From assembly GCF_001563475.1 (NCBI RefSeq), contig NZ_LPUT01000012.1, positions 186,001 to 250,000 on the forward strand: a DNA stretch of 64,000 nt, read 5' to 3'. This stretch comes from Sporosarcina sp. HYO08 (GTDB lineage Bacteria > Bacillota > Bacilli > Bacillales_A > Planococcaceae). Below the pieces are notes generated by a model. It ran no database searches. It had not been told where the DNA came from and saw nothing but the letters and a program-made list of their open reading frames with translations. Positions 1 to 64,000 of this stretch are shown one piece after another. The translations under genes and the position numbers were made by a program. How positions within the stretch are numbered: position 1 is the first letter of the stretch; each line of letters starts with the position of its first letter.

Positions 1-65
1 ATCATTTCCTTACACGTTTGTAAGAAAATTGAAAGGGAATCCGATAGTTTAAAATTAATGAGTAG

Positions 66-105
66 CCGATAATGAGGTCAATAGCAATTACGGAGGCGTT
101 ATCGG
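66..105 (+). promoter_or_regulatory. Leader stem enclosing the RBS of the sigma factor gene
   Basis: CCGATAA (66-72) and TTATCGG (99-105) are perfect reverse complements, and the second arm abuts the ATG. The loop holds the GGAGG ribosome binding site (92-96). If the stem forms in the mRNA it could limit initiation. Seven base pairs around a 26-nt loop is modest, so the regulatory reading is inference. Confidence 0.35.
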
Positions 106-651
106 ATGAACACGAATTTGGAAAACTTATACGAACAATACGGTCGTTACATATATCATTTATGTTTAAAATTAACACGCAATAAAGAAGAAGCAGAAGA
201 CCTCATGCAAGATGTATGGGTAAAGGTGATTCGCTATAGCGGTAAAATTACAGGTGTTGAAAATTTGAAAGCTTGGATGACGACGATTTGTATGAATACA
301 TTTCGGGATCGCTACCGCAAGGATGTTCGAAGAAGTCAACATGTCATGAAACAACCTGATACATTAGACGTACCACTGTTAGATTTGGTTCCATGTAAGG
401 ATATGACACCGGTCGAACAGCTTGAACAAAATGATGTGCAATCACTTGTGCAGCAAAAAATTGAGCAATTGGATGGTATTTATCGTAAAACGATTGAGTA
501 CTTTTACGTCCACCAATATTCATTAATTGAAATCGCCGACTTGATGAAAGTTTCGATTGGAACTGTTAAGTCAAGACTTTTCCGCGCAAGAAAATATTTA
601 AAAGAATTAATGATGGAAGACGGTGCTGTTCAGGAATATGTGACCGCATGA
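106..651 (+). CDS. ECF-type RNA polymerase sigma factor
   Basis: This is a 181-residue sigma-70 family protein with the short ECF layout. Region 2 lies at about residues 7-75, with the core-binding stretch EDLMQDVWVKV near 31. Region 4 lies at about 118-168 and ends in a helix-turn-helix with SIGTVKSRLFRARKYL. There is no region 1 or 3. It would direct RNA polymerase to a small stress or envelope regulon. The ATG follows GGAGGCGTTATCGG. An intrinsic terminator follows at once and no anti-sigma gene lies downstream, so a partner, if any, is upstream of the window or elsewhere. The exact ECF group (SigY, SigV or other) cannot be told. Confidence 0.88.
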   Translation: MNTNLENLYEQYGRYIYHLCLKLTRNKEEAEDLMQDVWVKVIRYSGKITGVENLKAWMTTICMNTFRDRYRKDVRRSQHVMKQPDTLDVPLLDLVPCKDMTPVEQLEQNDVQSLVQQKIEQLDGIYRKTIEYFYVHQYSLIEIADLMKVSIGTVKSRLFRARKYLKELMMEDGAVQEYVTA

Positions 652-690
652 AAAAAGTTGGATTCGCCAGCAGGCTGATCCAACTTTTTT
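651..690 (+). terminator. Intrinsic terminator after the sigma factor gene
   Basis: AAAAAAGTTGGAT (651-663) pairs with ATCCAACTTTTTT (678-690). The A-rich 5' side and T-run make it usable in both directions, so it also ends the small minus-strand gene at 693-872. Confidence 0.85.
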
Positions 691-692
691 GT

Positions 693-872
693 TCATTCAT
701 TTAGTTGCTCGTTTAATTCAGCGAGTCTTTCTTCCATTGCCGCAAGGCGCTTTTCCGCTTTTTTCACAAAGCCAGCATTACCTGTAGATTCGAGTTTCTC
801 AATATCTCCTTGGAGATTGATATAATCAAGCTTTAGCTCTGCAATGGCATTTTCAATCTGTCGTTTATCCAT
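693..872 (-). CDS. SE1832-family small protein
   Basis: A 59-residue reading frame on the minus strand begins MDKRQIENAIAELKLDYI and ends ERLAELNEQLNE. It is almost wholly charged and helical and is probably a coiled coil. The pattern AELKLDYINLQGDIEKLEST resembles the short SE1832 family of staphylococci and Planococcaceae, whose function is unknown. An AAGGTG-type ribosome binding site lies about 10 nt before the ATG. It sits 23 nt downstream of the PseG-like gene on the same strand and is probably cotranscribed with it. The family name is from memory; the reading frame is clear. Confidence 0.7.
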   Translation of the reverse strand: MDKRQIENAIAELKLDYINLQGDIEKLESTGNAGFVKKAEKRLAAMEERLAELNEQLNE

Positions 873-895
873 TCAGCAACACCTTACTTTTTCCT

Positions 896-1960
896 TTAGT
901 GTACCATATCAGAAGTTGCCTTGCCGGAAGGTTTCCCACTCTCTCGTTTTGGATATTCTAAATAATAACGGATAGCTTCACAGACTGCGTCTTTGCCGTC
1001 TCCAAGTCCTAAAGCCGTTTGTCTTGCGATCGCTTTTTTTCGAAGCGGTTCATGCAGAAGCGGTTCCATCACAGCGTTTAGAAGACTTGATTGTTTGACT
1101 TTTCGACCAAGCCCAAGATGGATAAAGCCATGCTGTTCTTTCGGAAAAGCGAGTCCGAGTTCGAAATCATTTTGGGCAAGGACAATGCAAGGGATCCCCA
1201 TAACGGCGACTTCGTAGGGCATATAGCCGGAAGCGCACAGAACGACATCCGCGGTTGCCATCATGCCCGCAAAGTCATAAGGTTGCTGTTGAATATGTGT
1301 ATTTCTTCTGCCAAGTGCCATCATGCGTAGCTCGCTAACGTCATGTTGATAACGTTCGCCGACTAAAACCGTTACTTTCAATGGAATTTGTAGCTGGATC
1401 ATGTGACGAAGCGCCCGATAGGACAAGTTACCTTCGTCTTCTTCCCCAAACGATATGACGAGATGAGGCAGTGCATCCGAACGGTTTTTTCGAAGGCCTA
1501 GGTTTCTTAAAGCGTTTGTACTTTCATCTGCCATAAAGCTTTCTTTTCCAACGACATAATGATCGGGAACTGGCTCGCTTGTTTCGGCATACAATGTTTG
1601 AAAAACTAGATCGGCAGTTTTTCCGCCTTCTCCAAAATCGTCAAAATGGATGATAGAAGGAACGATTTTATGAATCTTTTCCACTTCTTCAGTAGTAGTA
1701 GATCCACTATCTCGGATGAGAAGATCGGGTTTAATCATCGAAATTGCTTGTACTAAGGAGGAGCTTCCCTTTAAATTGACAGTTTTAAAACCCTCGGGAG
1801 CTGGTGGAGAATTTTCCCCGCATAAATAAATAATTCGCGCTTCTTCTCGTAATGTATGAGCAATCATTGCCGCTCTTCTTGCGGGATATGTGCCTTTTCC
1901 CTCCGAACGGGAAATATAAATAGCGATCGTTTTCTTTTTTTGGCTGTTTATTGGAATCAC
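896..1960 (-). CDS. PseG-like GT-B fold nucleotide-sugar hydrolase or glycosyltransferase
   Basis: The 354-residue protein has the two-Rossmann layout of the PseG/MurG group. The N-terminal half carries ISRSEGKGTYPARRAAMIA and DSGSTTTEEV; the C-terminal half has LVISFGEEDEG, then DVVLCASGYMPYEVAVMGIP, which is the usual nucleotide-sugar binding region. PseG hydrolyses a UDP-sugar in pseudaminic acid synthesis, but no other nonulosonate gene lies nearby, so that substrate is not supported. The only in-frame upstream start is GTG at 1960, directly against AAAGAAAGG, so a slightly later start is possible. It faces away from topB and is followed by the small gene at 693-872. Confidence 0.6.
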   Translation of the reverse strand: MIPINSQKKKTIAIYISRSEGKGTYPARRAAMIAHTLREEARIIYLCGENSPPAPEGFKTVNLKGSSSLVQAISMIKPDLLIRDSGSTTTEEVEKIHKIVPSIIHFDDFGEGGKTADLVFQTLYAETSEPVPDHYVVGKESFMADESTNALRNLGLRKNRSDALPHLVISFGEEDEGNLSYRALRHMIQLQIPLKVTVLVGERYQHDVSELRMMALGRRNTHIQQQPYDFAGMMATADVVLCASGYMPYEVAVMGIPCIVLAQNDFELGLAFPKEQHGFIHLGLGRKVKQSSLLNAVMEPLLHEPLRKKAIARQTALGLGDGKDAVCEAIRYYLEYPKRESGKPSGKATSDMVH

Positions 1961-2130
1961 CCTTTCTTTGGCCCGATGAAAAGCCTATCCCTTCAACGTA
2001 TGAGCGGAAATAGGGAATTATTCTTTTCAATGGGGACTAGAACGAGTGCGGTTGTTTTTTTTGAATCATTATGATAGGCATCAAAAGGCACTCTCCTATA
2101 TAATTGAAGCAGAAGAGAGGGGATTTTTTT

Positions 2131-4296
2131 ATGTCCAAATCAGTTGTTTTGGCAGAAAAGCCTTCCGTGGCTCGCGATATTGCGCGGGTGCTCGGATGTC
2201 ATAAAAAAGGAAATGGATTTCTAGAAGGCTCAACATATATCGTCACATGGGCGCTTGGTCACCTTGTGACACATGCCGATCCAGAAGGCTATGGCAATGA
2301 ATACAAGGAGTGGAAACTCGAACAGTTGCCGATCATTCCAGATCCTTTTAAGCTTGTGCCTATTCGACAAACGATGAAACAATTCAATGCAGTAAAAGCG
2401 CAGCTAAAGCGAAATGATGTCAAAGAAGTCATTATCGCGACAGATGCAGGTAGAGAAGGAGAGCTCGTCGCACGTTGGATTTTGGAACAGACGAAATGCC
2501 GTAAGCCCATTAAGCGATTATGGATCTCATCTGTTACGGATAAGGCGATCAAAGACGGTTTCAACAATTTGAAAGATGGCCGCGCTTATGAAAATTTATA
2601 CGAAGCCGCAGTTGCCCGCGCAGAAGCGGACTGGGTTGTCGGTATTAATGCCACTCGTGCCTTGACTGTAAAATACAATGCCCAATTGTCCACCGGCAGA
2701 GTTCAAACACCGACATTAGCAATGGTTGCCGAACGTGAAAAACAAATCCGCGATTTCAAACCGAAATCATTTTATGGGTTACAGGCGATTACGGAATCTG
2801 CTCGCTTTACTTGGCATAGTCAAGCGGGGCAAACACAGTCATTTGACAAGGGAGCCGTTGAAAAAGTGCTCGACCGACTGGATTCTAGTAAAACGGGTAA
2901 GATCGTCGAAGTAAAAACGACACCTAAGTCGCAACCGGCGCCACCATTATTCGATTTAACCGAATTGCAAAAAGAGGCCCATCGTCGCTGGTCTTGGTCC
3001 GCAAAAGAAACATTGTCTACGTTACAAAATCTTTACGAACGGCATAAGGCAGTCACTTATCCAAGGACAGACTCCAAGCATCTGACGTCGGACATGGTCG
3101 GCACATTAAAAGACCGGATCCAGGCAGTGGACATCGGTTCCTACCGAAAATCGGTTCAACAATTACTTCGCAGCGGGGCGATTAAGCCACAAAAGGGTGT
3201 CGTTGATGACAAACGTGTATCGGATCACCACGCCATCATACCGACGGAAGAAACGCCAATTCTTCAAAATCTTTCTGATAAAGAAAAGCGTCTATACGAT
3301 TTAATTGTCAAACGATTTCTTGCTGTTTTCTTTGGGCCATTCCGTTATGACCAAGTAACGGCAGAGATTGCTGTGAACGATGAATCCTTTAAGGCGAAAG
3401 GCCGGACGATTACGGATGAGGGCTGGAAGAAGGTTTATTCCACTGATGAGGAAGAAGGAGACACGGATGCGTTGCCAGCGTTCAAAAAAGGAGACGACGT
3501 GGCCATTCGTGCAATCGTTATGACGGATGGCGAGACGAAACCGCCCGCCCGATTTAATGAAGGAACGTTGCTCGCTGCGATGGAAAACCCTGTGCAGTTC
3601 ATGCAAGGGGAGTCGAAAGATTTGATCAAGACACTTGGTGAAACAGGGGGACTTGGAACTGTCGCGACAAGAGCAGATGTCATCGAAAGACTTTTTAGCA
3701 CATTTGTCATTGAGAAAAAAGGAAACGATATTTATACAACTTCAAAAGGAAGACAGCTTCTAGAACTTGTTCCGGAAGATTTAAAATCACCGGCTTTAAC
3801 GGCTGAATGGGAACAAAAACTAACGAAAATCGCCAAAGGTCAGTTGAAAAAACCGATCTTCATAAAAGATATGATTGCCTTTTCGAAACAGACAGTTCAT
3901 GAAATCAAAACAGACGATAAAAAATTCAAGCATGATAATGTGACAGGTAAATCCTGTCCAGACTGCGGTAAGTTACTATTAGAAGTGAACGGTAAACGCG
4001 GCAAGATGCTCGTCTGTCAAGACCGTGAATGTGGCCACCGCCGCACAGTCTCAACACTGACAAATGCGAGATGTCCGGTTTGTAAAAAGAAATTGGAACT
4101 TCGAGGAGAAGGTGAAGGCCGAATCTTTGTCTGCAAATGCGGACACCGTGAAAAATTTTCTGCTTTTGAAAAAAGAAGAGCCAAATCCGGCGGGAAAAAA
4201 GCGGATAAACGTGACGTTCAGAAATATATGAAAAAGCAAGAAGAGCCGGCCAATACAGCAATGGCAGATGCATTAAAAAAGCTGTTTGATAAATAA
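2131..4296 (+). CDS. topB: DNA topoisomerase III
   Basis: This type IA topoisomerase has 721 residues, close to the B. subtilis enzyme. It relaxes and decatenates DNA by cutting one strand through a tyrosyl bond. The TOPRIM domain opens with LAEKPSVARDIARVLG, followed by the acidic ATDAGREGE motif near residue 103. The active-site Tyr is at about 310 in TYPRTDSKHL. NATRALTVKYN and STGRVQTPTLAMVAEREKQI are also conserved. The C-terminus carries two Cys4 zinc-ribbon units from about residue 608 (CPDCG, CQDRECGH, CPVCKKK, CKCGH). The start was placed at ATG 2131 because GAGAGGGGA lies just before it; an upstream in-frame ATG at 2104 lacks a site. Confidence 0.96.
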   Translation: MSKSVVLAEKPSVARDIARVLGCHKKGNGFLEGSTYIVTWALGHLVTHADPEGYGNEYKEWKLEQLPIIPDPFKLVPIRQTMKQFNAVKAQLKRNDVKEVIIATDAGREGELVARWILEQTKCRKPIKRLWISSVTDKAIKDGFNNLKDGRAYENLYEAAVARAEADWVVGINATRALTVKYNAQLSTGRVQTPTLAMVAEREKQIRDFKPKSFYGLQAITESARFTWHSQAGQTQSFDKGAVEKVLDRLDSSKTGKIVEVKTTPKSQPAPPLFDLTELQKEAHRRWSWSAKETLSTLQNLYERHKAVTYPRTDSKHLTSDMVGTLKDRIQAVDIGSYRKSVQQLLRSGAIKPQKGVVDDKRVSDHHAIIPTEETPILQNLSDKEKRLYDLIVKRFLAVFFGPFRYDQVTAEIAVNDESFKAKGRTITDEGWKKVYSTDEEEGDTDALPAFKKGDDVAIRAIVMTDGETKPPARFNEGTLLAAMENPVQFMQGESKDLIKTLGETGGLGTVATRADVIERLFSTFVIEKKGNDIYTTSKGRQLLELVPEDLKSPALTAEWEQKLTKIAKGQLKKPIFIKDMIAFSKQTVHEIKTDDKKFKHDNVTGKSCPDCGKLLLEVNGKRGKMLVCQDRECGHRRTVSTLTNARCPVCKKKLELRGEGEGRIFVCKCGHREKFSAFEKRRAKSGGKKADKRDVQKYMKKQEEPANTAMADALKKLFDK

Positions 4297-4312
4297 TTTG
4301 CATGACGATCCA

Positions 4313-4405
4313 AGAAGTGCCTGGCACCACGATACACTTTCAAAATGTAGCATCATATTCTGGTCTCGATACTAGATTTAGTGTTCAATGGTGCCAGGCT
4401 CTTTG
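4313..4405. repeat. MITE-like 93-bp palindromic repeat, copy 1
   Basis: It begins AGAAGTGCCTGGCACC and ends AATGGTGCCAGGCTCTTTG, so the ends are inverted repeats of the GTGCCTGGCAC palindrome. The interior also pairs imperfectly (GATACTAGATTTAGTGTT against the left half). The element at 38652-38744 has the same length and is alignable end to end. It lies between topB and ybaK, and its right end runs into what would otherwise be the N-terminus of ybaK. Confidence 0.75.
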
Positions 4406-4425
4406 TCTTTAAAGGGGAGATCTGG

Positions 4426-4917
4426 TTGGGCAAACAAAAAAAGCAGGTGAAGACGAATGCGGTCAGGATGCTGGACAGTGAAGGAATTGCCTATGAGCTG
4501 ATCGCTTATGACATTGATGATGAATTGCTTGACGGTGTATCCGTTGCGGAGAAAACAGGGCAGTTAAAAGAAACCGTTTTTAAAACACTTGTCGCCATGG
4601 CATATGCTAAAGAATTATTTGTTTTTTTAATACCAGTTGCCGCAGAGTTAGATTTGAAAAAAGCTGCACAGGCAGCGGGGGTTAAAAAGCTTGAAATGTT
4701 GCCGCTTAAAGATTTAACAAAAGAGACTGGATATGTTCGGGGTGGCTGTTCCGCTATCGGTATGAAAAGGAAATACCCGACTTTTATTGATCAATCTGCG
4801 GAAAAATTGGAAGACATGATTGTTAGCGCGGGCAAGCTGGGGCTCCAGATGAAGTTATCGCCAACCGCCCTTGCAAAAGCGGCTGACGCTGTTTTTGTTC
4901 CGTTGATGAAAGAGTAA
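4426..4917 (+). CDS. ybaK: YbaK/EbsC-type Cys-tRNA(Pro) deacylase
   Basis: This is a 163-residue YbaK-domain protein. The family hydrolyses Cys-tRNAPro and similar mischarged tRNAs, so it acts in trans as an editing factor in the cytoplasm. Family signatures visible are KTNAVRMLDSEGIAYE at the N-terminus, LKETVFKTLVA, a conserved Lys region, YVRGGCSAIGMKRKYPTFID and the late SAGKLGLQMKLSP. The chosen start is TTG 4426, 6 nt after AGGGGAG. A longer frame from GTG 4381 would begin inside the repeat at 4313-4405 and has no ribosome site. It is a lone gene after topB. Confidence 0.9.
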   Translation: MGKQKKQVKTNAVRMLDSEGIAYELIAYDIDDELLDGVSVAEKTGQLKETVFKTLVAMAYAKELFVFLIPVAAELDLKKAAQAAGVKKLEMLPLKDLTKETGYVRGGCSAIGMKRKYPTFIDQSAEKLEDMIVSAGKLGLQMKLSPTALAKAADAVFVPLMKE

Positions 4918-4964
4918 CAATGGAATGCATTGATATATGCTACAATAGATAGATGTTGAAATTC

Positions 4965-4994
4965 GACATTCGCGCGGGGTGCGAATGTCTTTTT
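4965..4994 (+). terminator. Hairpin with T-run before the YczE-like gene
   Basis: GACATTCGC pairs with GCGAATGTC and is followed by TTTTT. It ends ybaK transcription or attenuates the next gene, whose ATG is at 5014. Confidence 0.7.
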
Positions 4995-5013
4995 AGGTTG
5001 GAGAGATGGAAAA

Positions 5014-5646
5014 ATGAGAAAAACAATAGTATGGAGATGGTCATTTTACTTAGTAGGGATGATGATCCTTTCTTTAGGTATTTCGATGACGATTAAAGGG
5101 CAGCGGCTTGGGATCGGTCCCTGGGATGTTCTGCACGTCGGCTTATTTCGGAACTTTGGGTTAACCATCGGCACATGGTCTATCCTAACGGGCTTGACCA
5201 TTATCGTTGGAACGGCAATAGCGACAAGGGAATGGCCGAAAATAGGCACATGGATCAATATGCTGCTGATCGGAATGTTTATCGATCTATTTAATTGGCT
5301 TATTCCGGATATTACGACACTTTGGGGTCAAGCACTTATTTTTATAGCAGGAATTGCGGTTCAAGGGTATGGTGTCGGTATTTATGTCTGTCCAAATATT
5401 GGCGCCGGCCCGCGCGACAGTTTGATGCTTTTATTCGTTAAAAAAACGGGTGCGAGCGTCAAAAAAATTCGAACGATATTGGAAATAACCGTGGCATTTG
5501 TCGGTTGGATCTTCGGGGGGCCGATCGGAGTCGGTACGGTGCTGATCGCCTTGTTTTTAGGGCAAATCGTTCACTACACATTGCCGCAATGCCGAAAAAT
5601 TTTACTTAAGCTAATCGGAGAGGAAAACGAAAGACTATTATTTTAG
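5014..5646 (+). CDS. YczE/YitT-like integral membrane protein
   Basis: The 210-residue protein has about five or six membrane helices (residues 9-28, 47-70, 76-95, 105-125, 150-172, 172-190). Conserved features of the YczE/YyaS group are GISMTIKGQRLGIGPWDVLHVGL near 22-44 and the Cys-Pro-Asn-Ile-Gly-Ala-Gly-Pro-Arg-Asp-Ser-Leu stretch near 130. The family is common in Bacillota and has no firm biochemical role. The ATG follows GGAGAGATGGAAAA. It stands alone between two terminators. Confidence 0.75.
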   Translation: MRKTIVWRWSFYLVGMMILSLGISMTIKGQRLGIGPWDVLHVGLFRNFGLTIGTWSILTGLTIIVGTAIATREWPKIGTWINMLLIGMFIDLFNWLIPDITTLWGQALIFIAGIAVQGYGVGIYVCPNIGAGPRDSLMLLFVKKTGASVKKIRTILEITVAFVGWIFGGPIGVGTVLIALFLGQIVHYTLPQCRKILLKLIGEENERLLF

Positions 5647-5663
5647 AGATCGTATTTCATTTC

Positions 5664-5694
5664 AAAGCATGGTGTCCAAGCCGTGCTTTTTTTT
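5664..5694 (+). terminator. Intrinsic terminator after the YczE-like gene
   Basis: AAAGCATGG pairs with CCGTGCTTT across the loop TGTCCAAG, with one G-T pair, and a long T-run follows. Confidence 0.75.
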
Positions 5695-5739
5695 ATCGTT
5701 CAAACATAGGCTAATGATATGTTAAGAAAGGATGGTCGC

Positions 5740-6822
5740 ATGTTTGGAACGATAACAGAATACATGGGGACAGCTTATACAGGTCTCGGCATTTCGCATA
5801 AATACGACAAACTCATTGCTGCAGCTTCGGAGACAGTTTTTCTTAAATGCCCGCCAACACATTCTTTGTCTGCGGTTTTAAATGAAGCGGCTATGCAGTT
5901 TGTTAAACGCGGATTTCACATTGATCGATTTATGAACCCTGTCCAGCCTGACAAAATAGACGCGATTTTTGTTAAGGATGCCAATGTTTTTATCATTCAA
6001 GCATCTCATCCCATAGCGCTCGAGCCAGCGGACATCGGCGGTAGACATAAAGTGATTAGCTATTACGATGTATACGATGAAAGGAAATTGCGCGAGCTCA
6101 ACGGGGTAATTGTAGAAAATTTGGAAACGGCGGAAGTGTCATTGAAAAAGGCATTGCAATCATTGCGCAAGGCAAAAAAAATTCACGATGATTGGGAACA
6201 GGTTAATATTGCCAGAATGATGTGGCCGCAGCATGAAACACTTATTCAGTCGTTAAAAGAAGAACTTTTCGGAAACATCCATTTGAATAAAGAAGCAACA
6301 GTTTCTCATAGACTGATCGGCTCCTTAACCTCCAGTGGAGCGCAAGATTTCATACCGTCTATTACGAAGCCTGTAGAGCGTAGAATGTTAATTAAAGGAC
6401 TTCCAGGAACAGGGAAATCGACGCTGATGAAAGCAGTTGGCGCCGAGGCGGAAAAACGAGGCTTTGATGTCTTGTACGGTTGGTGCGGGTTAGATCCTGC
6501 GGGCGTTGATCTCGTGCAAATTCCAGAGTTGTCGATTTGTATATTTGACGCAACAAAACCGCATGCTTATGATCCGGAACGTCCAGGGGATGAAATTCTC
6601 GACCTTGTTCATATGTGCGAGGAAAATGAAGAAGCAGAAGAAAAGATTATTGGGATTCAAGAAATATATTCAGAAGCAATTCTCGATGCGACCGGTTATA
6701 TGCAGGCGTATGCTCAATCTGAAAATAGTATGAAAGCAACAATGGATACGGCTATTATGCAACCTGCATTTGAAACGAAATCTCAAAAATTATTGGAGTA
6801 CGTTGGTGATGTGTTAAAATGA
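5740..6822 (+). CDS. P-loop NTPase with a degenerate N-terminal duplicate (PRK06851-like)
   Basis: This 360-residue protein has a Walker A motif, GLPGTGKST, at residues 220-228, followed by EAEKRGFDV and [20 protein letters not shown]. The N-terminal half repeats the same order ([14 protein letters not shown] near 34-47, [19 protein letters not shown]), but its P-loop has lost the Gly-Lys-Ser/Thr core. The whole is therefore a tandem duplication with one working nucleotide site. Related proteins in spore formers are annotated only as ATPase or nucleotide kinase, and no substrate is known. Start ATG 5740 follows AAAGGATG; an ATG at 5719 lies too close to its would-be site. It precedes kbl by 31 nt. 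Confidence 0.7.
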
Positions 6823-6853
6823 AAGCATCATCTGTTTGAAAGGAAAGATTATT

Positions 6854-8044
6854 TTGTCGAAAGTACTCCAAAACTTTTTAGAAACAAATTTAGCTGGGCT
6901 TCGCGAGCATGGACTTTATAACGAAATCGATACAGTAGAAGGTCCAAATGGCCCGGTCATTAAAATTCAAGGAAAAGACTTGATCAACTTATCATCTAAT
7001 AACTATCTTGGTCTTGCAACAGATGAGGACTTGAAACAGCTAGCGATCGAAGCGACGAAAAAATACGGCGTCGGTGCCGGTGCGGTACGTACAATTAATG
7101 GGACACTCGATATTCACATTAAGCTTGAAAAAAAGCTGGCTGAATTTAAAGGGACAGAAGCAGCAATCGCTTATCAATCAGGCTTTAACTGTAATATGGC
7201 AGCTATTTCCGCTGTGATGAATAAAAAAGATGCGATTCTTTCTGACGAATTAAACCACGCATCAATTATCGATGGATGCCGTCTCTCAGGTGCGAAAATT
7301 ATTCGCGTAAAGCATCAAGATATGGATGATTTACGTGCGAAAGCGAAAGAAGCAACAGAATCTGGCTTATACGAAAAAGTCATGTACATTACAGATGGCG
7401 TATTTTCGATGGACGGTAATATCGCAAACCTTCCAGAAGTCGTGGAGATTGCGAAAGAATACGATTTAATTACGTACGTTGATGACGCACACGGATCTGG
7501 TGTAACAGGTTTAGGAAAAGGAACTGTAAAACATTTCGGACTAGAAAAGGAAATTGATTTCCAAATCGGTACACTTTCTAAAGCGATTGGTGTGGTTGGC
7601 GGTTATGTAGCCGGTACGCAAGAGCTAATCGATTGGCTAAAAGTGCGTTCTCGTCCATTTTTATTCTCCACATCATTGCCAGCAGGCGACGTAGCGGCGA
7701 TTATGGGCGCTTTAGATAAAATTTCGTCATCCACAGAATTACATGACAAACTGTGGGAAAACGGTAATTATTTAAAAGAAGGCCTAAAAAAGTTAGGCTT
7801 TGATATCGGCAGATCTGAAACGCCGATTACACCTTGTATTATTGGTGAAGAAAAACTGACACAGCAATTTTCAAAACGGCTTGCTGAAGAAGGTGTTTAC
7901 GCGAAATCCATCGTCTTCCCGACAGTTCCACAAGGCACGGGACGTGTTCGCAACATGCCAACAGCAGCCCATACAAAAGAAATGCTTGATGAGGCACTCG
8001 CGATTTATGAAAAAGTTGGAAAAGAGCTAGGCGTTATTTCATAA
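6854..8044 (+). CDS. kbl: Glycine C-acetyltransferase (2-amino-3-ketobutyrate CoA ligase)
   Basis: This PLP enzyme splits 2-amino-3-oxobutanoate with CoA into glycine and acetyl-CoA, the second step of threonine catabolism. It has 396 residues, as usual. The alpha-oxoamine synthase signatures are [26 protein letters not shown], the DDAHGSG motif and [12 protein letters not shown], with the Schiff-base Lys at 243. The TTG start at 6854 has AAAGGAAAG 6 nt upstream; the in-frame TTG at 6836 lies before that site. The partner tdh is not adjacent but starts at 19477, beyond an 11-kb island. Confidence 0.95.
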
Positions 8045-8047
8045 AAT

Positions 8048-8076
8048 CAAAAAACCACCCAAGAGGTGGTTTTTTT
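8048..8076. terminator. Bidirectional terminator between kbl and the LysR gene
   Basis: AAAAACCACC pairs with GGTGGTTTTTT around a short loop. It serves kbl on the plus strand and the convergent LysR gene on the minus strand. Confidence 0.85.
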
Positions 8077-8086
8077 GATGCTTTTT

Positions 8087-8953
8087 TTAAATCGTTTTAA
8101 ATAATTTCTTCACGATCGCTGCGAAGTTTTTTGTTGCATGGGATGTTTGCTTGGTCATGCCGAGTCCGATAATACGGCACGCCTCTTTTTCGAATTCAAG
8201 CGCTGTAATACCATCAGGTGCACCTTTTAATACAAGTTCGGGACGGATATTAATGCCCAAATTTGCTTGTACTAACGCAATGATCGATTGATCGTCTGAC
8301 ACTTCATATTTCACGATGGGATTAATATTATGCTCGCTAAAAAAAGTAGCCGTTTCATGATCCCATCCTTTTTTGGGTTTGATCAGCGGGTACATTTCTA
8401 GTTGCTCTAAACGCATCTTTTGCTGCATTCGTAATTCGCTTTCATTGGATACAATGCAAAATAATTTATCTTTATGTAACGGGTGAAAATCGATGCACTT
8501 TTTCGAAGAGGCAATGGTAAAGCAACAATCCAATTCTCCTGATTGAACGGCGGCTTCCAAGTTCTCATAGTCGTTATCATAAATTTCAACGGTGATCTGG
8601 GGATATTTACGCTTAAACTCCTTGAGAATCATTGGCAGCCAATGGGTTGTGACACTTGCAAAAGTACCAATTCTAATGATCCCATTCTCCAATTCGTTTA
8701 GTGCAGAAGCTTCTTGCAGGAGAAGGTGGTGCGAATGCATAACGGCAAGTGTGTGCTTATGTATGATTTCTCCTTCACTAGTCAGTCGAATCCCCGATCG
8801 ATTGCGTATTAATAAATGTAATCCTAACTCCTCTTCAAGACTTTTAATCGCATGACTTACTGCGGATTGTGTGAGATTTAGTTCGTTGCCGGCATTTGTA
8901 ATGTTTTGCAATTGAACAACCTTATTAAAAATTTCATAGCGCTGAATCGTCAA
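8087..8953 (-). CDS. LysR-family transcriptional regulator of the catabolic island
   Basis: The 288-residue protein has an N-terminal winged helix-turn-helix (TNAGNELNLTQSAVSHAIKSLEEELGLHLLIRN, within residues 18-55) and a C-terminal substrate-binding domain that starts near 90 (GIIRIGTFASVTTHWLP). It is divergent from the aldehyde dehydrogenase gene at 9105, the usual arrangement for a LysR activator of the neighbouring operon. It probably senses the imino acid substrate or an intermediate. The start was placed at TTG 8953, with AAGGAG 13 nt upstream. GTG 8965 is too close to that site, and the in-frame ATG further up has none. Confidence 0.85.
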   Translation of the reverse strand: MTIQRYEIFNKVVQLQNITNAGNELNLTQSAVSHAIKSLEEELGLHLLIRNRSGIRLTSEGEIIHKHTLAVMHSHHLLLQEASALNELENGIIRIGTFASVTTHWLPMILKEFKRKYPQITVEIYDNDYENLEAAVQSGELDCCFTIASSKKCIDFHPLHKDKLFCIVSNESELRMQQKMRLEQLEMYPLIKPKKGWDHETATFFSEHNINPIVKYEVSDDQSIIALVQANLGINIRPELVLKGAPDGITALEFEKEACRIIGLGMTKQTSHATKNFAAIVKKLFKTI

Positions 8954-9053
8954 CTTAATTCCCACTCTCCTTACATGAAAACTATTAATACATATCATTA
9001 TAAACATTCGTTTTACTAATCTCAATTATCTAATTATACTGAAAGTGCGAGTT

Positions 9054-9072
9054 GGTATTGAAAACATATACC
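9054..9072. promoter_or_regulatory. Candidate LysR operator in the divergent region
   Basis: GGTAT (9054-9058) and ATACC (9068-9072) form a perfect dyad with a 9-nt spacer and contain the T-N11-A pattern typical of LysR boxes. It lies 33 nt before the aldehyde dehydrogenase start and about 100 nt from the LysR start. Binding by the LysR protein is inferred. Confidence 0.45.
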
Positions 9073-9104
9073 GTATTTTAAAATTCAGCTAGAGAAAAGG
9101 GGCG

Positions 9105-10628
9105 ATGAATGTGACGGTTGTAGTCAATCAATTTGAACGGGTGTTGCGAGATCAAACAGCAGTTCAACAAATGTATATAAATGGAAAATGGGTAACGAGC
9201 AGCTCCAATCAAACGCGAGAGATCTTAAATCCTGCAAATCAGGAAGTCATCGCAACAGTGACAGAGGCAGTTGCCGAAGAGGCTGACTTGGCGGTTGAGG
9301 CAGCAAAAAATGCCTTTTATAAAAATGGTTGGAAAAACGTGTATGCGCGAACAAGGGCAGATCTTCTGTTAAAGGTAGCTGAAAAGTTGAGCGAGCGCAA
9401 AGAAGAGTTTGCCATGCTCGAAACGTTGAATAACGGAAAAGTGTATGCGGACTCGCTTCAGGATGTAGACGATGCGATCAACCAATTTCAATACTATGCA
9501 GGACTTGCGACGAAGCCGCATGGACAAACGTACGAAGTGCCGGATGAAATTCAAGCAATGGTTGTCCGCGAACCAGTTGGGGTTGTAGCACAAATTGTTC
9601 CGTGGAATTATCCACTTGTCATGGCAGCACAAAAGATGTCAGCAGCTTTGGCGGCAGGATGCACAGTTGTGATTAAACCTGCATCACAAACACCGCTTAC
9701 GCTCATTCGGCTGTTTGAGATTTTAGATGAAGTCGGATTTCCAGCGGGTGTCGTTAACCTAGTACTCGGTTCTGGTTCGGTCATTGGAGATGTATTAGTA
9801 AATCATCCTGATGTCGACAAAATTTCCTTCACTGGCGGTACAGATACAGGAAAGCAAATTATGAAAGATGCTGCGAATACCGTTAAAAAGGTCGGTCTAG
9901 AGTTAGGCGGCAAATCTCCTAATATTGTTTTTGCAGATGCAGATTTTGAAACCGCTATCGATTATGCACTGCTTGGTATTTTTGCAGGACAAGGTCAAGT
10001 TTGTTCAGCAGGTTCGCGTCTCTTACTAGAAAAAAGCATCTATGACAAATTTGTTCCGGAGCTTGTCGCACGCGCTAAAAAAATTAAAGTGGGACCGGGC
10101 TGGGAAGAAGACACAGAAATGGGACCGCTCATCTCGCAGTCGCATATGGAAAATGTCCTGAACTATGTGAAAATTGGACTGGATGAAGGGGCATGGCTGC
10201 TATGCGGAGGGAATCGCATAGTAGATGGCGATCTTGCCAATGGGAACTATGTAGAGCCGACAATCTTGACGAATACGACGCCGGATATGCGTATTGTACA
10301 AGAAGAAATTTTTGGACCTGTACTTGTCATTCAAGTATTTGAAACGGAAGAGGAAGCCATTGAATTAGCGAACGGTACTGATTTTGGCCTTGCCGCTGCC
10401 GTATTTACAAACGATGGGGCGAAAGCACAGCGGGTCATTCGTAACCTGCGAGCAGGGATTACATGGATCAATGCTTACCATCCGACATTTAACGAAGCAC
10501 CTTGGAGCGGCTATAAACAAAGCGGGATCGGCGCGGATTTGGGCACATACGGATTTGAACAGTATTTATTGACGAAACAGATTAATATCGCCCTCGAAGT
10601 ACAACCGTCCGGCTGGTACAAAGGATGA
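9105..10628 (+). CDS. Aldehyde dehydrogenase, probably 2-oxoglutarate semialdehyde dehydrogenase
   Basis: The 507-residue protein is an NAD(P)-dependent aldehyde dehydrogenase. It has the cofactor motif VPWNYPLVMAAQKMSAALAAG, the general base Glu266 in GLELGGKSPN and the catalytic Cys300 in GQGQVCSAGSR. EIFGPVL and SGYKQSGIG are also present. General similarity is to betaine-aldehyde-type enzymes. Its place beside a DapA-family lyase and an imino acid dehydrogenase suggests oxidation of 2-oxoglutarate semialdehyde to 2-oxoglutarate, the last step of hydroxyproline breakdown. That substrate is inference. A GTG at 9111 is spaced better from AAGGGG than ATG 9105. Confidence 0.85.
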   Translation: MNVTVVVNQFERVLRDQTAVQQMYINGKWVTSSSNQTREILNPANQEVIATVTEAVAEEADLAVEAAKNAFYKNGWKNVYARTRADLLLKVAEKLSERKEEFAMLETLNNGKVYADSLQDVDDAINQFQYYAGLATKPHGQTYEVPDEIQAMVVREPVGVVAQIVPWNYPLVMAAQKMSAALAAGCTVVIKPASQTPLTLIRLFEILDEVGFPAGVVNLVLGSGSVIGDVLVNHPDVDKISFTGGTDTGKQIMKDAANTVKKVGLELGGKSPNIVFADADFETAIDYALLGIFAGQGQVCSAGSRLLLEKSIYDKFVPELVARAKKIKVGPGWEEDTEMGPLISQSHMENVLNYVKIGLDEGAWLLCGGNRIVDGDLANGNYVEPTILTNTTPDMRIVQEEIFGPVLVIQVFETEEEAIELANGTDFGLAAAVFTNDGAKAQRVIRNLRAGITWINAYHPTFNEAPWSGYKQSGIGADLGTYGFEQYLLTKQINIALEVQPSGWYKG

Positions 10629-10658
10629 GTTCACTTGAAAGCGTAAGGAGGCGGCAGC

Positions 10659-11849
10659 ATGAATAGCTTTGATGTTGTTGTGGTCGGCGCCGGCATTATT
10701 GGCTGCAGTGTTTCTTATCATTTGTCCAAGGCGGGCTACAGCGTTGCGCTAGTTGAAAAAGGCGACATTGCCCACGGGACATCTAGCCGCTGTGATGCCG
10801 TCGCGCTCATTTGTGATAAGAAGCCGGGGATTGACACAGAAATTGGTTTTAAAAGTATTCAACTCTATAAAGAATTAGCAAAAGAATTCTCATTTGACTT
10901 TGAGTTTTCCACAAGAGGAAGTTTGTACGTTTGTGAAACAGAGCAAGAATTGGAAATTGCAAGCGGTTACGTAGCGGAACAAAGAGCTGACGGATATGAC
11001 ATGAAGATGGTCGATCAGAAAGAACTGCTTGAAATTGAACCTTATTTAGCTAAAGATTTGAAAGGCGGAATTTGGACAGAAGTCGATTCGACGATGAACC
11101 CCTACTTAGTTTGCTTCGCTTTTGTGGAAGAAGCTAAGAAATATGGTTTGAAGCTCTTTACGCATCACGAGGTAAAAGGGGTTACAAAAGGTCCGGACGG
11201 GCGCGTACAATCCGTCATTACTGATAGAACAACGCTCCATACAAATCGGGTTGTAAACTGTGCCGGAGTTTGGGCAGCTAAACTTGGTCAAATGGTTGGC
11301 ATTGATATACCTATTCAGCCCCGTAAAGGGATGGTGCTCATCTCAGAAAAAACAAAGCCAGTCGTTAGTCAAAAAGTGCATGAATTCGGCTATATGCTCT
11401 CGAAGTTTGAAGATATTAAATACAAACGCAACGTTAGCAAACTCGTTGAAGAGAATAATATTGCGTTTACGATTGAACCGACGGAAGCGGATAACTTTTT
11501 ACTTGGCGGTCATCGTGCATTTAAAGGATATGACATTAGTTCTGAAAACGATGTCATCCGAGGAATTGCTGAACGAGCCATCCGCTTCTTGCCAATTTTA
11601 AAAGATATTAGCTGTATTCGAGCCTATGCGGGAATACGACCATGGGTGCCGGATCATTTGCCGATCGTCTCCGAAGTTGAAGAAGTGCCGGGCTTTTATA
11701 TTGCCGGCGGGCATGAAGGAGACGGCATCAGTATGGCGCCGATTACAGGAAGAATGATTACACAGCTAATTTCAGGAGAAGAAACAGATTTTAACATAGA
11801 TCGATTGAATTTCTCACGCTACAAACAATTGGAGCGAGTATCTAGTTAA
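10659..11849 (+). CDS. FAD-dependent D-amino/imino acid dehydrogenase, HcnC/LhpB-like subunit
   Basis: This 396-residue DAO-family flavoprotein has the dinucleotide motif VVVGAGIIGCSVSYHL at residues 6-21, the family stretch GDIAHGTSSRCDAV, and a C-terminal FAD region GFYIAGGHEGDGISMAPITG. Relatives are glycine oxidase, HcnC and the beta-type subunit of D-hydroxyproline dehydrogenase. HcnA-like, HcnB-like and BFD-like genes lie 1.8-3.6 kb downstream in the same operon, so it is probably the catalytic subunit of a multi-subunit, quinone- or carrier-linked dehydrogenase and not an oxygen-using oxidase. It follows AAGGAGGCGG and starts 30 nt after the aldehyde dehydrogenase. Confidence 0.85.
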   Translation: MNSFDVVVVGAGIIGCSVSYHLSKAGYSVALVEKGDIAHGTSSRCDAVALICDKKPGIDTEIGFKSIQLYKELAKEFSFDFEFSTRGSLYVCETEQELEIASGYVAEQRADGYDMKMVDQKELLEIEPYLAKDLKGGIWTEVDSTMNPYLVCFAFVEEAKKYGLKLFTHHEVKGVTKGPDGRVQSVITDRTTLHTNRVVNCAGVWAAKLGQMVGIDIPIQPRKGMVLISEKTKPVVSQKVHEFGYMLSKFEDIKYKRNVSKLVEENNIAFTIEPTEADNFLLGGHRAFKGYDISSENDVIRGIAERAIRFLPILKDISCIRAYAGIRPWVPDHLPIVSEVEEVPGFYIAGGHEGDGISMAPITGRMITQLISGEETDFNIDRLNFSRYKQLERVSS

Positions 11850-11892
11850 TGAAAAACTATTAAACTACTGACAAATATTGGAGGAATGAAAA

Positions 11893-12792
11893 ATGTATAA
11901 ACCAACTGGAATGATCCCAGCAATGCCAACACCATTCGATGAGCAAGGAAAAGTGGATTTTGAAGCATATCGCGGACTCATCGAATACTTAATTGAAGGC
12001 GGCGTTCACTGCTTGCTAGCCGGCGGAAGTACAGGTGAATATTCACTTATGTCTATGGAGGAACGCAAAGCAGTTTTAAAAGCGGCGGTTGATTTTTCAG
12101 GCGGGCGTGTTCCAATCATGGCCGGAACGAGTGCGCATCGAACGGACGAAACGCTTGAACTAACGAAATATGCAGCGGAAATTGGAGCGGATTGCGCGCT
12201 TGTCATCACACCTTACTACATGCAGACGAGTGAGGAAGGCATTATTGATTATTTTAAAACGGTTGCTGAACAGTCTGGCATTGGCATTGTTATTTACCAT
12301 TATCCAGGTGCGACAAATGTCGAGCTGTCACCGGAGCTAATTGCTAAGTTAAGTAAAATTGATGGCATCGTAGGCGTCAAAAATACAACAGATCAAGAGC
12401 ATACATGTAAAGTCATTGGCCTGACAAAAGATCAGGAAGATTTCGCTGTCCTTACTGGATACGAGCACCTTATTTTGCCAACATTGGCTGTTGGTGGAGA
12501 TGGCGCAACAGGAATTATTCCGAACTTGATTCCAAAAGAAATTGTGGCGCTTTATGATCTATTTACAAAAGAAAAGGATATTGATGCGGCAATCGCTCTT
12601 AACCAAAAACTTCTTCCGCTTTACGACTATGTTGAAGTTGAGCCAAGCCCAGGTCCGGTTAAGGCTGGTCTAGATTTAATCGGATTGAAAGGTGGAACAG
12701 TTCGTGCACCGCTCGTTCCGGCATCAGATGAATTAAAGGAGAAAATGAAAAAGACACTTTCCGAGCTTGGCTACGAAGTAAGTCTTGTATAA
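11893..12792 (+). CDS. DapA-family lyase/deaminase (LhpC-like)
   Basis: The 299-residue class I aldolase-fold protein has the DapA pattern GTYEY-like GGSTGEYSLMS, the catalytic Tyr135 in IYHYPGATN and the Schiff-base Lys163 in GVKNTT. DapA itself would have a GRTG/GIKEATGD context and a lysine-pathway neighbourhood, which are absent. In hydroxyproline operons this family member (1-pyrroline-4-hydroxy-2-carboxylate deaminase) releases ammonia and gives 2-oxoglutarate semialdehyde. The neighbouring dehydrogenase and aldehyde dehydrogenase fit that role. A sugar-acid aldolase such as a KDG-type enzyme cannot be excluded. The ATG follows TTGGAGGAATG. Confidence 0.83.
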   Translation: MYKPTGMIPAMPTPFDEQGKVDFEAYRGLIEYLIEGGVHCLLAGGSTGEYSLMSMEERKAVLKAAVDFSGGRVPIMAGTSAHRTDETLELTKYAAEIGADCALVITPYYMQTSEEGIIDYFKTVAEQSGIGIVIYHYPGATNVELSPELIAKLSKIDGIVGVKNTTDQEHTCKVIGLTKDQEDFAVLTGYEHLILPTLAVGGDGATGIIPNLIPKEIVALYDLFTKEKDIDAAIALNQKLLPLYDYVEVEPSPGPVKAGLDLIGLKGGTVRAPLVPASDELKEKMKKTLSELGYEVSLV

Positions 12793-12800
12793 CTGATCAT

Positions 12801-12850
12801 GGGGGGCTGTTCTAGAAGTGCCTGGCTCTTCTTTTTAGGACAGTCCCTCC
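12801..12850. repeat. GTGCCTGG palindrome element inside the island operon
   Basis: The core AGAAGTGCCTGGCTCTTC is flanked by GGGGCTGTTCTA on the left and TAGGACAGTCCC on the right, which are inverted repeats. It belongs to the same family as 27633-27683 and 33149-33204. Here it sits between the DapA-like gene and the racemase-like gene, where it may act as a partial terminator or a processing site. Confidence 0.7.
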
Positions 12851-12888
12851 CTCTTTATATAAAACCAATTTAAAGGTAGGGATGAGCG

Positions 12889-13677
12889 ATGACAACAATG
12901 ACAACATGTCAAAGAGAATATGGCTTTCTTGACAAAGGATACAAATCGAAAGTACACATGAAAAAGGGACAGTATATATCGGGTTTTTCTGTCGGGATTT
13001 TGCACTTGGATGATTGCTGGTATCCAATTTTGCCTGGTAATGTGGCAAATTTATCTACATATGATTTTCCAGTCGTCTTGAAAGTCGTACCGAACTGTAA
13101 CCAAGAAAGAATTCACGCGGGAGATCCGACGCTTGTGGATGATGTCATCCGGGCGGCAAAACAATTTGAAGCGGAAGGAGCTCGCGTCATTGTTGGTGCA
13201 TGCGGCTTCTTTGGAAACTTCCAAGAGCAAGTTGCTAATGCAGTCGATATTCCCGTTTTTCTATCGAGTGTTGTACAGCTTCCTTGGATTAAAACAGGAT
13301 TAAAATCTGATCAGCTTGTAGGTATGCTGACAGCAGACAGCAATGGTATTACACCTTCCTTATATAAAAGCTGTGGGATAGAAAATCCAGATTATGTTGT
13401 CGTTAAAGACTTGGGAAGATTGCCGGAATTCTCTGCAATTATCGAAAGCAGAGGAAGCTTTGACAACGATGTCGTTCGCGAAGAGGCTGTGAATGCGGCG
13501 AAAGAACTCGTGCGCGACAACCCGAATATCAGGGCCATTCTGCTTGAATGCAGCGATCTTCCGCCTTACGCAGCGGATATCCAACGGGCAGTCGGACTTC
13601 CGGTTTATGATTTTATCACGATGATCCGATGGGCTCATATGGCTACGGCACAAAGACCTTATCACGGCTTTATTTAG
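12889..13677 (+). CDS. Asp/Glu racemase-superfamily protein, candidate imino acid epimerase
   Basis: The 262-residue protein belongs to the Asp/Glu/hydantoin racemase superfamily. Two pseudo-symmetric cysteines lie in the expected places: Cys105 in VGACGFFGNF and Cys221 in LLECSDLPPYA. Other conserved stretches are SVGILHLD near the start, VANAVDIPVFLSS and LPVYDFITMIRWAH. Enzymes of this fold invert alpha carbons by a two-base thiol mechanism. In this operon it stands where hydroxyproline pathways normally carry a proline-racemase-family 2-epimerase, so conversion of an L-imino acid to the D form is a reasonable guess. A hydantoin-type or maleate isomerase role is possible. Start ATG 12889 follows AAGGTAGGG. 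Confidence 0.72.
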   Translation: MTTMTTCQREYGFLDKGYKSKVHMKKGQYISGFSVGILHLDDCWYPILPGNVANLSTYDFPVVLKVVPNCNQERIHAGDPTLVDDVIRAAKQFEAEGARVIVGACGFFGNFQEQVANAVDIPVFLSSVVQLPWIKTGLKSDQLVGMLTADSNGITPSLYKSCGIENPDYVVVKDLGRLPEFSAIIESRGSFDNDVVREEAVNAAKELVRDNPNIRAILLECSDLPPYAADIQRAVGLPVYDFITMIRWAHMATAQRPYHGFI

Positions 13678-13689
13678 GAGGTTTTCGCA

Positions 13690-13977
13690 ATGAGCGATGA
13701 AAAAACAATTGTCTGCAGATGTGAAGAAATATCGTTTCAAACGATCAGTGACACTGTCCGGGAATATAGCTGCTCTTCCAGAGAAGTAAAGCTTCGTACA
13801 AGAGCGGGGATGGGGTATTGCGGCGGAAGAACATGCCGTCATATGATCGATACAATTGTTGCAGGGATTAATCAAGAACCGATTGCAGACGAAATTCAAT
13901 TGAGCTATCGTCCACCTGCTCGTCCATTAACTTTCGGGGTCTTAGGAGGTATGCAACATGACAATGAGAGTCGTTAA
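13690..13977 (+). CDS. BFD-like [2Fe-2S] protein
   Basis: The 95-residue protein has four cysteines at 9, 11, 44 and 49 (VCRCEE, GYCGGRTC), the spacing of the bacterioferritin-associated ferredoxin domain. In HcnB and related dehydrogenase subunits this domain is often fused to the flavoprotein C-terminus. Here it is a free gene, and the flavoprotein at 14278 lacks it. It probably carries electrons within the dehydrogenase complex. It starts 12 nt after the racemase-like gene with TAGGAGG in the gap. Its 3' end overlaps the next gene by 20 nt. Confidence 0.8.
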   Translation: MSDEKTIVCRCEEISFQTISDTVREYSCSSREVKLRTRAGMGYCGGRTCRHMIDTIVAGINQEPIADEIQLSYRPPARPLTFGVLGGMQHDNESR

Positions 13978-14281
13978 TCATCCGGTACTCGGAAAACTTC
14001 CAGAACAGAATCGTATAACGATCCGCTTCAACGGCCAACCCTATGAAGCTTACGAAGGGGACACCATTGCCTCAGCCTTAATGGCTCAAGGAGTGAAAAC
14101 ACTCAGGAAGCATGAAATGAGCGGAGAAGGACGCGGCATCTACTGCAATATCGGCCATTGTTTTGAGTGCCGTGTGCAGGTGGGAGATCGGAAAGTAGTA
14201 CGTGCTTGTTTGACACCGGTTTCAGAAGGCATCGAAATCCATTCACTCACTGCTTTTGTGAAAGGAGGTCAAACAAAATGA
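13958..14281 (+). CDS. HcnA-like [2Fe-2S] ferredoxin-fold subunit
   Basis: This 107-residue beta-grasp ferredoxin has cysteines at 63, 68, 71 and 84 (YCNIGHCFEC, RACLTPV), the C-X4-C-X2-C-X12-C arrangement of plant-type [2Fe-2S] subunits. It matches the gamma-type subunit of HcnABC and LhpBEF dehydrogenases in size and pattern. It overlaps the BFD gene by 20 nt and the HcnB-like gene by ATGA, which points to translational coupling within one complex. AGGAGG stands 8 nt before ATG 13958. Confidence 0.82.
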   Translation: MTMRVVNHPVLGKLPEQNRITIRFNGQPYEAYEGDTIASALMAQGVKTLRKHEMSGEGRGIYCNIGHCFECRVQVGDRKVVRACLTPVSEGIEIHSLTAFVKGGQTK

Positions 14282-15510
14282 TCGATTTACTTGTCGTGGG
14301 AGCGGGTCCCGCAGGGTTAAGTGCGGCAATCGCAGCAGCTGAACAAGGACTGAAAGTAAAAGTACTTGATGAATTTCCGAAAGTAGGGGGGCGCCTTCTC
14401 GGGCAATTGCATCAGGAGCCAAGCGGAGAATGGTGGAACGGCATTGAAATGGGTGAGAAGTTGCATCAGAAAGCGCGTCTCGAAGGAGTGAACATCCAGT
14501 GTGAAGTATCTGTCTCAGATATCAGTCGGACAGACTTTGGATGGAGCGTCTACACATCTGTGGGAATGATAAAAGCCAAAAATCTTTTACTGGCCACGGG
14601 TGCATCAGAAACGGCTATTCCGCTTCCGGGCTGGACGCTTCCGGGTGCAATTTCAATTGGAGCGGCGCAAGTTATGGGAAATGTCCATCGTGTCAAACCT
14701 GGTAATTCGTGCGTGATTATCGGTGCCAATGTACTTTCTATAGCGATCGCAAATGAATTGATGTTATGCGGCGTAAAAGTAAAGGAAATTATTATTCCTG
14801 AAACGGGACCGGTCGCAAAAGATGCGGGCGTGCCTGAAAAAGTGATGGCATCCTTAATGAGGCTGACCCATTTGGCGCCAAATGCATTTTTGCGTCAAGC
14901 AGGAAAATTTGGGAAGTTTGTAAGTCCGAAAGTTGCTGCTCAGTTTTTCCCAAAAAATGGCATTCGGGTCTTGGGTATACCGATCCGGGTTAAGAAAGCT
15001 GCCATTGAAATTATTGGGGAAGGACAGGCGACTGGCGTTCGAACAGTGGCTGTTACACCAGATGGTAAAAGAATTCAGGGCACCGAACAAGTGACAGAAG
15101 CAGATTTTGTCTGCATCGCCGGCGGATTAGCGCCGATGTCAGAGCTTGCGTCAATTGCCGGATGCTCATTCAAATATGTAGAAGAACTCGGGGGACATAT
15201 ACCTCTACATAGTGAACGAATGGAAACGGCTGTGCCGGGACTTTATGTAGCAGGGAATATAACGGGTGTTGAAAGTGCTAAAGTGGCAATGGCACAAGGG
15301 AAAGTAGCGGGCCTCACGGTTGCATTCAATACGAATGGAGCCTCAAAGAAGACTGAAATGTTAGTGAAATGTGCTTTGGATGATGTAAGAAAAACGAGGG
15401 CAAATGCCCTGATCGAGTTTCAGCCGGGTATTGTAGAAGCGCGTGAACGAATTTATGTTCAATTTGAGCAAGAGAGAATTGCGGTGAAACAAGCGATAAC
15501 GGTTTCCTAA
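14278..15510 (+). CDS. HcnB-like NAD(P)/FAD-dependent oxidoreductase subunit
   Basis: This 410-residue flavoprotein has the N-terminal FAD motif LLVVGAGPAGLSAAIAA, a second Rossmann region (CVIIGANVLSIAIANEL) near residue 145 and a late ATP/FAD motif, VPGLYVAGNITGVESAKVAMAQGK. It matches the alpha-type subunit of the HcnABC/opine oxidase/D-hydroxyproline dehydrogenase group. Its C-terminus has no CxCE...C-X4-C cluster, which is supplied by the gene at 13690. The start at ATG 14278 follows AAAGGAGG and overlaps the previous stop. A much longer frame from 14167 is a shadow within the upstream gene. Confidence 0.83.
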   Translation: MIDLLVVGAGPAGLSAAIAAAEQGLKVKVLDEFPKVGGRLLGQLHQEPSGEWWNGIEMGEKLHQKARLEGVNIQCEVSVSDISRTDFGWSVYTSVGMIKAKNLLLATGASETAIPLPGWTLPGAISIGAAQVMGNVHRVKPGNSCVIIGANVLSIAIANELMLCGVKVKEIIIPETGPVAKDAGVPEKVMASLMRLTHLAPNAFLRQAGKFGKFVSPKVAAQFFPKNGIRVLGIPIRVKKAAIEIIGEGQATGVRTVAVTPDGKRIQGTEQVTEADFVCIAGGLAPMSELASIAGCSFKYVEELGGHIPLHSERMETAVPGLYVAGNITGVESAKVAMAQGKVAGLTVAFNTNGASKKTEMLVKCALDDVRKTRANALIEFQPGIVEARERIYVQFEQERIAVKQAITVS

Positions 15511-15529
15511 AACAGGTTGGAGGTACATC

Positions 15530-16129
15530 ATGAAAATTTTAGTAATTGGAGCGAAAGGTACACTAGGTTCAGCAGTTGTTGAAGAACTGAAAGATATTGG
15601 CGAGATTATACAGGCAAGCAGAACTCACGCAGATATAAAAGTGGACATCACATCACCGGAAAGCATTCAGCAAATGTTTGAAGAAGTGGGTGAAATAGAC
15701 GCGATCGTCTGCACGGCAGGAGCCGCCCATTTCGGACCGGTCGAGAAAATGACTCCTGAATTAAACCGTATTGCAGTAGAAAGTAAACTGTTAGGTCAAA
15801 TCAATCTTGTGCTGCTTGGTTTGCCATACATCCGTGACAACGGCAGTATCACATTGATAACCGGCATTTTAATGGATGATCCGATCGTTAATGGGGCATC
15901 ATCCGCCATGGCAAATGGAGGTGTCCGTGCCTTTGTCTCATCAGCTGCAATCGAACTGCCGAGAGGGATTCGGATTAATAGCGTAAGCCCGAATGTACTG
16001 GAAGAATCATTGGAAAAATATGGTCCATCCTTTGAAGGTTTTAAAGCGGTTCCGGCGAAAGATGCGGCTCTTGCTTTTAGAAAAAGTGTGTTAGGTGCAC
16101 AAACGGGGCAGAGTTATACGGTTTACTGA
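15530..16129 (+). CDS. Short SDR-like protein without the Tyr-Lys pair
   Basis: The 199-residue Rossmann protein opens with ILVIGAKGTLGSAVVEEL and keeps CTAGAAHFGP in place of the usual NNAG. Where classical SDRs have YxxxK there is NGASSAMANG (121-130), and the usual Ser is Thr111. This resembles a short SDR subgroup (PRK07578-like) that lacks the classical catalytic tetrad. It may bind NAD(P)H without standard alcohol dehydrogenase chemistry. The role in this operon is unknown. It starts 19 nt after the HcnB-like gene, with TTGGAGG before the ATG. Confidence 0.75.
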   Translation: MKILVIGAKGTLGSAVVEELKDIGEIIQASRTHADIKVDITSPESIQQMFEEVGEIDAIVCTAGAAHFGPVEKMTPELNRIAVESKLLGQINLVLLGLPYIRDNGSITLITGILMDDPIVNGASSAMANGGVRAFVSSAAIELPRGIRINSVSPNVLEESLEKYGPSFEGFKAVPAKDAALAFRKSVLGAQTGQSYTVY

Positions 16130-16154
16130 TGATGAATGCAAAGGAGAGAAGGCG

Positions 16155-16850
16155 ATGGAAAACGGAGAGATTGTTGTTATTACTGGAGCTGGTAGCGGTC
16201 TTGGGGCTTCACTTGCAAGGAAGTATTCGTCTCATGGGACACATGTCTGTTTACTTGGCAGGACACGGTCGAAGCTCGAAAAAATAGCTTCTGTACTTGA
16301 AAGTGATCATTCCATTTATGAAGTAGATATTAGTTCAAAGGAAAGCGTTAGTAAAGTGTTTAGGGAAATTAAAATAGCGCATGGTTCGATTGATTGTTTA
16401 ATCAATAATGCGGGTGTCGGCATGTTTAAAGATGTCGGAGAAATTACAGAAGAAGAGATCCATCAAATGATTGATATCAATTTAAAAGGAACGATTTTTT
16501 GTACGCAAGAAGTACTGCCGGTCATGAAGGAACAAAACAGCGGAAGCATTGTAAATATTATTTCCGGATCTGGAAAAGTAGCAAAAGCCTCTGAAACCGT
16601 CTATAGTGCAAGCAAATTTGGGGTGAGAGGCTTTTCAGAAGCTTTATCCGAGGAGTTGAAAAATACGGAAATCCATATTTATGGTGCATACATGGGGAAT
16701 ATGAAAACGAACTTATGGGAGGAAGGATATTCCGAAAATCAATTAGCCAATTATATGAACCCAGATGATGTAGCCGAAATTATATTTGAAAATTTAAAGC
16801 CTCGTAAACATTTGAGAGTGACAGACATTACGATTATGAATCATCGATAA
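16155..16850 (+). CDS. Short-chain dehydrogenase/reductase
   Basis: This 231-residue classical SDR has the cofactor motif TGAGSGLGASLARKY, NNAG at 85-88 and the catalytic Tyr150 and Lys154 in YSASKFG. An Arg in LLGRTRSK after beta-2 favours NADP(H). The substrate is unknown. In the context of the island it could oxidise or reduce a hydroxyl or keto group of an intermediate. Start ATG 16155 follows AAAGGAGAG; an upstream in-frame ATG overlaps the previous gene and has no site. Confidence 0.83.
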   Translation: MENGEIVVITGAGSGLGASLARKYSSHGTHVCLLGRTRSKLEKIASVLESDHSIYEVDISSKESVSKVFREIKIAHGSIDCLINNAGVGMFKDVGEITEEEIHQMIDINLKGTIFCTQEVLPVMKEQNSGSIVNIISGSGKVAKASETVYSASKFGVRGFSEALSEELKNTEIHIYGAYMGNMKTNLWEEGYSENQLANYMNPDDVAEIIFENLKPRKHLRVTDITIMNHR

Positions 16851-16935
16851 TTTTGACTTAAATTATAAAGGTTTACATTGCAGCCTAGTGGATGACAGCT
16901 TAGATTATTCAAATTGATAAAACGGGGGAATGATC

Positions 16936-18471
16936 ATGAGCGATTTTTTTAATTGGCTAAGCGGAATGGTATGGAATCAATATTTTATTTATTGTTTCCT
17001 AGGCGTGGGATTGTTTTTCTCAGTCGCGACGAGATTTGTTCAACTAACACACTTAAAAGATATGGTCAAATTAATGTTTCAGCGAAAGAGCTCGGACAGC
17101 GGTGTTTCCTCCTTCCAGGCAATCTCCATGTCATTAGGAAGCCGGGTTGGAACTGGGAATATTGCGGGCGTTGCGACCGCGATTGCATTAGGCGGACCGG
17201 GCGCGATTTTTTGGATGTGGCTTATGGCGTTTTTGGGCGCAGCGACGTCTTTCATCGAAATCACTTTGGGACAAGTATATAAAAGTAAGCAAGATGGAGA
17301 ATACCGGGGAGGTCCTTCCTATTACATCGAGAAGGGTCTGGGTCTAAAGAAATTTGCATTTGCTTATGCTGTTTTAACAATTGTCGCAAACGGTTTCTTA
17401 CTGATGAATATCCAGTCCAACACAGTAGCGGTCTCAATGAAGGAAGCTTTTGGCATTAACCCGCTGTTCACAGGAATCCTGATGGCAGTATTGTTGGCGA
17501 TGATTGTTTTTGGCGGCGTAAAAAGAATTGCAAAAGTTTCAGAGTTTGTCGTTCCATTTATGGCAATTGGCTATTTACTAGTTTGTCTTATCATACTTGC
17601 TGCTAATGTCACTGCGATTCCAGCAGTGTTCCAATTGATCTTTTCGAGTGCTTTTGGTGCCGAAGCAACCTTTGGGGGAATTATAGGATCGGCTATTGCA
17701 TGGGGTGTTCAACGAGGCTTCTTCTCTAACGCTGCTGGATCAGGAGGGGAAACTTTCGAAGGATCGGCTGCAGAAGTATCTCATCCAGCTAAACAAGGGC
17801 TTGTTCAGGCATTGGCCGTCTATATTGACACATGGGTTATTTGTTCCGCAACTGCGTTTATGATTCTAATCACGGGCATGTATAATGTGCACCCATCCGG
17901 CTCAGAAGCGCTTGCCACAAATGTGCCGGGTGTAGAAGCGGGATCTATGAACGTACAGCTAGCTGTTGATTCAGTATTTACAGGATTCGGGTATCTATTT
18001 ATAGCTCTAGCTTTATTTTTCTTCTGTTTTACAACGATGATTTCCTACTATTATAAGTCTGAAACAAGCTTAGCATATATTCACCGAAGCATGAGAGGTG
18101 GAAAGAAATTGTTGGGAGCAGTATTGAAAATTGGCGTTCTATTCTTTGTGGTAACGGGTAGCATTATTACGGCTAGTACAGCTTGGACACTTGGCGATAT
18201 TGGGTTGGGGAGTATGGCGTATTTAAATATTGTTGCGATTCTACTTTTGACAAAGCCAGCATTGAAAGTGTTAAAAGATTATAGGGAGCAAAAAAGAGCT
18301 GGAATTGATCCGGTATTTGATCCCGTCAAACTAGGCATTGAAAATGCGGATTATTGGGAGAATGAATATCCTGCCAATCAAACCAAGAGCAAGCAACCAA
18401 CTACGAAAAAGACTTATGGCAAAGAGAAGGTACCAACGCTTGTTCAGGCTAGTCCGACAGACAAATTATAA
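16936..18471 (+). CDS. AGCS-family sodium:amino acid symporter
   Basis: The protein has 511 residues and about 10-11 membrane helices. Alanine or glycine:cation symporter signatures are GSRVGTGNIAGVATAIALGGPGA near 75, GGPSYYIEKGLG near 135 and AWGVQRGFFSNAAGSGG near 255. The family imports small neutral amino acids with Na+ or H+. Its position in the island suggests it takes up the substrate, for example a proline derivative. The C-terminal 40 residues are polar and cytoplasmic. ATG 16936 is preferred because GGGGGA lies 6 nt before it; ATG 16930 touches that site. Confidence 0.88.
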   Translation: MSDFFNWLSGMVWNQYFIYCFLGVGLFFSVATRFVQLTHLKDMVKLMFQRKSSDSGVSSFQAISMSLGSRVGTGNIAGVATAIALGGPGAIFWMWLMAFLGAATSFIEITLGQVYKSKQDGEYRGGPSYYIEKGLGLKKFAFAYAVLTIVANGFLLMNIQSNTVAVSMKEAFGINPLFTGILMAVLLAMIVFGGVKRIAKVSEFVVPFMAIGYLLVCLIILAANVTAIPAVFQLIFSSAFGAEATFGGIIGSAIAWGVQRGFFSNAAGSGGETFEGSAAEVSHPAKQGLVQALAVYIDTWVICSATAFMILITGMYNVHPSGSEALATNVPGVEAGSMNVQLAVDSVFTGFGYLFIALALFFFCFTTMISYYYKSETSLAYIHRSMRGGKKLLGAVLKIGVLFFVVTGSIITASTAWTLGDIGLGSMAYLNIVAILLLTKPALKVLKDYREQKRAGIDPVFDPVKLGIENADYWENEYPANQTKSKQPTTKKTYGKEKVPTLVQASPTDKL

Positions 18472-18491
18472 TTTAGAGCGGGGGAAGCATT

Positions 18492-19241
18492 GTGAGATTA
18501 AAAGATAAAGTTGCTATAGTAACAGGTGCAGGGTCAGGAAATGGTGCAGCAATTGCCAAAGGATTTCTTGCGGAAGGAGCCAAAGTTGTATTTGCCGATA
18601 TCAATGAAGACAATGCCGAGCAGCAAGCAATCGATTCAGGTTATGATCCAAAAAAGTGGATTGCAGTAAAAGTGGATGTGGCGGATTCTGCTTCTGTTAA
18701 ATCTTTAATTTCAAAAACTTTGGAAGCGTTTTCTAGAGTAGACGTAATGATTGCGAACGCTGGGATCACCATTCGAAAACCGTTTCTAGAATTGACTGAA
18801 GCAGATTATGATAAAGTGATGGACGTAAATGCAAAAGGTGTATTTCTATGCAGCCAAGAAGCGGCTAGATGTATGGTCGAGCAAGGCGGTGGAAGTATTG
18901 TTCACATCTCATCTACGACGTCTGTATTGGCAGAAGGAAATGCGGTACAGTACGGTGCTTCTAAAGGAGCGGTTGCCTCGATGACCCGACATATGGCAAT
19001 GGACCTTGGAGCGCAGAATATTCGTGTAAATGCGATTGCTCCGGGAACCATTCAAACGAATTTGACCGGAGGGCGTTTAGGGGCGGAAGGTGTACTTGAA
19101 AAAGAGGCGGAGTTAACGATGCTTAAAAGAATTGGTCAGCCTCAGGATGTCGTAGGCGCTGCACTTTTTTTAGCATCTGACGATTCTTCTTTTATAACAG
19201 GGACACATATTTTTGTAGATGGCGGCTATTCGGTGAAATAA
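18492..19241 (+). CDS. Short-chain dehydrogenase/reductase (classical)
   Basis: This 249-residue SDR has TGAGSGNGAAIAKGF, Asp36 after beta-2 in FADINED (favouring NAD), NAG at 89-91, a catalytic Ser near 141, Tyr154 and Lys158 in QYGASKGA, and a C-terminal SSFITGTHIFVDGGYSVK. It is the last gene of the island operon and ends at a strong terminator. The substrate is not predictable from sequence. It uses GTG at 18492 after GCGGGGAAGC. Confidence 0.87.
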   Translation: MRLKDKVAIVTGAGSGNGAAIAKGFLAEGAKVVFADINEDNAEQQAIDSGYDPKKWIAVKVDVADSASVKSLISKTLEAFSRVDVMIANAGITIRKPFLELTEADYDKVMDVNAKGVFLCSQEAARCMVEQGGGSIVHISSTTSVLAEGNAVQYGASKGAVASMTRHMAMDLGAQNIRVNAIAPGTIQTNLTGGRLGAEGVLEKEAELTMLKRIGQPQDVVGAALFLASDDSSFITGTHIFVDGGYSVK

Positions 19242-19250
19242 AGGGGAAAC

Positions 19251-19298
19251 AAGAAGCACTGAAACAATTTTTTTTGTTTCAGTGCTTCTTGTTTTTTT
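19251..19298 (+). terminator. Strong terminator at the end of the island
   Basis: AAGAAGCACTGAAACAA (from 19251) and its exact complement TTGTTTCAGTGCTTCTT (to 19290) form a 17-bp stem, followed by a T-run. It marks the right end of the catabolic operon. Confidence 0.9.
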
Positions 19299-19359
19299 GC
19301 GTGAAAATCTTCCTTGATATAAATTGCGGAGATTCGAATTACAAATGTGTATTTTTTTA

Positions 19360-19388
19360 TTGTCTTTTCTGAGAGTACATCATATAAT
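19360..19388 (+). promoter_or_regulatory. SigA-type promoter of tdh
   Basis: TTGTCT (19360-19365) and TATAAT (19383-19388) are separated by exactly 17 nt, about 90 nt before the tdh start. This gives tdh its own transcription, apart from kbl. Confidence 0.75.
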
Positions 19389-19476
19389 GGATTAAAGTTG
19401 TTATATCAAGTAATTAATTATTAGTTAATACAAATGTACATCTGGGTAGAACATGAAAGAAAGCGAGGAGTTTAAA

Positions 19477-20436
19477 ATGAAGAAGATTATTGTCACTGGC
19501 GCGCTTGGACAAATCGGATCTGAATTGATCGCAAAACTGCGTTCAGAATATGGAACAGACAATGTTTTGGCAACGGATATTCGACGTCCTCAATCACCAA
19601 CAGGCGGGCCATTTGAAATTCTAGACGTCACGGATGCAAAGAGAATGCATGAGCTTGCGAAAGCGTTTGGGGCAGATACAATGATGCATATGGCCGCATT
19701 GCTGTCGGCAACAGCTGAAGAACAGCCGCTATTCGCGTGGAACTTGAATATGGGTGGGCTTGTCAATGCGCTTGAAGTTTCCCGTGAACTGAATCTTCAA
19801 TTTTTCACTCCGAGCTCAATTGGTGCATTTGGACCGTCCACACCTAAAAAGGGAACGCCGCAAGATACGTTGCAGCGTCCAACAACGATGTATGGTGTCA
19901 ACAAAGTCGCTGGAGAATTACTCTGTGACTATTACTTCCATAAATTTGGTTTAGATACGCGCGGTGTTCGTTTCCCAGGGCTTATTTCGAATGTAGCGAA
20001 ACCAGGCGGCGGAACGACAGACTACGCAGTTGATATTTACTACAAAGCGATTGAAGAAGGTAAATACACTTCTTATATTGCAGAAGGTACCTACATGGAT
20101 ATGATGTATATGCCGGATGCACTGCAAGCGATTGTCGATTTAATGGAAGCAGATCCTGCAAAGTTAGTTCACCGCAATGCATTTAATGTTACGGCGATGA
20201 GCTTCGAACCATCGGAAATTGCAGCGTCTATCCGGAAGCATATTCCTACGTTTGAAATTGATTACGCCGTAGACCCAGTGCGTCAAGCAATTGCCGAGAG
20301 TTGGCCGGATGCAATCGATGCCTCTGCGGCTATGACAGAGTGGGGATTCAAAGCCGAATATGATTTGGACAAAATGACAGAAGATATGCTTGCGGAGTTG
20401 AAAGTGAAATTGAAAAGAGAATCTGAAGCATCTTAA
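19477..20436 (+). CDS. tdh: L-threonine 3-dehydrogenase, SDR/epimerase type
   Basis: The 319-residue extended SDR oxidises L-threonine to 2-amino-3-oxobutanoate with NAD+. It starts with the motif [16 protein letters not shown], has Asp34 after beta-2 and the catalytic Tyr139 and Lys143 in [13 protein letters not shown]-like [10 protein letters not shown] and [11 protein letters not shown] are typical of the GalE-like Tdh family and unlike the zinc-type Tdh of B. subtilis. It completes the threonine-to-glycine route with Kbl (6854-8044), although 11.4 kb separates the two. Start ATG 19477 follows GAGGAG; the upstream in-frame ATG 19453 does not. Confidence 0.9.
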
Positions 20437-20461
20437 AAAACCGCGATTTCGTGGTTTTTTT
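20435..20461 (+). terminator. Terminator after tdh
   Basis: AAAAAACCGCG and CGTGGTTTTTT pair around ATTT, directly at the tdh stop codon, with a T-run. Confidence 0.75.
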
Positions 20462-20481
20462 GTTTGGGAAGATAAGGTTAT

Positions 20482-20557
20482 GCTAGTGCCCAACAAGTAT
20501 TCCGGTTTCCAACGAACTCGCTGGAGTGTCTAACCAATGCTAGCTAGTGCCCAACAA
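20482..20557. repeat. Short direct repeat in the tdh-yjiH gap
   Basis: GCTAGTGCCCAACAA occurs at 20482-20496 and again at 20543-20557. The gap between them (AGTATTCCGG...) shows no reading frame or hairpin of note. Confidence 0.6.
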
Positions 20558-20586
20558 ACCATGCCCAGTCTCCAAACCAATCATTT

Positions 20587-20626
20587 AAAAAAGACTCTAC
20601 CCAGAAAAAGTAAGGTAGAGTCTTTT
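20587..20626 (-). terminator. Terminator of the YjiH-family gene
   Basis: AAAAGACTCTACC and GGTAGAGTCTTTT are perfect complements. The A-run on the plus strand gives the T-run for the minus-strand gene ending at 20643. Confidence 0.85.
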
Positions 20627-20642
20627 GGTGATTTACAATTAT

Positions 20643-21995
20643 TCAAAACAACAAATGCGCTACACCAGCAACAATCGGCAAGGCAATTAACGTACGCAAC
20701 AAGAAAATAATCACTAGATCCAAAAAGTTAATCGGGATTTTCGTACCAAGTAGAAGTCCTCCAACCTCGGACATGTAAATAAGCTGAACAACAGAGATCG
20801 TCGCGATGACGAACAATGTTAACTCGGAAGTGATAACACCATCAGCAAGAATGACCGGCAAGAACATATCTGCAAACCCGACAACCATTGTCTGTGCAGC
20901 CTCTTGTGCTTCTGGGATTCCTAGAACAGCTAAAATAGGTTCAAAAGGTTTTCCTAAAAACGTGAAGACACCAGTGTATTCTGCTAATACAAGCGCAATC
21001 GTTCCGAATGCCATAACAACCGGCATGACGCCAACCCACATATCTATCGCATTGCGCATGCCATCACGTACGACATTTCCAAGAGAACGGTTTTGATCGG
21101 CCTTTTCAAGAGCCTTTTCAAGACCATGACTAACTACATTATAGCCTTCTGGCAGTTTTTCTTCGTCACCAGTAGCTGGCGTTCCGTCAATATATTCATC
21201 TTTTTTTCCGGATAAAGGATAGATTCTTGGCATAATGATCGCGAGAATAAGCCCTGTTAATACTACTGTCCCATAAAATTGCGGGAAGTATTTGGCCATG
21301 CCGACCGTGTCTATGATCACAAGCGAGAATGTAATGGAAACGACTGAGAATGTTGTCCCAACGATGGCCGCTTCTTTTTTTGTGTAAAATCCATCTTCGT
21401 ACTGTTTGCTTGTCAAAAGAACACCGATTGTCCCGTCCCCAATCCATGACGTGAAAGCATCAATAGAAGAGCGGCCGGGCAGTTTAAAAAGAGGTCGCAT
21501 TATTTTTGACATCATCGTTCCAAAAAATTCTAGCAATCCAAAATTCAATAGTAGAGGCAGGAGAAGTCCTGCAAAGAAGAAAATTGTAAATAAAAACGAC
21601 ACTAATCCATCTGGCGCAAGCAATAACCCACCTGTATTTTCATTTGTAATCGCTTCAGGCCCGATTTGAAAGGTAACCATAATCGCAAATACAGCACCAA
21701 TTACCCGTGTGACTGTCCAAAATGGAGAGACTTTAAACAGCTGGACGATAAAAGATGGCTTGGTATGTTCTAGTCTAACGAATAAAAACAATAAAGAACC
21801 GACTGCGGCAATCACAATAATGATCATCGCGGTCATCGGCATAAAAGGTTCTAATGCGCCGGATAAAATATCTGCAAATTTGGCAATTGGTACTTTCCAT
21901 TCCTCGCCAAATTTTAATGGAATCATAAAAAGAATAACACCGATAATCGATGGCAATAAGAAATAAAACCAAGTTGAAATTGAAAATTTCTTCAA
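20643..21995 (-). CDS. YjiH-family membrane protein with nucleoside-recognition (Gate) domain
   Basis: The 450-residue polytopic protein has about 10 membrane helices and the Gate motifs FTSWIGDGTIGVLLTSKQYEDG and GFADMFLPVILADG. A charged cytoplasmic loop lies near residues 255-300. YjiH proteins belong to the nucleoside-recognition superfamily together with spore maturation proteins SpmA/B and FeoB-like gates. The transported substrate is unknown. It is a single gene, with roughly 290 nt of non-coding DNA upstream and its own terminator. Confidence 0.8.
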   Translation of the reverse strand: MKKFSISTWFYFLLPSIIGVILFMIPLKFGEEWKVPIAKFADILSGALEPFMPMTAMIIIVIAAVGSLLFLFVRLEHTKPSFIVQLFKVSPFWTVTRVIGAVFAIMVTFQIGPEAITNENTGGLLLAPDGLVSFLFTIFFFAGLLLPLLLNFGLLEFFGTMMSKIMRPLFKLPGRSSIDAFTSWIGDGTIGVLLTSKQYEDGFYTKKEAAIVGTTFSVVSITFSLVIIDTVGMAKYFPQFYGTVVLTGLILAIIMPRIYPLSGKKDEYIDGTPATGDEEKLPEGYNVVSHGLEKALEKADQNRSLGNVVRDGMRNAIDMWVGVMPVVMAFGTIALVLAEYTGVFTFLGKPFEPILAVLGIPEAQEAAQTMVVGFADMFLPVILADGVITSELTLFVIATISVVQLIYMSEVGGLLLGTKIPINFLDLVIIFLLRTLIALPIVAGVAHLLF

Positions 21996-22205
21996 ATAAA
22001 TTCTTCCCTTCTAAACACACCCTTGTATAAATATACATTTTAAAGATCTGTTATTCATTTGTAAATAGTCACGATGAATGTTCCAATTTTCAGTATACTG
22101 TTACTTTTCGAAAAGGATAGGCATGGGAAATTAAAACTGGAATTCTTTATATAAAAGTTAAAAACATTTCCAAATTAAACAGTGCTACAGTATTTTTCGC
22201 AAATT

Positions 22206-22245
22206 AAAACCCAAGAATGTTCATTTGCCAACATTCTTGGGTTTT
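22206..22245 (-). terminator. Terminator downstream of bshB2
   Basis: AAAACCCAAGAATGTT (22206-22221) and AACATTCTTGGGTTTT (22230-22245) are perfect complements around an 8-nt loop. Besides this hairpin the 21996-22288 gap holds only AT-rich sequence, presumably the yjiH promoter. Confidence 0.85.
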
Positions 22246-22288
22246 GCCTACTATTTTTCGTTGCAGTCCGATGGGGAGTCAACAACAT

Positions 22289-22972
22289 TCACTCAAAGTC
22301 ATTTTCCCAATTATACGTATAAAACCGCTCATACCGGAACCGGCTGTTCATTTCGGGGTCGCCGGCAGCCAATTTTTCTTCTAGATCTTTCATCATCCAA
22401 ACGGTTTGTGAAGCATGCGCCTTTAGGGCAGCAAGCTTTTTATCGAAAGTGTCTGAGATGTCGTGGATGATATCGGGTTCACCCAGTACATCTTTTGTAT
22501 TATTCGCAAAGGCGATCGTATACAATGTTGGACGCTTTTCGGGCTCTATGCGTCTGACTGCCCTTACAACTGCACGACCTGACGCATCATGATCGGGGTG
22601 GACGGCGAGGCCAGGATAGAAAGAAATGATGAGGGAGGGATTTGTTTCTTTGATCAAATCCGTGACAAGCTGCACCATTTTTTCGTCGTCTTCAAATTCA
22701 ATTGTTTTATCGCGGAAGCCCATCATCCGCAAATCATCTAGCCCGAGTGCTTCACATGCTTTGATGAGTTCGGCTTTACGAATTTGTGGCAATGTTTCGC
22801 GTGTTGCGAATGGGGGATTACCTAGATTGCGCCCCATTTCACCAAGCGTTAAGCACGCATAGGTCACCGGTACTCCCATTTCTCGATACATGCTAATGGA
22901 ACCTGAGATGCCGAATGCTTCGTCGTCAGGATGAGGGAGAATAACGAGTACGTGGCGTTCTTTTTTAATCAT
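22289..22972 (-). CDS. bshB2: Bacillithiol biosynthesis deacetylase BshB2
   Basis: The 227-residue PIG-L/LmbE-family zinc enzyme carries PHPDDE at residues 13-18 and the late AVHPDHDASGRAVVRAV motif that completes the metal site. BshB2 removes the acetyl group from GlcNAc-malate (and can act on bacillithiol conjugates) in bacillithiol synthesis. It follows yojF by 13 nt on the same strand, as in B. subtilis yojF-yojG, which confirms the assignment. Start ATG 22972 has GGAGGA before it; a longer frame would run into yojF. Confidence 0.92.
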   Translation of the reverse strand: MIKKERHVLVILPHPDDEAFGISGSISMYREMGVPVTYACLTLGEMGRNLGNPPFATRETLPQIRKAELIKACEALGLDDLRMMGFRDKTIEFEDDEKMVQLVTDLIKETNPSLIISFYPGLAVHPDHDASGRAVVRAVRRIEPEKRPTLYTIAFANNTKDVLGEPDIIHDISDTFDKKLAALKAHASQTVWMMKDLEEKLAAGDPEMNSRFRYERFYTYNWENDFE

Positions 22973-22985
22973 CAAAAATCCTCCT

Positions 22986-23333
22986 TTAATCAAAAGGTGT
23001 TTCGCTAATTTGCAGGGCAACTGATAGTTTACCTTCGGGATCAAGCCCCGCCATCAGCAGCTTTCCTTGTTCGTCAAGTTTGTAATGCGTAATGCCTTGT
23101 GCATAAATCCAGCCTGCCGGAAGTTTTAAACCAATGCGATGCGGGGATTCACCGGCAACTTTCCCAAGCTCAAAGTTAACAACAACATTACGAATGAATG
23201 CCCCTGCATTGAAAAATCCTTCATTAAAATGGGCGGCGTATGAGCCGTTCGTCGTTTCTAAATGAATATATACATCTTTCCCGGCGAAAGAAGAAATAAG
23301 TTCTTGCAAATGATTTGGTTGTACCTTTTTCAT
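22986..23333 (-). CDS. yojF: YojF family protein (DUF1806)
   Basis: The 115-residue protein begins MKKVQPNHLQELISSFAGKD and ends in VALQISETPFD. It is predicted to be all-beta and soluble. YojF proteins are found next to bshB2 in Bacillales, and the pair is retained here with a 13-nt gap. The function is unknown; a helper role in bacillithiol metabolism is plausible. AGGAGGATTTCT stands before the ATG. Confidence 0.88.
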   Translation of the reverse strand: MKKVQPNHLQELISSFAGKDVYIHLETTNGSYAAHFNEGFFNAGAFIRNVVVNFELGKVAGESPHRIGLKLPAGWIYAQGITHYKLDEQGKLLMAGLDPEGKLSVALQISETPFD

Positions 23334-23411
23334 AGAAATCCTCCTAACAACAACTACTTATTGTAGTATATAGAAAACACGGGGTGATTGCGATTCATCT
23401 GAACCAAATGC

Positions 23412-23441
23412 AAAAAAAGATCAGAGGAAAATCCTCTGATC
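23412..23441 (-). terminator. Terminator of pdxK
   Basis: GATCAGAGGA and TCCTCTGATC are complements with a 3-nt loop. The AAAAAAA on the plus strand is the T-run for the minus strand. The stem overlaps the end of pdxK by two bases. Confidence 0.8.
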
Positions 23442-24273
23442 AGACTTCTGTCGTTGAAATTTCTGATGCGCCAAAGCGATTTTTTGCGCCGTGCATGACA
23501 GGGCCGACATAATCATTGAGCTTCCATCCATTCGTGATTGCTGCCGTAACGAATTTTTTTGCTTCCAATACAGCTTCCTTCACGTCCAATCCATTGGCAA
23601 GATTCGCTGTGATCGCTGCTGCGAATGTACAGCCTGCCCCGTGGTTATAATGATTGTCCGTTTTTTCTGCTGCTAGTAATGTGAACGTATTTCCATCGTA
23701 AAATAAATCTATTGCTTGATCATGATCTAACTGTTTACCGCCTTTAATGACGACATTGCGTGCACCAAGTTGGTGGATTTTCTCAGCAACAGCTTTCATT
23801 TCTTCAATTGTTTTCGGTGTTTTTGTGCCAGCCAATTGCCCAGCTTCAAACAAGTTTGGTGTGACAATTTCTGCTTTTGGCAGTAAGAATTCAACCATTG
23901 CGTCGACAGTTCCTGGGTTCAGCACTTCGTCTTCACCTTTACAAACCATAACAGGGTCAATCACAACATTTTTTAAACCCGATTCGGCAATGGCGTTGCC
24001 AGCGGTGCGAATAATTTCCTCAGTGCTCAGCATGCCTGTCTTAATGGCGTCAATTCCTGTTGAAAGAGCCGTTTTAATTTGTGCTTGTAATACGTCAGCC
24101 GGCAGTGAATAGACGCCATGTGACCAGTGATTGTCTGGATCCATTGTGACAACAACTGTAAGAGCTGTCATACCGTATGTACCATGTTCTTGGAAAGTTT
24201 TTAGGTCGGCTTGAATACCTGCTCCGCCTGATGTATCGGAACCTGCGATTGTTAATGTCTTCTTCAGTGTCAT
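23440..24273 (-). CDS. pdxK: Pyridoxine/pyridoxal/pyridoxamine kinase (ThiD-like)
   Basis: The 277-residue ribokinase-fold enzyme phosphorylates B6 vitamers. It shows TIAGSDTSGGAGIQADLKTF near the start, MTALTVVV, DPVMVCKGEDEVL, VIKGGK and the catalytic region HYNHGAGCTFAAAITANLANG. This pattern, with His-Gly-Ala-Gly-Cys, marks the Bacillales PdxK that resembles HMP kinase. PLP made by it serves kbl and cobD in this window, among others. ATG 24273 is preferred over TTG 24282 because AAGGAG lies just before the TTG, leaving 9 nt to the ATG. Confidence 0.9.
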   Translation of the reverse strand: MTLKKTLTIAGSDTSGGAGIQADLKTFQEHGTYGMTALTVVVTMDPDNHWSHGVYSLPADVLQAQIKTALSTGIDAIKTGMLSTEEIIRTAGNAIAESGLKNVVIDPVMVCKGEDEVLNPGTVDAMVEFLLPKAEIVTPNLFEAGQLAGTKTPKTIEEMKAVAEKIHQLGARNVVIKGGKQLDHDQAIDLFYDGNTFTLLAAEKTDNHYNHGAGCTFAAAITANLANGLDVKEAVLEAKKFVTAAITNGWKLNDYVGPVMHGAKNRFGASEISTTEV

Positions 24274-24363
24274 ATGTAGCAACTCCTTTTATAATACTCT
24301 CAAAATTCATTCTACCAAAAGAATCAAACTTTATAAAGATTGAAAGATGTCCATCGTCAGCAA

Positions 24364-24392
24364 TTGACTGTACTAGACCTTAATCGTATCAT
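24364..24392 (+). promoter_or_regulatory. SigA-type promoter before the DUF4230 gene
   Basis: TTGACT (24364-24369) and TATCAT (24387-24392) have a 17-nt spacer, about 85 nt before the ATG at 24477. It probably serves the DUF4230-ung-ywdI-ywdK group. Confidence 0.6.
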
Positions 24393-24476
24393 GACTTTCT
24401 GGTTGTTTGCACTGCAACTTTTCGATAATGTAAACGTATAAGAATGTGTCGAATTTAGTAGAAAAGAGGTCAGCTT

Positions 24477-25229
24477 ATGAAAGGTCATAAAAAGTTGAAT
24501 GAAATAGAGCGTTTATTGCAAGAATTAAAGGATGCCAAGAAAGAAACCGCCGTTACAATCGATGTGGGGGAAAGACGTTCGTTTGGGTTTTGGCGCACAG
24601 TGAGGCTAATTTTCCCCATTTGGCGAAAATCGTATATATTCATTGCCATTTTAGCACTTGCACTCATTATCGCGCTGCCATTCGCTGCTTTTTTCTTGTT
24701 AAAACAGGGCAGTACGTTTTCAGAGCAAAAAGGCGCTTATCTAGAGCGCATTCAATCTCTTAACGAGCTGGCAACTGCCGAGGCGTATACAAAAGTCATT
24801 ATTGAACGGCAAGATAATACATTGTTTGGACAGAGTATCGGTTTGAATTTACCGGGGACAAAACGGCAATTGCTCGTCGTTGTGCCAGGTTCGGTGAAAG
24901 CTGGCGTCGATTTTTCGAGGGTAACGGAAAAAGACATACAAATCAATCATGATGAGAAAACGGCAACACTTACGCTGCCGCCCGCGACGTTTTTGGGCGG
25001 AGCAGAAATCTATTTTGATCAAGTAGAAGTGTATTCCTATGAAGGGCTTTTCCGTGAAAAAGCGAATATCGAAGAAGCGTATGAACTTGCGGCGGAAGCG
25101 AAGAAACTAATTTTAGAAGAAACAGCGGGACAAGGTGTACTTACTTTGGCTGAGCAAAATGCAGAAAAAACGTTGCGTGAAATGTTTTCGTTTGCGGGCT
25201 ATGATGTAATGATTAAGTTTAAGGAGTGA
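24477..25229 (+). CDS. DUF4230-type membrane-anchored protein
   Basis: The 250-residue protein has a short coiled N-terminus, one membrane helix (about residues 57-80) and an extracytoplasmic domain containing [20 protein letters not shown] and the beta pattern [15 protein letters not shown], both typical of DUF4230. A C-terminal helical part ([17 protein letters not shown]) follows. Function unknown. It lies 4 nt upstream of ung and is probably cotranscribed with it. Confidence 0.75.
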
Positions 25230-25233
25230 AAAA

Positions 25234-25920
25234 ATGCAAAAGAAATTCTTTATGAATAAGTGGGATGATGTATTAAAGGAAGAATTCACCAAACCGTATT
25301 ATACAAAGTTACGCGAATTTCTTAAAAAGGAATATGAGGAAGAAATCGTTTATCCACCGATGGATCATATGTGGTCGGCGTTCCAGCATACGTCTTTCGA
25401 CGATGTAAAGGTCGTTATTTTAGGACAAGATCCTTATCACGGAGAAGGGCAGGCGCACGGGTTGAGCTTTTCGGTACAGCCAGGCGTCAAAATTCCGCCG
25501 AGCTTGCGTAATATGTTTAAGGAGCTTACTGCAGATATTGGCTGTCCATATCCGGAAAGTGGGACATTGACAGGCTGGGCGAAGCAAGGGGTACTCATGC
25601 TGAACACGGTATTGACGGTTCGAGAAGGACAAGCACACTCGCATCGTCGTCAAGGATGGGAGCAATTTACGGATGAAGTCATTCGGAAACTATCGGCCCG
25701 AGAAAAACCAATTGTGTTTGTTTTATGGGGACGTCCTGCAGGGGAGAAGAAAAAACTAATTGATCAATCGAGACATGCCATTGTTGAATCGGTACATCCA
25801 AGTCCATTAAGCGCAAGTCGGGGATTTTTGGGAAGCAGGCCTTATTCCGCTGTCAATCAAATTCTGGAGTCTTGGAATGAGCGACCGATCGACTGGTGCC
25901 AAACAAACAGCGTTTCCTAA
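25234..25920 (+). CDS. ung: Uracil-DNA glycosylase, family 1
   Basis: The 228-residue enzyme removes uracil from DNA at the start of base excision repair. The water-activating motif is [16 protein letters not shown], with the catalytic Asp66, and the Leu-intercalation loop [18 protein letters not shown] lies near 188. [17 protein letters not shown] is also conserved. AAGGAG stands 7 nt before ATG 25234. Gene order ung-ywdI-ywdK follows B. subtilis. Confidence 0.97.
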
Positions 25921-25979
25921 CTTGTATGGTAAAGTATGAATAGAAACAGAAACTTGAATGGAAGTAGGTGGCGTATTCG

Positions 25980-26243
25980 ATGATTTCTTATGACCGGATT
26001 TTTGCGGAAATGGAAAAACAATTGAACAGCGCAAGGCAGGCGGGAAGTGAATCCACTATTCGTGAATCGCTAGTCGCCATTCGATCACTTTGTGAGGTTG
26101 CACTCGGTGAAGAACGCAATTCGGTGGTACAATCATCACCAAAAGTAATGACTGCACCAACTGTTGTGCCGCCAGTTTCATCACTAGAAAGTAAACCGCT
26201 ATTAGAAAGTGATGCGAATGGTGAATCGTTGTTTGACTTTTAA
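25980..26243 (+). CDS. ywdI: YwdI family protein (DUF5327)
   Basis: The 87-residue protein starts MISYDRIFAEMEKQLNSA. Its N-terminal half is helical (ESTIRESLVAIRSLCEVAL), followed by a low-complexity Ser/Pro/Val tail. It corresponds to ywdI, found next to ung in Bacillus; function unknown. ATG 25980 lies 8 nt after AGGTGG; the in-frame GTG at 25968 is part of that site. Confidence 0.75.
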   Translation: MISYDRIFAEMEKQLNSARQAGSESTIRESLVAIRSLCEVALGEERNSVVQSSPKVMTAPTVVPPVSSLESKPLLESDANGESLFDF

Positions 26244-26280
26244 CATTTTATTTGGAAATAGATAGAAGGGGGAAGCGGGT

Positions 26281-26661
26281 ATGCCATTTTTTATCATTGC
26301 TGGGGCTGTTAATGCAGCTTTCGCTGTTGCGTTAGGGGCGTTCGGGGCGCATGCGCTTAAAGAGAGACTGTCCGAACGCTACTTAGCGATTTGGGAAACT
26401 GCCGTTCAATATCAAATGTTCCATTCGCTTGGTTTAGTCGCAATTGGAATTTTAATGAGCACGTCTTTAATGGGCGCAACAGCGCAGTTAAGCTGGGCGG
26501 GATATCTATTGCTGGCCGGCATTATCATTTTCTCGGGGAGCCTTTATGCGCTTTCTCTTTCTGGCGTTGGCATCCTCGGTGCGATTACGCCGATTGGCGG
26601 TGTAGCGTTCATCGCGGGATGGGTCATGCTCATTGTAGCGGCTGTCAAATTCACAAATTAG
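26281..26661 (+). CDS. ywdK: DUF423 membrane protein YwdK
   Basis: The 126-residue protein has four membrane helices and the DUF423 signatures GALGAFGAHALKERLS (as ALGAFGAHALKERLS at 17-31), QYQMFHSLGLVAIG and GSLYALSLSG...GAITPIGGVAFIAGW. The family is widespread and uncharacterised. AGGGGGAAGCGGGT precedes ATG 26281. It ends at a strong terminator. Confidence 0.88.
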   Translation: MPFFIIAGAVNAAFAVALGAFGAHALKERLSERYLAIWETAVQYQMFHSLGLVAIGILMSTSLMGATAQLSWAGYLLLAGIIIFSGSLYALSLSGVGILGAITPIGGVAFIAGWVMLIVAAVKFTN

Positions 26662-26662
26662 C

Positions 26663-26702
26663 AAAAAATCTTCCGTTCCAAATAGGAGACGGAAGATTTT
26701 TT
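26663..26702. terminator. Bidirectional terminator between ywdK and gerQ
   Basis: AAAAAATCTTCCGT and ACGGAAGATTTTTT are perfect complements around a 12-nt loop between two convergent genes. Confidence 0.9.
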
Positions 26703-26704
26703 GG

Positions 26705-27118
26705 TTATGGTTGCTGGTTAAAATATTCCACATCACCTTCAAATTCCGCAAAGTCAAAATAGATCATCGGAAATAGATAAGTGCGGCCCGTGTCGGATTC
26801 TTTTATGATAGCGTGATCGCGCCCAGCAGCTTCCACAACGCCTTTGACAGCTAAGGTGTTGATGCCACTTCTAAGGGCGTGTTCAAATGAAAAATGAAAA
26901 GTTCCGGGATTTCCGATGTTCAGGCGTAAAATGTTCTCAATGTATGATTGCTCGCGTGCGGGCGGGGCATACGGTGCGCCGAAAGGTATCCCTGGCATGG
27001 GTGCTGGTGTACCTCCAATGGGCACGCCTGGACTTGGAGGTCTCCCACTCGGAATTGTCACTGCCGGAGGTGTAATATGCTGGTTTTGTAGATTCGGGTT
27101 CCAATAGTATTGAACCAT
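26705..27118 (-). CDS. gerQ: Spore coat protein GerQ
   Basis: The 137-residue protein has a Tyr/Asn/Pro/Gly-rich N-terminus (PSGRPPSPGVPIGGTP) and a conserved C-terminal domain starting QSYIENILRLNIGNPGTFHFSFE. In B. subtilis GerQ is cross-linked into the coat by transglutaminase and is needed to place CwlJ. Here it is directly downstream of cwlJ with a 21-nt gap, which supports both calls. AGAGGAAAGGATG lies before the ATG. It would be made in the mother cell; no clear sporulation promoter was resolved. Confidence 0.92.
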   Translation of the reverse strand: MVQYYWNPNLQNQHITPPAVTIPSGRPPSPGVPIGGTPAPMPGIPFGAPYAPPAREQSYIENILRLNIGNPGTFHFSFEHALRSGINTLAVKGVVEAAGRDHAIIKESDTGRTYLFPMIYFDFAEFEGDVEYFNQQP

Positions 27119-27139
27119 TTCTTCATCCTTTCCTCTTTA

Positions 27140-27559
27140 TTAGACAGTAGGGCAGTCCGACACGGTAGGTTGAAAGAAGCAGTGTGACTTATATCTGCCT
27201 GTGTTCCATTGACCATACCACTGTGCCGGGCAATTCCCCGCAGGCATGAAAAACCATAAAGACCGGGTCGCAGGGTGGAAACGTTCGCCGGCAATGACGC
27301 GCCTTGCTAGTCTTTTGTCTTGTTCTCGGGCACGTTGATAAAAGTATCCCTTCGTCGTTGCTTCGAAACCGCCCGGGCGCTGGAAAACCATCTCCTGTAA
27401 TGTCCGAATGTCATTAAAATCAAGACAATCCGCTAAAACACGATTGACTCCAACATTTCCGACCATTAGCATGCCGAGCTCACCATCACCCTCCGCTTCC
27501 GCGCGCATTAATCGTGCGAGTAAATCGACATCTGCCCCGATATGCTTTATGACCGCCAC
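27140..27559 (-). CDS. cwlJ: Spore cortex-lytic enzyme CwlJ
   Basis: The 139-residue hydrolase_2-family protein is a cortex hydrolase activated by Ca-dipicolinate during germination. It carries the catalytic Glu in RLMRAEAEGDGELGMLMVGNVGVNR, FQRPGGFEA and RSLWFFMPAGNCP. There is no signal peptide, as expected for a coat-side protein. The GTG at 27559 has AAGGGGG 7 nt upstream; a longer frame reaching 27661 would read through the repeat at 27633-27683 and is rejected. Confidence 0.92.
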   Translation of the reverse strand: MAVIKHIGADVDLLARLMRAEAEGDGELGMLMVGNVGVNRVLADCLDFNDIRTLQEMVFQRPGGFEATTKGYFYQRAREQDKRLARRVIAGERFHPATRSLWFFMPAGNCPAQWYGQWNTGRYKSHCFFQPTVSDCPTV

Positions 27560-27632
27560 GGAAAAACCCCCTTCGCTTAACCATATGTAAAGAGAGAAAT
27601 GATCATGACTGCTAATGAAATAAAAGCAAAAA

Positions 27633-27683
27633 ATAGGGATTGTCCTAAAAGTGCCTGGCACTTTGTTTTAGGACAGCCCCTAT
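27633..27683. repeat. GTGCCTGGCAC palindrome element upstream of cwlJ
   Basis: The core AAGTGCCTGGCACTT is flanked by ATTGTCCTAAA and TTTAGGACAGCC, giving a long dyad. It lies between cwlJ and hemQ, both on the minus strand, and could terminate hemQ transcription. Confidence 0.75.
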
Positions 27684-27696
27684 CTTATGGATTAAA

Positions 27697-28458
27697 TTAA
27701 ATTGAGAAAAAGTCGGCTTTTTTGTCACCGTCTAAAATTGTACCGACGAAAAATGAGCCAAATTCGCCGTAACGTGCACTTACCTCGTCAAAGCGCATTT
27801 CATAAATGAGCTTTTTAAACTGTAGGACATCATCGGAAAATAGTGTAACGCCCCATTCGTAGTCGTCAAAACCGACGGAACCAGAAATAATTTGTTTTAC
27901 CTTGCCTGCGTAGCTGCGTCCAATCATGCCGTGACTGCGCATTAATTCTTTACGCTTGTCCATATCGAGCATGTACCAGTTATCTTCGCCATCGCGTTTT
28001 TTGTCCATCGGGTAGAAACAAATATATTGGTTGCGTGGTAATTCAGGATAGAGTCTTCCTCTTACGTAAGGGTTTTGATATGGATCTTCGTCAGACTCGC
28101 CTGCTAAGTAGTTTGATAGCTCTACAACGGAAACGTATGAATATGCAGGGATTGTATAATCTGCGATCGTCAATTTATTGAACTCTGCTTCCAATTGTTG
28201 AAGTTCATCCATTGTCGGACGCAATGTCATTAACATAAAATCGGCTTTTTGTCCGACAACTGTATAGAAAGCATGGCTTCCTGTCTTCTCATCATCTGCT
28301 TTTTGCAGTTTTTCTAAAAAAGCAAGAAACTCATCGACAGCCGTTTTTCGTTCTTCTTTAGAAAGTAATTTCCAAGATGCCCAATCCATCGAGCGCAAAT
28401 CATGTAATACATACCATCCATCAAGTGTAATAGCTGCTTCGTTCAATGCATTTGCCAC
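27697..28458 (-). CDS. hemQ: Coproheme decarboxylase (peroxide-dependent heme synthase)
   Basis: The 253-residue chlorite-dismutase-family enzyme converts coproheme III to heme b in the Gram-positive heme pathway. Features are [16 protein letters not shown] near the start, [12 protein letters not shown], the Tyr-containing [20 protein letters not shown] and the proximal His in [14 protein letters not shown]. It is divergent from pta, as in B. subtilis ywfI-pta. TAAGGAGTGGCAA lies before the ATG. Confidence 0.95.
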
Positions 28459-28564
28459 TCCTTATAGTTGATTTCACCCTCAAGTTTAGCATACTGGCAT
28501 GGAAAAAGTTCTGAATACGCCCCGTTTTCATAAAAACGACATGAAGGCCTCTGAAAATTGAGGT

Positions 28565-28592
28565 TTGAAAGCTTTTTCGAATCATGTATGCT
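28565..28592 (+). promoter_or_regulatory. Promoter of pta
   Basis: TTGAAA (28565-28570) and TATGCT (28587-28592) with a 16-nt spacer, 46 nt before the pta start. The hemQ promoter must lie in the same 179-nt divergent gap. Confidence 0.5.
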
Positions 28593-28637
28593 AGAGGCAG
28601 CAAGAGAAAAGTATACAGAAGAAGGGGAGATTGACGG

Positions 28638-29609
28638 ATGGCGGATTTATTTAGCGGAATAAAGGAACGACTACATGGCAGCAAAAAAACAATCATTCTA
28701 CCGGAAGGAAATGACACGCGGGTCGTTGAAGCAGCCTCACGTCTTTATCAAGAAGGACTTGTGGAGCCCGTCCTGCTTGGGAATGAAGACGAAGTACGAA
28801 AAACTGCGGCCGAAGCCGGTGTCGAGCTAACAAATATTTCGATTATTAATCCTGCAAATGCACCCTATCTCGAGGAACTTGTTGAAAAGTTTGTGGAACG
28901 AAGAAAAGGCAAAGTGACAGTGGAACAAGCCCGCGAGCAATTGAAAGATGTTAACTACTTTGGTACGATGCTTATTTTCACAGGACGCGCAGACGGTCTT
29001 GTCAGCGGTGCGGCACATTCAACAGCGGATACGGTACGTCCCGCACTTCAAATTATTAAAACTAAACCTGGCGTGTCCAAGACAAGCGGCGCTTTTATTA
29101 TGATTAAAGGTGATGAGCGGCTTGTTTTTGCAGATTGTGCGATCACAGTGGCGCCAACATCTCAAGAGCTTGCTGAAATTGCTGTAGAAAGTGCAGAAAC
29201 TGCTAAGTCCTTTGGTATTGATCCCAAAATTGCACTCTTGTCATTTTCTACGAAAGGGTCCGCTGTAACTGAGGAAACACAAAAAGTAGCGGACGCGGTA
29301 TCGATTGCGAAAGAACTAGCACCTGAACTGCATCTTGATGGTGAATTTCAATTTGACGCCGCGTACGTCCCTGAAGTAGCGGCTAAAAAAGCACCCGGTT
29401 CACTTATTCAGGGCGATGCGAATGTTTTCGTATTTCCATCTTTGGAAGCGGGGAATATCGGCTATAAATTAACAGAGCGTCTCGGCGGTTATGAAGCAAT
29501 CGGACCAATTCTCCAAGGATTGAATGCGCCTGTTAATGACCTTTCTCGTGGCTGCTCTGCGGACGATGTGTACAAACTTTCTCTTATTACAGCTGCACAA
29601 AGTCTATAA
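28638..29609 (+). CDS. pta: Phosphate acetyltransferase
   Basis: The 323-residue enzyme interconverts acetyl-CoA and acetyl phosphate. It has the short, PTA_PTB-only form typical of Bacillus. Visible motifs are KKTIILPEGNDTRVVEAA, GLVSGAAHSTADTVRPALQ, SKTSGAFIM, FADCAITVAPTSQELAEIA and GEFQFDAA. AAGGGGAGATTGACGG precedes the ATG. The gene for lipoate transfer follows within 15 nt. Confidence 0.96.
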   Translation: MADLFSGIKERLHGSKKTIILPEGNDTRVVEAASRLYQEGLVEPVLLGNEDEVRKTAAEAGVELTNISIINPANAPYLEELVEKFVERRKGKVTVEQAREQLKDVNYFGTMLIFTGRADGLVSGAAHSTADTVRPALQIIKTKPGVSKTSGAFIMIKGDERLVFADCAITVAPTSQELAEIAVESAETAKSFGIDPKIALLSFSTKGSAVTEETQKVADAVSIAKELAPELHLDGEFQFDAAYVPEVAAKKAPGSLIQGDANVFVFPSLEAGNIGYKLTERLGGYEAIGPILQGLNAPVNDLSRGCSADDVYKLSLITAAQSL

Positions 29610-29624
29610 AGTCAGGTGAAGAAC

Positions 29625-30467
29625 ATGTGGAACACTGAATTCATATTGAGCAAACCTAGCTGGCGGTGGATCGACGACTCGATTGCTGCCCGCGGGCGAT
29701 CGGCGTTGGAATCATTTGCCGCAGATGATACATTATGTCATCTTGTCGGACAGCAAATGAGTCCTTCGACAGTTCGATCATGGGTACATGGCAAAACGAT
29801 TGTCCTTGGGATCCAAGACCATCGACTGCCTCATATTGAAAAGGCAACTTCTTATCTTGAGCAAGAAGGTTATCGTGTCATCGTACGTAATTCTGGCGGG
29901 CTGGCCGTCGTTTTGGACGAGGGCGTTTTGAACTTATCAATCGTTCTGTCAGAACAAGGCTCTTCTATTGATATTCCAGAAGGGTATGAGGCGATGCTGG
30001 CATTTGTTAGAATGCTATTTCCGGAAGCTGGCGATCGTATTCAGGCGTATGAAATTGTAGGTTCCTATTGTCCGGGTTCCTACGATCTTAGCATCGATGG
30101 ACGAAAGTTTGCGGGCATTTCTCAGCGCAGGCTTCGCCAGGGAATCGCGGTACAAGTGTATTTATGCGTCGAAGGAAGCGGATCGGAACGGGCGAAGATC
30201 ATTCAAGAGATGTATAACATTGGCTTGGCGGGGGAGGAAACAAAATTTCGGTACCCATCGATTGAGCCGACAGTTATGGCGTCTCTATCAGATCTGTTGG
30301 ACATGCCATTAACGGTTAGTGATGTTGTCATCCGTACACAGCTTTTGCTGCGCAATTTAGCGGAAGACATCGTTATGGAGGGCTTTAATTCAGAGGAAAT
30401 GGAGCTGTATGCCTTCTATTTGCAACGCGTCGTTGAAAGAAATCAAAAGATGCTAGCGCAGGCGTAG
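29625..30467 (+). CDS. lipL: Octanoyl-[GcvH]:protein N-octanoyltransferase
   Basis: The 280-residue BPL/LplA-family protein moves octanoyl groups from GcvH to E2 subunits in the Bacillus lipoate relay. RNSGGLAVVLDEGVLNLS near 88, the catalytic Cys149 in IVGSYCPGSYDLSIDGRKFAGISQRR and Lys161 fit LipL. Gene order pta-lipL is that of B. subtilis pta-ywfL region. ATG 29625 lies 6 nt after AGGTGA; the in-frame GTG 29616 is inside that site. Confidence 0.92.
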   Translation: MWNTEFILSKPSWRWIDDSIAARGRSALESFAADDTLCHLVGQQMSPSTVRSWVHGKTIVLGIQDHRLPHIEKATSYLEQEGYRVIVRNSGGLAVVLDEGVLNLSIVLSEQGSSIDIPEGYEAMLAFVRMLFPEAGDRIQAYEIVGSYCPGSYDLSIDGRKFAGISQRRLRQGIAVQVYLCVEGSGSERAKIIQEMYNIGLAGEETKFRYPSIEPTVMASLSDLLDMPLTVSDVVIRTQLLLRNLAEDIVMEGFNSEEMELYAFYLQRVVERNQKMLAQA

Positions 30468-30480
30468 ACAACTAAAAAGG

Positions 30481-30515
30481 AAAAACCACCAATCAATGGT
30501 TGATCGGTGGTTTTT
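30481..30515. terminator. Bidirectional terminator between lipL and rsfA
   Basis: AAAAACCACC and GGTGGTTTTT pair around a 15-nt loop. The right arm encodes the last codons of rsfA. Confidence 0.8.
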
Positions 30516-31128
30516 CTGTTACAAGATTGCCATTTGGTTCCATAGTGAATACCGGGGCTGTACGCTCCTCTTCATCATTGAGCGTAACGAGACGGCGAGC
30601 GCGATTCATAATTTGTACGAACTGCTCGTAATCTTCACGCAGCATAAGATTCTCGTGTTTTAACTTTTCAACTTCTTTTTCCAACTGTTCCACTTTATCG
30701 TTCGCGATTTTAGCAGTTTGCTTCCAACGCAAAGATTCATTATCGCCTGCACCCGAATGATGCATGCGAACGAGATAGGCAATTACGGTATCCAGGGACA
30801 ATGACGACAATGGAATCGCTACTTTATGGTCATCCTCCGAACCCTGGGCAGGGTTGTACAGTTGTTGTCCGCGCCTTTTAAAGTCTTTGCCGAGTACGCG
30901 CATTGCTTGTTTGCGTTCTTTTTTCGCGTCTGCAAGCTCTTTTTCATAGTCGCGTCTGACAACAGCGTTCCATCTAAATCCACATGCGGCGGCCGTTCGG
31001 TTTAGTGCATCTCCAACTTCTTCAAAAGCACTCAGTTGCGTACTGCCTTCACGAACATGTCGCAACACCGTCTCTGCCAGTAAAATATCATTTTCTTCAG
31101 TCCAAGCATCCTGTCTAACTTTCACCAT
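30493..31128 (-). CDS. rsfA: Prespore-specific regulator RsfA
   Basis: The 211-residue protein has an N-terminal Myb/SANT-like domain ([39 protein letters not shown]) and a leucine-heptad coiled coil near 145-185 ([21 protein letters not shown]). In B. subtilis RsfA adjusts SigF-dependent transcription in the forespore. GGAGG lies 7 nt before ATG 31128. An upstream gap contains the palindrome GTGTCGACAC (31172-31181), possibly a binding site. Confidence 0.9.
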
Positions 31129-31269
31129 TTCCGTGCCTCCTGCCATATACATAGTCTTTTTCTTACGGTTAGTGTCGACACGTTGCGGGACTTTTATTCA
31201 AAGAAAAAAGTAAACTATCTTTTTTTCCAGTAAATGAACACATTGTTTACGATTTCACAAGACGTTTTT

Positions 31270-31278
31270 TGCTATAAT
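31270..31278 (+). promoter_or_regulatory. Extended -10 promoter of ywfO
   Basis: TGCTATAAT is a TGn-extended -10 hexamer, 33 nt before the ATG at 31312. No good -35 is present 17 nt upstream, which is common for extended -10 promoters. Confidence 0.5.
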
Positions 31279-31311
31279 TGAAGGACTGACGTTATGGAGG
31301 TGTATTGGTTC

Positions 31312-32610
31312 ATGGCTTATAAAGATCAAAAATTAGTCGAAGAAAAGGTGTTTAAAGATCCAGTGCACCGCTACATCCACGTACGCGATCAAGTCATTTG
31401 GGATGTCATTGGGACACGTGAATTCCAGCGGTTGCGCCGTATTAAACAGCTTGGCACAACGTATCTCGTTTTTCATGGAGCAGAGCATAGTCGCTTCCAT
31501 CATTCACTCGGCGTCTACGAAATTGTTCGGCGGATTATTGACGATAGCTTTAGTCGCAGACCGGAATGGAACCATGAAGAACGCCTCGTGACATTATGCG
31601 CAGCTTTGCTGCATGATCTTGGACATGGGCCATTTTCGCATGCGTTTGAGAAAGTCTTTCATCTCGATCATGAACAATTCACGCAAGGGATCTTGTTAGG
31701 CGATACAGAAGTGAATGCAGTACTTCAAAAAGTTTCCGCGGATTTTCCGCAAAAAGTAGCAGACGTCATTGGAAAAACGTATCCGGACAAGCTTGTCGTC
31801 AGCCTCATTTCGAGTCAAATTGATGCGGATCGTATGGATTATTTGCAACGGGATGCGTATTTTACAGGTGTTTCATATGGCCATTTTGATATGGAGAGAA
31901 TTTTACGTGTCATGCGGCCCGCCGAAGAACAAGCGGTGATTAAGTATAGCGGCATGCATGCGGTGGAAGATTATATTATGAGCCGTTACCAAATGTACTG
32001 GCAAGTATATTTTCACCCAGTTTCTCGCAGTGCGGAAGTAATTTTAATGAAAATTTTACATCGGGCGAAAGATCTCTACAATAATGGGTATGTATTTTCA
32101 CAAGAGCCGGTTCACTTCCGCTCGTTTTTTGATCGGACATTTAAGCTAGAAGACTATATTGCGCTGGATGAAAGTATTTTACTAACTTATTTCCAGCTTT
32201 GGATGAAAGAAAATGACCGTATATTAGCAGACTTATGTAGTCGTTTTATCAATCGAAATTTATTTCAATACGCGGAATTTGATCCTGCGACAGAATATCG
32301 AAAAATTGGGGAGCTGGAGCAATTGTTTCGGGAAGCGGGGATCGATCCGGAATATTATTTAGTGACGGATTCATCATCGGATTTGCCGTATGATTTTTAT
32401 CGGCCTGGTGAAGAAAATGAACGATTACCGATCTATTTGCAAATGCCAAATGGTGAGCTGAGTGAGTTGTCTCGTTCGTCTGATATTGTAGATGCCATTT
32501 CCGGCAAACGCCGGACAGATCATAAAATCTATTTCCCCAAGGATGTATTGGAAGAAGGGAAAGAGGGGAATCCACTCTTTGAACGGATTTTAGCGTTATT
32601 GAAGAAGTAG
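31312..32610 (+). CDS. ywfO: HD-domain phosphohydrolase YwfO
   Basis: The 432-residue HD-superfamily protein has the metal-binding elements HSRFHHSLGVYE and ALLHDLGHGPFSHAFE, then SQIDADRMDYLQRDAYFTGV. Homologues are dGTPase/SAMHD1-like nucleotide phosphohydrolases. B. subtilis YwfO begins with the same MAY..QKL.EEKVFKDPVHRYIHV pattern, which fixes the start at ATG 31312. The exact substrate is not settled by sequence. ywgA follows within 15 nt. Confidence 0.92.
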   Translation: MAYKDQKLVEEKVFKDPVHRYIHVRDQVIWDVIGTREFQRLRRIKQLGTTYLVFHGAEHSRFHHSLGVYEIVRRIIDDSFSRRPEWNHEERLVTLCAALLHDLGHGPFSHAFEKVFHLDHEQFTQGILLGDTEVNAVLQKVSADFPQKVADVIGKTYPDKLVVSLISSQIDADRMDYLQRDAYFTGVSYGHFDMERILRVMRPAEEQAVIKYSGMHAVEDYIMSRYQMYWQVYFHPVSRSAEVILMKILHRAKDLYNNGYVFSQEPVHFRSFFDRTFKLEDYIALDESILLTYFQLWMKENDRILADLCSRFINRNLFQYAEFDPATEYRKIGELEQLFREAGIDPEYYLVTDSSSDLPYDFYRPGEENERLPIYLQMPNGELSELSRSSDIVDAISGKRRTDHKIYFPKDVLEEGKEGNPLFERILALLKK

Positions 32611-32625
32611 AAGGGAGTGGCTCGC

Positions 32626-33132
32626 ATGTTACAAGAACATGCTAAAATTGTTCAATTCATTTCATTGGCCAATGAAGTGAATGGCAGAAAAAAGCTTCAA
32701 AAAATGGTTTATATCGCAAAAAAAATGCATTTTTCATTCGCGGAAAAATATGAGCTGCATATGTACGGTCCTTATTCAGAAGAGTTAACATTACGTGTAG
32801 AAGAACTTTGCGAGATGGGATTTTTGGCTGAGCGCTGTACGGATAAAGGCTCTTATGTCCAATATCATTACCATGTGACGAATGAGGGGACGAGCTTTCT
32901 AGAAACCGCTGATGCGCCGCATGACATGCTCGGGGCCTGTATAGAATTGCTCAATGGAAAGAGCGCTAGATTTCTTGAGCTTGTGTCTACATTGCTTTAT
33001 TTTGATCATCTTGAAAAGGATGAGCAAGTTGAAAAAGTACGCATCGTGAAAAGTAAATTGAATTTCTCGGATGAGGAAATGGACAATGCTTTTGCATTTA
33101 TCGATGAGTTGGAAAAGGTATCTGTCCAGTGA
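32626..33132 (+). CDS. ywgA: YwgA family protein
   Basis: The 168-residue protein resembles YwgA of Bacillus: KLQKMVYIAKKMHF, YGPYSEELTLRVEELCEMGFL and a C-terminal helical part. The fold resembles the SocA/YozE-like winged-helix antitoxin group (KLQKLxYxxxxxY...YGP), but no toxin partner is near. Function unknown. AAGGGAG lies 8 nt before ATG 32626. Order ywfO-ywgA is conserved. Confidence 0.85.
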   Translation: MLQEHAKIVQFISLANEVNGRKKLQKMVYIAKKMHFSFAEKYELHMYGPYSEELTLRVEELCEMGFLAERCTDKGSYVQYHYHVTNEGTSFLETADAPHDMLGACIELLNGKSARFLELVSTLLYFDHLEKDEQVEKVRIVKSKLNFSDEEMDNAFAFIDELEKVSVQ

Positions 33133-33148
33133 GATGATGTACATAAAA

Positions 33149-33204
33149 AAGGTTGGGTTGTCCTAAAACAAAGTGCCAGGCACTTCTAGGACAGCCTCAA
33201 CCTT
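33149..33204. repeat. GTGCCAGGCAC palindrome element, likely bidirectional terminator
   Basis: AAGGTTGGGTTGTCCTA pairs with TAGGACAGCCTCAACCTT, and the loop holds AAGTGCCAGGCACTT, itself a palindrome. It lies between the convergent ywgA and ywhB genes. Confidence 0.75.
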
Positions 33205-33215
33205 AATGTGACTGA

Positions 33216-33401
33216 TTACTGGTCACTCATCCGCTTTCCACCGCTTGCGTAATGATTTTTTGCCATTTCTTCAATGACAATCGAGATGGCCTCGCGCTTT
33301 GCACCAATCGTTTCCACCAATACATCGGTTACTTGTTCGCAAAGTGCTCTTTTTTGTTCGTCTGTACGTCCTTCTAGCATTTTGACAGTTACAATCGGCA
33401 T
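33216..33401 (-). CDS. ywhB: 4-oxalocrotonate tautomerase-family protein
   Basis: The 61-residue protein has the catalytic N-terminal Pro after the initiator Met (MPIVTVKMLEGRTDEQKRAL) and the family pattern TDVLVETIGAKREAISIVIEEM. Members form small hexamers that tautomerise 2-hydroxymuconate-like acids; the cellular role in Bacillus is unclear. AAAGGGGGATTTAAC stands before the ATG, and a longer upstream frame is not credible because Pro2 must become the N-terminus. Confidence 0.93.
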   Translation of the reverse strand: MPIVTVKMLEGRTDEQKRALCEQVTDVLVETIGAKREAISIVIEEMAKNHYASGGKRMSDQ

Positions 33402-33470
33402 GTTAAATCCCCCTTTTTCATAATTTTTCGGTATAGTACAATATGATAGCAGAATGGGAGGTAAGTGAGA

Positions 33471-33998
33471 ATGACAAATGAGGAGAAACCAAAACAAAAA
33501 TTGAGTTTCACAATTATTAAAGACGATCCGACAGACGGTCACGGTGGTTTCGGAATCGGATCATTGTCACTGGAAAATGTATCGCCTGTCATCATTGATG
33601 TGGAAGAAGGTGTTGCGCGAATTGAAATTGGTGCAATGCATGCGAGAAGCGATACAGAGCGTGGCATTAAATTTACAACGAGCCGCGCGGATTCTGAAGG
33701 TGGAAAACCTTACTGGCTCGTTTGGGTCACGATTGACTTTAAGGAGGAAGGGCCGTACTATGCGGGCGTTACTGCCTGTGAAATGGTCGTCAACCGTGAA
33801 AAGCGACGTGGCTATAAAATACTCGCCGACCATGTAAATAAAATGGATAAGTCCATGAAGCGGCAAATTATCGTTGAGCAGATGGATGATCGCTCGAAAC
33901 GGATATTGGCGGAGTTTTTATCTGGCCATAATCAGGAAATGTGGGATCGCAGTGAGCCTAAATTGCATGCGGATCTAGAAGTTTCCGATAATATATGA
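33471..33998 (+). CDS. ywhD: YwhD family protein
   Basis: The 175-residue protein matches YwhD of Bacillales: FTIIKDDPTDGHGGFGIGSLS, GAMHARSDTERGIKFTT and KPYWLVWVTIDF. Function unknown. ATG 33471 lies 9 nt after GGGAGG; the in-frame GTG 33465 is too close to it. It sits beside ywhB and pbpG as in B. subtilis. Confidence 0.88.
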   Translation: MTNEEKPKQKLSFTIIKDDPTDGHGGFGIGSLSLENVSPVIIDVEEGVARIEIGAMHARSDTERGIKFTTSRADSEGGKPYWLVWVTIDFKEEGPYYAGVTACEMVVNREKRRGYKILADHVNKMDKSMKRQIIVEQMDDRSKRILAEFLSGHNQEMWDRSEPKLHADLEVSDNI

Positions 33999-34179
33999 CG
34001 GAAATATGACAAATACAGCAAAGATTCGCTTTCGAGGTTGAATGCCTGCATAAAAGGAAGTACACTAAAATTAGCTTGCGATTGTAAGCTAGGACAATCG
34101 GGAAAACGCTTCCGCAGTTGAATTCTACATCATTCCAACCCAAGCATGATGCAAGGATTCACCAAAAGCGCAACCCGGT

Positions 34180-34225
34180 AAAAAAGCTTTCCGGTCTGAA
34201 GGAATTCAGAGAGGAAAGCTTTTTT
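34180..34225. terminator. Bidirectional terminator between ywhD and pbpG
   Basis: AAAAAAGCTTTCC and GGAAAGCTTTTTT pair around a 20-nt loop. Of the 273-nt gap 33999-34271, this hairpin and the short palindrome at 34253 are the only structure seen. Confidence 0.85.
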
Positions 34226-34252
34226 GATATGTTTCGAATATCTGTGGGCAAC

Positions 34253-34267
34253 GGTGCCAGGCACTCG
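34253..34267. repeat. Isolated GTGCCAGGCAC palindrome
   Basis: GGTGCCAGGCACTCG is a core-only member of the dispersed palindrome family, just past the pbpG stop codon. Confidence 0.6.
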
Positions 34268-34271
34268 CTAG

Positions 34272-36335
34272 TCATTCAAAAAATGAAAAAGGGAACAAAT
34301 CGAATGTTTTACTATCACCTTCTCCTTGCTTCCGCTTTTCTCGCAAATCCTTATCCGTGCATAATTTCTGCGGAATATCCTTTTCCTTTACATAGACGAG
34401 TCGCTGCTTGTCACATTCATTGACAGCAATGCCGCCAGTTTCGACGTCAATGACAATACCATTTACGCCTTTTGGCGGGATAAAAGCTTCCGGTTTTTGT
34501 CCCTGAAGTGCAGTTTCCATAAAATCGATCCATATTTTTTTAGTCGCCCCTTTATCTTGCGGGTCGGTTAGCTGCTTTCCTTTGTCAAAACCAGTCCAAA
34601 CACCGGCGGTAAGGGAAGGTGTATAGCCAATTAAATATTGATCGGAAATGGTTGTGCCAGATTTAGCTGCGTACGGCCTTGTTTGCTTTTGCCGCATGGA
34701 AAGCCCCGTCGCGGCAGAATAATCATTAAATACAGGATCAAACATCCCGGTCATTAAATGTGTCAAAACAAATGCATCTTGTTCTGATAGAACACGTTTT
34801 TTTGTTTGCTTTGGATGCTCGTAAATCATTTTACCTTCGGAATCCTCAATCGATAAGATCGTCATGGGTTCGATTGCTTTTCCTTCCGATGCAATTTGAT
34901 TGTACGCTTTTGTCATATCAAAAAGTGTGACTTCTGACGTTCCGAGCGCCACAGCGGGTGACTCGGGAAAGGATGTATCAATAATGCCAAAGCGTTTCGC
35001 CACTTTGCTAAATTCTTGATACCCAATATCTTCAAGCGTTTTCACAGCGAAAATATTATCGGAAATGGCTAATGCTTGGGCAAGTGAAATGGGATGACCC
35101 GCAAATTTGCCGTTTACATTATTAGGTGCATAGGTCTGGCGGCCATCATCATATGTGAAAATCGTTTTTTCTGTCGATAAAAAGGTGAGTGGACTAAATC
35201 CATTTTCTAATGCCGCTGCATATAGAATAGGTTTAATAGCGGATCCAGGTTGCCTTTTAGCTTGGGTTACTCGATTAAATGGACTATCGGCATAACTTGT
35301 GCCGCCGACGAGTGAAGTAACAGCCCCTGTTTTCGGCTCGATAGACATAAATCCAACTTGCAATCCACTGTCAGGCATCCACTTGGCAATTGCCTCTTCC
35401 GCTGTTTTTTGGTGGTGTAAATTTAACGTTGTTTTAATCGTCCATCCGCCTTCCGCAGGCGTACGTCCATTTTTTTTCAAAATCTCTTCCGCTTCCCGCC
35501 AAGCCTGATCGAGAAAATATGGAGCGACTCGCTTATTTTCCTCCGCCCAATTATCCGTTTTAAGCACGATCGCAGCATTTATAGCCCGATTTTTAGCCTG
35601 CTCCGATATCATTCCTTGGTTTTCCATCAAGTAAAGGATTAACTCTTTTCTTGCGGTAGATCTTTCTGGATTATCAATGGGATCAAAATTAGATGGACCT
35701 TTCGCAATCCCCGTAATGACGGCTGCTTCTTCTAGTGTTAGATCCTTGGCTGGCTTGTCGAAGTAAAAGCGGCTGGCAGCTTCTACACCGTACATCCCAT
35801 GTCCGAAGTAAACAGTGTTCAAATACCCTTCTAAAATGACATCCTTGCTATAAAAAGTCTCCATGCGATAGGCGTATAGCGCTTCTTTAAATTTCCGCTT
35901 CCAAGATTTTTCAAATGTTAAATAAAGATTTCTTGCATATTGCTGCGTAATTGTACTGGCACCTTCTGCTTTGCTGCCACTTTTAATATCTTTTAAAATA
36001 GCAGCGCCAATCCTTTTATAGTCAAAGCCATGATGGTTATAAAAATTCCGATCTTCTGTTGCGATGACAGCATCAATAAGAAAGGGAGAGATTTCTTCAA
36101 GCTCAACCCAATAGCGGCGCTCTGCTGAAAAACGATCGCCAATTTGTTTGCCATTATGATCGAGAAAAACGGATGCTTTGGGTACACTTAAAGAAGGCGC
36201 GCCAGTCACTTGTGCATATAGGCGGAGTGACAAAAAAACTGTCAGTACGGCCGTTACGATGGACAAGGCGAGCAGTAAATAGCCTCTTAAAACTGAACGT
36301 TTTTTTTTCATTTTCCTAATTTCTGTCCGTTTCAT
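34272..36335 (-). CDS. pbpG: Bifunctional class A penicillin-binding protein (PbpG/PbpF-like)
   Basis: The 687-residue protein has a short cytoplasmic basic N-terminus, one membrane anchor (about 18-40), a glycosyltransferase domain with ATEDRNFYNHHG near 92, GASTITQQYARN and RKFKEALYAYRME, and a transpeptidase domain with the active-site Ser365 in GSAIKP, SDN and KSGT. It polymerises and cross-links peptidoglycan outside the membrane. Its place next to ywhD matches B. subtilis pbpG, a forespore-expressed PBP. CATACTA upstream resembles a SigF/SigG -10 but the -35 is unconvincing. ATG 36335 is used; ATG 36311 is an alternative. Confidence 0.93.
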   Translation of the reverse strand: MKRTEIRKMKKKRSVLRGYLLLALSIVTAVLTVFLSLRLYAQVTGAPSLSVPKASVFLDHNGKQIGDRFSAERRYWVELEEISPFLIDAVIATEDRNFYNHHGFDYKRIGAAILKDIKSGSKAEGASTITQQYARNLYLTFEKSWKRKFKEALYAYRMETFYSKDVILEGYLNTVYFGHGMYGVEAASRFYFDKPAKDLTLEEAAVITGIAKGPSNFDPIDNPERSTARKELILYLMENQGMISEQAKNRAINAAIVLKTDNWAEENKRVAPYFLDQAWREAEEILKKNGRTPAEGGWTIKTTLNLHHQKTAEEAIAKWMPDSGLQVGFMSIEPKTGAVTSLVGGTSYADSPFNRVTQAKRQPGSAIKPILYAAALENGFSPLTFLSTEKTIFTYDDGRQTYAPNNVNGKFAGHPISLAQALAISDNIFAVKTLEDIGYQEFSKVAKRFGIIDTSFPESPAVALGTSEVTLFDMTKAYNQIASEGKAIEPMTILSIEDSEGKMIYEHPKQTKKRVLSEQDAFVLTHLMTGMFDPVFNDYSAATGLSMRQKQTRPYAAKSGTTISDQYLIGYTPSLTAGVWTGFDKGKQLTDPQDKGATKKIWIDFMETALQGQKPEAFIPPKGVNGIVIDVETGGIAVNECDKQRLVYVKEKDIPQKLCTDKDLREKRKQGEGDSKTFDLFPFSFFE

Positions 36336-36434
36336 AAAGATCCCGTCCTATCTATAAGTTCCTTTTAGTATGTTTCGATTGGATGCAGATTAAACGGGAA
36401 ACTAGTGAAAAATGAAAGCAAATATCTCTTTGAA

Positions 36435-36464
36435 TTGAAATACAAAAGAGAAAAAGGATATAAT
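36435..36464 (+). promoter_or_regulatory. SigA-type promoter of ywiB-argS
   Basis: TTGAAA (36435-36440) and TATAAT (36459-36464) have an 18-nt spacer. The start codon of ywiB is about 57 nt from the -10. Confidence 0.65.
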
Positions 36465-36477
36465 AGAAAGATATTTG

Positions 36478-36501
36478 AATTACGTTGAGGCGTAATTGAT
36501 T
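36478..36501. repeat. GAGGCGTAATTGATT repeat before ywiB
   Basis: AATTACG and CGTAATT form a 7-bp hairpin, and the 15-mer GAGGCGTAATTGATT (36487-36501) recurs exactly at 39081-39095. It sits in the ywiB leader next to the ribosome site. Confidence 0.6.
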
Positions 36502-36520
36502 GAGAAGGCGGTGTAAGCGT

Positions 36521-36964
36521 TTGGAAACAAAACATCAAGAACGAAATGTTACAATTCAGCTCCATTCGTTGATCCGACATCCAGGTCAAGCCGAGGAAAA
36601 GCATTTCATCCAAGCAGACGGTGCGATCATCGATAAAAAAGGAAAAAAATATTTAGTCTATGAAGAATCAATGGATGGGCAAAATACGCGTACGATGATT
36701 AAATTGGATCATCTTGACGCATTCATCATGAGAAATGGCTCTGTGACGATGCGCCTGCCATTTAATGAAAAAAATGAAACGAATGGCTCGTATGGCAACG
36801 GTCCAACTTCTTTTCCACTAAACGTTCGAACGAAAAAACTTGAATTTACTGAGGAACAAGACGGGGCGAACGGCCAATTTCATGTCCAATATGGACTCTA
36901 TGCAAATGAGGAAAAGCTTGGCACTTACGAACTGACCATTACATACACGGAGGGTACGAAATGA
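36521..36964 (+). CDS. ywiB: DUF1934 beta-barrel protein YwiB
   Basis: The 147-residue protein is a DUF1934 member with a calycin-like barrel ([59 protein letters not shown]). It is nearly always upstream of argS in Bacillales, as here, where the genes overlap by ATGA. Function unknown. TTG 36521 lies 9 nt after AAGGCGG; the frame from 36500 begins before that site. Confidence 0.87.
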
Positions 36965-38628
36965 ATGCTGTAGAAACAATTCAACAAGAAGTAAAAATGG
37001 CTTTGCATCAGGCTGTCGTCGATACAGGTCTTGTGGAAGCTGATAACATTCCTGATATTATGCTGGAAACACCGAAAAATAAAGAAAATGGTGATTACGC
37101 AACAAATATTGCGATGCAGCTAACAAAGCTTGCAAAAAAACCGCCGCGTGCAATTGCAGATGCAATTCTTGAGAAGTTGGATACATCCAAAACAGCGATT
37201 GAGTCAATTGAAATTGCTGGACCAGGATTTATGAACATCCGTCTGAAAACAGATTATTTACAAGTGGTTATTCACTCTGTTTTACAACAAGGTGAAAATT
37301 ATGGCCGATCCAATGCAGGGGAAAATGAAAAAGTTCAAGTGGAGTTTGTGTCAGCAAACCCAACAGGGGATCTTCACCTTGGACATGCCCGTGGCGCTTC
37401 TTTGGGAGATTCACTTTGCAATATTTTAGATTTCGCAGGCTATGATGTCGAGCGGGAATATTATATTAACGACGCAGGAAATCAAATTCACAATTTAGCA
37501 TTATCGGTTGAAGCACGCTACTTTCAAGCGCTTGGGCAGGAAAAAGAAATGCCCGAGGACGGCTATTACGGTCAAGATGTCATAGATATTGGCACGCGCT
37601 TGGCAGCAGAGTTTGGTGACAAATTTGTGCAAATGTCAGAAGATGAACGATATAACTTTTTCCGCCAATATGGACTTGACTATGAGCTGGAAAAGTTGAA
37701 GAAAGACCTTGTTGATTTCCGCGTTGAATTTGATCATTGGTTCTCAGAATCATCACTTTACGAAAATGGCAAAATTGACGTGGCGCTCGATAAATTACGC
37801 GCAAACGGACATATTTTTGAAGAAGACGGTGCGACATGGTTCCGTTCGACTACGTTCGGTGATGACAAAGATCGTGTGCTCATCAAAAATGACGGTACAT
37901 ACACGTACTTAACGCCAGATATTGCGTATCACGAGGACAAACTACACCGTGGATTTGAAAAGCTTATTAATATTTGGGGGGCCGATCACCATGGCTATAT
38001 CCCGCGTATGAAGGCAGCGATCGAAGCGCTTGGCTATGACCGGAACACACTCGAAGTAAGTGTTGCCCAAATGGTACAGCTGTACAAAGACGGCGAGAAA
38101 TTTAAGATGAGTAAGCGTACAGGAAAGGCTGTTACACTGCGTGAACTAGTAGAAGACGTAGGACTGGATGCGGTTCGCTATTTCTTTGCCATGCGTTCAG
38201 GCGACTCCCAGATGGACTTTGACTTAGATTTGGCAATTTCTCAGTCCAATGAAAACCCAGTGTATTACGCGCAATACGCGCATGCGCGGATCTCATCGAT
38301 TTTAAGACAGGCGGCGGAGTCCGAATTGTCCGCGTCTGTTGACAATTTACAGTTGTTGCAAACTGAGAAAGCATTAGAGCTAATGAAAAAAATCGGCGAC
38401 TTCCCGAAACTTGTCAGCGATGCAGCGAAATTACGTGCGCCGCACCGTGTAACGACATACATCCAAGAGCTTGCCGCAACATTCCATAGTTTCTACAACG
38501 CAGAGAAAGTATTGGATCCATCCGAGCGCGACCTATCAGAAGCAAGACTCGCACTTGTTACAGCAACACGTACAACCATTGCGAACGCGCTGAAACTCGT
38601 AGGCGTTTCTGCACCAGAAAAAATGTAA
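36961..38628 (+). CDS. argS: Arginyl-tRNA synthetase
   Basis: The 555-residue class I synthetase charges tRNA-Arg. It has the N-terminal Add1 domain (residues 1-110), the HIGH-type motif [18 protein letters not shown] near 133, a KMSKR-type motif [11 protein letters not shown] near 382 and the C-terminal DALR anticodon-binding domain ([17 protein letters not shown]). It is translationally coupled to ywiB. Confidence 0.97.
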
Positions 38629-38651
38629 AAAATAAACTAATGGGCTATCTT

Positions 38652-38744
38652 AGAAGTGCCTGGCACCGCTACACACTGTCAAAATCTAGTATCATTTTTA
38701 AAGTACGGTACTATATTTAGTGTTCAATGGTGCCTGGCTCTTCG
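38652..38744. repeat. MITE-like 93-bp palindromic repeat, copy 2
   Basis: It starts AGAAGTGCCTGGCACC and ends AATGGTGCCTGGCTCTTCG, the same length as 4313-4405 and clearly homologous throughout. Its left half (ACACTGTCAAAATCTAGTATC) is an imperfect complement of the right half. It lies directly after argS, at the left edge of the cobalamin region. Confidence 0.78.
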
Positions 38745-38780
38745 TTTTACTAAAAATTCATTCACCGAAACCGACACAAC

Positions 38781-38808
38781 TCGACAGCTAAAAAAAATAT
38801 AGTATACT
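38781..38808 (+). promoter_or_regulatory. Candidate promoter of the cobalamin operon
   Basis: TCGACA (38781-38786) and TATACT (38803-38808) with a 16-nt spacer. The transcript would carry about 280 nt, including the hairpin array, before reaching the riboswitch. Confidence 0.5.
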
Positions 38809-38853
38809 AATACTTGAACAAAATTACATACCAAATGTAAAGGTGCCTCATAT

Positions 38854-39095
38854 GACTTGAATCAGCAAATACATCTGCTGATTCAAGTCAAGCCTCCGGC
38901 GGATGTCACAGATTTTGAATTGAGTAGTGGAAGGCAGTCTAAGAGCGCGACGTCAAAAAGAAGGCGGTCTAAGTACGCGACATCCTGTCGCCACGACCGC
39001 ATGACCGGCATCGTGCCGGCCCCAACGACTGCATACCCGCATCCTGCGGGCACAATTCAAAGTCTGGACGCAATTACGCCGAGGCGTAATTGATT
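38854..39095 (+). repeat. Array of hairpins between promoter and B12 riboswitch
   Basis: This stretch holds a perfect 14-bp stem (GACTTGAATCAGCA, 38854-38867, with TGCTGATTCAAGTC, 38876-38889), two imperfect tandem units starting GAAGGCAGTCTAAG and GAAGGCGGTCTAAG, the small hairpins CCGGCATCGTGCCGG and CCCGCATCCTGCGGG, and CAATTACGCCGAGGCGTAATTG (39071-39092). The base composition is richer in GC than the surroundings. A 78-codon open frame crosses it but has no ribosome site. It looks like a dispersed structured repeat inserted in the leader. Confidence 0.6.
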
Positions 39096-39096
39096 A

Positions 39097-39250
39097 TGAG
39101 GTTAAAAGGGAAGCCGGTTCAATTCCGGCGCGGTCCCGCCACTGTAAGTGTGAGCGAGTCGTAGCACGTCACTGGAGAAATCCGGGAAGACACGACAAGC
39201 ATTGAACACAAGCCAGGAGACCTGCCTTTATAGATCTCACCCAAAACCTG
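39097..39250 (+). ncRNA. Cobalamin riboswitch
   Basis: The leader shows the conserved AdoCbl aptamer order: GAGGTTAAAAGGGAA, GCCGG...CCGGC stem, GCGGTCCCGCCACTGTAAG and the B12 box AGCCAGGAGACCTGCC (39211-39226). It precedes the corrinoid uptake operon by about 110 nt and would shut it off when cobalamin is plentiful. A terminator follows at 39304. Confidence 0.95.
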
Positions 39251-39303
39251 CGAGGATAGGAATGGTGAAAATGGGCCTTTTATGCCTTTTTTTACTAACT
39301 TTT

Positions 39304-39328
39304 CCTCCGTGCAATACGGGGGATTTTT
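39304..39328 (+). terminator. Expression-platform terminator of the riboswitch
   Basis: CCTCCGT pairs with ACGGGGG around GCAAT (one T-G pair), followed by ATTTTTAT. It lies 29 nt before btuF and is the likely switch point. Confidence 0.7.
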
Positions 39329-39356
39329 ATTTGGTCAAATTTAGGGAGGAAATAGG

Positions 39357-40340
39357 ATGAAAAAGCTAAGGCAACTATGGATTTTATCCATCATGGCAGT
39401 TTTCTTGCTTGCTGCGTGTGGGGCAGGGGAGAAAAATAACAATGCAAGTCAAACAACAGGAATAGAAACGGAAGATGCAGCGAAGACAGATGAAGTGCAA
39501 GTAGGTTTTCCAATCACTTTAACGGATGCTGTAGGGAACGAGATTACGTTTGAAAAAGCACCTGAAACAATTGTGTCAATGATGCCAAGTAACACGGAAA
39601 TTTTATTTGGACTGGGATTGAATGATGAAATCGTTGGCGTGAATGATTACGATGATTATCCAGCAGAAGTAGCTGACAAGGAAAAAATTGGCGGTTTGGA
39701 ATTTAATGTTGAAAAGATTGTTTCCATGACGCCAGACATCGTATTCGCACATGAATCCGGGCTTGGCACGGGTGAAGCCGGACTCCAACAAATTCGTGAT
39801 GCCGGTATTCCGGTGTTTGTTGTAAAAAATGCTGCTAATTTTGACGAGACATACACAACGATTGAAACGATCGGAAAAGCAACTGGGAAGTCAAAAGAAG
39901 CCGGAGAAATTATCGAGGGCATGAAAGCAAAAGTAGAAGAAGTATTGGCGAAAACAGCATCTGTTGAGCAGAAAAGATCCGTTTTTGTGGAAACATCGCC
40001 AGCACCTGAAATTTACACACCTGGTAAAAATACATTTATGAATCAAATGCTCGACATGATTGGAGCGGAAAACATTGCGGCTGACCAAGAAGGCTGGGTC
40101 ATGATGGAACCAGAAGAGATCGTTAAACGAAATCCAGATGTGATTATCGTTATGTATGATTATATTGAAACAGCTGTTGAAGATGTTTATGCGCGCGATG
40201 GTTTTGATACGATCACTGCAATTCAAAATAAAGCTGTCATGCAAGTGAAAGAAAATATAACGAGCCGTACAGGACCTCGTCTGGCAGAAGGGTTAGAAGA
40301 AATTGCAAAAGCCGTTTATCCGGAGGCTTTTGGTGAGTAA
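39357..40340 (+). CDS. btuF: Corrinoid ABC transporter substrate-binding lipoprotein
   Basis: The 327-residue protein has a lipoprotein signal (LLAAC, lipid Cys21), an acidic linker, and a two-lobed class III binding domain (ITLTDAVGNEITFEKAPETIVSMMPSNTEILFGLG; helix linker near 190). It would capture corrinoids at the outer face and deliver them to BtuC. The riboswitch and the cobinamide genes downstream distinguish it from siderophore-binding relatives. GGGAGG precedes the ATG by 7 nt. Confidence 0.9.
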   Translation: MKKLRQLWILSIMAVFLLAACGAGEKNNNASQTTGIETEDAAKTDEVQVGFPITLTDAVGNEITFEKAPETIVSMMPSNTEILFGLGLNDEIVGVNDYDDYPAEVADKEKIGGLEFNVEKIVSMTPDIVFAHESGLGTGEAGLQQIRDAGIPVFVVKNAANFDETYTTIETIGKATGKSKEAGEIIEGMKAKVEEVLAKTASVEQKRSVFVETSPAPEIYTPGKNTFMNQMLDMIGAENIAADQEGWVMMEPEEIVKRNPDVIIVMYDYIETAVEDVYARDGFDTITAIQNKAVMQVKENITSRTGPRLAEGLEEIAKAVYPEAFGE

Positions 40341-41328
40341 AACAGCAATTGCCTACATCTTTTCAGCCGCCACACTTCTCGTGGCGGTTTGGTTAGGTGT
40401 ATCGATCGGATCTGTCAAAATTCCGATTCAAACATTGTGGAATGCCACGGCTGATCCAACGGCTGCCAATATATTATGGAAAATAAGAATGCCACGCGTC
40501 GTGCTAGCAGGCCTTGTAGGCGCATCTCTTGCCATTTCAGGAGCCGCATTCCAAGGGCTATTAAAAAATCCATTGGCTGATCCATACACACTCGGAGTGT
40601 CATCCGGCGCCTCGGTAGGTGCGGTCATGACACTTTTTTTTGGGATTTCCATTACTTTTTTCGGCCATTTTACATTGCCTGTCTTTAGTATGATTGGTGC
40701 CGCGCTGACAATGTTTGTCGTTCTCGGATTTGCACGTCTCGTCGACCGGGCAATGAAAATGGAAACGATTATTTTAACAGGGATTATTTTTAGTTCATTT
40801 CTTGGCTCTCTTTTATCGCTCATGATCGCATTGACAGGAGAAGAGTTGCGTCAAATTATTGGGTGGCTGCTAGGGAGCGTTTCGATGCGCGGCTGGAGTT
40901 ATGTGACGATGATCTTGCCATTTGTGGGGATAGGCTCAGTGCTGCTTTGGATCAATCGCCGCGAGTTGAATGCCATGCTTTTCGGAGAAGAGCGTGCACA
41001 TCATTTAGGGGTCAACGTGAAGCGGAGAAAATGGATGATTTTAATCGGCGGGTCCTTATTAACGGGTTCCGCAGTTGCAGTGTCGGGGACGATTGGCTTT
41101 GTCGGTCTTGTCGTGCCGCATATGACAAGACTCATGTGGGGAGCGGATCACAGGCATTTGTTGACACTGTCATTTTTCAATGGCGCATCCTTGCTTATTA
41201 TTTGTGACCTTGTTGCACGAACGATTATCTCTCCCTCAGAATTACCGGTAGGTGTGATTACGGCGTTTATTGGGGCGCCTGTATTTGCGTTCATCTTTTA
41301 TCGACAAAGGCGAAAAGGAGCGATGTAA
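40333..41328 (+). CDS. btuC: Corrinoid ABC transporter permease
   Basis: The 331-residue FecCD-family permease has about 10 membrane helices. Conserved stretches are RMPRVVLAGLVGASLAISGAAFQGLLKNPLADPYTLGVSSGAS and GTIGFVGLVVPHMTRLMWGADHR, the latter contacting the ATPase. GTG 40333 lies 6 nt after GGAGG and overlaps the btuF stop; an upstream frame start at 40303 has no site. Confidence 0.92.
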   Translation: MSKTAIAYIFSAATLLVAVWLGVSIGSVKIPIQTLWNATADPTAANILWKIRMPRVVLAGLVGASLAISGAAFQGLLKNPLADPYTLGVSSGASVGAVMTLFFGISITFFGHFTLPVFSMIGAALTMFVVLGFARLVDRAMKMETIILTGIIFSSFLGSLLSLMIALTGEELRQIIGWLLGSVSMRGWSYVTMILPFVGIGSVLLWINRRELNAMLFGEERAHHLGVNVKRRKWMILIGGSLLTGSAVAVSGTIGFVGLVVPHMTRLMWGADHRHLLTLSFFNGASLLIICDLVARTIISPSELPVGVITAFIGAPVFAFIFYRQRRKGAM

Positions 41329-42800
41329 TGTTAACAGTCAAAAATCTTACCGGTGGCTATTCAAATACACCCGTTGTAAAAGATGTTTCATTTCAAGTAG
41401 AAAAAGGGGAAGTGCTGGGGATTTTAGGTCCGAATGGAAGCGGGAAATCGACACTGCTAAAAATGATCTCAGGTATTCTTCCGAAGCAAACTGGAACGAT
41501 TACAATTGAAGCTCAAGATGTATCTACATATTCCCAAAAAGAATTTGCGAGAAAAGTAGCGGTATTGCCTCAGATGCACACCCATGCTTTTTCCCATTCC
41601 GTCTTTGAAACGGTCTCACTTGGACGATATCCGCATCAATCTGGTCTTTTTTCGACTTGGTCTAAAGAAGATGAGCGTGCGGTCATGGAAGCGATGACGC
41701 TGACGGATATTATGCGTTACAAAGATACAGCGATCGAATTGCTGTCGGGTGGAGAGCGACAGCGTGTATTCGTTGCGCAAGCACTTGCGCAAGAAGCGCC
41801 GATCTTACTGCTCGATGAACCGACGAATCATTTAGATATTGCTCACCAACAGCAATTACTAGATACGATCCGTGAACAAGCCATACAGAAAGGTTTAACC
41901 GTTATTTCGGTTTTTCATGATATTAACCTTGCATCGCTTTACTGCGATCGACTGTTATTAATGGAAAATGGACAAATCGCAAAAATAGGGGCGCCGCATG
42001 ACGTTGTCAAAGAAAGTATGGTCGGCACAGTGTATGATGCGAAAGTAAAAACACAGCCACATCCAGAATTGCCGAAACCGCAAATCACACTTTTACCTCA
42101 TGTCGATGTAAAAAAGCTGCCGTTTACTGTTGACTTAACGGATTTCAATGTAACAGCGAATTATGTGTTATTACAGACAAATAAACCGTTAAAAACCGTA
42201 TCTTCCGCTGTTCATAATCCTGGCACAGGCTGGTATCAAACATTTGTCAACCGGCATGTGGATGCCAATTATCACGTAGCCGATGCAAAGGAAGAAATGG
42301 CACGCTATCTCGAACAGGAAGGCTTTCATCCAACAGATACAGTGGGCATGATGACAGCGGTTCAGGCGGAGCATGTTGAATTCGGAAAGTACGAAGAAGA
42401 TTTTGGTTCGATTCTCATTGCCGTCACGGCGGGAATTGGCAATGCAGTGGATGTCGCCGAGGCGCTTAGCCGTGACCGAAAAGAACGGATCGGCACGATC
42501 AATACGTGGGTTATTGTAAATGGCAAACTGTCTGAAGAGGCGTTTATTCAAGCGATGATTACAGCGACAGAAGCAAAAACAAAAGCGCTTCAGACGGAGG
42601 AAGTACTTGACCCATTGACGAAAACAGTTGCAACCGGCACGTCAACAGATAGCTTGTTAATTGCCGCTACGCAACAAGGTGAATGTCTACCTTATGCGGG
42701 CCCGATTACACCGCTTGGCAAGTTAATCGGCCATGGCGTCTATGAGTGTACCGTTCGTGCTATTCGTGCGTATCGGAAAGCGAAAGAGGGATCGGTATGA
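41328..42800 (+). CDS. Fusion of corrinoid ABC ATPase (BtuD) and adenosylcobinamide amidohydrolase (CbiZ)
   Basis: Residues 1-250 form an ABC ATPase with Walker A GPNGSGKST, the Q-loop region, signature LSGGERQR and Walker B ILLLDEPTNHLD. Residues about 265-490 are a CbiZ domain (TVSSAVHNPGTGWYQTFVNRHV, VGMMTAVQAEHV, ITAGIGNAVDVAEALS-like VTAGIGNAVD, GTSTDSLLIAATQQGE, YAGPITPLGKLIGHGVYECTV). CbiZ cuts adenosylcobinamide to adenosylcobyric acid so that imported incomplete corrinoids can be rebuilt. The fusion couples import to remodelling. The ATG shares one base with the btuC stop. Confidence 0.93.
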   Translation: MLTVKNLTGGYSNTPVVKDVSFQVEKGEVLGILGPNGSGKSTLLKMISGILPKQTGTITIEAQDVSTYSQKEFARKVAVLPQMHTHAFSHSVFETVSLGRYPHQSGLFSTWSKEDERAVMEAMTLTDIMRYKDTAIELLSGGERQRVFVAQALAQEAPILLLDEPTNHLDIAHQQQLLDTIREQAIQKGLTVISVFHDINLASLYCDRLLLMENGQIAKIGAPHDVVKESMVGTVYDAKVKTQPHPELPKPQITLLPHVDVKKLPFTVDLTDFNVTANYVLLQTNKPLKTVSSAVHNPGTGWYQTFVNRHVDANYHVADAKEEMARYLEQEGFHPTDTVGMMTAVQAEHVEFGKYEEDFGSILIAVTAGIGNAVDVAEALSRDRKERIGTINTWVIVNGKLSEEAFIQAMITATEAKTKALQTEEVLDPLTKTVATGTSTDSLLIAATQQGECLPYAGPITPLGKLIGHGVYECTVRAIRAYRKAKEGSV

Positions 42801-43756
42801 TTCCTGGACATTTACTCGCGATTGCGATCGGATTCATGCTCGATCGCATTATAGGGGATCCACAGCATTGGCCGCATCCTGTTCGCTGGATTGGTACATT
42901 CATTTCAACAGTAACAAGCCGCTTAAATAAAGGCAGATTCCGTTTTTGGAAAGGTGCTTATACTTTTTTTCTGACGATCGGCATCGTCTTCGTAGTGGCT
43001 TTAGTTATTGTCACTGTTGCTTACCGATTGCATTTCTTTGTTGGCGTAGCCGCAGAAAGTATTTTAATCGCAATTGGATTAGCGCAAAAAAGTCTTCGTG
43101 ATGCCGCGGTTGACGTTTACCGCCCCCTTGCGACTGACGATCTTGAAGAAGCGCGAACGAAACTTTCTTGGATTGTCGGCAGAGATACAGAACGGTTGAA
43201 TGAAAGTGAAATTGCGAGAGGGACGATCGAAACAGTTTCAGAAAACATAGCGGATGGCATTACATCGCCATTATTTTGGGCTTTTTTACTCGGCGCACCG
43301 GGGTTGTGGCTCTATAAAACGGTCAATACATTGGATTCAATGATCGGTTATAAAGACGAACGCTACACTGAATTTGGTGCATTCTCCGCAAAGGTGGATG
43401 ATGTTCTCAACTATATTCCAGCCCGGATGACAGGATTGTTCATTTTATTCTTTACGAAGAATGAAGTAAGAATTCCGCTTCGGCAAAGATTTTCCGGGTG
43501 GAAACAAGATGCCCGCAAACATCCAAGTCCAAATAGTGGCTATTTGGAAGCGGCGACTGCTTGGCAGCTCGGGGTTACATTGGGCGGGCAAAATACATAT
43601 CGCGGCGTTGTGTCTAACCGTCCTCAAATGGGACCAGGCATCACGCCGCTTCGCGCAAGCCATATTCAGCTAGTCATTCAACAAATGACGATTGCTTCAT
43701 TTACTTTTTGGCTCATTATGACAATGATTGGAGTGCTCATTTATGCGACTGCCTGA
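42797..43756 (+). CDS. cbiB: Adenosylcobinamide-phosphate synthase
   Basis: The 319-residue membrane enzyme joins adenosylcobyric acid to aminopropanol phosphate. Signatures: GFMLDRIIGDPQHWPHPVRWIGTFI at the N-terminus, LSWIVGRDTERLNESEIARGTIETVSENIADGITSPLFWA, and TVNTLDSMIGYKDERYTEFGAFSAKVDDVLNYIPAR. It takes the CbiZ product and the CobD product as substrates. The start overlaps the previous stop (ATGA). Confidence 0.95.
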   Translation: MIPGHLLAIAIGFMLDRIIGDPQHWPHPVRWIGTFISTVTSRLNKGRFRFWKGAYTFFLTIGIVFVVALVIVTVAYRLHFFVGVAAESILIAIGLAQKSLRDAAVDVYRPLATDDLEEARTKLSWIVGRDTERLNESEIARGTIETVSENIADGITSPLFWAFLLGAPGLWLYKTVNTLDSMIGYKDERYTEFGAFSAKVDDVLNYIPARMTGLFILFFTKNEVRIPLRQRFSGWKQDARKHPSPNSGYLEAATAWQLGVTLGGQNTYRGVVSNRPQMGPGITPLRASHIQLVIQQMTIASFTFWLIMTMIGVLIYATA

Positions 43757-44822
43757 ACACGGGGCAAACCCTCATCACGTTTATGAAAAGCTTGGGCTGA
43801 CAACGCCTGATCGCCTCATTGACTTGAGCGAAAACTGCAATCCAGCCGGGCCTCCGTTTTCCGTTTTAAAAGCATGGCATGAACTTGTGCATGACATTCA
43901 GATGTACCCAGACCCAAATGGCGAGCCATTTATAACGGCCGCTTCGGATTACCATGAACTTCCAAAAAGCTATCTGTTTGCCGGCAACGGGGCTGCTGAA
44001 TTGCTTGCGCTCATGGCCGAACGATATCGGGGAAAGCGCGCGGTCCTTGTCCATCCAACATTTTCGGAGTATGAACGAACACTATTAGCGAAAGATGTAT
44101 CCATTACACATATCGTCGCTTCCGAAACGAATGGCTTTCAATTACCGGTGGGAAAAATCATCGATGCCATGCAGGAAGCGGATGTTCTCTATTTATGCAC
44201 GCCAAATAATCCGACTGGGATTATGCCGTCTAGGGATGAATTGTTGCAAGTCATTCGTTATGGAGAAAAAGTGAATTGTGACATCGTGCTGGATGAGGCA
44301 TTTATTGATTTTGTGGATGAATTGCTTTCTTTCATTCCTGAGATTGTCCATTATCCACATGTCATCGTTGTGCGTTCTATGACGAAAATGTATGCTATTC
44401 CGGGGCTCCGGCTAGGTTATGTCGCTGCCGATCCGTCGATTATCCAAGAAATCCGTACGGTTGTGCCGCATTGGAATATCAACGGACTTGCAGCAAAGAT
44501 TGGCGCGATCTGTTTTCAAGAAGACGAATACCGTCAAACTGCCATGCGACATGCGGATAATGAACGCCAAAAACTTAAAAAGCAGTTGAATGATTTAGGC
44601 TTTATATTCACCGATTCGGTAACGAATTATGTAGCGTTCACAACAGGATCAGTAGAACGTACGACAAAACTTTACACCGATTTGCTTACCCGCGGAATCA
44701 TCTTGCGTCACTCCAAAAATTTTCGCGGGATGGATGGAAGATGGCTACGGGTCGGTGTGAAAAACGAAGCCGACATGCAAGTTTTTATGGAGGAATTATC
44801 GAAGTGGAAAGCGGAAAACTGA
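43743..44822 (+). CDS. cobD: L-threonine-O-3-phosphate decarboxylase
   Basis: The 359-residue aminotransferase-fold PLP enzyme makes (R)-1-aminopropan-2-yl phosphate for the nucleotide loop. It begins HGANPHHVYEK, has LIDLSENCNPAGPP, YLCTPNNPTGIMPSRDEL, DEAFIDF and the Schiff-base Lys in VRSMTKMYAIPGLRLGY. The family resembles HisC, but the neighbours settle the role. Start ATG 43743 lies 7 nt after TTGGAGTG and overlaps cbiB by 14 nt. Confidence 0.93.
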   Translation: MRLPEHGANPHHVYEKLGLTTPDRLIDLSENCNPAGPPFSVLKAWHELVHDIQMYPDPNGEPFITAASDYHELPKSYLFAGNGAAELLALMAERYRGKRAVLVHPTFSEYERTLLAKDVSITHIVASETNGFQLPVGKIIDAMQEADVLYLCTPNNPTGIMPSRDELLQVIRYGEKVNCDIVLDEAFIDFVDELLSFIPEIVHYPHVIVVRSMTKMYAIPGLRLGYVAADPSIIQEIRTVVPHWNINGLAAKIGAICFQEDEYRQTAMRHADNERQKLKKQLNDLGFIFTDSVTNYVAFTTGSVERTTKLYTDLLTRGIILRHSKNFRGMDGRWLRVGVKNEADMQVFMEELSKWKAEN

Positions 44823-45385
44823 CCTTCATAAGCGGCGGTGTTCGAAGTGGGAAAAGCGCCTACGCCGAAAAGTTGCTCGTCAATGAAGCCCGAAAAAACG
44901 GCCATCGCCTTGTTTATATTGCTTCTGGCGTATCGACAGACGAAGAAATGCAAAAGCGCATTGAAAAGCATCAACAGGACCGGGCAGTCGAACAGTGGAT
45001 AACAATTGAGCAACCGATTCAATTGGAAAAAGTATTGCCGTTCATCCAACGGGGGGATTGTGTTTTATGGGATTGCTTAACGACTTGGCTTGCGAACGAA
45101 ATGTATGCCGGTTGGGAAGTCGGCAAGCCATGCATTGAGCAGCCTCACTGCTTCGATCGGAAAGTGGAAAGGCTTTTCGAAACGATCGAAGAAATACAGC
45201 GAATTGCCGCGCATTTTGTCATCGTTTCAAACGAAGTATTAAATGACTGGCCGATGTATGATGCAAGTATGGAAAAGTTTTTGGCGTGGATTGGAAAGCT
45301 TCATCAATCTCTTGTGACAAAAGCCAATACCGCGATTGAAATGAATTACGGCATCGCGACAATGTGGAAAGAGGAAAAATTATGA
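44804..45385 (+). CDS. cobU: CobU-type adenosylcobinamide kinase/guanylyltransferase, first copy
   Basis: The 193-residue protein has an intact P-loop, ISGGVRSGKS (residues 9-18), the GMP-accepting His56 region EEMQKRIEKHQQDR, WITIEQP and WDCLTTWLANEM. The C-terminal part is unusual. After VSNEV the family pattern GxGIVP...RxFRDxxGRxNQ is replaced by LNDWPMYDASMEKFLAWIGK. It would phosphorylate and guanylate adenosylcobinamide. A second, complementary CobU-like gene lies at 47488. GTG 44804 lies 10 nt after GGAGG. Confidence 0.85.
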   Translation: MESGKLTFISGGVRSGKSAYAEKLLVNEARKNGHRLVYIASGVSTDEEMQKRIEKHQQDRAVEQWITIEQPIQLEKVLPFIQRGDCVLWDCLTTWLANEMYAGWEVGKPCIEQPHCFDRKVERLFETIEEIQRIAAHFVIVSNEVLNDWPMYDASMEKFLAWIGKLHQSLVTKANTAIEMNYGIATMWKEEKL

Positions 45386-46212
45386 ATGGGCTTATTGTGC
45401 TTGGCACTGCATCAGACGCGGGAAAGACGATGATTTGTACCGCTTTATGCCGCATATTATCCGATGAAGGCATTCGCGTAACACCTTTTAAATCTCAAAA
45501 TATGTCTCCATTTTCTATCACACTAGCTGATGAACATGTCATGAGCCGTGCACAAATGATTCAAGCACTAGCGGCTCGAACGGAACCGATCATCGAAATG
45601 AATCCCATTCTTCTCAAACCATCAGCGTATATGAAATCCGAAGTGTTTATGCTCGGGAAAAGACTCGCGATGGTAGAAGGAAAGGAATATCGTGATCATT
45701 ATTACGAGCGTGGGATTGAAGCAATTCAAACATCGCTTTCACAACTTAAGAAATTATACGACACAATTATCATTGAAGGGGCTGGCAGTCCGGCCGAAGT
45801 GAATTTGAATGACCGGGACCTTACGAATATGCGAGTTGCTGAAATCGCAAATGTGCCCGCTATATTAGTGGCGGATATAGATCGGGGCGGTGCGATTGCT
45901 TCCATCGTTGGCACACTAGAGCTATTGCCAACAGAACATCGGGCTAGAGTGAAAGCCATTATTATTAATAAATTCCACGGAGATATCGCCTTTTTTCAAG
46001 CGGGTATTGACTTTATTGAACAATACACAGGAATACCCGTTGCGGGTGTCATTCCATATAAGGTAGACCACGGCATCGAAGAAGAGGATGCGAATCGTCC
46101 ATTGATGGCTGCACCGGATGGGGTGGATGTGTTTGATGAGTGGGCGGCGCATGTGAAAGCTCATCTTGATTGGCCGCTGATGCAATCGATTATTACGGGG
46201 CAAAGAGCATGA
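45382..46212 (+). CDS. Short CobQ-like protein lacking the glutaminase domain
   Basis: The 276-residue protein matches the N-terminal, dethiobiotin-synthetase-like ATPase domain of cobyric acid synthase: LGTASDAGKTMICTALCRILS, TPFKSQNMSPFSI, the EMNPILLKP stretch, IIIEGAGSPAEVNLNDRDLTNMRVAE and ADIDRGGAIASIVGTLELL. Full CobQ has about 490-510 residues with a C-terminal class I GATase domain. Here the protein stops and cobS begins 4 nt earlier, so that domain is absent. It may use ammonia, or act otherwise in corrinoid salvage. Start ATG 45382 overlaps the cobU stop. Confidence 0.82.
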   Translation: MNGLIVLGTASDAGKTMICTALCRILSDEGIRVTPFKSQNMSPFSITLADEHVMSRAQMIQALAARTEPIIEMNPILLKPSAYMKSEVFMLGKRLAMVEGKEYRDHYYERGIEAIQTSLSQLKKLYDTIIIEGAGSPAEVNLNDRDLTNMRVAEIANVPAILVADIDRGGAIASIVGTLELLPTEHRARVKAIIINKFHGDIAFFQAGIDFIEQYTGIPVAGVIPYKVDHGIEEEDANRPLMAAPDGVDVFDEWAAHVKAHLDWPLMQSIITGQRA

Positions 46213-46970
46213 ATGGACTACTGCTTGCGATACAGTTTTTCACGGTTATTCCAGTGAACAAGGAACTGCCGCTCGGACGGAAGAACGTTACGATGATGTA
46301 TGGTTCATTGCCGTTCATTGGCGCTTTCATCGGGCTTGGCATGTACAGTGTGCTAGCACTCACTTTCAACGTTGCAGGTTTCGGTTTCTTTCTTGCGGCA
46401 GTGCTCATCACGTTGACGGGTGTTTTGCTGACAGGCGGGTTACATCTGGATGGACTTGCAGATACATCAGATGCATTTTTCTCTTACCGCGATCGTCAAA
46501 AACGGCTTGAAATACTGGAAGATCCCCGCATCGGTGCATTTGGAACGATGGCAGTCGTTTTATTTCTTCTATTGAAAGTTGCACTGTTCCAGGAATTGAT
46601 TCAACGCGGGGGCGATTTGATCGTTCTGTTTGTGACAATCCCTATTTTGGCCCGGGCAAGTATGAATATTGTGATGGCCACAACTCGTTCTGCTAAAGAC
46701 AAAGGACTGGTGCATTATTTTAAAGAACAAACGAATACGTATATACTATTAGCTTTTTCATTTGCAGTTGGATTCATTACGTTATTCGTCATAGGGTTCT
46801 TCATTGGCAACTTTTTGGCGCTCATTATTTTACTTGTAATAAGTGCAGGTGTTTTGTTGTTTCGGAGCTGGTCATTCAGGCATTTTGGCGGTATAACAGG
46901 GGACCTGTGCGGTGCATTGATCGAAGGAATGGAGGCGGTATTATGGCTCGTTGCTTTGTTTTGTATGTGA
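46209..46970 (+). CDS. cobS: Adenosylcobinamide-GDP ribazoletransferase
   Basis: The 253-residue membrane protein has about 6-7 helices and the conserved acidic motif GGLHLDGLADTSDAFFSYRDRQKRLEILEDPRIGAFGTMA. It joins adenosylcobinamide-GDP to alpha-ribazole (phosphate), the last assembly step. FGGITGDLCGALIEGMEAV near the end is also typical. The ATG overlaps the previous stop. Confidence 0.95.
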   Translation: MNGLLLAIQFFTVIPVNKELPLGRKNVTMMYGSLPFIGAFIGLGMYSVLALTFNVAGFGFFLAAVLITLTGVLLTGGLHLDGLADTSDAFFSYRDRQKRLEILEDPRIGAFGTMAVVLFLLLKVALFQELIQRGGDLIVLFVTIPILARASMNIVMATTRSAKDKGLVHYFKEQTNTYILLAFSFAVGFITLFVIGFFIGNFLALIILLVISAGVLLFRSWSFRHFGGITGDLCGALIEGMEAVLWLVALFCM

Positions 46971-47548
46971 TTAGGCACTTGCCGACATCGGGCAATGAAC
47001 AAAAAAAATATATTGGTTGGACGAATGAACCGATGATTCCGACCCAAAGAATGTTGGGTAGCTTTCCGTTTAAGCCCAGCTCGGTCTATTGCAGTGACCT
47101 AATACGTGCGAAAGAAACCGCTGCACTTTATTTTCCTGAAAGAGAATATTTGCCTAATGCAGCATTTCGAGAATGTCATTTTGGAGATTTTGAAGGAAAA
47201 ACCTATGCGGATCTTGAAAATGATCAAGACTATCGCAATTGGATTGAAGATCCTTTGACGTATACGCCAAGGGGCGGGGAGAGTTTAGAAGCCGTTCGAA
47301 TACGCGTATTGCAAGCATTAAAATTGTTGCCGGGTGGCGCGGCGCTTGTCACGCATGGCGGTCCGATACGGATCATTCTTTCAACATTTTCTAAAGATCA
47401 AAAAAACTTTTGGTCTTGGCATGTGCCGCATGGCTCTGTCTGGAAACTGACGTGGCAAAACGAACAGGCATTTGAGGAGGGAGAGCAATGCACGTCTATA
47501 TCGGCGGTGCCCATAACGGAAAACGGCAATACGTCAAAAATAGGTTGA
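46943..47548 (+). CDS. cobC: Histidine phosphatase, alpha-ribazole phosphatase type
   Basis: The 201-residue phosphoglycerate-mutase-like protein has the phosphoacceptor His in VIRHLPTSGNEQKKYIGWT (RHG altered to RHL), SSVYCSDLIRAKETAALYF, AAFRECHFGDFEGKTYADL and the second His in ALVTHGGPIRIIL. In this operon it should remove phosphate from alpha-ribazole-P or adenosylcobalamin phosphate. It overlaps cobS by 28 nt, and GGAGGCGG precedes ATG 46943. Confidence 0.88.
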   Translation: MARCFVLYVIRHLPTSGNEQKKYIGWTNEPMIPTQRMLGSFPFKPSSVYCSDLIRAKETAALYFPEREYLPNAAFRECHFGDFEGKTYADLENDQDYRNWIEDPLTYTPRGGESLEAVRIRVLQALKLLPGGAALVTHGGPIRIILSTFSKDQKNFWSWHVPHGSVWKLTWQNEQAFEEGEQCTSISAVPITENGNTSKIG

Positions 47549-47907
47549 TCGAAAGCGGAAACAAAACTTCGTATTGGATGTCGGGGATAGAACTATTTGA
47601 AACATTTCGTGCGGACAATATTCCACGTGGAACAATTGTTGTCTATGATGTGGAAAAGGGAATCGCGCAAACAGATTTATCGGAAGAGGAATTATTGAAA
47701 AAAGCGAGTGGAGTAATGAAACATCCTGACGTCATTTTCATTTTAACGGACATTGGGCGCGGCATTGTTCCGATGGAAGCTGAACAACGAGAATTGCGTG
47801 ATCGATGCGGCAGGCTGTATCAAATGCTTATGTCCCAGGCGGATGATGTTACACAAATATGGTACGGGCTTGCAAAATCATTAAAGAAAAGGGGAGAAAT
47901 ACAATGA
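47488..47907 (+). CDS. Second CobU-like protein with a degenerate P-loop
   Basis: The 139-residue protein starts MHVYIGGAHNGKRQYV, where the CobU P-loop GGxxSGKS has lost its Ser/Thr, and it lacks the GMP-accepting His segment. Yet its C-terminal half keeps the CobU signature that the first copy lost: LTDIGRGIVPMEAEQRELRD, then CGRLYQMLMSQADDV. Each copy thus retains what the other lacks. It may be an accessory or hetero-oligomeric partner of CobU. It overlaps cobC by 61 nt and the adenosyltransferase gene by ATGA. Confidence 0.78.
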   Translation: MHVYIGGAHNGKRQYVKNRLIESGNKTSYWMSGIELFETFRADNIPRGTIVVYDVEKGIAQTDLSEEELLKKASGVMKHPDVIFILTDIGRGIVPMEAEQRELRDRCGRLYQMLMSQADDVTQIWYGLAKSLKKRGEIQ

Positions 47908-48494
47908 AAATTTATACGAAAACAGGAGATAAAGGAAAGACAGCGTTAATTGGCGGACGAGTTGACAAAGATCATGTGCGTGTAGAGGCTTACGGAACGA
48001 TGGACGAATTAAATTCATTTGTCGGAAAGGCAATGACCGAGTTGGATGAAGTGCTTTTTAAAGACATTCTCTTTGACTTGGAAGCGATTCAAAATGAATT
48101 ATTTGACGGTGGAACAGATCTAGCCAATGTGATGAAAGAGCGCCATTATAAATTGTCCGAAGAACCAATTGAAGTACTTGAAAAGCGAATCGACAAATTG
48201 ATGGAAGAAGCGCCGCCGCTAGAACGCTTCATATTGCCGGGAGGCTCTACTGCATCCGCAACGCTTCATATCGCACGCACTGTCGCAAGACGGGCAGAAC
48301 GTCAAACGGTTACATTGATGAAAGTGGAAGAGAATGTACCTGCAACGGTTCAAAAGTATTTAAACCGTCTTTCAGATTATTTTTTTGTTGCGGCGCGCAT
48401 CGTCAATAAACGACTAAATGTACCTGATAACGAATACGTTCGGAGTGCGAAAGTGTTCCGGACAGATGATAAAAGTAAAAAGTCGGGTGAATAA
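47904..48494 (+). CDS. pduO: Cob(I)alamin adenosyltransferase, PduO type
   Basis: The 196-residue protein forms the Co-C bond of adenosylcobalamin with ATP. It begins MKIYTKTGDKGKTALIGGRVDKDHVRVEAYGT (ATP-binding N-terminus) and has the active-site helices FILPGGSTASATLHIARTVARRAER and YLNRLSDYFFVAARIVNKR. It supplies the AdoCbl needed by IcmF nearby. AGGGGAG precedes ATG 47904; a longer frame lies within the previous gene. Confidence 0.95.
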   Translation: MKIYTKTGDKGKTALIGGRVDKDHVRVEAYGTMDELNSFVGKAMTELDEVLFKDILFDLEAIQNELFDGGTDLANVMKERHYKLSEEPIEVLEKRIDKLMEEAPPLERFILPGGSTASATLHIARTVARRAERQTVTLMKVEENVPATVQKYLNRLSDYFFVAARIVNKRLNVPDNEYVRSAKVFRTDDKSKKSGE

Positions 48495-48497
48495 TGG

Positions 48498-48986
48498 ATG
48501 TCCATTAAAAAGTTAACAGTAACCGCTTTTTTTGCAGCACTTTGTGCGGTCAGCGGTTTTATCAAAATTCCTTCTGGCTTTGGAGGTTCTTTGGCACTTG
48601 ATACGGTTCCGGCACTTGTATCTGCTGCCTTCCTTCCGCCGGTATTTTCGGGACTTGCGTCGTTACTTGGCCATACAGCATCTGCCTTGTATGCCGGGTT
48701 CCCATTGGGGCCTTTTCATCTATTAATTGCGCTTGAAATGTTTGTCATTGTGATGTTTTTTGCCCGCCTGCACCGTAAGGGATATCATCTGTTGAAATGG
48801 ATATTTTTTGTTGCGGCGAACGGAATATTGGCACCATTGCCGTTTTATTTCCTTATTTCGCCTGCTTTTTTCTTCGGCGCATTGCCATTTTTGGTCATGG
48901 CTGCGGCTTTGAATGCAATCATTGCCGCTTTTGTGTTACCAGCCCTACGAAATGTCTTGCCTGATCGCCTAGGATTCACCCGATGA
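48498..48986 (+). CDS. cblT: ECF transporter S component, probable alpha-ribazole transporter CblT
   Basis: The 162-residue protein has five or six membrane helices and the S-component opening TVTAFFAALCAVSGFIKIP, followed by LALDTVPALVSAAFLPPVFSGLASLLGHTASALYAGFP. It needs the general ECF energising module, which is not in the window. Directly followed by a CblS-type kinase (ATGA overlap), it matches the cblT-cblS pair known from Listeria and Geobacillus. The identification rests on context more than on motif. Confidence 0.8.
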   Translation: MSIKKLTVTAFFAALCAVSGFIKIPSGFGGSLALDTVPALVSAAFLPPVFSGLASLLGHTASALYAGFPLGPFHLLIALEMFVIVMFFARLHRKGYHLLKWIFFVAANGILAPLPFYFLISPAFFFGALPFLVMAAALNAIIAAFVLPALRNVLPDRLGFTR

Positions 48987-49672
48987 GAAATGCAATCGAT
49001 CTTGGTAGTGGATTCATCGCAACGACTGATAATTCAGGGGGGATCGGCGAAAAAACAGACGATATTGTACATGTAACCGATGAAATTACCGCGCAGTTTG
49101 CCACCCGCGTTGCGCTTTTAGAACAATGGGCGGCGGGGGCTGAACCGATTTCCATACTGATTCATAATTTTAGTGGAAAAGGGAGTTGGCCGAAATACGT
49201 AGGAGGCGTGACAAAAGTTTTTGAAGAGGCGGGTTTGGGCGTGCCGTCGATTAGTGGCAGTACAGAAACGAATATGTCCCTCCTTCAGTCGGCTCTCGCT
49301 GTCACGATCATTGGTAGGCAAAGCGCGTTGCAGGCACCTGAAAATAGTGAACTCCATTGGTTTACATATGGGGTGCCGCTTGTAGGAGAAGAAGTCCTAA
49401 CGCGTTCACGGGACATTGCCTCGCTCAGAAAAATTAAAGCTGCATTGGATGTCGGCATTATTCAAAAAATGTGGCCGATCGGTTCGGGTGGCATCAAATG
49501 GGAAGCGCAGAAGATGCTTGGGGAAAGTCAACTAACGATTGAATCACCATTAAACGTCACCACATCCGGAGGTCCCGCAACTGTTGTCCTTCTTGGGATG
49601 GCTTCCCCCGATATTAAAACTGCAAAAGAGCTATTCAACACCAATTTTCATGAAATAAAGATGTATGATTAG
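48983..49672 (+). CDS. cblS: Alpha-ribazole kinase CblS
   Basis: The 229-residue protein has an AIR synthase/ThiL-like layout: DLGSGFIATTDNSGGIGEKTDD at the start (the ATP-binding Asp-rich part), TNMSLLQSALAVTIIG, DIASLRKIKAALDVGIIQKMWPIGSGGIKWEA and TTSGGPATVVLLG. Such proteins phosphorylate alpha-ribazole so that cells without CobT can still build the lower ligand. No cobT gene is in the window, in line with this salvage route. It ends the cobalamin operon. Confidence 0.85.
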   Translation: MRNAIDLGSGFIATTDNSGGIGEKTDDIVHVTDEITAQFATRVALLEQWAAGAEPISILIHNFSGKGSWPKYVGGVTKVFEEAGLGVPSISGSTETNMSLLQSALAVTIIGRQSALQAPENSELHWFTYGVPLVGEEVLTRSRDIASLRKIKAALDVGIIQKMWPIGSGGIKWEAQKMLGESQLTIESPLNVTTSGGPATVVLLGMASPDIKTAKELFNTNFHEIKMYD

Positions 49673-49697
49673 CCTGCAAATCACTTGCAGGTTTTTT
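49673..49697 (+). terminator. Terminator of the cobalamin operon
   Basis: CCTGCAA and TTGCAGG pair around ATCAC, with a six-T run. Confidence 0.85.
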
Positions 49698-49700
49698 GTG

Positions 49701-49730
49701 TTGACATGAAATTCCCCTTTTTTCTATATA
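49701..49730 (+). promoter_or_regulatory. Distal candidate promoter upstream of fadF
   Basis: TTGACA (49701-49706) with TATATA (49725-49730) and an 18-nt spacer. It lies 190 nt before fadF, just after the preceding terminator. Confidence 0.45.
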
Positions 49731-49818
49731 CATAGTAGTGCAATGAGTATGTCAGCGCCGTATCGTCTCAAGTGGGCCTATTGATCGGCGGAGAAATCTA
49801 AACTGCCTAAATACGCTG

Positions 49819-49847
49819 TTGACTGAATGCTCACTCAGTATTAAACT
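49819..49847 (+). promoter_or_regulatory. fadF promoter with embedded TetR/FadR-type operator
   Basis: TTGACT (49819-49824) and TAAACT (49842-49847) have a 17-nt spacer. The spacer and -35 edge contain ACTGAATGCTCACTCAGT (49822-49839), a dyad with ends ACTGA/TCAGT and core TGAATG..CACTCA. This resembles FadR sites of Bacillales and would allow repression by steric block. The remaining upstream DNA in 49673-49923 shows only the distal promoter. Confidence 0.65.
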
Positions 49848-49923
49848 TGTGGTAAATGGCCAATTGTTCTGAAAAGTTGGACTACTAGGTTCTATAGTTT
49901 AAAACAGGAGGGGGAGAGGGCAG

Positions 49924-52074
49924 ATGGGACCACTGCTTATGTTGAATTGGATTCTATTTCTTGGTGTAACCGCTTACGCCATTACGTTGTTTGTGTATTT
50001 ATTGAAAACACGCATCCAATTTATCAAGCTTGGAAGAAAAGAAGAATTCGACAATAACGTGAAAGAACGGCTTCGAAAAATTTGGGTTTATGTCTTCGGA
50101 CAAAAGAAACTGCTCAAAGATAAGAAAAGTGGTTTAATTCACGTTGCCTTTTTTTATGGATTCATTCTCGTACAATTTGGTGCAATCGACCTCATTTGGA
50201 AAGGGTTAAAACCAGGTTCGCATTTACCGTTAGGTCCCCTTTATCCAGCATTTACATTTTTCCAGGAACTTGTTGTCCTAATGATTTTAATCGCCGTTAT
50301 TTGGGCATTCCATCGCCGGTATGTTGAAAAACTCGTGCGATTAAAACGCGGATGGAAATCTGGGCTCGTTTTGATCTTCATCGGTGGGCTTATGGTTTCG
50401 ACAATTTTATCGAATGGCAGTAATATGATTTGGCAAGGAAGCGGTTTAACTTGGACGGAGCCGGTCGCTTCTACCATCGCATCGCTCTTGGCTTTTATGT
50501 CGCCGACTGCCGCTGCCGCCGTATTTTTTATCGGTTGGTGGGTACATTTATTAATTCTATTAACATTCCTTGTCTATGTCCCGCAGTCCAAACACGCGCA
50601 CTTAATCGCGGGCCCGGCAAATACGTATTTCCATCGCTTGGATCATGCTGGGACGTTAAAACCGATCGACTTCGCGGCTTTGGAAGAAATTGAAGATGAA
50701 GAAGAGATGCCTGCATTGGGCGTAGGGAAAATAACGGATTTTACGCAACTACAAATGATCGATTTTTACGCTTGTGTGGAATGTGGGCGCTGTACGAATA
50801 TGTGTCCTGCAACCGGCACAGGGAAGATGTTATCACCAATGGATTTGATCGTTAAACTACGGGATAACTTAACGAATACAGGTGCTCTTTTGACAAAACA
50901 AAAGCCATGGGTACCGACTTTCGCATTTGCCAACACAAAAGGAAATGTAATCGCAGCTGCCGCAGGTCTTGAAGGCGCTTCACTCGATACGATTTACAGT
51001 CCTTCATTAATTGGTGATGTCATCACGGAGGAAGAAATTTGGGCATGTACGACTTGCCGAAACTGTGAAGACCAATGTCCAGTCATGAACGAACATGTGG
51101 ATAAAATTATTGATTTACGCCGTTACCTCGTTATGACGGAAGGAAAAATGGATCCCGATGCACAGCGTGCGATGACAAACATCGAGCGTCAAGGAAACCC
51201 ATGGGGACTCAACCGAAAGGAAAAAGAAAAATGGCGTGATGCACGACCGGAGCTGCAGATCCCAACTGTAAAAGAAATGAAAAAGTCTGGCGAAGAATTT
51301 GACTACTTATTCTGGGTTGGGTCGATGGGGGCATTCGATAACCGCTCGCAAAAGATTGCGCTATCTTTCGCGCATCTAATGAATGCGGCAGATGTCAAAT
51401 TCGCCATTCTTGGCAATAAAGAAAAAAATTCGGGCGATACACCGCGTCGTTTAGGGAATGAATTTTTATTCCAAGAATTAGCGATGGCGAATATTGCAGA
51501 GTTTGAAAAAGCGGGCGTTCAGAAAATTGTCACGATCGACCCGCATGCTTACAATATATTCAAAAACGAATATCCAGACCTTGGACTTGAAGGTGTGGAA
51601 GTCATTCACCACACGGAATTATTGTATGATCTTGTTAAAGAAGGCAAGCTGAAGCCGAAGCATGCGATCGATGAAACGATCACATTCCATGATTCTTGCT
51701 ACTTGGGCCGTTACAACGATGTGTACGATCCGCCGCGGGAAATTTTAAAAGCCATTCCAGGTGTCAAACTTGTAGAGATGAAACGCAATCGTCAGGACGG
51801 GATGTGCTGCGGGGCGGGCGGTGGGCTAATGTGGATGGAAGAAGATACAGGCCACCGCATTAACGTTGCACGTACAGAACAAGCCGTTGAAGTGAATCCA
51901 GGCATTATTTCCTCGGGCTGTCCATATTGCTTAACGATGCTGTCGGATGGAACGAAAGCCATTGAAGTGGAAGAAAAAGTTGGGACATATGATATTGCGG
52001 AGCTGCTGGAACGATCTGTTTTTGGGGCAGATATCGCAGTGGAAGACGAGGAAAGTTCAGTGATTTTACAATAA
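49924..52074 (+). CDS. fadF: Fe-S oxidoreductase FadF, heterodisulfide reductase-like
   Basis: The 716-residue membrane protein has about five N-terminal helices like NarI/HdrE, two [4Fe-4S] motifs (CVECGRCTNMCPATG and CTTCRNCEDQCPV) near residues 283 and 379, and two cysteine-rich CCG domains toward the C-terminus (HDSCYLGRYND, MCCGAGGGLMWME, SSGCPYCLTM). It is thought to pass electrons from acyl-CoA dehydrogenases/ETF to the membrane quinone pool. It lies upstream of the beta-oxidation operon and shares a likely operator with it. ATG 49924 follows AGGAGGGGGAGAGGGCAG. Confidence 0.92.
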   Translation: MGPLLMLNWILFLGVTAYAITLFVYLLKTRIQFIKLGRKEEFDNNVKERLRKIWVYVFGQKKLLKDKKSGLIHVAFFYGFILVQFGAIDLIWKGLKPGSHLPLGPLYPAFTFFQELVVLMILIAVIWAFHRRYVEKLVRLKRGWKSGLVLIFIGGLMVSTILSNGSNMIWQGSGLTWTEPVASTIASLLAFMSPTAAAAVFFIGWWVHLLILLTFLVYVPQSKHAHLIAGPANTYFHRLDHAGTLKPIDFAALEEIEDEEEMPALGVGKITDFTQLQMIDFYACVECGRCTNMCPATGTGKMLSPMDLIVKLRDNLTNTGALLTKQKPWVPTFAFANTKGNVIAAAAGLEGASLDTIYSPSLIGDVITEEEIWACTTCRNCEDQCPVMNEHVDKIIDLRRYLVMTEGKMDPDAQRAMTNIERQGNPWGLNRKEKEKWRDARPELQIPTVKEMKKSGEEFDYLFWVGSMGAFDNRSQKIALSFAHLMNAADVKFAILGNKEKNSGDTPRRLGNEFLFQELAMANIAEFEKAGVQKIVTIDPHAYNIFKNEYPDLGLEGVEVIHHTELLYDLVKEGKLKPKHAIDETITFHDSCYLGRYNDVYDPPREILKAIPGVKLVEMKRNRQDGMCCGAGGGLMWMEEDTGHRINVARTEQAVEVNPGIISSGCPYCLTMLSDGTKAIEVEEKVGTYDIAELLERSVFGADIAVEDEESSVILQ

Positions 52075-52124
52075 TCCAAGTTGCGGAAGATTCGTTATTA
52101 ACATACAATTAAGTTAATAGAATT

Positions 52125-52150
52125 GGGGGTGTTCGCACTCCCTTTTTTTA
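52125..52150 (+). terminator. Terminator after fadF
   Basis: GGGGGTG and CACTCCC pair around a TTCG tetraloop (one G-T pair), then seven T. Confidence 0.85.
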
Positions 52151-52159
52151 GCAAGTTTG

Positions 52160-52178
52160 TCGAGCGAGCGTTCAGTCA
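52160..52178. promoter_or_regulatory. Second TetR/FadR-type operator, before the thiolase operon
   Basis: On the minus strand this reads ACTGAACGCTCGCTCG, matching 13 of 16 positions of the fadF operator. It lies about 90 nt before the thiolase start. No strong promoter hexamers were found around it. Confidence 0.55.
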
Positions 52179-52264
52179 AAAGGGGTCTTCACATAGAACG
52201 ATAGAAATGAATGATTCGCAGGCGGACTGAAAGCGCTACCATTTTTTAGTGGAGGAGAAAGGGA

Positions 52265-53455
52265 ATGGGAAGAACAGTAATTCTTGACGGAGCACGCACA
52301 CCTTTTGGGAAGTTTGGCGGCTCATTACAATCTTTAACTGCAAGTGATCTCGGGGGGATTGCAATTAAAGAAGCTTTAAACAGAGCAAATGTCAAAGTTG
52401 ACGAAGTAGGCGAAGTCATCATGGGAACGGTTTTGCAAGGGGGGCAAGGCCAAATACCATCCAGACAAGCGGCGGTGAAAGCGGAACTTCCTTGGTCAGT
52501 GAAAACAGAAACGATCAACAAAGTATGCGCTTCTGGGATGCGTTCTGTTACCCTTGGCGATCAACTTATTCGATTGGGTGAAGAGAAGGTCATCGTTGCA
52601 GGGGGAATGGAATCGATGTCCAATACGCCGTACTATTTACCCAAAGGACGTTTTGGTTTGAAAATGGGGGATGCAAACCTGGTGGACGGCATGGTTTATG
52701 ATGGATTGTCCTGCTCATTTTCGGCAGATCAAGTTCATATGGGGATCTATGGAAATAAGACGGCTCAAAAATTGTCATTATCGCGGGAAGAACAAGACAA
52801 ATGGGCGCTGCGCAGCCATGACCGTGCATTACATGCAATTGAAAATGGGATGTTGCAACAAGAAATTGTGTCTATCGAAATTCCGCAGCGTAAAGGCGAT
52901 GCCATTATCATCGATACGGATGAAGCACCACGCGCAGATACATCGATCGCTTCACTCTCAAAGCTTCGGCCGGCATTTGGGAAAGACGGGACAATTACAG
53001 CCGGAAATGCACCAGGCGTTAACGATGGGGCATGTGCACTTGTTTTAATGAGTGAAGCGCAAGCCAAACAAGAGGGCAGAACACCCCTTGCTACGATTAT
53101 CGGGCATGCCGAAATTGCGATCGAACCCGAAAATTTCCCAGAAACGCCCGGGCTTGTTATTGAGAAGTTATTGAAAAAAACAGGGAAACAACTCGAAGAC
53201 ATTGATCTTTTTGAAATTAACGAAGCATTTGCGGCAGTTGTGTTGGCAAGCGCTCAAATTGCTGGGTTAGATCCGGAAAAAGTAAATGTTAATGGTGGAG
53301 CAGTTGCACTTGGACATCCAATTGGCGCAAGCGGTGCACGGATTATTTTAACACTCGCTTATGAGTTGAAACGTCGGGGTGGGGGTATTGGCATTGCATC
53401 GATTTGTTCCGGCGGCGGCCAAGGTGATGCAGTGATGATTGAAGTAGCGAAATAA
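52265..53455 (+). CDS. Acetyl-CoA acetyltransferase (thiolase)
   Basis: The 396-residue thiolase has the acyl-accepting Cys in NKVCASGMRSVTLGDQL, the AGGMESMSNTPYYLP signature, the active-site His in GGAVALGHPIGASGARI and the second Cys in SICSGGGQGDAVMIE. It either cleaves 3-ketoacyl-CoA or condenses acetyl-CoA. The operon of dehydrogenases favours a breakdown role (mmgA-like or fadA-like). AGGAGAAAGGGA precedes the ATG. Confidence 0.94.
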   Translation: MGRTVILDGARTPFGKFGGSLQSLTASDLGGIAIKEALNRANVKVDEVGEVIMGTVLQGGQGQIPSRQAAVKAELPWSVKTETINKVCASGMRSVTLGDQLIRLGEEKVIVAGGMESMSNTPYYLPKGRFGLKMGDANLVDGMVYDGLSCSFSADQVHMGIYGNKTAQKLSLSREEQDKWALRSHDRALHAIENGMLQQEIVSIEIPQRKGDAIIIDTDEAPRADTSIASLSKLRPAFGKDGTITAGNAPGVNDGACALVLMSEAQAKQEGRTPLATIIGHAEIAIEPENFPETPGLVIEKLLKKTGKQLEDIDLFEINEAFAAVVLASAQIAGLDPEKVNVNGGAVALGHPIGASGARIILTLAYELKRRGGGIGIASICSGGGQGDAVMIEVAK

Positions 53456-53470
53456 AGGGGGGCGGGCAGC

Positions 53471-54322
53471 ATGAAGATCCAAAAAGTAATGGTCATTGGG
53501 GCTGGACAAATGGGCGGCGGCATTGCGCAAGTATGTGCAACTGCCGGCTTTCATGTGTTGCTAAATGACATCAATGAGGAAGCATTGTCTAAAGGAATCG
53601 CAACGATTACGAAAAACTTAACACGTAATGTCGACAAAGGCCGCATCTCAAGGGACGATATGCGGCAAACGCTTAACCGCATTACAAGATCATTGGATCT
53701 GGAAGATGCAAAAGATGTTGATATTGTCATAGAAGCGGCAATTGAAAATATGGAGATCAAGCAATCTATTTTCAAAAAATTAGATGGCATTGCACCAGGC
53801 CATACAATTTTGGCATCTAACACGTCCTCATTGCCAATTACGGAAATTGCGGCTGCGACATCGCGGCCTAAAAAAGTCATTGGCATGCACTTTATGAATC
53901 CTGTACCCGTTATGAAGCTTGTCGAAATCATTCGGGGGCTTGCAACAGAAGACGATGTGTACAAAGCAGTTGAGGAAATGACGTTGAAGCTTTCCAAAAC
54001 GCCTGTTGAAGTGAATGATTTTCCAGGATTCGTCTCCAACCGCATTCTCATGCCGATGATCAACGAAGCAATTTATACATTGTACGAAGGGGTGGCGACT
54101 AAGGAAGCAATCGATGAAGTAATGAAGCTTGGGATGAACCATCCGATGGGACCGCTTCAACTCGCTGACTTTATTGGGTTGGATACCTGTTTATACATTA
54201 TGGAAGTTCTTTACAATGGCTTTGGCGACTCAAAATATCGTCCATGTCCATTGCTGCGAAAATACGTGTCAGCTGGTTGGCTTGGGAAAAAATCTGGCCG
54301 TGGATTTTACATTTACGAGTAA
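53471..54322 (+). CDS. 3-hydroxybutyryl-CoA dehydrogenase
   Basis: The 283-residue enzyme has the NAD motif [21 protein letters not shown], Asp after beta-2 (LNDINEE), [11 protein letters not shown], the catalytic His in [19 protein letters not shown] and [19 protein letters not shown]. It oxidises short-chain 3-hydroxyacyl-CoA. It sits between thiolase and two acyl-CoA dehydrogenases in one operon (mmgB/hbd type). AAAGGGGGGCGGGC lies before the ATG. Confidence 0.95.
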
Positions 54323-54336
54323 AAGGGGAGTCCGTA

Positions 54337-55473
54337 ATGAATTTCCAATTCACCGAAGAACAACAGATGATGCGCGATATGGTGCGCAATTTTGCAAAGA
54401 TGGAAATTGAACCATTTATTCCTCGGATGGAGGCTGGGGAATTTCCTCGTGAGGTATTAAAGAAAATGGGTGCACTGGGTCTCATGGGGATCACAGTACC
54501 GGAACAATATGGCGGGGCAGGAATGGATTTTGTGTCGTATGTTAGCGCGATTCAAGAGCTGTCAAAAGTAAGTGCTGTGATCGGTGTGATTCTTTCTGTG
54601 CATACATCTGTCGGCACCAATCCAATTATGTACTTTGGAAATGATGAGCAAAAGCAAAGGTATTTGCCAAAAATGGCATCGGGGGAATATCTAGGCGCAT
54701 TTTGTCTCACGGAAGCTTCTTCGGGATCGGATGCCGGAGCTTTAAAAACGCGTGCTGTGAAAAAAGAGGATCATTATGTGTTAAATGGCTCTAAAATGTT
54801 CATTACAAACGGCGGTGAGGCGGATGTTTACATCGTCTTTGCAGCTACAGATCCGTCTAAGGGAACGTACGGAATTACTGCCTTTATCGTAGACAAGGAC
54901 ACGTCGGGGCTAGTCATTGGTAAAGACGAACAAAAAATGGGACTGCATGGTTCAAGGACGGTTGAATTGTCGTTCGACAATATGAAAGTACCTGTTAACA
55001 ATCGGCTTGGCAATGAAGGGGAAGGTTTCAAAATCGCCATGGCGAATCTGGACGTGGGACGAATTGGCATCGCAGCCCAAGCGCTTGGCATTGCGGAAGC
55101 GGCGCTTGAGGCCGCAACAAACTATGCGAAACAGCGCATTCAGTTTGGAAAGCCGATCGCAGCGCAGCAAGGGATCGGATTCAAACTTGCGGATATGGCG
55201 ACCACTACGGAGGCAGCACGGCTGCTTGTCTACCGAGCGGCAGCGTTGCGCGCGGACAATTTGCCTTGCGGGAAAGAGGCATCCATGGCAAAGCTTTTCA
55301 CGGCCCAAGCGGCAGTTGATAATGCCATCGAAGCGGTTCAAATATTCGGCGGTTATGGCTATACCGAAGACTACCCAGTCGAACGCTATTTCCGCGATGC
55401 AAAAGTGACGCAAATTTACGAAGGAACAAGTGAAATTCAACGGATCGTCGTAAGCAAGCATCTACTAAAATAA
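54337..55473 (+). CDS. acdA: Acyl-CoA dehydrogenase, first copy
   Basis: The 378-residue flavoenzyme has [33 protein letters not shown], the substrate region [23 protein letters not shown] and the catalytic Glu in [12 protein letters not shown] near the end. It introduces the alpha-beta double bond and passes electrons to ETF. Start ATG 54337 follows AAAGGGGAG; an upstream frame runs back into the previous gene. It resembles mmgC/AcdA short-chain enzymes. Confidence 0.93.
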
Positions 55474-55497
55474 CCGGCATAATGGGGTGTGAGAAAT

Positions 55498-56637
55498 ATG
55501 AACTTCAAACTATCGGAAGAGCATGAAATGATTCGGAAAATGGTACGGGATTTTGCGGAAAATGAAATTGCGCCGACAGCTGCTGAAAGAGATGAAGAAG
55601 AACGGTTTGACATGGAGATCTTTAAGCAAATGGCAGAACTTGGATTAACGGGCATTCCTTGGCCGGAAGAGTACGGCGGAATTGGCAGCGACTATTTGGC
55701 GTATGTCATTGCGGTGGAGGAATTATCGAGAGTCTGTGCTTCGACGGGTGTGACGCTTTCCGCGCATACATCTTTAGCAGGTTGGCCAATTTTCGCGTAT
55801 GGGACGGAGGAGCAAAAACAAAAGTATTTACGCCCAATGGCAGAAGGTACAAAAATGGGTGCTTACGGTTTAACAGAGTCAGGTTCGGGATCCGATGCGG
55901 GCGGTATGAAAACGACAGCGAAGCTAGATGGCGATCATTATGTGTTGAATGGTTCTAAAATCTTTATTACAAATGGTGGTTTCGCCGATATTTACATCGT
56001 ATTTGCGGTGACAGATCCAGAATCCAAGCATAAAGGAACAAGTGCTTTTATTATCGAAAAAGACTTCCCGGGCTTTTCAGTCGGAAAAAAGGAAAGGAAA
56101 CTCGGGATTCGCTCCTCACCTACAACGGAAATATTGTTCGAAAACTGCCGCGTTCCAAAAGAAAATTTACTAGGAGCTGAAGGTGAAGGATTTATCATTG
56201 CGATGAAAACGTTAGACGGCGGGCGTAATGGGATTGCCGCCCAGGCTGTCGGCATCGCACAAGGAGCGCTGGATGCCTCTATTGACTATGCCAAAGAGCG
56301 GGTACAATTCGGTAAACCAATTGCGGCCAACCAAGGAATTAGTTTTAAGCTGGCGGATATGGCAACTGGAATCGAGGCATCTCGTTTGCTTACTTATCAA
56401 GCGGCATGGCTGGAATCGAACGGATTACCGTATGGAAAAGCATCTGCCATGGCGAAGCTAATGGCCGGTGATACGGCTATGAAGGTGACGACCGAAGCGG
56501 TGCAAGTGTTCGGTGGATATGGCTATACAAAGGATTATCCAGTAGAACGTTATATGCGTGACGCGAAAATCACACAAATTTATGAAGGAACGCAGGAAAT
56601 TCAACGTCTCGTCATCTCCCGTATGCTAACGAAATAA
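55498..56637 (+). CDS. Acyl-CoA dehydrogenase, second copy
   Basis: The 379-residue protein is clearly homologous to its upstream neighbour: [61 protein letters not shown] and the catalytic Glu in [12 protein letters not shown]. The pair may serve different chain lengths or branched acyl-CoAs such as isobutyryl-CoA, given icmF downstream; that is inference. ATG 55498 has GGGGTGTGAG upstream; the in-frame GTG 55489 is inside that site. Confidence 0.93.
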
Positions 56638-56651
56638 CTCGGGGGGATTTT

Positions 56652-57269
56652 ATGTCGATCAAACATACTGTGCAATCATCCGTTAAAGATGAAGGGTTGA
56701 TTGAGAAAAGACGTGAACAAATGATTCAGGGTGCCGTAAAGCTCTTTAAAGAAAAAGGTTTTCATCGGGCTACGACACGTGAAATTGCCAAGGCGGCAGG
56801 CTTTAGTATTGGTACGTTATACGAATATATTCGTACAAAAGAAGACGTTTTGTATCTTGTTTGTGACAGTATTTACGATGAAGTGCTGCATCGCCTATCG
56901 GGAGTGTCCACCGAAAAAGGCACGATAGACGAGTTGCAAGCAGCCATTCGACAATATTTCGAGCTAATTGACCATATGGCGGATAAAATACTTGTCATGT
57001 ATCAAGAGTCGAAATCATTACCAAAAGAGGCATTGCAATATGTATTGAAAAAGGAAATGGAAATGGTTTCTCTATTTGAATCGATCCTCCAGGCTTGTGT
57101 GCAAGCGGGAACAATCCAACTTTCGGAGAAGGAAATTCCGCTGGCTGCCCATCATATTGTCGTGCAAGGACAAATGTGGTCTTTTCGCAGATGGGCGCTG
57201 CGCGATCAGTATACGATTGAAGAATACATCCGTATTCAGACGGACCAGCTTTTAAGAGGGGTGTGCTAG
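56652..57269 (+). CDS. TetR/AcrR-family repressor of the operon (FadR-like)
   Basis: The 205-residue protein has an N-terminal TetR helix-turn-helix (MIQGAVKLFKEKGFHRATTREIAKAAGFSIGTLYEYIRTKEDVLY, in residues 24-69) and a C-terminal ligand domain. Operon-internal TetR regulators of this type sense acyl-CoA. The two matching dyads at 49822-49839 and 52160-52178 are the likely targets. GGGGGGATTTT precedes the ATG. Confidence 0.87.
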   Translation: MSIKHTVQSSVKDEGLIEKRREQMIQGAVKLFKEKGFHRATTREIAKAAGFSIGTLYEYIRTKEDVLYLVCDSIYDEVLHRLSGVSTEKGTIDELQAAIRQYFELIDHMADKILVMYQESKSLPKEALQYVLKKEMEMVSLFESILQACVQAGTIQLSEKEIPLAAHHIVVQGQMWSFRRWALRDQYTIEEYIRIQTDQLLRGVC

Positions 57270-57306
57270 ATGAGGTTCTGGCACGGGGAGAAAGGGTGTT
57301 CAATCA

Positions 57307-60300
57307 ATGGCAACGATAGAGATTTATAAACCTAAGCATCATATTCGATTTGTCACGGCTTCAAGTCTCTTCGACGGGCATGATGCATCCATCAACATCA
57401 TGAGACGGATCTTGCAGTCGAGCGGTGCGGAAGTCATTCACCTCGGTCATAACCGCTCCGTTGAAGAAGTCGTCAATGCCGCCATTCAAGAAGACGTTCA
57501 AGGGATTGCGATTTCATCTTATCAAGGCGGGCATGTTGAGTATTTTAAGTATATGTATGACCTGCTTGAAGAAAAAGGGGCACCGCATATTCGGGTTTAT
57601 GGCGGGGGCGGCGGGGTCATTCTACCAAAGGAAATTAAAGACCTGCATAACTATGGGATTGCATGGATTTTCTCACCGGAAGATGGACGGAAAATGGGGC
57701 TCCAGGGCATGATCAACCGCATGCTTGAAGAATGTGATTTCTTAACGAAAAAAGACAATGAATTGGCACTGCTTGAAAAAATCGGGACAGATCATCCTGA
57801 AGTGCTGGCTAATTTAATTACATTCGTCGAGGAAATGTATGGGCAAAACAATGAAGAGGCAACCGCACTTATTGAAAAAGCGAAAACACTTTCTAAAAAC
57901 ACGCCCATTTTAGGGATTACGGGAACAGGTGGAGCAGGAAAAAGCTCATTAACAGACGAGCTGATTCGTCGGTTTTTACATGAATTACCCGACAAAAAAG
58001 TAGCGATCTTGTCCATTGACCCAACGAAGCAAAAAACAGGCGGCGCATTGCTCGGAGATCGAATTCGAATGAATGCAATTTTTAACGAGCGGGTGTTTAT
58101 GCGAAGTTTAGCAACCCGCGGCTCCCGTTCTGAATTGTCGAGCGCCATCCCAGACGTGCTGGACATTGTAAAGGCGGCCGGCTTCGACTTGATTGTTGTT
58201 GAAACGAGCGGCATTGGTCAAGGGGACGCTGCGATTGCGGAAATTTCCGATGTCTCGATGTACGTCATGACAAGTGAATTCGGAGCGCCAACGCAACTGG
58301 AAAAAATCGATATGATTGACTACGCAGACCTCATTGTGATCAATAAATTTGAGAAAAAAGGCTCAGAAGATGCGCTTCGTCAAGTGCAGAAGCAATACCA
58401 GCGAAGCCGCTTGTTATTTGACCAAGACCTCGATCGCATGCCAGTTTATGGGACAATCGCAAGCCAGTTCAATGACAAAGGAACAAATGCGCTTTTTGCG
58501 GCGATTGTTCATGTGTTGAATGAAAAATGTGCACTGAATTGGCAAACTTCCTATGCGCATTCGGTCAAAACACAGAAGGAAAATGTCATTATTCCGAATG
58601 ACCGCCATCAATATTTACGTGAAATTACAACAACGATTCGCGACTATCATAAGAAGTCCGCGCAACAGGCAGAACTTGCAAGAAGATTGTTTCAGCTGGA
58701 AGGTGCGATCGAAGAAGTGAAAGAAAAAGCACCGAATGATGGACTCGCAGCTTCTTTACAATCATTGGCGGCCGGTGTTAAAGATGAACTGACGGCGGAG
58801 TCCAAGCGCATTCTAGCCAATTGGGAACAATTAAAAGAAGCTTATGCCGGTGATGAATTCGTTACGAAAATTCGCGGCAAAGAATTAAGAACGGCCTTAA
58901 CAACGACAAGTTTATCAGGCTTGAAAATACCGAAAGTCGCCTTGCCGAAGTTCAAAGATTACGGCGAAATCCTTCGTTGGGTGTATCGTGAAAATGTTCC
59001 GGGATCCTTCCCTTACACAGCGGGTGTCTTTCCATTTAAGCGAGAAGGAGAAGATCCGAAACGACAATTTGCGGGAGAAGGGACACCGGAGCGAACCAAT
59101 CGGAGATTCCACTATTTATCCAAAGATGACGATGCCAAGCGTCTATCAACCGCCTTCGATTCTGTTACTTTGTACGGGGAAGATCCGAACGAACGCCCGG
59201 ATATTTTCGGGAAAATCGGTGAGTCGGGTGTGAATGTATGTACGCTCGATGATATGAAAAAATTGTATGCTGGTTTCGACTTATGTGCGCCATCGACTTC
59301 TGTTTCAATGACGATCAATGGTCCGGCACCGATCATATTGGCGATGTTTATGAATACAGCGATCGATCAGCAGGTGCGGCGGAAAGAAGAAGAGCTTGGG
59401 CGTTTGCTGACCATTGAAGAGTTCACAGCTGTGAAAGAAGCGACCCTTCAAGTTGTCCGTGGAACCGTACAAGCGGACATTCTAAAGGAAGACCAAGGAC
59501 AAAACACATGCATCTTCTCAACGGAATTTGCACTTCGCATGATGGGAGATATCCAACAATACTTTATTGATCATCAAGTGCGGAACTACTATTCCGTTTC
59601 CATCTCGGGTTATCATATTGCCGAGGCGGGTGCGAATCCGATTTCCCAGCTTGCCTTTACTTTGTCTAATGGATTTACGTTTGTAGAATATTATTTAAGC
59701 CGGGGCATGCATATTGATGACTTTGCACCGAACTTATCATACTTTTTTTCAAATGGGCTTGATCCGGAATATACTGTGATCGGTCGGGTAGCACGGCGCA
59801 TTTGGGCAGTCGCCATGCGTGAAAAATATGGTGCGAATGAACGAAGTCAAAAGTTGAAATATCATGTTCAAACGTCTGGACGAAGCTTGCACGCGCAGGA
59901 AATTGACTTTAATGATATTCGAACAACTTTACAAGCACTCATGGCGCTGCAAGACAACTGCAATTCTTTACACACGAATGCATATGACGAAGCAATTACA
60001 ACACCGACTGAGGAATCTGTACGCCGCGCCATGGCGATTCAAATGATTATTACAAAAGAACATGGTTTGTCAAAAAATGAAAACCCGCTGCAAGGCGCTT
60101 TCATTATCGACGAACTGACCGATCTTGTGGAAGAAGCTGTTTTACAAGAGTTTGACCGATTGGACGATCGCGGCGGTGTGCTTGGTTCAATGGAGACCCA
60201 ATACCAACGGGGCAAAATTCAAGAGGAATCTATGTACTATGAGATGAAGAAACATTCGGGGGAAATGCCGATTATCGGCGTGAATACGTATTTAAACCCG

Positions 60301-60564
60301 AATCCTGCGTCTTTGGAAGCGATCGATAATATGGAAATTGCCCGTGCTTCCAAAGAGGAGAAAGAATCCCAGATTATCAACTTGCGTAAATTCCAAGCAA
60401 CTCATGCCGAACAATCGAAGGAAGCCTTGAAAAAATTAAAAGAAACGGCCATATCGGGTGGAAATGTCTTTGCAGAATTGATGGAAACGGTAAAAGTCGC
60501 AAGTCTCGGACAAATTACAAACGCATTATACGAAGTCGGTGGACAGTATCGACGCAATATGTAA
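57307..60564 (+). CDS. icmF: Fused isobutyryl-CoA mutase IcmF
   Basis: The 1085-residue protein joins three parts: a B12-binding domain ([26 protein letters not shown], with the cobalt-ligand His in DGHD), a MeaI-like GTPase chaperone ([10 protein letters not shown] near 204, then [15 protein letters not shown] and the G-protein region VINKF) and a mutase TIM barrel from about 560 ([27 protein letters not shown]). It interconverts isobutyryl- and butyryl-CoA using adenosylcobalamin, linking branched acyl groups to the beta-oxidation genes upstream. The cobalamin operon lies 8 kb upstream. The order is conserved in several Bacillales. Confidence 0.95.
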
Positions 60565-60567
60565 GCA

Positions 60568-60607
60568 AACTGTGCATTGGGGAGGGCTCCTTGATGCACA
60601 GTTTTTT
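60568..60607 (+). terminator. Terminator after icmF
   Basis: AACTGTGCAT and ATGCACAGTT are perfect complements with a 16-nt loop, and a T-run follows. Confidence 0.88.
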
Positions 60608-60733
60608 GTTTTTAGATTTTGTAAGGAATATGGTTATACTAATGTAAAGTTTATGTAGGAATTGGAATGGGCGGTACTATTGACTGTTATTTCCATGTAT
60701 AATGTAAGGAATGAGTTGAAAGAGGTGTCGGCA

Positions 60734-60889
60734 TTGAAATTTTATCATCATATCTTGATAATAGCGTTCCTTGCAGTTCTCACCTTTTTGCTTTACGATA
60801 ACAACTTAGGTGCAATTCCATTTTTGCTAACGGCCATTTATCTTACTTTTATTTGTATCAAAGAACTAAAACACTTTAAAAAGAGTTAA
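60734..60889 (+). CDS. Small two-helix membrane protein of unknown function
   Basis: The 51-residue protein begins MKFYHHILIIAFLAVLTF and has two membrane helices (about 6-20 and 26-44) around a short DNNLG loop, with a basic tail KELKHFKKS. TTG 60734 lies 5 nt after AGAGGTGT. The frame could extend upstream to 60662, but that part has no ribosome site. I do not recognise the family. It lies between icmF and rpoE. Confidence 0.5.
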   Translation: MKFYHHILIIAFLAVLTFLLYDNNLGAIPFLLTAIYLTFICIKELKHFKKS

Positions 60890-60964
60890 AGATTGTGGCA
60901 TATTCTGAATGGCATTGTATATAATGATAAGTATGCTTCTGTTTAGAGAAAGGACGTGCCTCTA

Positions 60965-61510
60965 TTGAATATCCATGAAATGACAAAAGAACAGCTTGCG
61001 GAAGAGTCGATGATCGATATCGCTTTTGCAGTTTTAACGGAAAGACGCGAGTCACTTACATTACTAGAACTAATGGATGAAATCCGTAAACTAACAGGCT
61101 TAAGCGAGGCAGAAATGAAATCGAGGCTGCAACAATTTTATACAGATATGAATATTGATGGAAGATTTCTTGCAATCAATGACAACCGTTGGGGATTGCG
61201 TGAATGGTATCCTGTAGACCAGATTGAAGAAGAAACGGCTCCTGTTGTCCGGGTCCGTAAGAAGAAAAAGAAAAAACAAGTCGACGATGATGATGAAGAC
61301 GAAGAAGAGGAAGAGGAAGATGAGTTATTCGACGACGAGTTCGACGAATTGCTCGATGAAGATGACGAAGAAGACGATGATGAAGATGAAGACGACGAAG
61401 AGATCGAAATCGAGGAGGATTTAATAGATCCAGACGACGAACTTGAAATCATTGACGATGAGGAAATGGACATTGAGGAAGACGATGATGAAGAGGACGA
61501 GCTTGAGTAA
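60965..61510 (+). CDS. rpoE: RNA polymerase delta subunit
   Basis: The 181-residue protein has a folded N-terminal HARE-HTH domain (residues 1-90; EESMIDIAFAVLTERRESLTLLELMDEI, QQFYTDMNIDGRFLAINDNRWGLREWYP), a lysine-rich strip (RKKKKKK near 98) and a nearly pure Asp/Glu tail of about 80 residues. Delta promotes core recycling and specificity of transcription. It is directly upstream of pyrG, as in Bacillus. TTG 60965 lies 10 nt after AAAGGA; GTG 60956 touches it. Confidence 0.95.
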   Translation: MNIHEMTKEQLAEESMIDIAFAVLTERRESLTLLELMDEIRKLTGLSEAEMKSRLQQFYTDMNIDGRFLAINDNRWGLREWYPVDQIEEETAPVVRVRKKKKKKQVDDDDEDEEEEEEDELFDDEFDELLDEDDEEDDDEDEDDEEIEIEEDLIDPDDELEIIDDEEMDIEEDDDEEDELE

Positions 61511-61517
61511 TAATTGC

Positions 61518-61546
61518 TTGACTTCGCTCGCCTGAAAATATAAGAT
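61518..61546 (+). promoter_or_regulatory. pyrG promoter
   Basis: TTGACT (61518-61523) and TAAGAT (61541-61546) have a 17-nt spacer. Six nt downstream the transcript would begin with GGGCTCC (61553 on), the start sequence used for CTP sensing in Bacillus pyrG. Confidence 0.85.
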
Positions 61547-61552
61547 TTTATT

Positions 61553-63270
<1,718 letters not shown>

Positions 63271-63272
63271 AA

Positions 63273-63327
63273 TAAAAAGGTGCCAGGCAGGGACATCATT
63301 TTGTCCTTGTGCCTGGCACCTTTTTTT
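63273..63327. terminator. Bidirectional terminator built from the GTGCCTGGCAC palindrome
   Basis: AAAAAGGTGCCAGGCA and TGCCTGGCACCTTTTTT pair, with an inner GGACA/TGTCC stem. It separates convergent pyrG and ywjG and is a member of the dispersed palindrome family. Confidence 0.88.
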
Positions 63328-63841
63328 AGGAGTCCATTAATATCTCATCATAGGCCATCTTCACCGCTTCATAGATAAAAAGAGCAGCGAGTGCATGAGG
63401 CTGAACAATCCTTTCACCATCCACCCCTGGTAATAGCCCTCGCGTCAGGCCGGTAGATAGATAAGTATACGAAAAATCCGCTAGCGCATTTGAATCGTCA
63501 AGCTTTTCCGCAGCCAAAGCCGCAAAAGGGATAAAGTTTTCAGATAGTGAGCGAGCGAGCCTTAAAGCTTTTTCATCTTCTGAGGAACGTGTTAACAGCC
63601 AAACTCGATCCACTTTTTCAATGGGCATGCCATCTTCGTAACGGATCGCGCCTTTAAACGGTTCTATACCTTCTAGTGCTGTCATAACAACAGCTTCAAG
63701 CTCTCCGAAACCAGCAAAAACAACCCGCCCCTCGCCGACCGACGCTTGTGCTAGAAGTCGTGCTGTCTCTCCTATAGCTTCTTCGTTGTTGGATGCAATT
63801 CGTTGAAGGAGCCCTCCTATTTGTGTTGTTAGTATTTTCAA
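63326..63841 (-). CDS. ywjG: DUF2529 family protein YwjG
   Basis: The 171-residue protein has a SIS-like alpha/beta layout (MKILTTQIGGLLQRI, GEGRVVFAGFGELEAVVMTALEG, VDRVWLLTRSSEDEKALRLARSLSE). It corresponds to YwjG, found beside pyrG in Bacillales; function unknown. TTG 63841 lies 6 nt after GGAGGTGG; the in-frame ATG at 63856 lies before that site. Beyond it, 63842-64000 is AT-rich and holds no gene I can support. Confidence 0.85.
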   Translation of the reverse strand: MKILTTQIGGLLQRIASNNEEAIGETARLLAQASVGEGRVVFAGFGELEAVVMTALEGIEPFKGAIRYEDGMPIEKVDRVWLLTRSSEDEKALRLARSLSENFIPFAALAAEKLDDSNALADFSYTYLSTGLTRGLLPGVDGERIVQPHALAALFIYEAVKMAYDEILMDS

Positions 63842-64000
63842 GAAAACCACCTCCATTTCATTATAAGAATAGGCATACTGGAAAGCAAAGAAGAACTTTT
63901 TGTAGAATACCTACTAAAATAGTACAATTTGTGGTAGAGTTTTACGTAGTTGTAATAGATTGTAGAAAAAAGAAGGAATAAGCAGCGTGCTTGTCTAATA

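What the first reader, a model, noticed from the sequence alone, without database searches (positions are those of the whole stretch)
12889..13677. Asp/Glu-racemase-superfamily protein as a possible non-orthologous imino acid 2-epimerase
The island has the dehydrogenase, deaminase-type lyase and semialdehyde dehydrogenase of hydroxyproline breakdown but no proline-racemase-family epimerase. Instead there is a protein with the two-Cys racemase fold (Cys105, Cys221). It may replace the usual epimerase, or the pathway may start from another D-imino acid.
Basis: inference. Interest (0 to 1): 0.55.

Follow-up and report, generated by a model that had tools for sequence, protein, structure and literature searches.

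The report
Unassigned epimerase in amino-acid breakdown operon
A bacterial gene cluster that looks like the hydroxyproline-breakdown pathway carries a different kind of mirror-image-switching enzyme where the usual one sits, and comparison with relatives suggests it is a parallel pathway for another, still unknown amino acid.

Summary
The gene at 12889-13677 is real: 262 aa, Asp/Glu-racemase superfamily, uncharacterised subfamily PRK07475, two invariant cysteines (C105, C221). It lies inside one gene unit (9105-19241) between kbl and tdh.

The window island is a diverged parallel version of that set.

The swap itself is supported. In a census of Bacilli, 4 of 4 places with this island's dehydrogenase type carry the racemase and no proline-racemase gene nearby; of 46 places with the hydroxyproline type, 38 carry a proline-racemase gene and none the racemase. 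The full racemase operon is in 23 of 80 fetched loci; the dehydrogenase lies near the racemase in 45 of 80, in three phyla. Of the 23 full-operon genomes, 12 have no proline-racemase gene above cut-off.

Best reading: the protein is the operon's cofactor-independent 2-epimerase, feeding a paralogous flavin/iron-sulfur dehydrogenase; the substrate is probably not trans-4-hydroxyproline and remains unknown. Kinship to algal DMSP lyase leaves an elimination reaction open.

The parts
12889..13677 (+). Asp/Glu-racemase-superfamily protein of subfamily PRK07475; proposed two-Cys 2-epimerase (C105, C221)
9105..10628 (+). NAD(P) aldehyde dehydrogenase family protein (507 aa); 46% identical to the C27 hydroxyproline-cluster paralogue
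   Evidence: PF00171, 594 bits
10659..11849 (+). DAO-family FAD subunit (beta) of a heteromeric dehydrogenase; 45% identical to the C27 paralogue
   Evidence: PF01266, 239 bits
11893..12792 (+). DHDPS-family Schiff-base lyase; Tyr and Lys of the motif kept, IYHYPGATN where hydroxyproline-cluster members mostly have YNNPxD/T
   Evidence: PF00701, 269 bits
13690..13977 (+). small BFD-like [2Fe-2S] protein (95 aa) of the dehydrogenase
   Evidence: PF04324, 43 bits; 52% to C27 paralogue
13958..14281 (+). small Fer2_4 [2Fe-2S] protein (107 aa) of the dehydrogenase
   Evidence: PF13510, 98 bits; 56% to C27 paralogue
14278..15510 (+). Pyr_redox (alpha) subunit of the dehydrogenase; ORF listed from 14167, start taken here at ATG 14278
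   Evidence: PF07992; 48% to C27 paralogue
15530..16129 (+). short-chain dehydrogenase 1 (PRK07578)
   Evidence: NF005754, 280 bits, cut-off 167
16095..16850 (+). short-chain dehydrogenase 2; the start is probably the later ATG at 16155
   Evidence: PF00106
16930..18471 (+). AGCS sodium:amino-acid symporter
   Evidence: PF01235 492 bits; TIGR00835 440 bits, cut-off 272.65
18492..19241 (+). short-chain dehydrogenase 3
   Evidence: PF13561 230 bits
8087..9025 (-). divergent LysR-type regulator, likely regulator of the unit
   Evidence: PF03466, PF00126; LysR homologues near the racemase in 15 of 80 loci
19247..19294 (+). 20-pair hairpin with T tail closing the unit
8049..8075 (.). two-way terminator-like hairpin between kbl and the LysR gene

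Best explanation
The protein is a cofactor-independent, two-cysteine racemase/epimerase that inverts the carbon next to the carboxylate of an amino (or imino) acid brought in by the AGCS symporter, making the D-form that the neighbouring heteromeric FAD/[2Fe-2S] dehydrogenase oxidises to an imine or 2-oxo acid. The DHDPS-family lyase then acts on that 2-oxo acid through a lysine Schiff base and yields an aldehyde, which the aldehyde dehydrogenase oxidises. The operon is a parallel, diverged version of the 4-hydroxyproline pathway with a non-orthologous epimerase, and its substrate is most likely not trans-4-hydroxyproline. Shown by sequence: gene content, family membership, two-Cys fold, conserved linkage, mutual exclusion with proline-racemase genes at the dehydrogenase locus. 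Inferred: the reaction, the order of steps, the substrate class.
For: Two Cys invariant in 44 of 44 rows; AlphaFold2 model pLDDT 93, pTM 0.89, best structural matches allantoin/hydantoin racemases, Z 17.1-17.5. The racemase gene sits inside the dehydrogenase gene set, between lyase and [2Fe-2S] gene, with no terminator-like site on its strand before it. Census of Bacilli: 398 genomes, 47 with a dehydrogenase beta subunit, 50 places; 4 of 4 places of the window's type have the racemase and no proline-racemase gene, 0 of 46 of the hydroxyproline type have the racemase and 38 of 46 have a proline-racemase-family gene (plus 6 and 17 for the own genome). Full operon in 23 of 80 loci; w-type dehydrogenase within 9 kb in 45 of 80, in Bacillota, Spirochaetota and Thermodesulfobacteriota. 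The gene just upstream is the lyase in 25 or the dehydrogenase in 19 of 73. Own genome keeps a separate full hydroxyproline cluster. Lyase signature differs: A in 33 of 34 racemase-operon rows, D or T in 32 of 34 hydroxyproline-side rows.
Against: No activity is known for any PRK07475 protein. The 4-of-4 census group is small and related (two of the four look like close relatives). 35 of 80 loci have no such dehydrogenase near by this test, so the racemase also serves other pathways. In some genomes a trans-3-hydroxyproline-dehydratase-like or proline-racemase-like gene lies close (L078, L090, L102, L109, L131), or aconitase X (4 of 80), which keeps a hydroxyproline-type substrate possible. 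The nearest eukaryotic kin, Alma1, is a lyase.
Confidence: 0.62

Rival explanations
1. One reading: the protein is a non-orthologous trans-4-hydroxy-L-proline 2-epimerase and the island is a second hydroxyproline pathway.
For: Same enzyme classes as the 4HypE pathway named in PMC4113996 (passages): DAAO, DHDPS, ALDH. 12 of 23 genomes with the full operon lack a proline-racemase-family gene above cut-off, so there the racemase is the operon's only candidate epimerase.
Against: The window's genome already has a full hydroxyproline cluster with two Cys-Cys proline-racemase-family genes, and 11 of 23 full-operon genomes have such genes too. The lyase is only 28% identical to the C27 lyase and has a different active-site signature. 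Neighbours MMSDH and class III aminotransferase have no place in that pathway.
Confidence: 0.12
2. The protein is a lyase, not a racemase: like its eukaryotic kin Alma1 it pulls the alpha proton off and expels a leaving group from the beta carbon; the rest of the operon handles the product.
For: PRK07475 is named as the closest bacterial subfamily of the algal DMSP lyase Alma1, and the motif DCGF/NCGF is shared in part (ACGF here) (PMC10349084, passages). MMSDH and omega-aminotransferase neighbours fit three-carbon beta-substituted acids. A dimethylglycine-dehydrogenase-like gene, ETF and purU in Alphaproteobacteria, and methyltransferases and BCCT in some anaerobes, point to methylated compounds.
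Against: The same paper states that the prokaryotic homologues do not have DMSP lyase activity. A lyase does not explain the exchange with proline-racemase genes. Second motif ECSD here, not ECTE/ECTQ.
Confidence: 0.13
3. The protein racemises a common small amino acid (alanine-like) so that both forms can be used, and the link to the dehydrogenase is only that of a general D-amino acid pathway.
For: AGCS and NSS (SNF) symporters and, in L082, alanine dehydrogenase lie near; RidA and 2-hydroxyacid dehydrogenase next to the set in L125 fit an acyclic 2-imino acid.
Against: Does not explain the DHDPS-family lyase and aldehyde dehydrogenase, both kept in all 23 full operons.
Confidence: 0.1

Closest known systems
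trans-4-hydroxy-L-proline pathway (4HypE, D-hydroxyproline dehydrogenase, Pyr4H2C deaminase, alpha-KGSA dehydrogenase)
   Same: Heteromeric DAO-family dehydrogenase, DHDPS-family lyase and aldehyde dehydrogenase in one operon, with an epimerase gene beside the dehydrogenase.
   Different: Epimerase from an unrelated superfamily; lyase of another subfamily (28% to C27 copy); dehydrogenase beta subunit of another clade (45%); three SDRs and an AGCS symporter; a complete ordinary copy exists elsewhere in the genome.
PRK07475 / NF005679 subfamily of Asp/Glu/hydantoin racemases
   Same: Scores over the curated cut-off; two Cys in ACGF and ECSD motifs.
   Different: The family is annotated only as hypothetical protein; no function known to compare with.
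Alma1 DMSP lyase of algae
   Same: Same superfamily; the paper calls PRK07475 its closest bacterial subfamily; two-Cys site, xCGF motif.
   Different: ECSD rather than ECTE/ECTQ; the bacterial group is stated to lack DMSP lyase activity.
Allantoin and hydantoin racemases
   Same: Best structural matches of the model (Z 17.1-17.5, about 200 residues, 3.1-3.4 A).
   Different: 9-23% sequence identity over the aligned residues; unrelated neighbourhood.
Flavin-containing opine dehydrogenase (OdhABC, Nox/Oox)
   Same: Kin of the heteromeric dehydrogenase by the same subunit plan; one paper groups opine and D-hydroxyproline dehydrogenases together.
   Different: Opine dehydrogenase sequences were not compared here by name; the window's DAO subunit matches Ti-plasmid DAO proteins only at about 24%.

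Membership tests
Asp/Glu/hydantoin racemase superfamily (PF01177) | Score above the Pfam cut-off | tested here: met
   42 bits, cut-off 31
Asp/Glu/hydantoin racemase superfamily (PF01177) | Two active-site Cys at the equivalent places | tested here: met
   C105 and C221 invariant in 44 of 44, aligned with both Cys of 2EQ5
Asp/Glu/hydantoin racemase superfamily (PF01177) | Racemase or epimerase activity | not testable with these tools
   needs enzyme assay
PRK07475 (NF005679) | Score above the curated cut-off | tested here: met
   269.3 bits, cut-off 231
Cysteate racemase CuyB (NF052483) | Score above the curated cut-off | tested here: not met
   24 bits, cut-off 190
Amino acid racemase TIGR00035 | Score above the curated cut-off | tested here: not met
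   20.9 bits, cut-off 93.1
Proline racemase / 4-hydroxyproline 2-epimerase family (PF05544) | Score above the Pfam cut-off | tested here: not met
   the only Pfam match is PF01177; PF05544 matches in the genome are on C27 only
trans-4-hydroxyproline operon | Dehydrogenase, DHDPS-type lyase and aldehyde dehydrogenase together | tested here: met
trans-4-hydroxyproline operon | Proline-racemase-family epimerase in the cluster | tested here: not met
trans-4-hydroxyproline operon | Lyase of the deaminase (Pyr4H2C) subfamily | tested here: inconclusive
   28% to C27 copy; differs from hydroxyproline-cluster lyases at one motif site, but those are themselves varied
Alma1-type DMSP lyase | DCGF/NCGF and ECTE/ECTQ motifs around the two Cys | tested here: not met
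   ACGF and ECSD in P0001, motifs from PMC10349084

The most novel reading that the evidence does not exclude
The operon breaks down an opine-like N-(1-carboxyalkyl) omega-amino acid (for example an N-carboxyalkyl beta-alanine): the racemase inverts the carboxyalkyl stereocentre, the dehydrogenase (kin of opine dehydrogenases) splits it into a 2-oxo acid and an omega-amino acid, the lyase and aldehyde dehydrogenase take the 2-oxo acid, and the often adjacent class III aminotransferase and MMSDH take the omega-amino acid to acyl-CoA. This would be a new catabolic pathway with the first assigned function for PRK07475.
Probability: 0.1. Interest if true: 0.8.

Novelty: new variant of a known kind. 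Interest (0 to 1): 0.5.

Why it matters
PRK07475 is a widespread family without an assigned function, and the bacterial sister group of the algal enzyme that releases DMS. A conserved operon that places it at the epimerase step of a pathway gives a direct way to find its reaction. If confirmed, two unrelated racemase folds have been recruited to the same step in front of sister dehydrogenases, and the parallel operon would reveal a catabolic substrate used by soil and gut Bacillota. It also warns against annotating such clusters as hydroxyproline pathways.

Tried and rejected
Hydroxyproline as the likely substrate: lowered, because of the separate C27 cluster. Loss of the DapA arginine as a sign against hydroxyproline: at first noted, then dropped, since most hydroxyproline-cluster lyases lack it too (D 25, T 7, V 1, R 1 of 34); the surviving difference is A against D/T. 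DMSP lyase: not supported by motif or by the paper. Cysteate racemase and TIGR00035: below cut-offs. Hydroxylysine as a substrate: one search gave listings only, nothing that linked to this operon. Literature on a racemase of this family in such an operon: searches (listings; passages read from PMC10349084, PMC4575208, PMC4113996, PMC5395565 only); none of the listings showed one, but only open-licence papers are held. Name comparison with Ti-plasmid opine oxidases through one search was too distant to say more. The structure searches listed no family of known imino-acid specificity, which excludes nothing.

Rows dropped or handled apart: in 7 of 80 loci (L103, L118, L123, L143, L146, L147, L150) my ORF caller gave no racemase ORF; they are in the locus counts but not in the 73 of the nearest-gene count. 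L142 counts as without dehydrogenase although one search shows a short overlapping DAO ORF. Some census stretches were cut by contig ends (L237, L238, L262, L270, L276). The two own-genome places of the census were judged, not by the script. Only the best 80 of 411 relatives were kept. Aminotransferase and other neighbour names rest on family scans of a few representatives and on clustering for the rest.

Full report
Observation. The ORF 12889-13677 is a 262-aa protein with a ribosome site just upstream. It belongs to PF01177 (42 bits, cut-off 31) and to NCBIfam PRK07475 (269 bits, cut-off 231), a subfamily named only 'hypothetical protein'. Ten of ten homologues from other loci that I scanned also match PRK07475 above its cut-off. 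Cys105 and Cys221 are invariant in 17 of 17 and in 44 of 44 rows.

Anatomy of the island. From 9105 to 19241 all genes lie on the + strand: aldehyde dehydrogenase, DAO-family FAD subunit, DHDPS-family lyase, the racemase, a BFD-like and a Fer2_4 [2Fe-2S] protein, a Pyr_redox subunit, two SDRs, an AGCS symporter and a third SDR. A LysR gene diverges at 8087-9025. A 20-pair hairpin with a T tail follows the last gene (19247-19294) and a two-way terminator-like site separates kbl from the LysR gene (8049-8075); no terminator-like site on the + strand lies between 9105 and the racemase gene (the total number of sites is not above chance, 11 found, 12.2 expected; a weak + strand site at 13590-13605 lies inside the racemase gene itself). 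The unit lies between kbl and tdh. In 22 of the 30 listed loci of the genus kbl is within the 1.5-kb flank of tdh; own is not one of them, so the island seems to be inserted in a kbl-tdh gap. Base composition does not stand out.

The genome has a second, complete set. PF05544 (proline racemase family) has three matches in the genome, all on contig C27. There (L004) lie two 345-aa genes with both Cys motifs (MCGH, SPCGTG; read from the translation), a third 304-aa gene without them, a heteromeric dehydrogenase (400, 407, 113, 99 aa), a DHDPS-family lyase, an aldehyde dehydrogenase, an NhaC-like antiporter and a sigma-54-type regulator: the ordinary hydroxyproline cluster as described in PMC4113996 (passages). 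Island against C27, the identities are: aldehyde dehydrogenase 46%, DAO 45%, BFD 52%, Fer2_4 56%, Pyr_redox 48%, lyase 28%. The island is a parallel, diverged version, so it need not serve hydroxyproline.

The epimerase gene is exchanged along with the dehydrogenase type. I searched the window's DAO protein in 398 genomes of the class: 47 genomes, 50 places with E up to 1e-90. Identity falls in two groups with a gap between 73% and 47%. I fetched all 48 places outside the own genome with 6 kb on each side where the contig allowed and mapped them by tblastn: 3 of 3 of the window type have the racemase and none a proline-racemase-family gene; of 45 of the other type, 37 have a proline-racemase-family gene and none has the racemase. 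With the own genome's two places this makes 4 of 4 against 0 of 46 for the racemase (if the places were independent, 1 in 230,300; they are not, as the four include close relatives). So the racemase stands where the epimerase stands in hydroxyproline operons.

Breadth. A scan of 84,980 species genomes with A2 kept the best 80 of 411 loci. The full core (aldehyde dehydrogenase, DAO, lyase, Pyr_redox) is in 23 of 80, all in named Bacillales genera such as Oceanobacillus, Domibacillus, Neobacillus, Staphylococcus, Lysinibacillus. A w-type DAO gene (over 250 bits) lies within 9 kb in 45 of 80, in Bacillota, Spirochaetota and Thermodesulfobacteriota. On a tree of 81 racemase rows the label 'DAO nearby' needs 11 changes against 26.4 in shuffles: the link is old and clustered, with losses or gains. 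The gene directly upstream of the racemase is the lyase in 25 and the DAO in 19 of the 73 loci in which my ORF caller found the racemase. Of the 23 full-operon genomes searched for PF05544, 11 have a match above cut-off and 12 do not; the own genome is not among these 23 and has three. So the operon works in genomes with no proline-racemase gene, and it also coexists with hydroxyproline clusters.

What else travels with it. A class III aminotransferase cluster is present in 30 of 80 loci and in 16 of the 23 full operons (list); in L077 it is PRK07678 (820 bits, cut-off 488) next to a CoA-acylating methylmalonate-semialdehyde dehydrogenase (640 bits, cut-off 448.5). The own genome has this pair 130 kb away on the same contig (C12:63478-66302). 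By family knowledge the pair would turn a beta-amino acid into an acyl-CoA; this is not tested. In L125 the set includes RidA, a 2-hydroxyacid dehydrogenase and an aminotransferase; in L126 an acyl-CoA dehydrogenase, ETF genes and an aldehyde dehydrogenase closest to acetylating ones; L092, L107 and L126 have an SNF-family symporter. RidA points to an acyclic imine; aconitase X (4 of 80), a trans-3-hydroxyproline-dehydratase-like gene (below its family cut-off) near L078, L090 and L102 and a proline-racemase-like gene in L131 point to imino acids. These leads conflict, so I do not name a substrate. In other lineages the racemase sits with trimethylamine-methyltransferase-like genes and BCCT (L049) or, on alphaproteobacterial plasmids, with amino-acid ABC transporters, and in three of the seven regions read (L066, L068, L072) also with an 814-aa FAD oxidoreductase; ETF and purU genes lie near in two of them (L066, L068).

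The lyase. In 34 racemase-operon rows the motif is YxYPxAT with A at one site in 33 and N in one; in 34 rows of the hydroxyproline side that site is D in 25, T in 7, V in 1 and R in 1, the R being the own C27 copy. The Schiff-base Lys and the Tyr are kept in both. The racemase operon's lyase is thus a separate group, which fits another substrate but does not prove it.

The protein itself. AlphaFold2 on 44 sequences gives pLDDT 93.0 and pTM 0.89. VIA-align ranks allantoin and hydantoin racemases first (Z 17.1-17.5, about 201-207 residues, 3.1-3.4 A), then OpaE, aspartate and glutamate racemases and arylmalonate decarboxylase; Foldseek agrees on the superfamily. C105 follows a strand and starts a helix, C221 follows another strand, the arrangement of this fold. 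I could not measure the Cys-Cys distance, as no coordinates were given.

Mechanism. Two facing Cys in this fold normally remove and return the alpha proton. The best reading is therefore: AGCS uptake, 2-epimerisation by this protein, oxidation of the D-form by the heteromeric dehydrogenase, lyase step on the 2-oxo acid, aldehyde oxidation. Only the parts, the fold and the linkage are shown; the reaction is inferred. The main rival is a lyase: PMC10349084 (passages) calls PRK07475 the closest bacterial subfamily of the algal DMSP lyase and says that it lacks that activity; PMC5395565 (passages) describes the proposed alpha-proton abstraction and beta-elimination.

Novelty. Searches for PRK07475 (one paper) and for such operons listed no function for it. 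Only open-licence papers are held. I rate it a new variant of a known kind: a hydroxyproline-like pathway plan with a non-orthologous epimerase and an unknown substrate.

Noticed in passing
window 6836-8044 and 19453-20436: kbl and tdh flank the island; in 22 of 30 listed loci of the genus (own included, not one of the 22) kbl lies within 1.5 kb of tdh, so the island appears inserted between them.
   Followed up: partly
L004 14392-15306: The third proline-racemase-family gene of the C27 hydroxyproline cluster lacks both catalytic Cys motifs, yet a similar gene is kept beside the intact one in several relatives (L235, L238, L243, L244, L247, L254).
   Followed up: no
L004 17024-17905: The C27 lyase has YNFPDRIG, unlike all other hydroxyproline-side lyases in the census; it may have been replaced in this genome.
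   Followed up: no
L049 2019-13422: In one anaerobe two PRK07475 genes lie among two trimethylamine-methyltransferase-like genes, a BCCT transporter, a corrinoid protein, a methyltransferase and a two-part aconitase X.
   Followed up: partly
L066 1760-10725; L068 6031-18330: In two alphaproteobacterial plasmid regions the racemase lies near an 814-aa FAD oxidoreductase, ETF genes, an amino-acid ABC transporter and purU, which suggests N-demethylation linked to folate.
   Followed up: no
window 5719-6822: A 367-aa ATPase-like gene next to kbl looks similar to L048:1005-2132, which is also near kbl and the racemase operon in Lysinibacillus macroides (read from translations).
   Followed up: no
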